Origin: Candidatus Agathobaculum pullistercoris | GTDB lineage: Bacteria; Bacillota; Clostridia; Oscillospirales; Butyricicoccaceae | Reading direction: 5' to 3' | Length of the DNA: 34,931 bases | Assembly: GCA_019114345.1 (NCBI GenBank) | Contig: DXFS01000099.1 | Coordinates: forward strand, 1-34,931 | Shown here: one piece after another, positions 1-34,931 of the stretch | Layout: every line of letters starts with the position of its first letter | Position numbering within the stretch: the first letter of the stretch is position 1 | The notes under the pieces: generated by a model | The model's input: the letters and a program-made list of their open reading frames with translations, nothing else | Told to the model about the DNA's origin: nothing | Databases searched by the model: none | Position numbers and translations under genes: made by a program

Positions 1-2
1 TG

Positions 3-491
3 CAGAAAAACGTGCTGTTCTCCGGCACGATCAAGGAAAACCTGCGCTGGGGCAATGAAAACGCGAGCGACGAGGAGCTCGAGCGCGTGTGCAAGCTGGC
101 GCAGGCGGATGAATTCATCCAGCAGATGCCGAAAAAGTACGATACCTATATCGAGCAGGGCGGCACAAACGTCTCCGGCGGCCAGAAGCAGCGCCTGTGT
201 ATCGCGCGTGCGCTGCTGAAAAAGCCCAAGGTGCTCATTCTGGACGACTCGACCAGCGCGGTCGATACCAAGACCGATGCGCTGATCCGCAAGGCGTTCG
301 CGGAGGAGATCCCGAACACCACCAAGCTGATCATCGCGCAGCGCGTTTCCTCCGTGCAGGATGCGGACCAGATCATCATTCTGGACGGCGGCGCGGTGCA
401 GGCGGTCGGCACGCATGAAGAGCTGCTCGCCGGCAACCCGATTTATCAGGAGATCTATAACCAGCAGACCAAGAAGGGAGATGTGGAATAA
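3..491 (+). CDS. Heterodimeric ABC exporter, ATPase end of subunit 1 (5' truncated)
   Basis: This is the last 162 residues of an ABC exporter subunit; the membrane domain and Walker A lie left of the window. Visible in order are the Q-loop region ([14 protein letters not shown]), a good signature (VSGGQ), Walker B ending in LILDDS and the switch region AQRVSSV. The catalytic glutamate after Walker B is replaced by aspartate and the switch histidine by glutamine. Those are the marks of the degenerate-site subunit of TM287/288- or BmrCD-type heterodimers. Its stop codon overlaps the start of the next gene by one base (TAATG), so the two subunits are translationally coupled. Substrate cannot be told from sequence; multidrug or lipid export is usual for the family. 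Confidence 0.93.
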
Positions 492-2428
492 TGCCGGGAC
501 CCGGAGCAAGAGGACCCATGGGCGGTCCGGGACACCACGGCCAGATGGCGGGCGGCAGACGCAGTAAAAACCCGAAAAAGACCCTCGCGCGGCTGCTGCA
601 TTATATAAAGGATGGCTATGCTGTCCAATTCGGCGTGGTGCTGGTGTGTATCCTGTTTTCCGCGGTGGCAGGCGTAGCGGGCTCGATGTTCCTGCAAACG
701 CTGATCGACGACTATATTGCGCCGCTGTTGCTTGAGGCGGCACCGGTATTCAGCGGGCTGGCGCGCGCGCTGCTGCAGATGGCGCTGATCTATCTGGTGG
801 GTATCGCCTCCACTTTCCTGTATAACTGGATGATGGTGTCGATCTCGCAGGGAATCCTGAAAAAAGTGCGCGACGAGATGTTCTCGCGCATGCAGAAGCT
901 GCCCATCCGTTATTTCGACACCCATACCCACGGCGACCTGATGAGCCACTTCACCAACGATACTGATACCCTGCAGCAGATGCTCAGCCAGTCTGTACCG
1001 CAGATGTTCTCCTCGCTGGTGACGATCATCGCGGTATTCGTCGCCATGCTGGTGACCAATGTATGGCTGACGCTGTTCGTTCTGGTCGGCATCGCGGTGA
1101 TGCTGGTCGTGGTGCGTAAGATCGGCGGCCAGTCCGCCCGGTTCTTTCTCGAACAGCAGACCTCGCTCGGCAAGGTCAACGGCTATATCGAGGAGATGAT
1201 CAACGGTCAGAAGGTCGTCAAGGTGTTCTGCCACGAGGACAAGTGCAAGGAGCAGTTTGATGAACTCAACGACGAACTGCGCGAGAATGCAAAGAACGCG
1301 AACACCTTTGCGAACATCCTGATGCCGATCATGATGAACATCGGCAACCTGCTGTATGTGCTGGTCGCGGTGGTCGGCGGCACGCTGGCGCTGTCCGGCG
1401 CAGTCGGCGACAGCATCACCATCGGCGTCATCGCGAGCTTTTTGCAGCTGACCAAGTCGTTTACCCAGCCGGTTACGCAGATCTCGCAGCAGTTCAACTC
1501 GATCGTCATGGCGCTCGCGGGCGCGGAGCGTATCTTTGAACTGATGGACGAGGAGCCGGAGACCGACGACGGCTATGTCACCATGGTCAACGCCAAGTAT
1601 AACAAGCAGGGGGAACTGGTCGAAACCCCGGAAAAGACAAACATCTGGGCGTGGAAGCATCCGCATGAGGACGGCACCACGACGTACGAGCGGGTGCGCG
1701 GCGATGTGCGTTTCTTTGATGTGGACTTCGGCTACAACCCGGATAAGATCGTGCTGCACGATATCTCGCTGTATGCCGAGCCGGGCCAGAAGGTCGCCTT
1801 TGTCGGTGCGACGGGCGCGGGCAAAACGACCATCACCAACCTGATTAACCGCTTTTACGACCTGGCGGACGGAAAGATCCGCTACGACGGCATCAACATC
1901 AATAAGATCAAGAAGGCCGACCTGCGCCGCTCGCTGGGCATCGTTTTGCAGGATACCAACCTGTTCACCGGCACGATCCGCGACAATATCCGCTACGGCA
2001 ACCTGAAAGCGACCGATCAGGAGGTCGAGGCTGCGGCCCAGCTGGCCAACGCGGACGACTTCATCCGCCGCCTGCCGGACGGCTACGACACCGTGATCGA
2101 CGGCGAGGGCGGCAGCCTGTCGCAGGGCCAGCGCCAGCTGATCTCGATCGCGCGCGCTGCGGTCGCGGACCCGCCCGTCATGATCCTGGACGAGGCGACA
2201 AGCTCGATCGACACCCGCACCGAGTCCATCGTACAGGCGGGCATGGACGGCCTGATGTACGGCCGAACGGTGTTTGTCATCGCCCACCGCCTGTCCACGG
2301 TACAGAACTCGAACGTAATCATGGTGCTCGAACTTGGCCATATTATTGAGCGCGGCACACACGAGCAGCTGATTGCCCAGCACGGCAAGTATTACCAGCT
2401 GTACACAGGTGCATTCGAACTGGAATGA
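491..2428 (+). CDS. Heterodimeric ABC exporter, subunit 2 (permease-ATPase fusion)
   Basis: A full-length 645-residue ABC exporter half: a Gly/Pro/His-rich N-terminal tail (about 1-28), a six-helix type-1 exporter membrane domain (about 35-350), a non-conserved insertion (about 360-395) and an ATPase domain. Walker A is GATGAGKTT at about 439-447, Walker B is VMILDEATSS with the catalytic glutamate, and the switch motif is IAHRLSTV. The signature is LSQGQ instead of LSGGQ. That complements subunit 1: one ATP site is canonical (this Walker A/B with VSGGQ of subunit 1) and the other is degenerate. The family acts as a drug or lipid exporter in the cytoplasmic membrane. It is the last gene of its operon and is followed by a strong terminator. 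Confidence 0.95.
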   Translation: MPGPGARGPMGGPGHHGQMAGGRRSKNPKKTLARLLHYIKDGYAVQFGVVLVCILFSAVAGVAGSMFLQTLIDDYIAPLLLEAAPVFSGLARALLQMALIYLVGIASTFLYNWMMVSISQGILKKVRDEMFSRMQKLPIRYFDTHTHGDLMSHFTNDTDTLQQMLSQSVPQMFSSLVTIIAVFVAMLVTNVWLTLFVLVGIAVMLVVVRKIGGQSARFFLEQQTSLGKVNGYIEEMINGQKVVKVFCHEDKCKEQFDELNDELRENAKNANTFANILMPIMMNIGNLLYVLVAVVGGTLALSGAVGDSITIGVIASFLQLTKSFTQPVTQISQQFNSIVMALAGAERIFELMDEEPETDDGYVTMVNAKYNKQGELVETPEKTNIWAWKHPHEDGTTTYERVRGDVRFFDVDFGYNPDKIVLHDISLYAEPGQKVAFVGATGAGKTTITNLINRFYDLADGKIRYDGININKIKKADLRRSLGIVLQDTNLFTGTIRDNIRYGNLKATDQEVEAAAQLANADDFIRRLPDGYDTVIDGEGGSLSQGQRQLISIARAAVADPPVMILDEATSSIDTRTESIVQAGMDGLMYGRTVFVIAHRLSTVQNSNVIMVLELGHIIERGTHEQLIAQHGKYYQLYTGAFELE

Positions 2429-2528
2429 CCGCCTGTGCAGCGGCAGAATGCATTTGGATGATGCTGGGATAGAAAAGCTTTAAAAATCAACGAACAGCAT
2501 GGAATCTGATTTGGAAAGGTGAGAGACT

Positions 2529-2566
2529 GCGGAGAGCCGGCACGAGTCGGCTCTCCGCAATTTTTT
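2529..2566 (+). terminator. Intrinsic terminator of the ABC exporter operon
   Basis: A perfect 11-bp GC-rich stem (2529-2539 with 2548-2558), 8-base loop, followed by AATTTTTTG. It lies 100 bases after the exporter stop codon. Confidence 0.92.
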
Positions 2567-2992
2567 GCCACAATCAGCAGGCGTATATGAAGCGGATATA
2601 TAAAGAAGCGGAGCGGTTCAGGAGAACTGCCGGAAGGCCTCCCTATGATCCGTTTGGGCGGTAGTTGTACATACGCCACCCCCGTTGCTGTGAGAGACCC
2701 CACCGGCTTACAGCCGTAACAGCCCGCTGCAGAAATTTGCTGTGGTATATGCAGCGGTGAGCAGCAGGAGAATTGGGACAGGGGACAGCGGTTTAACGAC
2801 AGCAGCCCGCATGGGATACGTCGCGGGAGGGTGGAGAATAGCGTTTTGAAGGCAGCGATGCGGGAATGAAATCGGTTGCAGGTTTCCATGCAGGACGGAC
2901 AAATGCTTTTCGGAAGAAAGCACAAAATTTGTATTTATCGGAAAATGATAATCGGTAGTTTGCCTGAAATTGTGCAAAAGATGAAAAAATAT
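2567..2992. other. Intergenic stretch without a convincing gene
   Basis: About 425 bases between the exporter terminator and the liv promoter. Open frames here lack a ribosome site and family-like content. A few hairpins are visible, notably a perfect 8-bp stem (2724-2731 with 2750-2757) and a short CGGC/GCCG stem near 2704-2716. They lie upstream of the recognisable liv promoter, so they could belong to an unannotated small RNA or simply be DNA-level repeats. I do not recognise a riboswitch. Confidence 0.5.
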
Positions 2993-3021
2993 CTGCCGAA
3001 AAGGGGAAAGCGTAGTATAAT
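2993..3021 (+). promoter_or_regulatory. Promoter of the liv operon
   Basis: A perfect TATAAT (3016-3021) with a weak -35 (CTGCCG at 2993-2998) at 17-base spacing. The transcript would have a leader of about 70 bases with a small TTCG-containing hairpin (about 3040-3066) and an AAAGGAGA ribosome site before livJ. The weak -35 suggests that an activator may be needed. Confidence 0.6.
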
Positions 3022-3098
3022 AGAAGACAATCCGAACGTCCTGCACATCTTCGCGGTGCACAGGGCGGGAAAGATGCAAAGAAAAGGAGAAGATAACC

Positions 3099-4280
3099 AT
3101 GAAGAAAAGTCTCAGCATGCTTCTGGCCGGCTTGATGCTGGTCGGTACTCTGGCTGGCTGCGGCGGCGGCGAAACCGCAAGCAATGACAATGCGGGCGCT
3201 GACGAGAGCAGCACAGCTTCCGGCGCTGCTTTCAAGATCGGCGGCACTTCCCCGCTGACCGGCGACGCAGCCATCTACGGCAACGCGGTAGCACGCGGCG
3301 CCCAGATCGCGGCCGACGAGATCAACGCCGAGGGCGGCATCCAGATCGAGCTGAAGTTCGAGGACGACGAGAACAACACCGAGAAGGCTGTCAACGCGTA
3401 CAACAACCTCAAGGACTGGGGCATGCAGCTGTCGCTGGGTTCGGTTACTTCCAAGCCCTGCGAAGCGATTTCCACCGATATCAACACCGACCGCATTTTT
3501 GCGCTGACCCCGTCGGCCTCTTCGGTTGCCACCACTGAGGGCAAGGACAACGTGTTCCAGATGTGCTTTGCTGACCCGAACCAGGGCACCGCTTCCGCTG
3601 ACTACATCTCGGAGCAGAAGCTGGGCTCCAAGATCGCGATCATCTGGAAGAACGACGACGTTTACTCCACCGGCATCCACGACAAGTTCGTCGCTGAGGC
3701 GCAGGCCAAGGGTCTGGAGATCGTTTCCGAAACCACCTTCACCGACGCTTCCGCAACCGACTTCTCGGTTCAGCTGAACGACGCCAAGAGCAAGGGCGCG
3801 GACCTGATCTTCCTGCCGATGTACTACACCCCGGCATCCCTGATCCTGACGCAGGCCAACTCCATGGGCTACGCACCGAAGTTCTTCGGCGTGGACGGCA
3901 TGGACGGCATCCTGACGGTGGAGAACTTCGACACCAGCCTGGCGGAAGGCGTTATGCTGCTGACCCCGTTCAACGCGGACGCAACCGACGACAAGACCGT
4001 TGCTTTCGTTGAGAAGTACAAGGAAGAGTACGGCGAGGTTCCGAACCAGTTCGCAGCGGACGCATATGACTGCATCTACGCGTATGCACAGGCACTTGAG
4101 GCTGCCGGCGCTACGCCCGATATGTCCAACGAAGAGCTGTGCGACGCGATGATCGAGCAGTTCACCTCCATGACCTTCAACGGCCTGACCGGTGAGAACA
4201 TGACTTGGGATACCACCGGTGCGGTTTCCAAGAGCCCGAAGGGCATGGTCATCGAGAACGGCGCATACGTAGGTATGTAA
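3099..4280 (+). CDS. livJ: Branched-chain amino-acid/amide ABC transporter substrate-binding lipoprotein
   Basis: A 393-residue extracellular solute-binding protein of the LivJ/periplasmic-binding type I class. It has a lipoprotein signal with the lipobox LAGC (Cys21 lipidated), a Gly/Ser/Asn-rich linker, then a mature domain beginning FKIGGTSPLTGDAAIYG, the usual opening of this family. It should capture branched-chain amino acids or a related amide outside the cell and deliver them to LivHMGF; the exact ligand is not predictable. AAAGGAGA sits 8 bases before the ATG. The rest of the importer follows downstream across a hairpin-rich 247-base gap, which probably keeps livJ mRNA more abundant than the permease mRNA. 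Confidence 0.95.
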   Translation: MKKSLSMLLAGLMLVGTLAGCGGGETASNDNAGADESSTASGAAFKIGGTSPLTGDAAIYGNAVARGAQIAADEINAEGGIQIELKFEDDENNTEKAVNAYNNLKDWGMQLSLGSVTSKPCEAISTDINTDRIFALTPSASSVATTEGKDNVFQMCFADPNQGTASADYISEQKLGSKIAIIWKNDDVYSTGIHDKFVAEAQAKGLEIVSETTFTDASATDFSVQLNDAKSKGADLIFLPMYYTPASLILTQANSMGYAPKFFGVDGMDGILTVENFDTSLAEGVMLLTPFNADATDDKTVAFVEKYKEEYGEVPNQFAADAYDCIYAYAQALEAAGATPDMSNEELCDAMIEQFTSMTFNGLTGENMTWDTTGAVSKSPKGMVIENGAYVGM

Positions 4281-4328
4281 AACCGTCCTGAGAGGGACGA
4301 TATCCCTTTCGGAACATGTTAAAATGGT

Positions 4329-4483
4329 GTGCGCGGCGCGCACCCGAACAAAAAGACGCAAGTGAGAATCAAAGGAGGGCGCCGTACTGGATGACGGGCC
4401 CTCCTTTGTCCTTCTCCCATTTACCGGCATTATGGGGTGGGGCGACGGCTTGACCGACCCTGCCAAGCCACCGCCCCATCCCA
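4329..4483 (+). promoter_or_regulatory. Hairpin cluster between livJ and livH (attenuator / mRNA stabiliser)
   Basis: Three inverted repeats in a row: GTGCGC/GCGCAC (4329-4334 with 4338-4343), a perfect 10-bp stem (4371-4380 with 4398-4407, 17-base loop), and a long imperfect stem of about 20 bp (4433-4452 with 4464-4483, 11-base loop). None is followed by a real U-run, so they fit partial termination or 3'-end protection of livJ mRNA better than full termination. Confidence 0.6.
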
Positions 4484-4527
4484 CAAACGGACAAGAGAAA
4501 TGAAAAAGATTTGAGGTGTATGAAACC

Positions 4528-5409
4528 ATGGGCTTTCTCAATCATCTGATCAGCGGCATCAGTCTGGGAAGTATTTATGCGATCATCGCGCTGGGATACA
4601 CGATGGTCTACGGCATTGCAAAAATGCTGAACTTTGCTCACGGCGATGTCATCATGGTCGGCGGCTATATGTGCTTCTGCGCCACGACCTATCTGGGCTG
4701 GCCGCCGATTGCCGGCGTGCTGCTGGCGGTTGTGGTCTGCACGGTGCTCGGCGTGGTCATCGAGCGCTTGGCGTACAAGCCGCTGCGTATGGCGCCGTCG
4801 CTCGCCGTTCTGATCACGGCAATCGGCGTTTCCTACTTTTTGCAGAACGCGGCGCTGCTCATCTGGGGTTCGAGCACGAAGAGCTTTACCTCGGTGGTCG
4901 GCGGCGACCCGATCCAGCTGTTCGGCGGACAGCTGACCATCACCCGCGTGACCATCGTCACGATCGTGGCGTGCGTCATCATCATGGTGGCGCTGACGCT
5001 GTTCACCACCAAGAGCAAGATGGGCACTGCGATGCGCGCGGTGTCCGAGGATAAGGGCGCGGCGCAGCTGATGGGCATCAACGTCAACACGACCATTTCG
5101 CTGACCTTCGCCATCGGCTCGGGCCTTGCGGCGATCGCGGGCGTGCTGCTCTGCTCGGCCTATCCGACCCTGCTGCCGACGACCGGCTCGATGCCCGGCA
5201 TCAAGGCGTTCACCGCGGCGGTATTCGGCGGCATCGGCTCGATCCCGGGTGCGCTGCTGGGCGGCATCCTGCTGGGCGTGATCGAGATTTTCGCCAAAGC
5301 GTACATCTCGACCCAGCTGTCGGACGCAATCGTATTTGCGGTGCTGATCATCGTGCTGCTGGTCAAGCCGGACGGCCTGCTCGGCAAGCATGTCAGTGAA
5401 AAGGTTTAA
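4528..5409 (+). CDS. livH: Branched-chain amino-acid ABC transporter permease LivH
   Basis: A 293-residue polytopic membrane protein whose N-terminus (GISLGSIYAIIALGYTMVYG then NFAHGD) is the LivH hallmark. The predicted helices form one half of the importer's membrane channel, with LivM as partner. I chose ATG 4528 rather than GTG 4516, because GAGGTG at 4513-4518 is then 9 bases upstream; with the GTG start the ribosome site would overlap the start codon. The C-terminal GGIGSIPGALLGG segment is the conserved cytoplasmic loop that contacts the ATPase subunits. LivM starts 14 bases downstream. Confidence 0.94.
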   Translation: MGFLNHLISGISLGSIYAIIALGYTMVYGIAKMLNFAHGDVIMVGGYMCFCATTYLGWPPIAGVLLAVVVCTVLGVVIERLAYKPLRMAPSLAVLITAIGVSYFLQNAALLIWGSSTKSFTSVVGGDPIQLFGGQLTITRVTIVTIVACVIIMVALTLFTTKSKMGTAMRAVSEDKGAAQLMGINVNTTISLTFAIGSGLAAIAGVLLCSAYPTLLPTTGSMPGIKAFTAAVFGGIGSIPGALLGGILLGVIEIFAKAYISTQLSDAIVFAVLIIVLLVKPDGLLGKHVSEKV

Positions 5410-5423
5410 GGGGGCGGAACAAA

Positions 5424-6500
5424 ATGAACAAACTGAAAAAATACGCCGCCTCCCGCAGCGGACGCGATACGCTGCTTTCCTTTGGCATTGTCATTGTCGC
5501 ATTCGTTGTGGTGCAGGCGCTGGTGCTGACCGGCAGCATTTCCAGCTCGATGAAGGGCTTGCTTGTGCCGATCTGCGCGTATATCATCATGGCGGTGTCG
5601 CTTAACTTGACGGTCGGTATCCTGGGCGAGCTGTCGCTCGGCCACGCGGGCTTTATGTCGGTCGGCGCGTTTTCCGGTATCGTGGTCACCACGAGTCTGG
5701 CGGACACCATTCCGTCCGGCGTGGTCCGTCTGATCCTCGCGATCATCGTCGGCGCGATCTGCGCCGCGATCGCAGGCGTGATCGTCGGCGTGCCGGTGCT
5801 GCGCCTCAAGGGCGACTATCTGGCGATCGTCACGCTGGCCTTCGGCGAGATCATCAAGAATATCATCAATGTTCTGTACATCGGCAAGGATGCGTCCGGC
5901 CTGCACTTCAGCATCCTCGAGCAGAAGTTTACGCTCGATGAGACCGGCAGCATGATCATCAACGGGCCGATGGGCGTTTCGGGCGTGGAAAAGCTGTCCA
6001 GCTTTGTTTCGGGCTTCATCCTCATCCTGATCACGCTGTTCATCATCCTCAACCTGATCAACAGCCGTTCGGGCCGCGCGATCATGGCGGTGCGCGACAA
6101 CAAGATTGCGGCCGACTCGATCGGCATTTCCACCACGCACTACAAGCTGATGGCTTTCGTCATCTCCGCGGCGTTCGCGGGCATGGCGGGTGCGCTGTAC
6201 GCGATGAACTATTCGACCATTACGGCGGCCAAGTTCGACTTCAACACGTCCATCCTGATCCTGGTATTCGTGGTACTGGGTGGTCTGGGCAACATCTGGG
6301 GCTCGATCATCGCGGCGACCCTGCTGACCCTGCTGCCCGAGCTGCTGCGCGCGGTCAACAGCTACCGTATGCTGATCTACGCGATCCTGTTGATTGCGAT
6401 GATGCTGTTCAACAATTCCCCGCTCAAGCAGCGCATTCTGGAAAAGCGCGGCATGAAGCAGATGGAAAAGGCGGAACGTTCCGGAAAGGAGGGCGCGTAA
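5424..6500 (+). CDS. livM: Branched-chain amino-acid ABC transporter permease LivM
   Basis: A 358-residue membrane protein and second permease of the importer. It shows the LivM-type sequence LNLTVGILGELSLGHAGF (about 54-71), the motif RLKGDYLAIVTLAFGEI (about 125-141) and the ATPase-contact loop VVLGGLGNIWGSIIAA near residue 285. The charged tail after the last helix is cytoplasmic. An AAGGGGGCGG ribosome site lies 7 bases before the ATG. The last codons contain the ribosome site of livG, whose start follows the stop by one base. Confidence 0.94.
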   Translation: MNKLKKYAASRSGRDTLLSFGIVIVAFVVVQALVLTGSISSSMKGLLVPICAYIIMAVSLNLTVGILGELSLGHAGFMSVGAFSGIVVTTSLADTIPSGVVRLILAIIVGAICAAIAGVIVGVPVLRLKGDYLAIVTLAFGEIIKNIINVLYIGKDASGLHFSILEQKFTLDETGSMIINGPMGVSGVEKLSSFVSGFILILITLFIILNLINSRSGRAIMAVRDNKIAADSIGISTTHYKLMAFVISAAFAGMAGALYAMNYSTITAAKFDFNTSILILVFVVLGGLGNIWGSIIAATLLTLLPELLRAVNSYRMLIYAILLIAMMLFNNSPLKQRILEKRGMKQMEKAERSGKEGA

Positions 6501-6501
6501 C

Positions 6502-7260
6502 ATGGCAATGCTCGAAGTTACCTCGCTGGGCATCTCGTTCGGCGGCCTGCGCGCCGTGGACGAGCTGTCCATGAAGATCGAAAAAGGCGGCCTGGTCGGA
6601 CTGATCGGCCCGAACGGTGCGGGTAAGACTACCGTGTTTAATATGCTGACCGGCGTGTACCGCCCGACTGACGGAGGCATCCGTCTGGACGGGCAGAACC
6701 TGATCGGCAAAAAACCGCATGATATCTGTAAGCTGGGTGTGGCGCGTACGTTCCAGAATATCCGGCTGTTTTCCAACCTGACTGTGCTGGACAACGTCAA
6801 GACCGGCCTGCATAATGAAATTACCTATTCGCTGGCAGAAAGTCTGTTCCACCTCGGTTCCTACCATAAAAAGGAGCGCCAGATGAACGAAAAGGCAATG
6901 GAACTGCTGGGTGTGTTCGGGCTGGAAAATGTTGCGGGCTACCAGGCGGCGAACCTGCCGTACGGCAAGCAGCGTAAGCTGGAGATCGCCCGTGCGCTTG
7001 CAACCGATCCCAAGCTTCTGCTGCTCGATGAACCTGCGGCAGGCATGAACCCGAATGAGACCGGCGAACTGATGGAGACCATCGAGTTGGTGCGCAAGAA
7101 GTTTGGCGTGACTGTGCTGCTCATCGAACACGATATGAAGCTGGTATCCGGTATCTGTGAATACTTGTATGTGCTTAACTTCGGCCGCCTGCTGGCGGAG
7201 GGAACGCCGGCCGAGGTGCTCAAGAACCCAGAGGTCGTTACGGCCTACCTCGGCGAATAA
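6502..7260 (+). CDS. livG: Branched-chain amino-acid ABC transporter ATPase LivG
   Basis: A 252-residue stand-alone ABC ATPase. Walker A is GPNGAGKTT (about 35-43), the signature region is LPYGKQRKLEIARAL, Walker B is LLLLDEPAAGMN and the switch histidine lies in LLIEHDMKLV. The PAAGMN sequence and the 20-30-residue insertion after the Q-loop (FQNIRLFSNLTVLDNVKTGLHN) are typical of LivG rather than LivF. It powers uptake together with LivF on the inner face of the membrane. The initiation codon is one base after the livM stop, so translation is coupled. Confidence 0.95.
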   Translation: MAMLEVTSLGISFGGLRAVDELSMKIEKGGLVGLIGPNGAGKTTVFNMLTGVYRPTDGGIRLDGQNLIGKKPHDICKLGVARTFQNIRLFSNLTVLDNVKTGLHNEITYSLAESLFHLGSYHKKERQMNEKAMELLGVFGLENVAGYQAANLPYGKQRKLEIARALATDPKLLLLDEPAAGMNPNETGELMETIELVRKKFGVTVLLIEHDMKLVSGICEYLYVLNFGRLLAEGTPAEVLKNPEVVTAYLGE

Positions 7261-7278
7261 GAAAGGAGGAAACACGAT

Positions 7279-7986
7279 ATGGCTATGCTGGAAGTCAAGG
7301 ATATCAATGTTTACTATGGCCTGATCCATGCGCTGCGTGACGTTTCCTTCGAGGTAAACGAGGGGGAGGTCGTTGCACTGATCGGTGCGAACGGCGCGGG
7401 AAAAACCACGACCCTGCATACGATTACCGGCCTGCTGCCGAGCAAGGGCGGAACGGTAACCTTTGAGGGAAAGGACATTACCAAAAAGCCCGGGCATGAG
7501 ATCGTTCGCTTGGGCATGAGCCATGTGCCGGAAGGCCGCCGTGTGTTTGCGGGCCTGACCGTTCGTGAAAACCTGCGCATGGGTGCATACACCCGCCCCA
7601 AGAGCGAGATCGATGCTTCGATGGCTGAGGTATACAAGCGTTTTCCCCGTCTGGAGGAGCGTAAAAACCAGGCGGCGGGCACGCTGTCCGGCGGTGAGCA
7701 GCAGATGCTTGCCATGGGCCGTGCGCTGATGGCTAAGCCGCGCATCCTGCTGCTGGACGAACCTTCTATGGGCCTGTCGCCGTTGTTTGTGGGCGAGGTG
7801 TTTAAGATCATTCAGGAGGTCTCGGCTGCGGGCACGACTGTACTGTTGGTCGAGCAGAACGCGAAAAAGGCGCTTTCCATTTCGGATCGAGCGTATGTGC
7901 TTGAGACGGGAAAGATCGTCAAGTCAGGCAAGGCATCCGACCTGCTGAATGATGACGCGATCAAAAAGGCTTATCTGGGCGAATAA
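7279..7986 (+). CDS. livF: Branched-chain amino-acid ABC transporter ATPase LivF
   Basis: A 235-residue ABC ATPase, second of the pair. Walker A is GANGAGKTT, the signature is LSGGEQQMLAMGRAL, Walker B is ILLLDEPSMGLSP and the switch region is LLVEQNAKKAL, where glutamine replaces histidine as is usual in LivF. The sequence HVPEGRRVFAGLTVRENL is also LivF-specific. A strong GAAAGGAGG site precedes the ATG. A kinase-like gene starts 13 bases after the stop and seems to be co-transcribed. Confidence 0.95.
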   Translation: MAMLEVKDINVYYGLIHALRDVSFEVNEGEVVALIGANGAGKTTTLHTITGLLPSKGGTVTFEGKDITKKPGHEIVRLGMSHVPEGRRVFAGLTVRENLRMGAYTRPKSEIDASMAEVYKRFPRLEERKNQAAGTLSGGEQQMLAMGRALMAKPRILLLDEPSMGLSPLFVGEVFKIIQEVSAAGTTVLLVEQNAKKALSISDRAYVLETGKIVKSGKASDLLNDDAIKKAYLGE

Positions 7987-7999
7987 GGGGGAAGGACGT

Positions 8000-8626
8000 A
8001 TGAAGCCGTATATTATTACGATCGCCCGGCAGTATGGTTCGGGCGGCAAGACAGTAGGAAAAATGCTGGCGGAGAAGCTGCATATCCCGTATTACAACCG
8101 GGAGATTATCACGATGGCTTCAGAGGACAGCGGAATCAATGCGATGCTGTTTTCGGACGAGCGTCTGAAGCCCGACCTGCTGACACGCCTGAAAGCGCGG
8201 TACAGAGGACAATATCCGCTTCCAAATGACTCCTCCAAGGTATATCTGCGGGATGATGCGTTGTTTGATTATCAGGCGAAGATCATCCGAAAGCTGGCGG
8301 ATCAGGGACCGTGTGTGCTGATTGGGCGGTGTGCGGATTTTATTCTGAAGGGGCGCCCGGATGTGGTACGCGTGTTTGTCCATGCGGATGCGGATTTTTG
8401 CCTGGAGCAGGCGATGCTTGTGGATTCATTGCCGGAGGAAGAGGTTGTTCGCAAGATCGCGGAGATCGACGATTACCGTGCGAAGTATTATAAGCATCAT
8501 ACCGGCAGCGACTGGTACGATGCACGGAACTACGACCTGTCTCTCAACAGCGGTGTGCTGGGCTTTGACGGTGTGGTTGAGGAGATTGTACAATATATGG
8601 AAGTCCGATCCAGGTTCCAGAAATAA
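8000..8626 (+). CDS. Cytidylate-kinase-like family protein
   Basis: A 208-residue P-loop protein of the cytidylate_kin2 family. It starts IITIARQYGSGGKTVGKMLAEKL, where GSGGKTVG is the Walker A-like loop; a LIGRCADFIL segment and an FVHADADF strand follow, as in the family. Members resemble CMP kinase, but their substrates are mostly unknown. ATG 8000 is preceded by AAGGGGGAAGGA; an upstream in-frame start inside livF would add only non-family residues, so it was rejected. The 13-base gap after livF suggests it is the last gene of the liv operon. Functional link to amino-acid uptake is unknown. Confidence 0.85.
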   Translation: MKPYIITIARQYGSGGKTVGKMLAEKLHIPYYNREIITMASEDSGINAMLFSDERLKPDLLTRLKARYRGQYPLPNDSSKVYLRDDALFDYQAKIIRKLADQGPCVLIGRCADFILKGRPDVVRVFVHADADFCLEQAMLVDSLPEEEVVRKIAEIDDYRAKYYKHHTGSDWYDARNYDLSLNSGVLGFDGVVEEIVQYMEVRSRFQK

Positions 8627-8629
8627 TGG

Positions 8630-8667
8630 AAGCCGTCCGCCTGCATTACATGGCAGGCGGACGGCTT
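8630..8667 (+). terminator. Hairpin at the end of the liv operon
   Basis: A perfect 14-bp stem (8630-8643 with 8654-8667) with a 10-base loop begins four bases after the kinase-like gene. There is no U-run on either strand, so it may be a weak or factor-assisted terminator, or a 3' stabiliser. Confidence 0.6.
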
Positions 8668-8783
8668 AATCAGTTGCGGAGAAATTCGATAAAATGGAAA
8701 GAAAAATTAAGAAAAGACTTGACGGGATGGATAATATCAGGTATAATATTTTTCGTCCTCTGCGAGAGCAGATCAGCGAATAT

Positions 8784-8874
8784 GGAGAGTTGGCTGAGTG
8801 GTCGAAGGCGCACGACTGGAAATCGTGTAGGCGTGATGAGCGTCTCCAGGGTTCAAATCCCTGACTCTCCGCCA
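8784..8874 (+). tRNA. tRNA-Ser (anticodon GGA)
   Basis: A 91-base class II tRNA with encoded CCA. The acceptor GGAGAGT (8784-8790) pairs with ACTCTCC (8864-8870), discriminator G at 8871. The anticodon arm CACGA-CTGGAAA-TCGTG gives anticodon GGA at 8818-8820, and a long variable arm is present as expected for serine. It reads UCC/UCU. A terminator follows directly. The integrase of the neighbouring prophage points toward it, so its 3' end is the probable integration site. Confidence 0.97.
8850..8874. other. Probable prophage left attachment site (attL) in the tRNA-Ser 3' end
   Basis: Tyrosine integrases next to a tRNA usually recombine within its T-arm/acceptor 3' half. Here the integrase gene ends 177 bases from the tRNA and nothing else lies between except two terminators. 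The second copy of the core (attR) is not in the window, so the exact core is not defined. Confidence 0.4.
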
Positions 8875-8876
8875 TA

Positions 8877-8909
8877 AAGTACCGAAATCTTGTGGTTTCG
8901 GTACTTTTT
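8877..8909 (+). terminator. Intrinsic terminator of tRNA-Ser
   Basis: A perfect 11-bp stem (8877-8887 with 8896-8906), 8-base loop, T-rich tail TTTTTGTTTG. It starts two bases after CCA. Confidence 0.9.
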
Positions 8910-9002
8910 GTTTGTTTAGAACTGGATGAAAGTTGAGTAAAATATTTACAGATGTTGCGGCATTTTTGAGCGATTGGCCCAAAAGTGGCCCGACTTCTTC
9001 AA

Positions 9003-9046
9003 AAAAATTTCCCCGGCGTCCTGTGGATAGGCAGATGCGCCGGGGG
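9003..9046 (-). terminator. Terminator of the integrase gene (possibly bidirectional)
   Basis: An 8-bp CCCCGGCG/CGCCGGGG stem (9011-9018 with 9038-9045) with a 19-base loop, starting six bases beyond the integrase stop. Leftward it runs into AAATTTTTTT, and rightward into GAGTTTTATTTTT, so it could stop transcription from both sides. Confidence 0.75.
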
Positions 9047-9050
9047 AGTT

Positions 9051-10187
9051 TTATTTTTCGGCTGTCTTTTTTTCTTTGCAGGGGAGGGGCGGAAAGATGC
9101 CGTCGATCACTGTTTTGGACGCAGCGGCAGCTGTATCAAAGTCCTCGTGCAGATAGCGCTGCGTGGTTTCGATCTTGGTATGGCCCAAAACGTTTTTCAC
9201 CGTGTTCAGATCCGCGCCGCCCTTGATCATCATCATGGCTGCAGAATGCCGCAGGTCATGTATGCGCACACGATCATATCCGTATTTCTGGCGGAACGCG
9301 TACCAGCGCCGGGTGATGGCATTGGGCGAGGGAAGCTTACCGTCCAGTTCGCACACATACTGCACGATCCTGTCACGGGGGAAGGCGCTGCGCACCATCT
9401 GCAAAACGTCTTTGAGATACGGGACAAGGTAGACCACGCGATGGCTGCTGCTCGTTTTGAGCGCCGGCGCCCAGACCGGCTTGCCGTTTTCACCATAGGT
9501 ATACTGCCCTGCGATCGTAATGGTATCGTTCGTGAAATCGATATCTGCCCAGCGCAGCCCCAGCGCTTCGCCGCGGCGCAGACCATAGATAACGCAGAGC
9601 AGGATCACCAGATACAACTGCCCGTCATAGTCCGGCAGCGCCTCGAGGATCATCCGCGCGTCATCGGATTTGATCACCGCGGCATGGAACGGCTCCGTGT
9701 CCTGAGGCAACACCGCCTTGTTGCAGGGGTTGTCCTGCATCAGTTTGCTGTCGATGGCGTAATTGCAGGCTGCCTTAAGCACGCGGTGCGCGTATGCGAT
9801 CGTGCCGCGCCGCAGCAGTTTCCCCTTTTTGGTGCTCAGTCTGGACAGATTCGCATAAGCAGTTTCGACGAGAATGCGATTGAGCTTGCTGATCGGGACG
9901 GCGCCCAGCTCGCGGTTGAGCAGGGATGCACACTCCTGATATCCCCGGATGGTGTTGGGCGCACGGCCGCGCATCCGGCAGGCTTCAATGTACGCCTCGA
10001 GCAGCTGCTGCACGGTCATCGTGTCCGCATCGGCTGGGCGGCCGGCATGCTTCTCGATATACTGCCGTTCCCACTCCTGTGCGCCTTTCTTGGTGGCGAA
10101 GCCGGTCTTCATCTTACGCTTGCGGTTGCCGGCCTCGTCATACCAGCTGGCTCGGGCAGCCCATCCCGATTTTTCTTTTGTTACCAT
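9051..10187 (-). CDS. int: Prophage tyrosine integrase
   Basis: A 378-residue site-specific recombinase. The N-terminal part (about 1-50, SGWAARASWYDEAGNRKRK) resembles the arm-binding domain of Tn916-type integrases. A SAM-like core-binding domain follows (about 55-155), then the catalytic domain. The catalytic set is visible: Arg204 in YGLRRGEALGLRW, His310 and Arg313 in HDLRHSA, His336 in LGHTKIE, and nucleophile Tyr345 in TQRYLH. The Lys of the beta-hairpin is probably in ALKTSSSHR. It should integrate and excise the prophage at tRNA-Ser. AAAGGTG lies 7 bases before the ATG. It has its own promoter overlapping a perfect inverted repeat, and no excisionase gene is directly adjacent. Confidence 0.96.
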   Translation of the reverse strand: MVTKEKSGWAARASWYDEAGNRKRKMKTGFATKKGAQEWERQYIEKHAGRPADADTMTVQQLLEAYIEACRMRGRAPNTIRGYQECASLLNRELGAVPISKLNRILVETAYANLSRLSTKKGKLLRRGTIAYAHRVLKAACNYAIDSKLMQDNPCNKAVLPQDTEPFHAAVIKSDDARMILEALPDYDGQLYLVILLCVIYGLRRGEALGLRWADIDFTNDTITIAGQYTYGENGKPVWAPALKTSSSHRVVYLVPYLKDVLQMVRSAFPRDRIVQYVCELDGKLPSPNAITRRWYAFRQKYGYDRVRIHDLRHSAAMMMIKGGADLNTVKNVLGHTKIETTQRYLHEDFDTAAAASKTVIDGIFPPLPCKEKKTAEK

Positions 10188-10222
10188 AGTAATTCACCTT
10201 TCTTACCGTAAAAAAGTGTGGT

Positions 10223-10266
10223 AAAATAGGGGTACTGATGGAACGAGTCAAGTTTATCAGTACCCC
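10223..10266 (-). promoter_or_regulatory. Integrase promoter inside a perfect inverted repeat
   Basis: Leftward promoter: -35 TTGACT (complement of 10246-10251), 17-base spacer, -10 TATTTT (complement of 10223-10228). A perfect 11-bp inverted repeat GGGGTACTGAT/ATCAGTACCCC (10229-10239 and 10256-10266) brackets the -35 and fills the spacer. That is the expected place for an operator that shuts the integrase off. Confidence 0.65.
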
Positions 10267-10269
10267 ATG

Positions 10270-10306
10270 TCCCGCTCTGGTGCGCCAACACCGGGGCGGG
10301 AATTTT
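10270..10306 (+). terminator. Rightward intrinsic terminator between int and the lysogeny module
   Basis: A 13-bp stem (10270-10282 with 10289-10301, two G-U pairs), 6-base loop, then ATTTTTAT. It points rightward, against the flanking leftward genes, so it may stop readthrough from the host side into the repressor region. Confidence 0.7.
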
Positions 10307-10407
10307 TATATTGTCCGGTTTAATGGACTGTGTTTGTGCTTATCAAATTCTTGACATTGAAGATATGCAATTACTTGATATACTTAAAACGCAAACAAAT
10401 GTTCCCA

Positions 10408-10932
10408 TTACTGTCTATTTTCGGATTTCTCATCAGTTTCTTGATGTGATTTATCATACATGCTCACATTGTCTTCAGCACTTATTATATCGTCTATTTC
10501 GTTTTCAACACTCCGATACAAGCGGTCTTCGATTTCTTCTTGAAGCGACCGATTGTTTTGCCTAGCTAACAGAACTAAAGTTCCATAAGTCCAAGTGTCA
10601 ATAAAAATATTTTTAAGCTCTGCTTTGAAATCCGGCTTGCACCGCTTGTATTTGTCGATTAAGCGCGTTGGGTTGGAATGATTTGGCTCAATGTTCGACT
10701 TCGAAAGAATGTGATTGTCAACTAATCTTATCAATTCATCAACATCAATATCGATTGCCTTTGCAATACTGCGATAGGTGTCGATAGAAGGGGAAGGCGC
10801 TGATCCTCTCGGCGTACGATTTCTTTCCAATATTGAAATGTAAGCTTTGCTTAATCTAGATAATTCGGCGAATTTATCCATAGATAGTCCGTGTGTTTTT
10901 CTATAGTTAGAAATTACTTCTCCTAATGTCAT
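10408..10932 (-). CDS. XRE-family transcriptional regulator
   Basis: A 174-residue protein with an N-terminal helix-turn-helix of the Cro/CI (XRE) class (about 1-65, with LSMDKFAELSRLSKAYISILERN as the DNA-binding core) and a helical, charged C-terminal half without a recognised domain. No LexA-type Ser/Lys peptidase residues are seen. It is leftward, 47 bases after the main repressor gene and with its own AGGGAGA site, so it is probably co-transcribed with that gene in the lysogen. It may be a second repressor or a regulator of the integrase, which lies next to it. Its DNA is visibly more AT-rich than the replication genes. Confidence 0.85.
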   Translation of the reverse strand: MTLGEVISNYRKTHGLSMDKFAELSRLSKAYISILERNRTPRGSAPSPSIDTYRSIAKAIDIDVDELIRLVDNHILSKSNIEPNHSNPTRLIDKYKRCKPDFKAELKNIFIDTWTYGTLVLLARQNNRSLQEEIEDRLYRSVENEIDDIISAEDNVSMYDKSHQETDEKSENRQ

Positions 10933-10979
10933 TGTAATTGTTCTCCCTTGTGAGAAACCTAAAGCAACAGAACATATTT

Positions 10980-11543
10980 CTATTTGGTAGCGGGCGATTC
11001 CTCAGATCTTGATAAATGAAATGGAAATGCGTTTATCCAATGCGTGAGGCTGTCCAATTCCTTTTGAAGTTCTGCCTTAAAATACTGCTCCTTGAGTTGT
11101 TCGGTGGTCATAGGTTCATTGCGAGAGGCATTAAACTCTTCGACCGATTCAAGATATTCGTCAACGGAAAGGCTGGCGTATACCGCGCGCTCTATGAGTT
11201 GCTTGTAGCGTAGGAGCAGTTCCGCAAAGTGCATGCGGTATACTTCTGTATCATGCGGCTTTGCAAGTTTATCTTCGCTCCAAATTAATATCCCTCTCAA
11301 GTATGTGGCAATCAAATGATCATAATGAGATATATCCTCGTTTTCAGTCCACCCCATAAGATAGGCGGGAGAAACCCCAAGACAATATGCAATCATTTCA
11401 ATTCTATCAGATGGAATGTTGGTAATAATACCATTTTCGTATTTATATATATTTTGTTTAGAGGTTTTTGCTGCTTGAGCCAGTTCGGTTTGCGACATGC
11501 CTATAGATTCTCTACGCTTCTTTATGCGATCGCCTACTGTCAT
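10980..11543 (-). CDS. Phage repressor, XRE family (CI-like)
   Basis: A 187-residue protein with an N-terminal XRE helix-turn-helix (about 1-65; MSQTELAQAAKTSKQNIYKYENG is the core) and a helical C-terminus of unknown fold. ATG 11543 was chosen over GTG 11552, because AAAGGAGGTG lies 8 bases upstream of the ATG and would overlap the GTG. It is transcribed leftward from the promoter facing the early promoter, the position of the lysogeny repressor. It lacks a self-cleaving peptidase domain, so SOS-type autocleavage is unlikely, and the KilAC antirepressor downstream is the probable induction route. Confidence 0.88.
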   Translation of the reverse strand: MTVGDRIKKRRESIGMSQTELAQAAKTSKQNIYKYENGIITNIPSDRIEMIAYCLGVSPAYLMGWTENEDISHYDHLIATYLRGILIWSEDKLAKPHDTEVYRMHFAELLLRYKQLIERAVYASLSVDEYLESVEEFNASRNEPMTTEQLKEQYFKAELQKELDSLTHWINAFPFHLSRSEESPATK

Positions 11544-11571
11544 CGCCAACACCTCCTTTGAAAGTAACTTA

Positions 11572-11599
11572 ATTATAACACAAAAATGTTATAAGTCAA
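11572..11599 (-). promoter_or_regulatory. Repressor-maintenance promoter (leftward) with operator-like inverted repeat
   Basis: -35 TTGACT (complement of 11594-11599), 16-base spacer, -10 TATAAT (complement of 11572-11577). The perfect inverted repeat TTATAAC-N8-GTTATAA (11573-11579 with 11588-11594) occupies the spacer and is a good operator candidate for autoregulation. Confidence 0.8.
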
Positions 11600-11611
11600 C
11601 CATAAAATATC

Positions 11612-11640
11612 TTGACAAGTTACAACAATTGCGCTATACT
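11612..11640 (+). promoter_or_regulatory. Early rightward lytic promoter
   Basis: A near-consensus promoter: TTGACA (11612-11617), 17-base spacer, TATACT (11635-11640). It drives the Cro-like gene and early operon. AAGTTAC overlaps the -35 end and GTAACTTA lies just after the start site, so a repressor could block it. Confidence 0.88.
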
Positions 11641-11673
11641 TATGGTAACTTAAAAAGATACGGAGGTGATTAA

Positions 11674-11874
11674 ATGATAAGAACAAATGAATTGCGTGGA
11701 ATTATTGCAAAAAACAATCTTTCGCAAGCAAAAGTAGCGGAGGAGATTGGGATTACTGCGAAAACATTCTATGAAAAGATGTCTAAAGGCGTTTTTGGTA
11801 GTGATGAAATCGAAAAAATGATAATCCTTTTGAAGATCGAAGATCCCATGTCCGTTTTTTTTGCAATAGAGTAA
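11674..11874 (+). CDS. Small Cro-like helix-turn-helix regulator
   Basis: A 66-residue DNA-binding protein: an XRE-like helix-turn-helix (LSQAKVAEEIGITAKTFYEK at about 16-35) and a short C-terminal helix. It resembles the DUF739-type Cro-like proteins found directly after phage early promoters. It is the first rightward gene of the switch, with CGGAGGTGA 6 bases upstream. Its likely role is to turn down the repressor promoter and its own promoter during lytic growth. The stop codon lies inside the repeated GTAACTTA motif. Confidence 0.85.
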   Translation: MIRTNELRGIIAKNNLSQAKVAEEIGITAKTFYEKMSKGVFGSDEIEKMIILLKIEDPMSVFFAIE

Positions 11875-11901
11875 CTTAATAAGATACGAAAGGACAACCA
11901 T

Positions 11902-12672
11902 ATGAACGACATCATCAACATCGGCGGCGTTGACTGCTACGAGAAGGACGGCACGGCCTATCTGAAATTGGAAACCGTGGCGCGTGGGCTGGGGTTCACG
12001 CAACAGAAAAATGGCACAGAATATGTGAAATGGGAACGCGTGTCTGGATATTTGGATGAATTGGGATTTTCCCCACAAGTGGGGAAAGACGGCTTCATCC
12101 CCGAAAACATCTTTTACCGTCTCGCTATGAAGGCCAAGAACGAAGCCGCGGAAAAGTTCCAAGCCAAGATTGCAGATGAGGTAATTCCAAGCATTCGCAA
12201 GCACGGAGCTTACATAACGTCCGAAACTGTAGACCGAATGATCGAGTCCCCGGAGTTCGGCATTAAATTGCTGACGGCCCTCAAGGAGGAGCAGGCCAAG
12301 CGGAGGGAGCTCGAACAGCAGGCGGCCGAAGATGCCCCGAAGGTTCTGTTTGCGGACAGTGTTTCAGCTTCCAACACGTCTATTCTGGTTTTCGATTTGG
12401 CAAAGTTGTTACGGCAGAACGGAGTGGATATCGGCGGCAATCGTTTGTTTGCATGGATGCGAGAAAACGGGTACTTGGTGCGGAGAAAAGGCGCTGACTA
12501 TAACATGCCGACACAGAAAAGCATGGAAATGGGTCTTTTTGAAGTAAAAGAAACCGTCATTACTCATTCGGATGGGCACGTCACCACGAATAAAACGCCA
12601 AAGGTAACCGGCAAAGGACAGGTATATTTCATCAATAAATTTCTGGCATCGGGAGGAAGAGAAGGGAGGTGA
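11902..12672 (+). CDS. Phage antirepressor (BRO-N-like + KilAC)
   Basis: A 256-residue protein. Residues about 1-105 resemble a BRO/Ant N-terminal domain (GTAYLKLETVARGLGFTQ and EVIPSIRKHGAYIT at its end). Residues about 150-250 match the KilAC (ANT) DNA-binding domain (SILVFDLAKLLRQNGVDIGG, LFAWMRENGYL, GQVYFINKF). Such proteins relieve repression in phages whose repressor is not cleaved. It is the second gene after the early promoter and shares a duplicated leader with the first, hinting at common control. Confidence 0.93.
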   Translation: MNDIINIGGVDCYEKDGTAYLKLETVARGLGFTQQKNGTEYVKWERVSGYLDELGFSPQVGKDGFIPENIFYRLAMKAKNEAAEKFQAKIADEVIPSIRKHGAYITSETVDRMIESPEFGIKLLTALKEEQAKRRELEQQAAEDAPKVLFADSVSASNTSILVFDLAKLLRQNGVDIGGNRLFAWMRENGYLVRRKGADYNMPTQKSMEMGLFEVKETVITHSDGHVTTNKTPKVTGKGQVYFINKFLASGGREGR

Positions 12673-12677
12673 GAAAG

Positions 12678-12899
12678 ATGTCGCGTGCAAACACTCGAGA
12701 AATTGAGGTATGTACATTGCATATGCTGGCTGATGACATCGAAACAGCAATCAGCCTGATGACAAAGCAAAACGGCCAGGGCGGTTGCAACACCCAAGCC
12801 GTTCGCAAGCTGCTGGACGTATGTGATTATTTGAGGGGTCAGTCGTCATCCGGTTCGTCGATAAGCAAAAACTCCTCAGCTGCCTTAGGGAGTTCATAG
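12678..12899 (+). CDS. Small early phage protein, unknown function
   Basis: A 73-residue predicted protein (MSRANTREIEVCTLHMLADD...), mostly helical, with no recognised domain. ATG 12678 follows GGGAGGTG by 6 bases; a GTG at 12669 would overlap that site. The last 20 residues are Ser-rich and are read from DNA that also encodes the 3' end of the leftward gene 12839-13150 (61 bases of convergent overlap). The original stop may have been lost when that leftward gene arrived. Confidence 0.65.
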   Translation: MSRANTREIEVCTLHMLADDIETAISLMTKQNGQGGCNTQAVRKLLDVCDYLRGQSSSGSSISKNSSAALGSS

Positions 12900-13150
12900 C
12901 AGTATCCATTTTTAGGAATGGCGAAAGCAAACACTTGACTATCTGGTGTTATGTAGTCTTGCAAAGCGTAAAGCACAAGGTACTTTTCTGGCGATACATA
13001 ATACTCGATAGCTTTGGTCTTAGGTGTGCAGAAAAGCCAAAGATTATCACTGAGTTTATGGTAGCGCGTAGAAAAATCTGCGATTATGCCTTCTAAATCG
13101 GCAGCCGTACAACGAAGGGTCGAAATGTCACAGCAAAGCATGTAATACAT
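12839..13150 (-). CDS. Leftward small early protein, possible Cas2/GhoS-like ferredoxin fold
   Basis: A 103-residue protein encoded against the early operon. It begins MYYMLCCDIS, an exposed-strand pattern, then a helix (AADLEGIIADF), then LWLFCTPKTKAIEYYV, a helix, and a strand VFAFAIPKNG. This order and the W..CTP-KT pattern recall small Cas2/SinR/GhoS-type beta-alpha-beta proteins, but key residues cannot be verified and the match is by eye. AAAGGAGGTGG lies 7 bases before the ATG, and its promoter lies just upstream. I do not assign a function. Confidence 0.7.
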   Translation of the reverse strand: MYYMLCCDISTLRCTAADLEGIIADFSTRYHKLSDNLWLFCTPKTKAIEYYVSPEKYLVLYALQDYITPDSQVFAFAIPKNGYCYELPKAAEEFLLIDEPDDD

Positions 13151-13175
13151 GGTAATCCACCTCCTTTCTGCTTTC

Positions 13176-13204
13176 ATTTTAACAGATGGGGTAGGGAAGA
13201 ACAA
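13176..13204 (-). promoter_or_regulatory. Leftward promoter, copy 1 of a repeated spacer
   Basis: -35 TTGTTC (complement of 13199-13204), 17-base spacer, -10 TAAAAT (complement of 13176-13181). The block ATTTTAACAGATG and about 25 bases to its right recur at 13626-13664 before the next leftward gene. Confidence 0.6.
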
Positions 13205-13244
13205 GGCATGCAAAATCGAGAAGGAGCGAGGAGGTGAAACAACA

Positions 13245-13409
13245 GTGACAGAGCTAAGCAAAAAGCTCATCCGGCTGGCAGCGGACGAGCTTCGGGACGA
13301 AAAGAAAGGCGCACTCACGATACACGGCGTCATCATGGCGCTTAACGAGGCCGCCAGAGACCTCGAACATGTTTCGCTCCGAGTTCACATTGATGATATC
13401 AACCTGTGA
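13245..13409 (+). CDS. Small rightward early protein, unknown function
   Basis: A 54-residue protein (TELSKKLIRLAADELRDEKKGALTIHG...), helical and charged, without a recognised family. GTG 13245 is used because GAGGAGGTG lies 8 bases upstream; an upstream in-frame ATG at 13149 would begin inside the opposite-strand gene and has no ribosome site. Its last 11 bases overlap convergently with the leftward gene 13399-13602. Confidence 0.65.
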   Translation: MTELSKKLIRLAADELRDEKKGALTIHGVIMALNEAARDLEHVSLRVHIDDINL

Positions 13410-13602
13410 TATTGGAGTCGTACCTGATTTTATCCTGAATAACGGCATCGAACTTATCCAGCAATTCGATGTATCGATCGTAAACTTCATACTCGTTCAA
13501 GTGAGCAATATCCAATGACTGAAGTTTACAGACAGCGAGATCGTGAGCAAGCTGCTCTGGAGAAACGTCGAAACCGCTGCTATGAATATCATGCTTTCGC
13601 AT
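13399..13602 (-). CDS. Leftward small early protein, unknown function
   Basis: A 67-residue acidic helical protein (MRKHDIHSSGFDVSPEQL...), no recognised domain. GAAGGAGGTG precedes the ATG by 6 bases. It is placed and transcribed like the leftward gene 12839-13150 and driven by the second copy of the same promoter spacer, but the two proteins are not evidently similar. Confidence 0.7.
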   Translation of the reverse strand: MRKHDIHSSGFDVSPEQLAHDLAVCKLQSLDIAHLNEYEVYDRYIELLDKFDAVIQDKIRYDSNITG

Positions 13603-13625
13603 TTTAGCACCTCCTTCCCGCCCCT

Positions 13626-13654
13626 ATTTTAACAGATGAGGCGGAGAAGGGCAA
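13626..13654 (-). promoter_or_regulatory. Leftward promoter, copy 2 of a repeated spacer
   Basis: -35 TTGCCC (complement of 13649-13654), 17-base spacer, -10 TAAAAT (complement of 13626-13631). The layout and surrounding sequence match the promoter at 13176-13204. Confidence 0.6.
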
Positions 13655-13680
13655 GGCAGACAACAGAGAGGAGAACTCAA

Positions 13681-13908
13681 ATGAAACTGAACATCAAAGG
13701 TACGCCAGAGGAACTGGCCGCGTTCGTGACAAGCCTGTCGAGCCACAAACCCATGGACTCGCTCATGAATAAGCTCGCCGACGAGATTATCCGGCGCGTA
13801 GAAGAGATGGAAGGGAACTGCCAGAGCGCCGCGGATCGTCCGACAATCAACGACCCGCAGGCCTATCTGGACGAGAAGCGGGCGCAAGACGGCCGGCAGT
13901 CTGAGTGA
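13681..13908 (+). CDS. Small early phage protein, unknown function
   Basis: A 75-residue protein (MKLNIKGTPEELAAFVTSL...). The opening strand-then-helix (KGTPEELAAFV) is common in short phage proteins of unknown role. AGAGAGGAGA lies 6 bases upstream of ATG 13681; the longer in-frame start at 13636 has no ribosome site and an Arg-rich, non-conserved look. A conserved RRVEEMEG helix is in the middle. Followed after 15 bases by an excisionase-like gene. Confidence 0.7.
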   Translation: MKLNIKGTPEELAAFVTSLSSHKPMDSLMNKLADEIIRRVEEMEGNCQSAADRPTINDPQAYLDEKRAQDGRQSE

Positions 13909-13923
13909 AAGAAGGGGATTGCT

Positions 13924-14130
13924 GTGAAAAGCCGCCTGATTCAAGAAACAGTTCCCTACGAGGGCGCAATGGAGATGCTCGAGTGCGGCCGGTCCATGAT
14001 CTATCAGTTATGCAAATCGGGCGAGCTGGCATCGATCATCCACGCCGGAAAACGGCGCATCTACATCGACAGTATCGAGGCCTATTCAAATCGCATTCGA
14101 GACAGGGCCATGAAAGGGGTAAAGTCATGA
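13924..14130 (+). CDS. Excisionase-like helix-turn-helix protein
   Basis: A 68-residue protein of the MerR/excisionase (HTH_17) type: YEGAMEMLECGRSMIYQLCKSGELASIIHAGKRRIYIDSIEAY contains the winged helix-turn-helix and the usual basic wing. It could be the excision factor for the integrase, although it lies far from it, or another early regulator. It starts at GTG 13924 with GAAGGGGATT upstream, and its stop overlaps the next start (ATGA). Confidence 0.75.
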   Translation: MKSRLIQETVPYEGAMEMLECGRSMIYQLCKSGELASIIHAGKRRIYIDSIEAYSNRIRDRAMKGVKS

Positions 14131-14339
14131 AAACCAAACTGTTCGCCGCTTGGCTCGCAATCCCGTTTGCAGCGTCCATCGCCTCAGACAGCGGCGCTCC
14201 GTTTAATGTGATCGCATGGATACTGCTGGTGTGGATCGTGTCCGCGTTGGTGTGGCTGGAGCTGTACCGGCGGCACGAGGAAGAAAAACGCCAAAGGAGG
14301 CTGGACGCATGCCGCAGGCAGTCGCGCAAAGCCGGGTAA
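14127..14339 (+). CDS. Small membrane protein, unknown function
   Basis: A 70-residue protein with two hydrophobic stretches (about 4-20 and 27-46) and a strongly basic tail (RRHEEEKRQRRLDACRRQSR). The tail should be cytoplasmic. Its start overlaps the preceding stop by four bases (ATGA), which supports a real, coupled gene. No family recognised; it may act at the membrane during early infection, for example in superinfection exclusion, but that is only a guess. Confidence 0.65.
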   Translation: MKTKLFAAWLAIPFAASIASDSGAPFNVIAWILLVWIVSALVWLELYRRHEEEKRQRRLDACRRQSRKAG

Positions 14340-14671
14340 TCTGGCGCCACCCGCGCGGCCGGTTCGATGTGATCGAGACCCGTGGGACAAGCCCGTTAGG
14401 ACCGCCGTATGCGATCCGCGAAACAGTATTTACGCCGGAGCGGGATAAGCGCGGGCAGATCAATGAGCCGGTCAACAACAAGATATTTAATTCCGGAACC
14501 AACAAACCGTCCAAGCCAGCCAAAGCACACCGCGAGTACAGGCCGATCCGCGAGAAGGAGGGCGTGATGATCATGGACATGTACGGCGCGGGCTGGACGA
14601 TCACCAAAATCGCGCAGGTGCTGCACCGAGATAGGACGAAGATCAGTGAGTACATTACCGAACAACAATGA
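14309..14671 (+). CDS. Phage protein with C-terminal helix-turn-helix
   Basis: A 120-residue protein. The N-terminal part is unstructured and basic (HPRGRFDVIETRGTSPLG), and the C-terminus has a resolvase-like helix-turn-helix (YGAGWTITKIAQVLHRDRTK). It starts at ATG 14309 behind AAAGGAGG and overlaps the previous gene by 31 bases in another frame. Possibly a DNA-binding early regulator; I do not recognise the family with certainty. Confidence 0.7.
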   Translation: MPQAVAQSRVIWRHPRGRFDVIETRGTSPLGPPYAIRETVFTPERDKRGQINEPVNNKIFNSGTNKPSKPAKAHREYRPIREKEGVMIMDMYGAGWTITKIAQVLHRDRTKISEYITEQQ

Positions 14672-14675
14672 AAAA

Positions 14676-14749
14676 GCCGCCCCCGGAATGGCAGTTCCGA
14701 GAACGGCAAGCAACTTTAGACACCTATATAATACCCGCAAGGAGGCGGG
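14676..14749 (+). promoter_or_regulatory. Hairpin, -10 element and sequestered ribosome site before the replication operon
   Basis: A stem with symmetric internal loop (GCCG/CGGC and CGGAA/TTCCG, 14676-14707) follows the preceding stop. A TATAAT at 14727-14732 follows, without a clear -35. The ribosome site AAGGAGG (14739-14745) sits in the loop and edge of a CCCGC/GCGGG hairpin (14734-14738 with 14745-14749), so its access may be controlled. Confidence 0.45.
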
Positions 14750-14755
14750 AAGTCA

Positions 14756-14938
14756 ATGATGAAAATTGAAACTTTAACTGAAAAAATCACGAACGGCAAG
14801 TTTTCTGCAATTGTGGATTACGGCAGCGACACGGTGAGCGTAGATGTTGGAGACGGCGGCGAACCGTTTGCCATTTCATTCTGCGCGGTAGACGGCCTAG
14901 CCGATTTTCTCGGCATTGTGAAAGAGAGGGTCGGCTGA
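14756..14938 (+). CDS. Small phage protein, unknown function
   Basis: A 60-residue acidic protein (first two codons both ATG, so the start may be 14759). The sequence shows alternating strands (KFSAIVDYGSDTVSVDVGD) and a C-terminal helix; no family recognised. Its TGA overlaps the ATG of the Rad50-like gene by one base, which ties the two together in translation. Confidence 0.7.
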   Translation: MMKIETLTEKITNGKFSAIVDYGSDTVSVDVGDGGEPFAISFCAVDGLADFLGIVKERVG

Positions 14939-16848
14939 TGAATATCGAGATCAGGAGCATGGATATCTCGAATTTCAAGGGCATTCACAGCCTGCACCTT
15001 GATTTTCACAGCGGGGTGAATACGCTGTATGGCGACAATGCCACAGGCAAGACCACAGTCTATGACGCGCTGACCTGGCTGCTGTTCGGTAAAGACAGCC
15101 ACGGCAACAGCACCTTCTCGATCAAGCCCACCGGCGCAGCGTCTGGCGTCATGCCCGAGGTCACCGCAGTGCTTTCGGTAAACGGTGAGACGCTTACCCT
15201 TCGAAAAACGCTGCGCGAACGGTGGGAAAAGCACCGCGGCAGCGCAGAATCACGCTTTGCAGGCAACACCACGGACTATTTTGTGGACGATGTGCCGCGC
15301 AAGGAGGGCGAGTACAAGCGCATCATTGCAGGCTACATAGACGAAGCACAGTTTAAGCTGCTCACCAGCGTCTACGCCTTTGCCCGTGACATGCACTGGA
15401 AAGACCGCCGCGCGCTGCTGTCCGAGATCTGTGGACTGCCGGATGATGCAAGCCTGCTCAGCGGCGCACCTCAGTTTTCGGAGCTGGCCGAAGCCGTCGG
15501 CCGCCGGACGGTGGACGATTACAAGGCGGCACTGATGGCGCAGCGTAAGGGCGCGAATGCATCGCTCAACACTTTGCCTGTCCGCATTGATGAGTGCGAA
15601 CGCATGGTGCGGGAACTGGCCGGGTTGCCGTTTGAACAGGCACGCCGGACCGCCGAGGCACTGCAGAACGACCGCGCGCGGGTGCAGACCGATCTTGCCA
15701 AACTGGACGGCGATTCGCTGATCGTCCAGGCTGAGAACGAGCGCGACGCGCTGAACAACCAGCTGCGCGAGCTGGAAAACGAGAACCACGCCCATCGGGA
15801 CAGCCAGTATGTGCCGGTGGAGGACGAGACGGCCAACCTGATGCACGCAGACGAGCAGGCACAGGAGGCGCTGGGGCAGGCCAAGCGCATACAGTCTGAC
15901 CTACAACAGCGCATTACAGGCGGAAACGCCCGCCTGGATGATTACCGCGCCCGCTGGCGCGCGATCGACAAGGAACAGTTTACCGGCGGCACCTGCCCGA
16001 CCTGCGGCCAGACTCTCCCGGCAGCAGAACTGGAGGCGGCAAAGAAACGGTTTGAGACCAGTAAGCAGGACCGCAAGAACGGCCTGCTCGAGGACAGCAA
16101 GCTGCTCAAGGCGGACATCGCATCCATGCAGACACGACTGCAGGAGGTAGAGACGTCCTTGCCCGGCCTGCAGGCGGCTGCAGATCAAGCTGCGCATGCT
16201 CTTGCTGATTACACCCCACCTGCGGCACCGGTGATCGAGGATTTGCCGGACTATGCGCGCCGCAAGGAAGCGATCACCCGTTCCATTGACGACTGCAACC
16301 GCCGGATTGAGCGCCTGCGCACGGACAAGCAGGCCGAGCGCGACCGGCTGGAAGGCGAGTACAAGACGATCACCTCTCGAATCCTCGAGAACGACGCCAT
16401 GCTCGCCAAAGAGCAGACACTTGCAGATACCCGCCGCCGCGTGACCGAACTGCAGGACGAGCAGCGCCGCGCTGCCGCCGAGGTGGAGGAAATGGACCGC
16501 ATGATTGAGCTGTGCGAGGAGTTCGCACGGTTCCGCGTGCAGTCTGTCGAGCAGTCGGTCAACAGCAAGTTCAGGCTGGCGCGTTTCCGCCTGTTTACGG
16601 AGCAGATTAACGGCGGGCTGGCGGACTGCTGTGATGTGGTGGTGGACGGCGTCCCGTATGCAGACCTGAACAGCGCCATGCAGATCAACGTCGGACTGGA
16701 CATCATCGAGACGCTATCCCAGCACTATGACCGACGCGTGCCGCTGTTTATTGACAACGCCGAGAGCGTGACCAAACTGCAGGAGATCAGCGCGCAGGTC
16801 GTGCGGCTGGCGGTTTCCGCAGAGGATAAGGAGTTGAGACTGGAATGA
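14938..16848 (+). CDS. Rad50/SbcC-like phage ATPase
   Basis: A 636-residue SMC-type ATPase. The N-terminal half-domain has Walker A GDNATGKTT (32-40) in a DISNFKGIHSLHLDF context. A central coiled coil (about 215-500) is interrupted by a zinc-hook-like TCPTCGQ (Cys353, Cys356). The C-terminal half-domain ends with a Walker B-like VPLFIDNAES (about 601-610). Length is short compared with cellular SbcC (about 1000), as in phage versions. Such ATPases work with a nuclease in recombination-dependent replication or end processing. An MBL-fold hydrolase two genes downstream is a candidate partner. Start overlaps the preceding stop; the stop overlaps the next start (ATGA). Confidence 0.9.
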   Translation: MNIEIRSMDISNFKGIHSLHLDFHSGVNTLYGDNATGKTTVYDALTWLLFGKDSHGNSTFSIKPTGAASGVMPEVTAVLSVNGETLTLRKTLRERWEKHRGSAESRFAGNTTDYFVDDVPRKEGEYKRIIAGYIDEAQFKLLTSVYAFARDMHWKDRRALLSEICGLPDDASLLSGAPQFSELAEAVGRRTVDDYKAALMAQRKGANASLNTLPVRIDECERMVRELAGLPFEQARRTAEALQNDRARVQTDLAKLDGDSLIVQAENERDALNNQLRELENENHAHRDSQYVPVEDETANLMHADEQAQEALGQAKRIQSDLQQRITGGNARLDDYRARWRAIDKEQFTGGTCPTCGQTLPAAELEAAKKRFETSKQDRKNGLLEDSKLLKADIASMQTRLQEVETSLPGLQAAADQAAHALADYTPPAAPVIEDLPDYARRKEAITRSIDDCNRRIERLRTDKQAERDRLEGEYKTITSRILENDAMLAKEQTLADTRRRVTELQDEQRRAAAEVEEMDRMIELCEEFARFRVQSVEQSVNSKFRLARFRLFTEQINGGLADCCDVVVDGVPYADLNSAMQINVGLDIIETLSQHYDRRVPLFIDNAESVTKLQEISAQVVRLAVSAEDKELRLE

Positions 16849-17498
16849 GCCTGAAAGCCAAGCGCAAGCCTGCCAACAATATCCCGCCGTTGGATGGCGG
16901 CACCTATATGAGCGTCTGCGTGGGTGTAATTGATCTGGGCGAACAGTACCGGCAGTTTGACAAGCAGAAGCAGGGCAAGTATGCCGAGGAGTGCATGTTC
17001 ATCTTCGAGATCCCCAGCGAGCGTGTGCAGGTAGACGGGGAGGACAAGCCCCGCTGGCTGTCCTCCAAGCGGTACACGGTTTCTCTGCATGAGCGCAGCG
17101 CGCTGTACCAGATGCTGACCTCGTGGCGCGGCAAGGCGCTCAGCGACGCAGAACTGGATCCGGAAGGTGATGGATTCGATTTGATGCAGATGGCAGGGCA
17201 GGGCGCCATGCTGAGCGTATCCGTGGCGGAGAAGGATGACGGCAGCCGGCACAACAAGATCGAGGCGGTGACCGGCTTCCCAAAGGGCATACCTGTCCCC
17301 GAAACCGAAAGCGAGATCCTCGTGTTCGACGCGGACGACCCGGATATGGAGGTGTTCGGCAAGCTGCCGGAGTGGATTCAGGATGTCATCCGCAAGTCCA
17401 CACAGTTTGCGGACAATGCGCCTGATGAAAAGGTGGATATCCCGCCGGATCAGGAAGCGCAGACGGCGGAACCCGCAGGAGAGGAGTGCCCGATTTGA
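16845..17498 (+). CDS. Phage replication protein of the NGO0469 type
   Basis: A 217-residue protein whose first half (GGTYMSVCVGVIDLGEQYRQ, a CMFIFEIPSE strand, SLHERSALYQMLTSWRGKAL) follows the pattern of the phage 'replication initiation protein, NGO0469 family'. That naming is from memory of the family, not from a search. The second half (about 140-217) is acidic and disordered, resembling the acidic tails of single-strand-binding proteins. It lies between the Rad50-like ATPase and the MBL hydrolase, with 4-base and 13-base overlaps, so a role at single-stranded DNA is plausible. Confidence 0.75.
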   Translation: MSLKAKRKPANNIPPLDGGTYMSVCVGVIDLGEQYRQFDKQKQGKYAEECMFIFEIPSERVQVDGEDKPRWLSSKRYTVSLHERSALYQMLTSWRGKALSDAELDPEGDGFDLMQMAGQGAMLSVSVAEKDDGSRHNKIEAVTGFPKGIPVPETESEILVFDADDPDMEVFGKLPEWIQDVIRKSTQFADNAPDEKVDIPPDQEAQTAEPAGEECPI

Positions 17499-18196
17499 CA
17501 TTTGCATCGCTGGCAAGCAGCTCCAAGGGGAATGCCTATGTGGTGAGCGATGGGGACACGACGCTGCTGCTCGAATGCGGGCTGACCTTCAAGGAGTTGC
17601 AGAAGCGGCTCGGTTATCACGTGGCGGACATAACTGCCTGCCTCGTGAGCCACGAGCATCAGGATCATGCAAAGGCAGCGTCGCAGATGTTAAAGCATGG
17701 CGTCCCGATGTACATGAGCTATGGGACGGCCGCATCGCACAAGGACCCGATGGACGGCGCGTGCATCATCAAGGCCGGGGAAACGCTGCGGTTCGGCGCA
17801 CTGACGGTAGTTCCGTTCCGGACATTCCACAATACAGAGGAGCCGCTCGGATTCCTGATCGAGGACAGTCGGACAAAGGAACGGCTGCTGTTTGCGGTGG
17901 ATACGGCAAATTTGAATGTAATCGCCGATCGCCTGACCTATATTGCGGTAGAGTGCAATTACGAAGAAGCCCTTCTGGAGATGAGTGACAGAACGACCGG
18001 CTTCCTGAAGGAACGCATCCGGCACAGCCACTTTGAGATAGACCGTGTGATCCGCTGGCTGCACAAGCAGGACCTGAGCGGCGTGCTGGCCATCTATCTG
18101 CTGCACCTGTCCGCAGCGCACAGCCGGGCGGCCGCATGGGAGGCGCGCTTTCGGCGGGAGTTCCCGGGCATCAATATTGTGATTTGTAAGGAGTGA
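17486..18196 (+). CDS. Metallo-beta-lactamase-fold hydrolase (WalJ/YycJ-like)
   Basis: A 236-residue MBL-fold protein with the metal motif HEHQDH (56-61), the opening FASLASSSKGNAYVV typical of the WalJ/YycJ branch, and later histidine/aspartate strands (FHNTEEPLGF, FAVDTANL). Known members are nucleases or phosphodiesterases. The second-shell aspartate before the first loop (DAGL in WalJ) is glutamate here (ECGL). Start GTG 17486 follows CAGGAGAGGA. In this operon it could supply the nuclease partner of the Rad50-like ATPase, replacing the usual Mre11/SbcD; that is inference. Confidence 0.88.
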   Translation: MPDLTFASLASSSKGNAYVVSDGDTTLLLECGLTFKELQKRLGYHVADITACLVSHEHQDHAKAASQMLKHGVPMYMSYGTAASHKDPMDGACIIKAGETLRFGALTVVPFRTFHNTEEPLGFLIEDSRTKERLLFAVDTANLNVIADRLTYIAVECNYEEALLEMSDRTTGFLKERIRHSHFEIDRVIRWLHKQDLSGVLAIYLLHLSAAHSRAAAWEARFRREFPGINIVICKE

Positions 18197-18201
18197 ACAA
18201 C

Positions 18202-18591
18202 GTGAGCGATATCAACATGACCGGTGAGGTCAAGGAGATCAACCTGCTCGACATGATGGGCGGCGCGGTCGGTGAGCGCGTCAGCTATGAGCTGAGCAAG
18301 ATCATGCGCAACTGCAAAGACCTGAACACCGAGCCGAAAAAGGCACGCACGCTGACCATTGAGTTTTCCATCACACCGACAGAGACACGCGACAGCGCGG
18401 CGATCCGCGTATCGGTGAAGAGTAAGCTCGTACCGGTACGGGCGTTGGATAGCACGCTGCTGATCGGAGGTACGTCGGATGATCCGGTCGTGATGGAGTA
18501 CACGCCGCAGGTACCGGGCCAGCGCAATTTCTCCGGCGGCGAGCAGGAAGAACCCAAGCTGATCAAACTGGCAGACGCCAAGCAGGCATAA
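18202..18591 (+). CDS. 'Replication terminator' family phage protein
   Basis: A 129-residue protein. The segment LSKIMRNCKDLNTEPKKART with TLTIEFSITPTETRD and VKSKLVPVRALDSTLLIG matches the small family annotated in Firmicute phages as 'replication terminator protein'; the biological role is not established. GTG 18202 was chosen because AAGGAG at 18188-18193 is then 8 bases upstream; GTG 18193 would overlap the ribosome site. It sits in the replication operon upstream of a 246-residue unknown. Confidence 0.75.
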   Translation: MSDINMTGEVKEINLLDMMGGAVGERVSYELSKIMRNCKDLNTEPKKARTLTIEFSITPTETRDSAAIRVSVKSKLVPVRALDSTLLIGGTSDDPVVMEYTPQVPGQRNFSGGEQEEPKLIKLADAKQA

Positions 18592-18604
18592 GGAGGAGAA
18601 AAAC

Positions 18605-19345
18605 ATGATCAAGGAAGCATTGCAGTATATTGTGGATCTCGGCAAGGTTGCCGTATCAGAGATCAACGGCAGCCAATATTCGACCGGACAGCTTTTCCGA
18701 ATCCCGGAGGAGCTTACCGCGGCGCCGCTTTCGGTACATACCCTCTCGGCAATCATCGACTACATCACGAGCGGTGCGGATGAGTGCGCGGAGAGCGATG
18801 ACAGCATGGACCGCCGGTTTGTGATCCATGTGGCGGATTATGACCGCGTGTACCTGTACCGCGAACTGAACAACGACAAGGCGCGCGAGTGCCTGATCGA
18901 AGCGGAGCTGTCCGTGCCGTCGTTCCCGTTCGGCCGCTGGATGGACATGGAGACATTCACCATCAATCTGCAGACGTGTTTCACACCGGATGGCGACCGG
19001 GACAAGCTGGTCCAGCTTGCGGGCACTGTGCGGGCGGATCAGGGCGTTACGGTAGCAGACGACGGCATGACCCAGCAGGTGACCGCTCGCAGCGGTATTT
19101 CCTTAGTCCAGCAGGTGCCTGTGCCGAATCCGGTGGAGCTGGTGCCGTTCCGTACCTTTACGGAAATCGAGCAGCCTGCAAGCCCGTTTGTGTTCCGCAT
19201 GCGGCGGGACGGCGATACGATCATGGCGGCGCTGTTCGCTGCGGATGCGGATATGTGGAAGCGTGAGGCCATTCTGAACATCCGCGACTATTTTGGCAGT
19301 GAACTGCCCGAGGAAATCCTGGGCGACGTAATCATTCTGGCGTAA
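18605..19345 (+). CDS. Phage protein, DUF2303/YfdQ-like, unknown function
   Basis: A 246-residue, mostly soluble protein with alternating strands and an acidic bias (DRRFVIHVADYDRVYLYREL, RWMDMETFTINLQTCF). In length and position after the 'replication terminator' gene it resembles DUF2303 (YfdQ) phage proteins, but I can only call this tentatively. AGGAGGAGAAAAAC precedes the ATG. Its location between single-strand-type proteins and the DnaD-like initiator suggests a replication or recombination accessory role. Confidence 0.7.
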   Translation: MIKEALQYIVDLGKVAVSEINGSQYSTGQLFRIPEELTAAPLSVHTLSAIIDYITSGADECAESDDSMDRRFVIHVADYDRVYLYRELNNDKARECLIEAELSVPSFPFGRWMDMETFTINLQTCFTPDGDRDKLVQLAGTVRADQGVTVADDGMTQQVTARSGISLVQQVPVPNPVELVPFRTFTEIEQPASPFVFRMRRDGDTIMAALFAADADMWKREAILNIRDYFGSELPEEILGDVIILA

Positions 19346-19404
19346 GTCAATCCGGCGCGGGGCGGCACAGACCGCCCCAGCCTTGCCCGGCTGGAGGTGA
19401 TGCG

Positions 19405-20400
19405 GTGGGCAGGCAGCCTAAACAGGGGCTTGACTATTTCCCTTTTGATGTAGGGCTCCTCAGCGATCCAAAGCTGCGGAGGCCGCGCCAGAAATACGGA
19501 TACCTGGCGCAAGTGATATACATTGCCCTCCTGTGCATCCTGTACCGGGATAAGGGATACTACATCCCATACGGCGGGGAACAGCGGGAGGACGTGATCT
19601 GGCAGGTCGGGGACATGCTCAATGGGCGGTATTCGACCTCAGCCGAAACAATAGCGAATGTGATAGACGAGCTGGCGGCGTGCGGACTATTCAGCGGCGA
19701 CCTGTTCAGGCGTGACATCATCACATCGACCAGAGCGCAGAAAGCATACTACACCGCGACGGTAGACCGGAAGTATGTGGACGTCAACTTCGACATCTGG
19801 CTTTTGTCCGAAGCGGACATGAAAAAGCTCAGTTCGAAGTCTGTTATTCTGCAATCTTTTATTTCTCGCCCGATAAATACGGAAAATCGCCCGATAAATG
19901 GAGATGATCGGACGAAAAGTACACAAAGCAGAGAACAGAAAAGCAGAGAAAAGCAGAGTACAGAAAAGTACAGTATAGCAGAGAACAGCAGAGAACGCGC
20001 TGAGGCGCTGGCTGCTGATCTGGAGCGGCTGATCGGAACAGAGATTGATGATAATTTCCGGCTGGACATTGCCCGGCTGATGCAGGCCGGCATGCAGGAA
20101 GCGGTCGTTATGGAGGCTGCCCGCCAGACCGGCAATAAGCATCCGCGCAAGCCTGCCGCCTATCTGCGGACCATCCTGCAGGGCTATGAGCGGGACGGCG
20201 TGCTGACAGCGGCCGATCTGGAGGCCACACAGGGCAAGGCGCCGCCGCGCCGACAGCCGCCGGACGATGGTTATCTGCATCCGGGCAGTGCGGCGTACGA
20301 TGAGGAGTGGGCGCGCCGGGTACGAGAGCACCAGAAAGAGCGTCGGGCGCGTCGGCTGGCGGCAGAGCAGGGGATGAATCAGGAGGAGGACAACGCATGA
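19405..20400 (+). CDS. DnaD-like phage replication initiator (Lin1244-type N-terminus)
   Basis: A 331-residue protein. Residues about 8-110 (GLDYFPFDVGLLSDPKLRRPRQKYG...) fit the Lin1244/Lin1753-like winged-helix domain. A low-complexity Ser/Arg/Glu/Lys linker follows (about 165-200), then a DnaD-like helical domain (IARLMQAGMQEAVVMEAARQ ... KPAAYLRTIL) and a basic tail. Such proteins start phage replication and load the host helicase. GTG 19405 was chosen because GGAGGTGA lies 4 bases upstream; the ATG at 19400 is out of frame. The linker DNA carries phased direct repeats (see the repeat entry), as in lambda O where the origin is inside the gene. Confidence 0.85.
   Translation: MGRQPKQGLDYFPFDVGLLSDPKLRRPRQKYGYLAQVIYIALLCILYRDKGYYIPYGGEQREDVIWQVGDMLNGRYSTSAETIANVIDELAACGLFSGDLFRRDIITSTRAQKAYYTATVDRKYVDVNFDIWLLSEADMKKLSSKSVILQSFISRPINTENRPINGDDRTKSTQSREQKSREKQSTEKYSIAENSRERAEALAADLERLIGTEIDDNFRLDIARLMQAGMQEAVVMEAARQTGNKHPRKPAAYLRTILQGYERDGVLTAADLEATQGKAPPRRQPPDDGYLHPGSAAYDEEWARRVREHQKERRARRLAAEQGMNQEEDNA
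19866..19993 (+). repeat. Iteron-like repeats; candidate phage replication origin
   Basis: TCGCCCGATAAAT occurs twice (19866-19878 and 19887-19899). Then AGCAGAG occurs five times (starts 19927, 19942, 19952, 19977, 19987; spacings 15, 10, 25, 10) interleaved with AGTACAG (19957, 19967), all roughly in helical phase. The stretch is inside the initiator gene between its two domains and next to an AT-richer segment. This is how lambdoid and many Firmicute phage origins are built. It is not a CRISPR array: no spacers, units too short. Confidence 0.5.
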
Positions 20401-20711
20401 AATGGATATACATCTGCTCCCCATTGCGCGGGGACTATGAAGCAAACACGGCCGCAGCAATCCGGTACTGCCGTGAGGTGGCGCTGCAAGGAGACTTCCC
20501 GATCGCGCCACATATTTACTGCCCGCGGTTTCTGGACGATACCAAGCCGGAGGAACGGGCGCGCGGCATGGCGATCGGCGCAGAGCTGCTGGAACTGTGC
20601 AGTGAGGTGCGTGTCTACGGCGACTACATCAGCGAGTGTATGCAGGCCGAGATCCGACAGGCGGAGGCGCTGGACATCCCGGTACGGTATGTGCGGGGTG
20701 ACCGCGTATGA
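20397..20711 (+). CDS. DUF4406/DUF7768-like phage protein
   Basis: A 104-residue protein with the pattern IYICSPLRGDYEANTAAA ... FPIAPHIYCPRFLDD ... EVRVYGDYISECMQAEIRQA. This is the DUF4406-like, nucleoside-deoxyribosyltransferase-type Rossmann fold found in many phages. Its substrate is unproven, though a nucleotide or nucleotide-sugar is likely. It starts within the initiator's stop (ATGA) and its own stop overlaps the next gene by four bases. Confidence 0.85.
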   Translation: MKWIYICSPLRGDYEANTAAAIRYCREVALQGDFPIAPHIYCPRFLDDTKPEERARGMAIGAELLELCSEVRVYGDYISECMQAEIRQAEALDIPVRYVRGDRV

Positions 20712-23200
20712 CCTACATGGACTTTCTGCGCAGCAAGATCGTGACCGCTCCGGAAACCGGCTTTACTGTTTCGGACAGTGACATAAATCCGGCGCTCAAG
20801 CCGCACCAGCGGGACGCGGTGAAATGGGCGGTAGCTGGCGGACGGCGCGGCCTGTTTGAGCGGTTCGGTCTCGGCAAGACCGTGCAGGAGCTGGAATACT
20901 GCCGCATTGTCACCGAGCATGAAGGCGGCAAAGCGCTGATCGTGCTGCCGCTGGGCGTCCGGCAGGAGTTCACGCACGACGCGGTGCAGTTGCTGGGCAT
21001 GGAGCCGCCGCGCTATGTACGCACCATGCAGGAGGCACAGGGCGCGACCGAAACCATCCTGCTGACCAACTATGAGCGTGTGCGGGACGGCGACATCGAC
21101 CCGGCCGGGTTTACCGCCTGCTGTCTGGACGAGGCGAGCGTGCTGCGCAGCTTCGGCAGCAAGACCTACCAGACGTTTCTGGACAAGTTCCGGGGCGTGC
21201 GCTTCAAGCTCGTGGCGACCGCAACGCCCAGCCCGAACCGGTACAAGGAGCTGATCCATTATGCCGGGTTCCTTGAGGTCATGGACACCGGACAGGCGCT
21301 GACCCGGTTCTTCCAGCGGGACAGCTCCAAGGCGGGCAACCTAACACTGTACCCGCACAAGGAGGAGGAATTCTGGCTGTGGGTATCGACGTGGGGCTTG
21401 TTCCTGTCCAAACCGTCCGACCTCGGCTATGACGATACCGGCTATGCACTGCCGCCGCTCGACGTGCGGACGCACATCTTGCAGGATCACTACGGCGACG
21501 AGATCGAGCGCGACGGACAGGTCAAGCTGATGCGCGATGCGGCGGTCAGCCTGTCCGAGGCGGCCCGGGAAAAGCGGGACAGCATTGCTGCCCGTGTAGC
21601 CAAGGCAAAAGAGATCGTGGACAGCGACCCGGATGCGCACTTCATCCTGTGGCACGACCTTGAGGCGGAGCGCCATGCGATCAAGACGGCCATGCCGGAG
21701 GTGGTAGACATCTACGGCAACATGGACTACGACGAGCGCGAAAAGCGAGTGATCGCGTTCTCAGAGGGCAGGACGCGGCTGTTTGCGACAAAGAAGGAGC
21801 TGTCTGGTTCGGGCTGCAACTTCCAGCGGCATTGCCACCGGGCGATATTTGTCGGCATCGACTACGAATTTAACGATTTTATACAGGCCATCCACCGCAT
21901 TTACCGTTTTTTGCAGACCGAGCAGGTGATTATCGACATCATCTGCACTGAGAGCGAGCAGGAGATCCTGCGCGTGCTCATGGAGAAGTGGCAGCGGTAC
22001 GACGAGCTGGAGCGCAAGATGGGCGAGATCATCCGCAAATACGGCCTGCACCAGAACGCCGCAGCGGCGATGGCCAGAAGCATAGGAGTTGATCGGGTGG
22101 AAGTCAGGGGAGAGCGGTTTACTGCGGTCAATAATGACTGCGTGGAGGAGACGGCGCGGATGGAGACGGACAGCATTGACCTGATCCACACGTCCATCCC
22201 GTTTTCCAATCACTATGAATACACGCCCAGCTATAACGATTTCGGACATAACGAGGACACCAGACGTTTTTTCGAGCAGATGGACTATCTGACGCCCAAC
22301 CTGCTGCGCATCCTTAAGCCCGGCCGGGTGTTTGCGTGCCATGTCAAAGACCGCGTGCTGTTCGGCAACGCGACCGGCATGGGCATGCCGACTATGGAGC
22401 CGTTCCATGCAATGTGCATCCGGCATTACATAAAGCATGGGTTTGCATACTTCGGCATGATTACGGTCGTGACCGATGTGGTGCGCGAGAACAACCAGAC
22501 CTACCGCCTCGGATGGAGCGAGCAGTGCAAGGACGGCACCAAAATGGGCGTTGGCTGCCCGGAGTATATCCTGCTGTTCCGCAAGCTGCCGACCGACCAC
22601 AGCAAGGCGTATGCGGATGAGCCGGTCATCAAGACCAAGGAGGAATACACGCGGGCGCAGTGGCAGATCGACGCGCACGGCTACTGGCGCAGCTCGGGCG
22701 ACCGTTTGCCGACCAAGGCGGAGCTGCAGGCCGCGCCGGTGAAGAAGCTGCAGGCACTGTACCGCAAATACAGCCGCGGCACAGTGTATTCGTATGAGGA
22801 GCATGTAAAGCTGGCCAAAGAGCTGGACAAGGACGGCCGTCTGCCGGCCACCTTCATGGTGGTGGCGCCGGGCTCGTGGAACATGGACGTGTGGGATGAC
22901 ATCAACCGCATGCGCACGCTTAACACGACCCAGAGCCGCCGGCGGGAGCAGCTGCATGTCTGCCCGCTCCAGCTGGACATTGTAGACCGGATCATCAACC
23001 GGTACAGCAATCCGGGGGATCTGGTGTTCGACCCGTTCGGCGGGCTGGGCACAGTGCCGCTGGAGGCAATGAAGGCCGGGCGGCGCGGGTACATGTGCGA
23101 GCTGAACCCGGACTATTTCCGTGATGCAGTGGGATACCTGAAGGCAGAAGAGGAAAAACAGGAAGCGCCCACACTGTTTGATCTGCTGGGGGAGGGATGA
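20708..23200 (+). CDS. SNF2-like helicase / beta-class DNA methyltransferase fusion
   Basis: An 830-residue two-part protein. N-terminal (about 25-430) is an SNF2/DEAD-like helicase: motif I FGLGKT (53-58), motif II LDEAS (140-144), motif III TATPSPN (171-177) and motif VI QAIHRIYRF (393-401). C-terminal (about 465-815) is a DNA methyltransferase with motif IV before motif I, the beta class typical of N4-cytosine/N6-adenine enzymes. Motif I is DPFGGLGT (about 775). Motif IV reads TSIPFSN (495-501) where most relatives have SPPY or DPPY. The fused ATPase may let it move along DNA or remodel protein-DNA. No restriction endonuclease is nearby, so it probably protects phage DNA or has a regulatory role. 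Confidence 0.93.
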   Translation: MTYMDFLRSKIVTAPETGFTVSDSDINPALKPHQRDAVKWAVAGGRRGLFERFGLGKTVQELEYCRIVTEHEGGKALIVLPLGVRQEFTHDAVQLLGMEPPRYVRTMQEAQGATETILLTNYERVRDGDIDPAGFTACCLDEASVLRSFGSKTYQTFLDKFRGVRFKLVATATPSPNRYKELIHYAGFLEVMDTGQALTRFFQRDSSKAGNLTLYPHKEEEFWLWVSTWGLFLSKPSDLGYDDTGYALPPLDVRTHILQDHYGDEIERDGQVKLMRDAAVSLSEAAREKRDSIAARVAKAKEIVDSDPDAHFILWHDLEAERHAIKTAMPEVVDIYGNMDYDEREKRVIAFSEGRTRLFATKKELSGSGCNFQRHCHRAIFVGIDYEFNDFIQAIHRIYRFLQTEQVIIDIICTESEQEILRVLMEKWQRYDELERKMGEIIRKYGLHQNAAAAMARSIGVDRVEVRGERFTAVNNDCVEETARMETDSIDLIHTSIPFSNHYEYTPSYNDFGHNEDTRRFFEQMDYLTPNLLRILKPGRVFACHVKDRVLFGNATGMGMPTMEPFHAMCIRHYIKHGFAYFGMITVVTDVVRENNQTYRLGWSEQCKDGTKMGVGCPEYILLFRKLPTDHSKAYADEPVIKTKEEYTRAQWQIDAHGYWRSSGDRLPTKAELQAAPVKKLQALYRKYSRGTVYSYEEHVKLAKELDKDGRLPATFMVVAPGSWNMDVWDDINRMRTLNTTQSRRREQLHVCPLQLDIVDRIINRYSNPGDLVFDPFGGLGTVPLEAMKAGRRGYMCELNPDYFRDAVGYLKAEEEKQEAPTLFDLLGEG

Positions 23201-24924
23201 AAATGCGAACGGCGGATAGACGGGAAAAGGCTCAGCTTGACCTGTTCGACGAAATCATCGTCGATAACTTCGCCGGTGGCGGCGGCGCGTCCACGGGAAT
23301 AGAGCTTGCCGCGGGCCGCCCGGTGACGATCGCTATCAACCACGACCCGGATGCGATCCTGATGCACAGAACAAACCATCCATACACGGCGCATTATCAG
23401 GCAAGCGTATGGGATATTGACCCGTGGGAGGTGTGCCGGGGACGGCCGGTAGGGCTGGCGTGGTTCTCGCCGGACTGCAAGCATTTTTCCAAGGCAAAGG
23501 GCGGAAAACCGGTGGACAAGAATATTCGCGGACTTGCTTGGATCGTCCTGCGCTGGGCGGGAACTGTAGCGCCGCGCGTGATCATGCTGGAGAATGTCGA
23601 GGAGTTTCAGACATGGGGACCGGTGCGCCGCGGCCGCCCAATCAAGTCCAAGGCGGGGCAGGCATTCCGCCGCTTTACCGAGCAGCTGAAAGCGCTGGGG
23701 TATGTCGTGGAATGGCGGGAACTGGTGGCGGCCGATTATGGTGCGCCAACCACCCGCAAGCGGTTTTTCCTGATCGCCAGGCGGGACGGCCGCCCTATTG
23801 TATGGCCGGAGCCGACCCACGCGCCGGCGGACAGCCCGGAGGTGAAAGCCGGGAAAAAACTGCCCTGGCGGAGCGCGGCGGAGATCATTGACTGGAGCCT
23901 GCCGTGTCCATCCATATTTGACACGCGGAAGGAGATCAGGGAGAAATACGGCCTGAGCGCCCAGCGCCCGCTGCGTCCGAATACCATGCGGCGGATCATA
24001 CGAGGCGTGGACAAGTTTTCAATCAAGGCCCCGGAGCCGTTTCTTGTGGTGGTAAATCACGCGGGCGGGTTCCGTGGACAGAATGTACATGAGCCGCTCC
24101 AAACCATTACGGCAAAGCATGGGTATGGTGTGGCCGCCCCTGTCATGATCCAATACCATACTGAACAAAGCGAGAAGATGCGCGGGCAGGGCGTAACCAA
24201 GCCAATCATGACCATTGACGCATCCAACCGCTATGGGCTGGCGGCGGCCAGTCTGGTCAAATACTACGGAAATGATCAGCACGGGCAGAAAATCAGCGCT
24301 CCGCTTCATACAGTGACTGCAAAAGATCGTGAAGGCGTCACTCTGGCCAGCCTGTCCAAGTATTACGGCGGGGTGGTTGGCGCTAAGGCTTCGGACCCGC
24401 TGCCCACGGTGACAGCGGTAGACCACAATGCGCTTCAGACATGCCACATGGTCAAAATGAAGGGAACCAATCTGGGCGGTCCCATGTCGGAGCCGGTGCA
24501 GACCATCACCGCCGGCGGCGGCCACTTCGGCGTCGTCATCACCGTGGTGGACAAGGCGGAGCGGGACGCGGATCTGAAACACTGGCCGGAGATCCGGGAC
24601 CTGCTGAATACCTACTGTGGGTATCGTCTGGGACCGGAGGATGTGATCCTGTTCCGGATCGACGGAGTATCATACTTCATGGCGGACATCGGTCTGCGCA
24701 TGCTGACGCCGCGCGAACTGTACAGCGCGAATGGATTCCCGCCGGATTACATCATCGACCGGGATTATAAAGGCAATTCGTACGGGAAATCCAAGCAGGT
24801 CGCCCGATGCGGCAATGCCGTCCCGCCGCCGTTTGCCGCGGCGCTGGTACGGGCAAACCTGCCGGAGTGGTGCGGAGCAGAGATTCGCACGATGGAGGAG
24901 CTTGAAAAGGTGGTGGCGGTGTGA
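23197..24924 (+). CDS. DNA (cytosine-5-)-methyltransferase, orphan phage type
   Basis: A 575-residue C5 methyltransferase. Motif I is NFAGGGGASTG (24-34), motif IV is SPDCKHFS with nucleophile Cys94 (canonical PCQ is replaced by PDCK), motif VI is MLENVEEF, motif VIII is RKRFFLIARR, and motifs IX-X are YSANGFPPDYI ... QVARCGNAVPPPFAAAL. The target-recognition part (about 300-475) has five repeats of about 32 residues, each with a (D/E/K/A)P-(L/I/V)-x-T-(I/V)-(T/D)-A core followed by a glycine-rich strand. It overlaps the upstream fusion gene by four bases and the radical-SAM gene by four, so the three are expressed as one modification unit. Confidence 0.94.
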   Translation: MKMRTADRREKAQLDLFDEIIVDNFAGGGGASTGIELAAGRPVTIAINHDPDAILMHRTNHPYTAHYQASVWDIDPWEVCRGRPVGLAWFSPDCKHFSKAKGGKPVDKNIRGLAWIVLRWAGTVAPRVIMLENVEEFQTWGPVRRGRPIKSKAGQAFRRFTEQLKALGYVVEWRELVAADYGAPTTRKRFFLIARRDGRPIVWPEPTHAPADSPEVKAGKKLPWRSAAEIIDWSLPCPSIFDTRKEIREKYGLSAQRPLRPNTMRRIIRGVDKFSIKAPEPFLVVVNHAGGFRGQNVHEPLQTITAKHGYGVAAPVMIQYHTEQSEKMRGQGVTKPIMTIDASNRYGLAAASLVKYYGNDQHGQKISAPLHTVTAKDREGVTLASLSKYYGGVVGAKASDPLPTVTAVDHNALQTCHMVKMKGTNLGGPMSEPVQTITAGGGHFGVVITVVDKAERDADLKHWPEIRDLLNTYCGYRLGPEDVILFRIDGVSYFMADIGLRMLTPRELYSANGFPPDYIIDRDYKGNSYGKSKQVARCGNAVPPPFAAALVRANLPEWCGAEIRTMEELEKVVAV

Positions 24925-25796
24925 AAATTGGCCTGATCGACGTGGACGGCCACAGCGGTTTCCCCAATCTGGCGCTCATGCGACTGTCCGCTTATCATAA
25001 AGCACGCGGGGATGAGGTGGAGTGGTGTACGCCGCTGCTCCATTATGACCGGGTGTACATGTCCAAGGTTTTCACTTTTTCGCCGGATGTTGATATTGCG
25101 GTACAGGCTGATGAGGTTGTCAGGGGCGGCACAGGGTACAAAGACTATGGAAGCCTGCCGCCTGAGGTGGAGACGACGCCGCCCGACTACAGCATTTATC
25201 CGCACTATCCGCACGCAATCGGCTTCCTGACGCGCGGCTGTATCCGGAATTGTCCGTGGTGCATTGTGCCGCGGAAGGAGGGCGCAATTCGCCCGGCAGC
25301 TACATGGCAGGAAATCAAGCGGCAAGACAGCAGGAATATCGTGTTCCTCGACAATAATGTCTTGGCACACGAGTATGGGCTGCAGCAGATAGAGGAACTG
25401 GGGCGCGAGCAGATCTGGGTGGATTTCAATCAGGGGCTGGATGCACGGCTGATCACATCGGAGGTTGCCCGGCTGCTGTCAGGACTGCACTGGATGCGCT
25501 TTGTCCGGCTGTCCTGCGATACTGAGCAAATGATCCCGGTCATAGAGCAGGCGGTTGCGTACATGCGTGAGGCAGGTATTGCGCCGAGCCGGTTCTGGGC
25601 ATACATGCTGGTGCAGGACGTGGAGGAGGCCCACCACCGTGCACTGGCTCTGGATGCAATGGGCGTTATGCCGTTCGCGCAGCCGTACAGGGACTATGAC
25701 GGCGGGGAGCCGACCGCGGAACAGAAGAAGTTTGCGAGGTGGGTAAATGCCCGCCAGGCATTCAGGGTGTGCAGATGGGAGGAGTTCAAGGGATGA
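24921..25796 (+). CDS. Phage radical-SAM protein
   Basis: A 291-residue radical-SAM enzyme. It has a CxxxCxxC cluster motif CIRNCPWC (about 107-114) in FLTRGCIRNCPWCIVP, preceded by a B12-binding-like N-terminal half (MKIGLIDVDGHSGFPNLAL, residues about 1-95). Radical-SAM enzymes use a 4Fe-4S cluster and SAM to make a radical. The substrate is unknown. Because it is translationally coupled to the C5 methyltransferase (ATGA-type overlap), a nucleic-acid modification step is a reasonable guess: methyl-group chemistry on a modified base, or a tRNA/rRNA target. The whole catalytic half is intact and no frameshift is seen. Confidence 0.88.
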   Translation: MKIGLIDVDGHSGFPNLALMRLSAYHKARGDEVEWCTPLLHYDRVYMSKVFTFSPDVDIAVQADEVVRGGTGYKDYGSLPPEVETTPPDYSIYPHYPHAIGFLTRGCIRNCPWCIVPRKEGAIRPAATWQEIKRQDSRNIVFLDNNVLAHEYGLQQIEELGREQIWVDFNQGLDARLITSEVARLLSGLHWMRFVRLSCDTEQMIPVIEQAVAYMREAGIAPSRFWAYMLVQDVEEAHHRALALDAMGVMPFAQPYRDYDGGEPTAEQKKFARWVNARQAFRVCRWEEFKG

Positions 25797-25831
25797 AAAG
25801 CGTCATCGAGCGTATGCAGGAGGTGGCCTAG
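25793..25831 (+). CDS. Tiny ORF, 12 codons (leader peptide or remnant)
   Basis: ATG 25793 overlaps the radical-SAM stop (ATGA) and reads MKSVIERMQEVA before TAG. It contains AGGAGGTGG, the ribosome site of the next gene, in its last codons. It may only couple translation into the next gene, or be the remains of a deleted gene that began like other small phage proteins. Confidence 0.3.
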   Translation: MKSVIERMQEVA

Positions 25832-25832
25832 C

Positions 25833-26180
25833 GTGAAGCGGGAAGAATTACGACAATGGTTTGTTGAGTGGCTTGATGACTATTACGACGAGCTGCACTC
25901 AGAAGATGATCTCACCCCAGAGGTTGCAGAATCGGTTCTCACCGCCCTCCGCCCCGTCAGCCGGGAGCAGGTGGAGAAGGTGTGGAAGGGTGAGTGGGTA
26001 CATAAGCGGTCGCCTTATGACTACAAGATTTTTGTATGCAAAAAATGTGGGAAGCAAATCAGCATACAGGGAGAAAATATGGACTTTTGCCCATTTTGCG
26101 GAGCCGCCCAGACGGACGAGGCCGTGGAGATGGTGATGGAGAGATTGGAGGCGCTACACAGTGAAACAAAAACCGATTGA
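25833..26180 (+). CDS. Small zinc-ribbon phage protein
   Basis: A 115-residue protein: an acidic helical N-terminus (REELRQWFVEWLDDYYDEL), then a zinc ribbon with CKKCG and CPFCG pairs (about 69-72 and 85-88), then a helix. Such domains bind Zn and often nucleic acid. Function unknown. GTG start, with AGGAGGTGG 7 bases upstream. Its 3' end overlaps the next gene by 20 bases. Confidence 0.75.
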   Translation: MKREELRQWFVEWLDDYYDELHSEDDLTPEVAESVLTALRPVSREQVEKVWKGEWVHKRSPYDYKIFVCKKCGKQISIQGENMDFCPFCGAAQTDEAVEMVMERLEALHSETKTD

Positions 26181-26478
26181 GCTGATGCACTATTCGTTCG
26201 GAGCATCGTCCGGGAACCAATGTGGGGCGTGCTGCAATCTAAGAGAATATCAATACAATTCCAGGAGAGTGCGTAAGTGTACTGCTTACGGTGGATTACA
26301 TAGTAGTAAGGCCGATTGGGCGAAACGCTGGCCTGCGTGTGGGCTGTATGGGACACCAGTACCATATCAAGCAGTATCCGACAAAGCAAAGCGCACATTC
26401 GCAAGAATCGGTATTTGCAAGCATGAAAGCGGACCTATAGAGGGCCAGCTTAGATTGGAGGCGCTGAAAGATGGCTGA
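26161..26478 (+). CDS. Cysteine-rich small phage protein, unknown function
   Basis: A 105-residue protein with four to six cysteines (QCGACC near 20-25, KCTAYG, PACGLYG, ICKHES). The pattern suggests a metal-binding domain. GTG start, with TTGGAGGCGCT 5 bases upstream; this ribosome-site block recurs before two neighbouring genes. Not recognised as a named family. Confidence 0.65.
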   Translation: MKQKPIELMHYSFGASSGNQCGACCNLREYQYNSRRVRKCTAYGGLHSSKADWAKRWPACGLYGTPVPYQAVSDKAKRTFARIGICKHESGPIEGQLRLEALKDG

Positions 26479-26635
26479 TATTTGTGATTCTTGCGCTTTT
26501 GAAGACGCTTGTCCAAGTGCGCATTTTAACAAAACAGAATCAAGTATCTGCGCATTTTATAAAAGTCTGCGAAAAGACAAGCTAGATGGGGCTTATTGGA
26601 GGGAGGCGCTGAAAGATGGCAGTACGCCCGATTGA
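26471..26635 (+). CDS. Small cysteine-rich phage protein, unknown function
   Basis: A 54-residue protein (MADICDSCAFEDACPSAHF...) with cysteines at 5, 8, 14 and 27, a likely metal-binding arrangement. It overlaps the previous gene by 8 bases and the next by 20. Its ATG sits in a 19-base block, GGAGGCGCTGAAAGATGGC, that is repeated exactly at the start of the next gene. Its tail (WREALKDGSTPD) echoes the tail of the previous protein (RLEALKDG). Confidence 0.6.
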   Translation: MADICDSCAFEDACPSAHFNKTESSICAFYKSLRKDKLDGAYWREALKDGSTPD

Positions 26636-27011
26636 CGCAAACGAGCTGTATCGAATTGAAAAGCTGCTTGATACAGATATTGTAAGGCAAGACAAAGTAG
26701 CGCTCAATTTGTTGGAACAAGTGCTCTATGACATCCAACATGTGCCCGCCCTCACCCAGCCGAACGAGCCGCTTATTTCTGGCTTTGATGTGATCGACAC
26801 CAAAACCGGGGAATACCCGGATTTATGGGAAATCGCCTTAAAAGAGGATTGGGCAAACGGCCTGATGTACTGCGACATGGAGGGCTTTGCCATCGAAGAA
26901 GACGGCACGCTGCTTTTGCTGGATGAGTGCGGGAAACATACCTATTGCCCGGAAGGAAGGTTTAAAATCGTGCCACGCCCGCCGGAGGGAGAGGAGGACA
27001 CAAATGCTTAA
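26616..27011 (+). CDS. Small phage protein, unknown function
   Basis: A 131-residue acidic protein. The opening RPIDANELYRIEKL resembles the N-terminus of many phage proteins whose first helix reads RLIDADAL or RPIDANEL; their function is unknown. The C-terminal half is strand-rich (GTLLLLDECGKHTY). The ribosome site GGAGGGAGGCG precedes the ATG. The stop overlaps the next start by eight bases. Confidence 0.75.
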   Translation: MAVRPIDANELYRIEKLLDTDIVRQDKVALNLLEQVLYDIQHVPALTQPNEPLISGFDVIDTKTGEYPDLWEIALKEDWANGLMYCDMEGFAIEEDGTLLLLDECGKHTYCPEGRFKIVPRPPEGEEDTNA

Positions 27012-27213
27012 ACAGAACATAAGAATTATCCTGAAAAATGGGATTGAGTTCGTTGTAACCTGCGAAAAAGCTGCATGTTCTTATGACAAATTAAGCGGAG
27101 AAATGTCAAGATTCAAGTATGAGGGTGCAACACAAAACATTCCGCTGTATTTGGATGTTACCCAGGTTGTAGCAGTCCTTCAAGAGAAAATCGAAGCGGA
27201 GGAGGACACCTGA
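27004..27213 (+). CDS. Small phage protein, unknown function
   Basis: A 69-residue beta-rich protein (NIRIILKNGIEFVVTCEK ... NIPLYLDVTQVVAVLQEK), probably a small barrel or sandwich. ATG 27004 follows GGAGAGGAGG by 7 bases; a longer in-frame start at 26887 lies inside the previous gene and has no ribosome site. The stop overlaps the next start by one base (TGATG). Confidence 0.7.
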   Translation: MLKQNIRIILKNGIEFVVTCEKAACSYDKLSGEMSRFKYEGATQNIPLYLDVTQVVAVLQEKIEAEEDT

Positions 27214-27551
27214 TGGACATTGAGAAGCCTAATTGCATCGGGTGCCATCACATACATCCAGACAACGGAAACTGCACAGCTGTCGGTGGATTTTGCACCG
27301 CTGTTCCGGCGGCGAATTGCCCCCTGATCCCAGAGTTACGGGCCGAAAACGAAAAGATGCGGGCGGAGCTGGAGCAGGTGAAAGCGGAACGGGATGCGGC
27401 GGTGGAGAGTATCCCGCACGAATGCAAAACATGCGTGTATCACACGGTATTTTTTAACGGATGCACGCCCGACCATGATTGTACTAACCCTGATGGATGT
27501 TGCTCAAATAACTATGACAGATGGAAATGGCGCGGACAGAAGGAGGACTGA
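27213..27551 (+). CDS. Cysteine-rich coiled-coil phage protein
   Basis: A 112-residue protein in three parts: an N-terminal Cys/His patch (CIGCHHIH ... NCTAVGGFC), a charged coiled coil (PELRAENEKMRAELEQVKAE, about 40-63), and a second Cys-rich patch (CKTCVYH ... CTPDHDC ... CC). Two metal sites joined by a helix is the simplest reading. Function unknown; the start is coupled to the previous stop. Confidence 0.7.
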   Translation: MDIEKPNCIGCHHIHPDNGNCTAVGGFCTAVPAANCPLIPELRAENEKMRAELEQVKAERDAAVESIPHECKTCVYHTVFFNGCTPDHDCTNPDGCCSNNYDRWKWRGQKED

Positions 27552-27552
27552 A

Positions 27553-27957
27553 ATGGAACGCATTACTCAAGAAGCCGATTTTGGTCTGGAAGATTGGGAA
27601 GAAACACTTTTCTTTGTGAAAAGCGACCCTAACGGTGCATATGACATCCTTGATATAGCAAAGCATCAGGGAGAACCGGAGTTTGATGAAATTTTAAAAA
27701 ACGTATCTTTGCGCCTTGCCGGCATCGAAAACATCCTGGGCGACGATTACGATATTGACCGTCTCCGCGAGCTTGTGCAGGCTGATAAAGAGGGAAGAAT
27801 CCGAATTCTGTCCGCTGGAAAAGGAAAATCATGCGGAACTTGCGCAAACTTCCAACCGGTTCCCGGACATAAATGCGGTGATTGCAAAGCACGGAAATAT
27901 TTCAGGGCATCGCAATCGCGTAGAGCGTGCTCAATGTATATCGGAAAGGATAAATAA
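27553..27957 (+). CDS. Small phage protein with zinc-finger-like end
   Basis: A 134-residue protein; the helical acidic N-terminus is followed by CGTCANFQPVPGHKCGDC and a final CSMY, probably a small zinc-binding knuckle. ATG 27553 has AGGAGGACTGAA immediately upstream. The four-base gap to the next gene and the one-base gap from the previous gene suggest one operon. Role unknown. Confidence 0.7.
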   Translation: MERITQEADFGLEDWEETLFFVKSDPNGAYDILDIAKHQGEPEFDEILKNVSLRLAGIENILGDDYDIDRLRELVQADKEGRIRILSAGKGKSCGTCANFQPVPGHKCGDCKARKYFRASQSRRACSMYIGKDK

Positions 27958-27960
27958 ACA

Positions 27961-28293
27961 ATGGCAACAATAACGATTTATGGATCGAGCGATGACCTCG
28001 TTGATGTTGAAATTCAAGGCGAGTATGGGCAGAAAGGCTTCGAGGCGGACGCATATGACCGCGGGCGGACCATATTTCTGACTATGCCGGACGGGACCGG
28101 GATGCGGGTGTATGCAGAGTATTCCCCGACTGACTTGGGCGGCGGCGTGTGGATGATCGGCGTCGCGCAGCTTGGCGAGGATCAGCCCATCCCGGATTGG
28201 CCAATGAAATTCCGAACAGCGGAAAATGGATACAGCCCGGCGCTGGTAATCGAGACGCCGGAAAGTGTTACGGTGAGCTACGAAGATTGGTGA
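27961..28293 (+). CDS. Small phage protein, unknown function
   Basis: A 110-residue, strand-rich acidic protein (MATITIYGSSDDLVDVEIQG...) seen as 'hypothetical protein' in many Firmicute phages. No catalytic residues stand out. GGAAAGGA precedes the ATG by 8 bases. After its stop, 50 bases without a gene lead to the late regulator. Confidence 0.7.
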   Translation: MATITIYGSSDDLVDVEIQGEYGQKGFEADAYDRGRTIFLTMPDGTGMRVYAEYSPTDLGGGVWMIGVAQLGEDQPIPDWPMKFRTAENGYSPALVIETPESVTVSYEDW

Positions 28294-28343
28294 GGCTGAC
28301 TATTCACCTGAAATCGAGCGGTATTTGAAATGGAGGTATGGGC

Positions 28344-28745
28344 GTGAGACAACGCGAGGACTGGTGGGAGTACACCAAGCGGATCATCCGGTCATATCCA
28401 GCGTTGGAGCGGAAGGTCAATAGCATAGGCGCGCAGTCAGTGACGGCTGCATATGGCCCAGCCGGTGGACACGGAAGCACGCCCGGCCGGCCGGTGGAGC
28501 AGGCAGTCGTTAACAGGTTGACGGATAAGGAGCAGCGGCGGTATGATGCTGTGCGAGCCGCAATTGCTGATACGGAGCAGATGAAGTCGGGCAGGCAACG
28601 GATTGAACTGATTGATCGAGTATACTGGAAGAGATCACATACATTGTTTGGAGCTGCAATGTGCGTGCCTGTGAGCGAGAGAACGGCGCACTCTTGGAAT
28701 TCGGAGTTTATACGGCTTGTAGAAAAATATTTAGACCTACCATAA
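28344..28745 (+). CDS. ArpU/RinA-like late transcription regulator
   Basis: A 133-residue protein of the sigma-like ArpU/RinA type. It has an N-terminal helical region (WWEYTKRIIRSYPALERKV), a middle helix (RLTDKEQRRYDAVRAAI), then a sigma-region-4-like helix-turn-helix (LIDRVYWKRSHTLFGAA ... VSERTAHSWNSEFIRLV). GTG 28344 was chosen over ATG 28338 because GGAGG at 28332-28336 is 7 bases away; the ATG would be one base away. Proteins of this kind switch on late genes, and it sits directly before the structured RNA/tRNA and terminase, where its target promoter is expected. Confidence 0.82.
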   Translation: MRQREDWWEYTKRIIRSYPALERKVNSIGAQSVTAAYGPAGGHGSTPGRPVEQAVVNRLTDKEQRRYDAVRAAIADTEQMKSGRQRIELIDRVYWKRSHTLFGAAMCVPVSERTAHSWNSEFIRLVEKYLDLP

Positions 28746-28756
28746 AAAATTGCCTA

Positions 28757-29117
28757 ACGCGCACCTACTTATCGTGTAAAATAGGTAGTGTGAAGATGCG
28801 GGATGAAACCGAGGCTCGCATTCCTCTTCTTCACATCCCCCTATTTCTTACCCGTCCTGCAGCAGCGGGGCGGGGACATGTCCCAAACGCTGCATGAGGC
28901 GGGAAGGGACGAACTCGGATGATCTCTCAAAAGTGAATTGACAGAATCCACACCCGTGCCCGGCGGGATATCCGGGCAATACGCGCACAGCATGATGCCA
29001 AGCCATCCTGTGGGATGGCGGGTCGGCTCATTACCGATCGTGCGCTCCACCGTCCGAGAGGACGGGTAAGCCTTCAGTCGTGCATATTGCATAGAAGGGA
29101 TGCCCCGAAAGGGGCAT
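28757..29117 (+). ncRNA. Candidate large structured phage RNA upstream of the tRNA
   Basis: No protein gene is credible here, but hairpins follow one another. Stem 28789-28795/28829-28835 continues as 28796-28800/28817-28821. A compound hairpin has TGCAGC/GCTGCA (28858-28863/28889-28894), palindrome 28873-28884 and outer CCCG/CGGG. Then come 28957-28963/28972-28978, 29002-29008/29013-29019, and GNRA-loop hairpins at 29050-29065 (GAGA) and 29100-29117 (GAAA). GCGCAC at 28983-28988 can pair with GTGCGC at 29040-29045 to close a junction. The 3' end runs directly into a tRNA. Position (prophage, tRNA-adjacent) resembles ROOL and GOLLD RNAs, but identity is unproven. It could also include the packaging site. 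Confidence 0.5.
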
Positions 29118-29119
29118 AC

Positions 29120-29194
29120 GGCAGAGTGGAGCAGTGGTAGCTCGCGAGGCCCATAACCTCGAGGCCGCCGGTTCGAATCCGGCCTCTGCAACCA
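29120..29194 (+). tRNA. Phage-encoded tRNA(CAU), initiator-like (fMet type)
   Basis: A 75-base cloverleaf with encoded CCA: acceptor GGCAGAG (29120-29126) with CTCTGCA (29184-29190), D-stem GAGC/GCTC, anticodon arm CGAGG-CCCATAA-CCTCG, T-arm GCCGG-TTCGAAT-CCGGC. Anticodon CAU at 29152-29154. The 1:72 pair is an unpaired G-A, and the D-stem has A11:U24. Both are initiator marks. The core TGGAGCAGT..GGTAGCTCG also mirrors bacterial initiator tRNA. Departures: A29:U41 where initiators have G:C, C33 instead of U33, and a short D-loop. Elongator Met or Ile2 (CAU) is less likely. Confidence 0.9.
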
Positions 29195-29228
29195 GTAGTC
29201 ATTTTCAAGTTTTCTCTCCATATCTGGG

Positions 29229-29255
29229 AAAGCACTCCCACTTGAGGGTGCTTTT
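29229..29255 (+). terminator. Terminator-like hairpin after the phage tRNA
   Basis: AAAGCAC(T)CCC pairs with GGGTGCTTTT (29229-29239 with 29246-29255) with a one-base bulge and a 6-base loop, ending in TTTTCTG. It could end the RNA/tRNA transcript before the terminase operon. Confidence 0.5.
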
Positions 29256-29285
29256 CTGCGTCTGAATACAAAGGACGGTGATACT

Positions 29286-29690
29286 GTGCCAAACCTGACA
29301 GCAAAGCAAAAAGCGTGGATCGATTACTACAAGCAAGGTAAGACGGCGGCGGAGGCGGCACGTCTCGCCGGGTATAAAGCAAAAAGCGATAAGGCATTCC
29401 AGAATATAGGTAGCGAAAACGTGGGGAAACTTGGGGATTACATCGCAGATCGCGATGCCGTCCTCGAATCTCCGCGCATCGCTGATATGGAGGAGATCAA
29501 CGAGTTCTGGACCAGTGTGATGCGTGACAAAGACGAGTCGACAAAGAACCGGCTGAGGGCATCTGAACTGCGGGCAAAGGCTTCTGGGGCTTTCATCGAA
29601 AAGGTGCAGCATTCCGGCAGTGTAGATGTCAACCCGTATGCGGGCCTGACGACCGAGGAGCTGCGCAAACTGGCGGGATCGGATGGTTGA
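29286..29690 (+). CDS. Terminase small subunit
   Basis: A 134-residue DNA-packaging recognition subunit. N-terminal LTAKQKAWIDYYKQGKTAAE then ARLAGYKAKSD is the usual helix-turn-helix opening of this family. The middle helices (IADMEEINEFWTSVMRD) and the tail YAGLTTEELRKLAG also fit. It binds the pac/cos site and hands DNA to the large subunit. The site is usually in or near this gene, so the structured region upstream is a candidate. GTG start with AAGGACGGTG about 8 bases upstream. Overlaps the large-subunit gene by eight bases. Confidence 0.93.
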   Translation: MPNLTAKQKAWIDYYKQGKTAAEAARLAGYKAKSDKAFQNIGSENVGKLGDYIADRDAVLESPRIADMEEINEFWTSVMRDKDESTKNRLRASELRAKASGAFIEKVQHSGSVDVNPYAGLTTEELRKLAGSDG

Positions 29691-31110
29691 CCCTGCGATC
29701 CGCCGCGGCGCCCGTCTGGAGCTGGCGCGCCGGGAGTTCTGGGAATACTGCAAGCTGATGGCGCCGGATTTCTATCGTGAAGACCGGCCGTACCTGAAAG
29801 AGCTGTGCAGCCGTTTGCAGGCGTTCTGCGAGAGTGACCGTAAGGTCATGGTGATCAACATGCCGCCGCGTCACGGCAAGAGCCGCACGGCGGTTTTGCT
29901 GTCCCAGTGGCTGTTCGGCCGCGATCCGAGCGAGCAGATCATGACAGGCAGCTACAACGAGACGTTATCCACAACCTTTGCCCGCTCAGTGCGGGACGGC
30001 ATTGCGGAAGAAAAGTTCGACCCGAACCGCACAGTGTTCTCGGACATCTTCCCGGATACCCGCATCAAGTACGGCGAGGCGGCCGCGGGCAAGTGGGCGC
30101 TTGAAGGGCAGTATGCCAGCTATCTGGCGACTTCCCCCGGCGGTACGGCGACCGGCTTCGGCGCGAGCATCCTGATCATCGACGACCTGATCAAAAAGGC
30201 CGAGGAAGCGTTCAACGAGAATATCCTCGAAAAACAGTGGCAGTGGTTCACGGATACCATGTTTTCGCGTACCGAGACCGGCTACAAGATCATTATCATC
30301 ATGACCCGCTGGGCGACGGGCGACCTTGCCGGCCGTGCGCTGCGTCACTGGCCGGATGCAGAGCACATCACGATGAAAGCCCTGCAGGACGATGGTACGA
30401 TGTTATGCGACGCCGTACTGACCCACGCGGACTATGACGAGAAGATACGCGCCATGTCCCCGGAGATCGCCTCCGCCAACTACCAGCAGGAGCCGATCGA
30501 CCTCAAGGGACGGCTGTACAGCCGGTTCAAAACCTACGATGACATTCCGCGGGATGCGCAGGGGCGGCCGCTGTTCACGGAGATCAGCAACTATACCGAC
30601 ACAGCGGACACCGGATCGGACTACCTGTGCTCGATCACCTACGGCGCGTACAACCACGAGGCGTATGTGCTGGACGTGTACTACACCAAGGCGCCTATGG
30701 AGGTCACGGAACCGGAAACAGCAAAGCGGCTGGTCGAGACCGGCTGTACCCATGCGCTGATCGAGAGCAACAACGGCGGCCGCGGGTTTGCTCGCAATGT
30801 CGGCCGCGAGCTGGACGCGCTGGGTTCCAACCGCTGCCGGATCGAGTGGTTCCACCAGAGCGAGAACAAGACGGCCCGCATCATGACAAATGCGACCTGG
30901 GTGCAGGACCATATCTACTTCCCGGTCAACTGGCGCGACCGCTGGCCGGAATACTTTGACGCGATGGTGAAATACCAGCGCGAGGGCAAAAACGCACACG
31001 ACGACGCGCCGGACGCCACAACGGGCGTTGCGGAGCAGATGACCGGGAAACGGCAGCCGGTTATCCCAAAGACCACGATGCCGGCGCAAAAATCTTATTG
31101 GAGGAGGTGA
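29683..31110 (+). CDS. Terminase large subunit
   Basis: A 475-residue packaging motor. The ATPase has a Walker A-like MPPRHGKS (60-67), a Walker B-like ILIIDD (163-168) and the coupling segment IIIIMTRWATGDLAG (about 204-218). The C-terminal RNase-H-like nuclease has DTADTGSDY (first Asp cluster), the ESNNGGRGFARNV segment and final HDDAPDATTGV. It drives DNA into the prohead and cuts it. Length is normal for this family. No frameshift is visible. Confidence 0.95.
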   Translation: MVDPAIRRGARLELARREFWEYCKLMAPDFYREDRPYLKELCSRLQAFCESDRKVMVINMPPRHGKSRTAVLLSQWLFGRDPSEQIMTGSYNETLSTTFARSVRDGIAEEKFDPNRTVFSDIFPDTRIKYGEAAAGKWALEGQYASYLATSPGGTATGFGASILIIDDLIKKAEEAFNENILEKQWQWFTDTMFSRTETGYKIIIIMTRWATGDLAGRALRHWPDAEHITMKALQDDGTMLCDAVLTHADYDEKIRAMSPEIASANYQQEPIDLKGRLYSRFKTYDDIPRDAQGRPLFTEISNYTDTADTGSDYLCSITYGAYNHEAYVLDVYYTKAPMEVTEPETAKRLVETGCTHALIESNNGGRGFARNVGRELDALGSNRCRIEWFHQSENKTARIMTNATWVQDHIYFPVNWRDRWPEYFDAMVKYQREGKNAHDDAPDATTGVAEQMTGKRQPVIPKTTMPAQKSYWRR

Positions 31111-31116
31111 CCGCGC

Positions 31117-32457
31117 TTGCGATACGAATACGGCCGTGTTGGCCAGTACCGGTATGCAGGTATGTTTTTCGAGGAATTCCTGCCCGAACTGCGCGGCACG
31201 CGCGGCGTCCAGACCTACTACCAGATGTCGGAGAACGACGACACAGTGGGCGCGATCCTGTTTGCGATCCAGATGCTGATACGGCAGGTGGATTTCACGA
31301 TCGAGCCGGGCGGCCCGTCTGAGACGGACAAGGCTGCGGCCGAGTTCGTGGACAGCTGCCTGTACGACATGGCAAACACATGGCAGGATACGCTGGCCGA
31401 GATCCTTTCGTTCCTCACCTATGGCTGGAGTTATCACGAGATCTGCTATAAGCGGCGGAACGGACACAAGCGCGACCCGGACTTCTCGAGCAAGTATGAC
31501 GACGGCCTGATCGGCTGGAGCAAGCTGCCGATCCGCGCGCAGGACACGCTGTTCCGCTGGGAGTACAAGCCGGGTACGGACGTGCTCACCGGCATGTCGC
31601 AGATGCCGCCGCCGGACTTCGGCGTGCTCACCATCCCGCTGGGAAAGGCGCTGCACTTCCGCACGACCAGTGTGAAGAACAACCCGGAAGGCCGGTCGAT
31701 CCTGCGCACAGCGTACCGGTCGTGGTATTTCAAGACCCGGATCCAGGAGATCGAGGGGATCGGTATCGAGCGCAACCTTGCAGGCTTCCCGGTGCTGTAT
31801 GCGCCGCCGGATCTTGCGATATGGGACGAACACGATAAAAAGGCGCAGGAAGCAATGGACTGGGCGCTGGATATCGTCACCGGTATCAAGCAGGACAGCA
31901 AAATGGGCATCGTCCTGCCGGGCGGGGAAAACGGCTGGAAGCTCGAACTGCTGACCGGCAACACCAGCAAAGCCGTGGACACAAACGCGATCATCGAGCG
32001 ATATGACAAGCGCATCGCCACGACCGTGCTTGCGGATTTTGTCATGCTCGGACAGCAGTCGGTCGGTTCGTTCGCGCTGGCATCGAACAAGACCAAGATA
32101 TTCGCACTTGCAGTCGGCACCTATCTCGATGTGATCTGCGACGTATTCAACAGCCAGGGCATTCCCCGGCTGATGGAACTCAACCGAAACGCGTTCGCCG
32201 GGATCACGGATTACCCGCGCATGGTACACGGCGACATCGAGGATAAGGACCTGTCCGTGCTGGGCGAGTTTTTGCAGCGGACATCGGCGGCGGGCATCCT
32301 CCAGCCGGACGAGCAGATCGAGGACTATGTGCGACGCGAGGCCGGGCTGCCCGAACGGCTGACGACTGAGAGCGGATCGGCGGATCTGTCCATTGACCGC
32401 CCGTCCAAAATAACTGAGACAGACCGGGGGGCGGTTTTGCCCGGTGATACAGAATGA
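31117..32457 (+). CDS. Phage portal protein (DUF935-like)
   Basis: A 446-residue portal protein, resembling the Mu gp29-like/DUF935 branch: VGAILFAIQMLIRQVDFTIEPG near the N-terminus, then a SFLTYGWSYHEICYKRR strand, and a conserved PEGRSILRTAYRSWYFK stem-type segment. It forms the dodecameric ring through which DNA passes. I used the TTG start at 31117 because GAGGAGGTGA (31101-31110) is 6 bases away and no better in-frame ATG or GTG exists. Its stop overlaps the next start by four bases. Confidence 0.9.
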   Translation: MRYEYGRVGQYRYAGMFFEEFLPELRGTRGVQTYYQMSENDDTVGAILFAIQMLIRQVDFTIEPGGPSETDKAAAEFVDSCLYDMANTWQDTLAEILSFLTYGWSYHEICYKRRNGHKRDPDFSSKYDDGLIGWSKLPIRAQDTLFRWEYKPGTDVLTGMSQMPPPDFGVLTIPLGKALHFRTTSVKNNPEGRSILRTAYRSWYFKTRIQEIEGIGIERNLAGFPVLYAPPDLAIWDEHDKKAQEAMDWALDIVTGIKQDSKMGIVLPGGENGWKLELLTGNTSKAVDTNAIIERYDKRIATTVLADFVMLGQQSVGSFALASNKTKIFALAVGTYLDVICDVFNSQGIPRLMELNRNAFAGITDYPRMVHGDIEDKDLSVLGEFLQRTSAAGILQPDEQIEDYVRREAGLPERLTTESGSADLSIDRPSKITETDRGAVLPGDTE

Positions 32458-33341
32458 ACACTTTGATCAGAAAAGCATTCCGCCGCAATGATGCGCTGAA
32501 AAAGCTGCGTTCCTTCCTGGATGCGAATGAGCCGGGGCTTGTCCGCGTGCTGTACCGCCTGTGGGACAGCCAGCAGAAGGATATCACCTACAGGGAGATA
32601 CGCGAGGCGATCCTGTCCGGCGGCCTGAGCGGTGAATACGCGGAGCAGTGGCGCGAGGAGTATACCGCATTCGTCATGGAATACCTGTACCCGGAATGGC
32701 TGAAGGCGATGAACGAATCGACGGCTGCATACAAGGCGCGGTTCAGCGGGTATGTGTTCGATCCCATGTCGGAGGGCGTAGCCGCATGGACGCGCAGCCG
32801 CGCGGCCGCGTTTGTAACCGAGGTGACGGATACGCAGATACAAGGCCTGCGGGCAGTGATCGAGCGGGCGACACAGCTCGGCGGGCTCGGCGTGGACGGG
32901 CTTTCCCAGGTGATCCGGCCGATGGTCGGCCTGACGCGGGATCAGACCCTCTCCAACATGCGATACTATGAGAATGCGATCGAATCGGGCATGAAAGAGG
33001 CAAAAGCGCGCGAGCAGGCAATCCAATACGCAGAAAGGCAGCACCGGTACCGGGCGTACAACATCGCCCGCACGGAACTGTCTTTTGCATATAATCAGGG
33101 ATCCTATCAGGGTGTCAAACAGGCGCAGGAACAGGGGTACATGACAAATCCGGTCAAGGTGTGGAGCACCGCGGATGACGAGCGTGTCTGTCCGGTCTGC
33201 GGCACGCTGGACGGCATGCGCCTTGGGATCGATGATGATTTCCCGTTCCGGACAAAGCTGCAGGAGCCTGGTATCCGGAGAGTGCCGCCGGCGCATCCGT
33301 CCTGCCGGTGCGCGGTGTATTACGAAGATGAGACCTGCTAA
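32454..33341 (+). CDS. Phage head morphogenesis protein (SPP1 gp7-like)
   Basis: A 295-residue minor head protein. The conserved C-terminal domain carries RTELSFAYNQGSYQG, then WSTADDERVCPVCGTLDG and PPAHPSCRCAV, the Cys/His set of this family. It acts in head assembly and DNA entry with the portal. It overlaps the portal gene by four bases (ATGA). The gene ends shortly after the CRC motif and looks complete; the IS110-type element starts soon after, so downstream head genes are separated from it. Confidence 0.93.
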   Translation: MNTLIRKAFRRNDALKKLRSFLDANEPGLVRVLYRLWDSQQKDITYREIREAILSGGLSGEYAEQWREEYTAFVMEYLYPEWLKAMNESTAAYKARFSGYVFDPMSEGVAAWTRSRAAAFVTEVTDTQIQGLRAVIERATQLGGLGVDGLSQVIRPMVGLTRDQTLSNMRYYENAIESGMKEAKAREQAIQYAERQHRYRAYNIARTELSFAYNQGSYQGVKQAQEQGYMTNPVKVWSTADDERVCPVCGTLDGMRLGIDDDFPFRTKLQEPGIRRVPPAHPSCRCAVYYEDETC

Positions 33342-33459
33342 GTATTGTCAAGAAGAAAAAGCAAACATTGTAAGTAGTTGAAAATCGGTGCACCTATTCA
33401 AGCCGCTTTGCATCTCAAAATGAAACGGCGGCCAGCCAACGCTATGCAACGCAATAAGA

Positions 33460-34668
33460 TCAGATCTGTTCTAATGTTTCCAGATAGGCTTTCACTGTGG
33501 CGTAGTAGATCCGCAGGAATTTATTCGCGGATGCCATCATGTAGACGCGGTAGGGTTTGCCTTCGGCTCGTTTTCTGTTCATGAACTGGTAAATTGGTTC
33601 ATTCGGCGGCGAGTTTTGCAAATAGACACTCATGACAAGGAATAGCGTCCGGCGTAGCGACGATGCACCTACCTTGCTCATGCTCTTGTGCCTACCGATC
33701 ACATCACCAGAGTCATTCGGCGGGGCATCAATACCGGCATAGGCAACGAGTGCTTTCTTGGAGTAAAAACGGCGAACATCCCCAATTTCAGCTATGAGCT
33801 GCGGCCCAAGAGTCGGGCCAACGCCAAACATGTCCATGACAACAGGATATTCCGGCAGCTGAGAGGACAGAGATTGCATCTCCTGTTTGAGCGCAGCAAG
33901 CGCAGCGGAAGTAGCGCTAAGCTGAGATACAGCCTGTTCCACAAGTAGCTTTGTGGTTTCAGATTTCGGCATGACACCAATATGTCCGCTGGCTTCATCG
34001 TAAATGGCGTGTGCTTTTTCTTCACTGAAGTTGTACCCATGCTTTCGGCACCACCGCCAGTACTTGTTCACGAATGACTTTATGGGGCGTTCAGAGACGC
34101 ATTCACAATGCCAAAACTCCGCTACGAAATCCACCCACTTCTCACTTCCATCTGCACGGGCAGGGCTGTTAAACAGACGATTTGCATTTGGAAAGGTCAT
34201 ATCCAACAAGGAAATCAGATTGTTCTTCAACACAGTCTGCACCTTGGAATACTGTCGGTACTGGCGATAGCAGTTCTTCAGCAACAGCCGAGTATTTTCC
34301 TCCGGGATATATCTCGGCAAGGTAAGCCAGCGATCAAGGCCATAGTTCGCCAGCTTTATAGCATCCTTCCGGTCGGTCTTGACACGCCTCAAATCATTGT
34401 TCCCGTAGCCATGCACCAGCTTTGCATTGACAACGGAAACATATAACCCTGCGTCGTGAAGCAGCTTTGCCACCGGCGCATGGTAGTTCCCTGTGGCCTC
34501 CATGACCACACGAGTCTCACCGTTCAGGCTTTTGAGCCGCCTTGCCAGCTCGCTCAGTTCACTGTCGGTGTGACGCACTTCAAAGGGTGAGATGACAACC
34601 TCTCCAAAGGGACGCATGACGGCAATCGTGCTCCTGCCTTTGGAGATGTCAATACCTACAGAGTTCAT
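33460..34668 (-). CDS. IS110-family transposase
   Basis: A 402-residue DEDD recombinase. N-terminal RuvC-like acidic residues: Asp7 (GIDISKG), Glu57 (VMEATGNYH), Asp99 and Asp102 (KTDRKDA). The C-terminal Transposase_20 domain shows FGVGPTLGPQLIAEIGD and the serine-containing KVGASSLRRTLF, where the catalytic serine lies. IS110 enzymes use a bridge RNA made from the element's non-coding end to choose target and donor DNA. GGGAGG is 7 bases before ATG 34668; the in-frame start at 34695 would add nine residues with no ribosome site. Intact, so it may still be active. Confidence 0.94.
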   Translation of the reverse strand: MNSVGIDISKGRSTIAVMRPFGEVVISPFEVRHTDSELSELARRLKSLNGETRVVMEATGNYHAPVAKLLHDAGLYVSVVNAKLVHGYGNNDLRRVKTDRKDAIKLANYGLDRWLTLPRYIPEENTRLLLKNCYRQYRQYSKVQTVLKNNLISLLDMTFPNANRLFNSPARADGSEKWVDFVAEFWHCECVSERPIKSFVNKYWRWCRKHGYNFSEEKAHAIYDEASGHIGVMPKSETTKLLVEQAVSQLSATSAALAALKQEMQSLSSQLPEYPVVMDMFGVGPTLGPQLIAEIGDVRRFYSKKALVAYAGIDAPPNDSGDVIGRHKSMSKVGASSLRRTLFLVMSVYLQNSPPNEPIYQFMNRKRAEGKPYRVYMMASANKFLRIYYATVKAYLETLEQI

Positions 34669-34780
34669 GTATCTGCCTCCCATACGAATTTGCAACCGGA
34701 ATCCATCTTTTTTCTCATTGCCGATTCAATCTATTGGGTGACGCGAACTCTATGGCTCAACCTGCTCAAATCGAACACTG

Positions 34781-34862
34781 CAATAAGAGGGATGGCTGAC
34801 AGTCTTATCAACGGACATCTAAGCCCAAGGAGGTGATGGTCAGCCAGTTGCTCCCCTTATTG
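34781..34862 (-). ncRNA. Candidate IS110 bridge RNA core
   Basis: Long imperfect hairpin upstream of the transposase gene. CAATAAG (34781-34787) pairs with CTTATTG (34856-34862), extended by GGG/CCC. After internal loops, GGCTGAC (34794-34800) pairs with GTCAGCC (34839-34845). A loop of 38 bases remains. Paired arms with large internal loops, in the non-coding end 5' of the transposase, is where IS110-type bridge RNAs lie. The fold is by eye. Confidence 0.5.
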
Positions 34863-34884
34863 TAGCTTAGGCATGAGACGGAAA

Positions 34885-34909
34885 GAAGCCCAGCCGGATG
34901 CTGGGCTTC
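34885..34909. terminator. Hairpin near the right edge (terminator-like)
   Basis: A perfect 10-bp stem GAAGCCCAGC/GCTGGGCTTC (34885-34894 with 34900-34909) with a 5-base loop. Leftward it is followed by TTTCCG and rightward by CAACCAAT. It could be the end of the IS or a terminator of flanking phage transcription. Confidence 0.45.
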
Positions 34910-34931
34910 CAACCAATAATTATTGTAATAG

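Follow-up and report, generated by a model that had tools for sequence, protein, structure and literature searches.

In the late region of a prophage from an Agathobaculum-type host, 540 bases (28746-29285) lie between the stop codon of an activator gene and the start of the small-terminase gene and hold no credible gene. What such a gap does at the head of a late operon is the question addressed here. ROOL and GOLLD are tRNA-adjacent phage RNAs, and an earlier note on this DNA had read the gap as one large structured RNA of that kind, possibly divergent or of a new class. We explored it in a window of 34,931 nucleotides (the whole stretch of DNA analysed; the leader features and flanking genes lie on its forward strand) and by comparison with related genomes and viral loci. 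Most likely the region forms a modular leader at the 5' end of the late transcript of a prophage, and we propose it as a possible RNA switch that controls late transcription, in preference to a giant RNA of a class already described. Hairpin-rich gaps next to a tRNA in phages are not necessarily relatives of ROOL or GOLLD.

Results

Coding content and flanking genes

The gap is preceded by a RinA-like late activator gene (28338-28745; PHROG 248, transcriptional activator, E 2.9e-4), whose product reaches 30.7 bits against TIGR01636 phage_rinA, just below the cut-off of 31.9, and has no Pfam match. The small-terminase gene (29286-29690; Pfam Terminase_2, E 2.5e-9) is the first past the leader, and the large-terminase gene (29683-31110; PHROG 30251, E 9.5e-195) follows. 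Five listed open reading frames of at least 50 amino acids overlap the 540 bases, none with a Pfam family at E 1, in agreement with the gene-free gap described before. One of the reading frames here (28661-28897) is a weak match (E 0.0013) to PHROG 33257, a family with no assigned function that is present in 2 of the 87 genomes of the host's family, the source genome being one of them. The gap has no credible gene over its full length; as unexplained sequence, however, it has to be reduced by a tRNA of 75 bases and a terminator-like hairpin of about 28 bases.

Hairpin A is conserved as RNA

The presumed 5'-terminal hairpin of the leader, hairpin A (28789-28835), was described by a covariance model, R1. 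It is formed by two 7-bp helices, a 12-nt loop, RTGAAACNNAGR, and a 7-9-nt bulge on the 3' side, and measures 47 nt in the window and 47-52 nt across sequences. Across the window and eight other distinct sequences, 124 of 126 stem cells are paired and 8 of 14 pairs show a compensatory change; when the 3' strands were swapped among sequences, none of 2000 swaps matched the observed pairing. This count was made by a script with the stem split into its two 7-bp helices and with L011, L015 and L020 left out. Fitting to the model gave an alignment with 10 distinct rows, among them L011, in which one column is misplaced in three rows. Here 94.7% of positions are paired and four pairs change on both sides, a number reached by 16 of 500 shuffles, and the covariation score exceeds all 500; the count is smaller than by the script and agrees with it in direction. 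The sequences are related and come from few hosts, which inflates covariation, and these figures are no probabilities.

The loop RTGAAACNNAGR is constant in all nine sequences while the stems vary, and its reading phase is 2 in six of them and 1 in three. A leader peptide, readable from GTG or ATG AAG, was considered and rejected, as the conserved loop sits in differing frames; homologues thus display no conserved protein frame. Because the loop is constant and the stems are free to change, the comparison speaks against a DNA palindrome bound by protein and suggests that hairpin A acts as RNA. These pairing patterns, read from aligned sequences, demonstrate its conservation at the RNA level. 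The covariation that the earlier note had asked for in homologues was found for hairpin A, and with it the claim of a structured non-coding RNA is upheld.

Model R1 gave 16 matches in 47 sources, several of which are the same contig, 14 of them at E <=1.5e-12. One leader, represented by L011 and L003, carries a degenerate hairpin A (14.6 bits, E 0.96), and in L015 and L020 a plain hairpin replaces it at the same position. Among 37 terminase relatives, five have hairpin A, one has the degenerate form and 31 (L015 and L020 included) are without it, although seven of the 37 have less than 1 kb of upstream sequence, where it may simply be cut off. With strict filters, the model was found in 4 of the 87 family genomes, all of one genus. 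A search of 394 genomes of the order returned two strong matches (the source genome and G018) and 11 further genomes at E 0.008-0.1, which were taken as chance; ten of these weaker loci were checked and gave no activator or terminase match.

A probable promoter and two groups of activator

Two activator groups are found at these loci, a RinA-like one (window, L014-L017 and L020) and one of PHROG 36 (L005, L012, L013 and their kin); both are weakly like RinA or PHROG 248 and may be distant relatives. Position 28750-28782 is a probable late promoter under activator control, judged from a box (28750-28767) and a -10-like TAAAAT (28777-28782); a consensus promoter scan lists none there. Within the five loci with a homologous activator, the box recurs with one mismatch in L014 and L017 and is not found in L015, L016 and L020. 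The upstream boxes differ between the two activator groups, and in phages with the other group DNA homology starts only at 28789. From these data we infer a transcript start near 28789.

A modular leader

A DNA search of 149 related genomes returned a match in nine, source genome included. The match starts at query base 44, equivalent to window position 28789, in the four other same-genus prophages with longer matches (L002/L010, L003, L004 and L005), and likewise at 28789 in L011 and L012; in L017, which has a homologous activator, it runs from query base 1. Further viral loci were found through the large terminase (37) and through the activator (five). In L013, L014, L016 and L017 hairpin A is followed by the terminator. 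The order in L005, L004 and L011 is hairpin A (degenerate in L011), hairpin B, tRNA and terminator, the tRNA slot of L004 holding what by eye appears to be a tRNA remnant. The window, L010 and L012 have A, B, an insert, hairpins C-D-E, tRNA and terminator. One large RNA, as had been proposed, does not fit homologues that are modular and an insert that differs between the window, L010 and L012.

Hairpin A follows activators of both groups and precedes large terminases of two families (PHROG 38/30251 and PHROG 2). It is kept in the window, L010 and L012 though most of the small terminase differs, and it stands about 1.0-1.5 kb from the small terminase in L013, L014, L016 and L017; both observations make it unlikely that homologues share only a cos or pac site. 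In several relatives cargo genes, some of them reverse-oriented, lie between the leader terminator and the terminase. At L013 2269-3470, for example, a reverse-oriented Thoeris ThsB-type TIR gene and a SLATT gene occupy a putative cargo or defence slot, and a PHROG 3634 protein is encoded in the cargo position of L005 and L017. A similar order was noted in the distant phage L019 (1395-2355), with a PHROG 36 regulator, a hairpin, a tRNA-Asn, a terminator-like hairpin read by eye and the terminase further on; L019 also bears a likeness to RAGATH-7, at 20 bits against a gathering threshold of 111.8.

Folding of the region and the phage-specific insert

The predicted fold of 28746-29119 has an energy of -155.2 kcal/mol, compared with -126.8 +/- 5.4 for 100 shuffles, all of which it beats (z -5.27). 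The reverse strand also folds well (z -4.78), because strong hairpins score on both strands. The signal varies along the stretch: in 28874-28984 it hardly differs from shuffles (z -1.1), while z reaches -4.28 for hairpin B, -2.65 for 28980-29050 and -6.0 for 29047-29119. A long-range pairing said to close a junction appears in the minimum-energy fold only; it is missing in the centroid, and its 5' arm would fall ahead of the point at which the transcript presumably begins. An alternative 10-nt complement around the insert (28848-28857 with 29060-29069), present also in L010, competes with two local hairpins.

Hairpin B (28851-28874) is GC-rich, with the loop AGCA. It occurs only together with a downstream tRNA or tRNA remnant and is missing from L013, L014, L016 and L017; in six loci its changes, read by eye, are one-sided only. 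After the insert, three hairpins are predicted: C (29050-29065, GAGA loop), D (29071-29098, with a 5-bp outer stem) and E (29100-29117, GAAA loop), the last 2 nt upstream of the tRNA. The two GNRA hairpins claimed before, C and E, are therefore present, and the structured stretch does end flush with the tRNA at 29120. The stretch of hairpin C is 97% identical in L012 and 96% in L010, with loops GAGA and GTAA; the loop of hairpin E is GTAA in both.

The 176-nt insert (28874-29049) is known from this phage only, with no credible match in 149 relatives, 394 order genomes or plasmids. Nine order genomes besides its own gave short matches (best E 6.2e-4), judged to be chance because the alignments are short and scattered; seven of these loci were realigned, and open reading frames were listed for the best one. 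Phage records matching 28700-29200 number 71, and the 20 listed all cover the tRNA. At the insert position other phages carry a tRNA-Leu-like insert or none. The 3' part of the window insert folds into a cloverleaf-shaped element (28983-29049; z -2.65) with a 6-bp acceptor-like stem, one base and CCA; such a fold arose at that place in 2 of 2000 shuffles, or in 8 under a looser rule, with a criterion that was chosen once the fold was known. Descent of this element from a tRNA is not supported, as its best host tRNA score is 47 and plain shuffles, 60 in number, reach up to 50; it is distinguished only by its shape and by where the CCA lies.

The inserts of L010 and L012 are unrelated to that of the window, yet CCA falls at the same junction. 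They contain a 100-101-nt element shaped like a long-arm tRNA, with acceptor strands GGAAGAA/UUCUUCC followed by ACCA (L012 3200-3300; L010 1404-1503, counted on the reverse strand). The best host match of the L012 element is tRNA-Leu(UAG), with a score of 68; the highest score among 60 plain shuffles was 64. This tRNA-Leu(UAG)-like element is degenerate (T-loop TGCGAAT, A33), and in L010 and L012 it is neither reported by ARAGORN nor listed by the Rfam tRNA model.

Terminator-like hairpins before the terminase

In the window, a terminator-like hairpin (29229-29256) lies between the tRNA and the small-terminase gene; its d score is weak (-2.7), and a consensus scan does not list it as a terminator. 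The d score was calculated by a published formula, and in the window only sequence 3' of the tRNA was searched. All 11 loci examined have a terminator-like hairpin behind the leader, with d above 0 in 10 of them (window -2.7; L005 only 1.3), compared with 2 of 60 random window stretches. The nearest one ends 30-37 nt upstream of the small-terminase start in 10 of 12 loci, a set that includes L011, L015 and L020, without a good hairpin A, and not L004. The exceptions are L054, with 7 nt and a listed start that is probably too early, and L019, with no scoring hairpin. In L013, L014, L016 and L017 two such hairpins with good scores (d 17 to 30 and 12 to 26) succeed each other ahead of the terminase, and there the terminator begins 63-71 nt from the presumed start, with hairpin A alone before it. 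A distance of 30-37 nt offers scant space for a promoter, so late transcription probably has to read past the terminator to reach the late genes; a promoter that overlaps the terminator hairpin is formally conceivable.

We also looked for the antitermination factor LoaP. L028 has a LoaP gene (170.8 bits, cut-off 125) about 0.3 kb directly before the large terminase, and LoaP/NusG-like genes precede it at about 0.3 kb in L024 and, separated by one gene, at 1.1 kb in L029. Such genes are within 1.2 kb upstream of the terminase in 3 of the 37 relatives, seven of which have less than 1 kb of upstream sequence. In L028 a RAGATH-28 RNA (51.2 bits, cut-off 45.3) lies between the LoaP gene and the large terminase. 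The window has no LoaP-like match, and none of 25 genomes of the genus, the 77% complete source genome included, has LoaP above the cut-off, lower matches being probably NusG; hairpin A would thus act alone or with general factors.

The tRNA of the leader

The tRNA at 29120-29194 is an initiator-type tRNA-Met(CAT) with C33 (ARAGORN; Rfam tRNA, 58.4 bits). Bacterial initiator tRNAs are recognised by the lack of a Watson-Crick 1-72 pair, by A11-U24 and by the CAU anticodon, and further by three G-C pairs at the foot of the anticodon stem and by U33. The window tRNA has a non-standard 1-72 pair (the G1/A72 mismatch), A11-U24 and CAU; its anticodon-stem foot consists of two G-C pairs and one A-U, and position 33 is C, not U. 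The closest other host tRNA, at 78%, is also a tRNA-Met(CAT). Five distinct tRNAs occupy the slot by ARAGORN (window, L005, L010, L011 and L012), four with C33 and the fifth with an 8-nt loop. U33 is present in 43 of the 44 distinct tRNAs of two genomes (from 84 tRNA matches at 60 loci), the 44th being the window's own.

The tRNA-Met of phages phiLM21, RHph_TM3_3_3, CBW1004C-Prop1 and D3 is 80-85% identical to that of the window. In nine tRNA-Met genes at eight phage loci, U33 is found in eight and C33 only in D3. An annotated antiterminator gene (Q or NusG-like) lies at most 0.8 kb upstream in three of the eight records; their neighbourhoods differ from that of the window. In L135 and L137 an initiator-type tRNA-Met is located between an annotated antiterminator gene (Q and NusG-like, respectively) and lysis or terminase genes.

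Discussion

The conserved hairpin A, the terminator-like hairpins that follow it and the short distance to the terminase make processive antitermination the best fit, and we favour, at somewhat less than an even chance, a cis-acting late leader that allows read-through of terminators by means of hairpin A. In such a mechanism the RinA-like activator would switch on a promoter just past its own gene, RNA polymerase would start at about 28789 and hairpin A would be made first. The polymerase would then meet the terminator-like hairpin between leader and terminase, which it would have to pass to co-transcribe the late genes. Hairpin A, either by itself or together with a factor from host or phage, would alter the young elongation complex, which would thereby pass this and later terminators, while stray transcripts from elsewhere would stop at the leader terminator. 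The slot between leader hairpin and terminator would serve as a cargo site, filled in the window with hairpin B, the CCA-ending cloverleaf-shaped element, three hairpins and the initiator-type tRNA, and RNase P with its partners would cut the cargo tRNA free. The weak terminator of the window (d -2.7) means that simple leakage could suffice in this phage, and L011, L015 and L020, which have terminator-like hairpins and no good hairpin A, would need another way through.

That weak terminator would also suit a plain leader, in which hairpin A shields the late mRNA from exonucleases at its 5' end, hairpins further downstream direct the cleavage of the tRNA, and a leaky terminator sets the ratio of tRNA to late mRNA. 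The location of hairpin A at the presumed 5' end, of hairpins B and E before the tRNA, and the loss, replacement or degeneration of hairpin A in 3 of 10 close relatives (window and L010 counted) are consistent with it; however, a mere protective stem needs no constant 12-nt loop, and L013, L014, L016 and L017 set two well-scoring terminator-like hairpins before the terminase. We consider such a leader rather unlikely, and we give still less credit to a self-contained small RNA in which leader and tRNA end at the terminator and act in trans, as a regulator or tRNA decoy, with the late genes served by leakage. Promoter, compact RNA and terminator would form a unit of about 470 nt, and all five distinct slot tRNAs found by ARAGORN have odd anticodon loops; it has been proposed that changes in the anticodon loop render phage tRNAs insensitive to anticodon nucleases of the host, in a report whose excerpt does not mention position 33 (PMC10264068). 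What makes the small RNA improbable is that the insert is not conserved and that the same four loci keep hairpin A alone before the terminator.

Three further explanations have a very small chance. A cos or pac site at which the small terminase would start packaging would suit a position upstream of that gene; it is very unlikely given that hairpin A is retained in the window, L010 and L012 despite small terminases that are mostly different, stands about 1.0-1.5 kb away in four loci and varies in its stems with a constant loop. An operator for the activator, which an inverted repeat next to the activator gene would suggest, is no more credible, as hairpin A, and not the upstream boxes, is common to both activator groups and its arms vary freely. 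The least probable is a ROOL or GOLLD RNA or a divergent member of these classes. The region is likewise tRNA-adjacent, phage-borne and hairpin-rich, but it is shorter, modular and not conserved as a whole, and its insert is not conserved; neither family is listed for 28700-29290 at E 10, where Rfam returns the tRNA, the only match that reaches gathering, and others far below that threshold.

Read-through by way of hairpin A has parallels among known RNAs. RNA antiterminators have been named for few systems: put, EAR of Bacillus eps operons, conAn2 of pLS20 and canT of Tn916 (excerpts of PMC8955417 and PMC11658703). According to the excerpt of PMC9378689, the put RNA of HK022 is structured, lies close to a phage promoter and suppresses termination in cis; hairpin A, for which structure and a position near a presumed start are supported, may be a counterpart. 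However, put belongs to early operons and has about 70 nt in two stem-loops, whereas hairpin A has 47 nt, heads a late operon with a putative role in antitermination and often stands alone; the two-stem-loop form is not found in L013, L014, L016 and L017, where hairpin B is missing. conAn2, canT and EAR serve long operons of Gram-positive bacteria and mobile elements, as would candidate hairpin A; conAn2 works with the protein ConAn1, and the sequences of these three were set against the leader as far as Rfam holds them. The LoaP-dependent dfn leader has the order small hairpin, intrinsic terminator and long operon, according to the excerpt of PMC12691694, and the phage leader has the same order; LoaP, however, binds a UNCG-type hairpin, unlike the 12-nt loop RTGAAACNNAGR of hairpin A or the AGCA of hairpin B.

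As far as Rfam goes, the hairpin A leader is a new RNA element, and its likeliest function, judged by comparison of sequences, is of a known kind; a literature search gave no description of it among the matches listed. That hairpin A founds an RNA antiterminator class of its own is a doubtful proposal that we put forward as a possibility. The class would comprise leader hairpins of 47-52 nt in which the loop RTGAAACNNAGR is constant and which let the host polymerase of Agathobaculum-type Clostridia pass terminators along the late operons of prophages with different terminases. If it were true, a cargo slot insulated from stray transcription would take tRNAs, tRNA-shaped elements and defence genes. 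A clearly covarying short hairpin and a terminator stand here in front of phage late genes that apparently have to be reached by read-through, which poses a testable question.

Elsewhere in the window, a tRNA-Ser(GGA) at 8784-8874 is followed by a terminator-like hairpin, read by eye; speculatively, this region may be a side of the prophage attachment.
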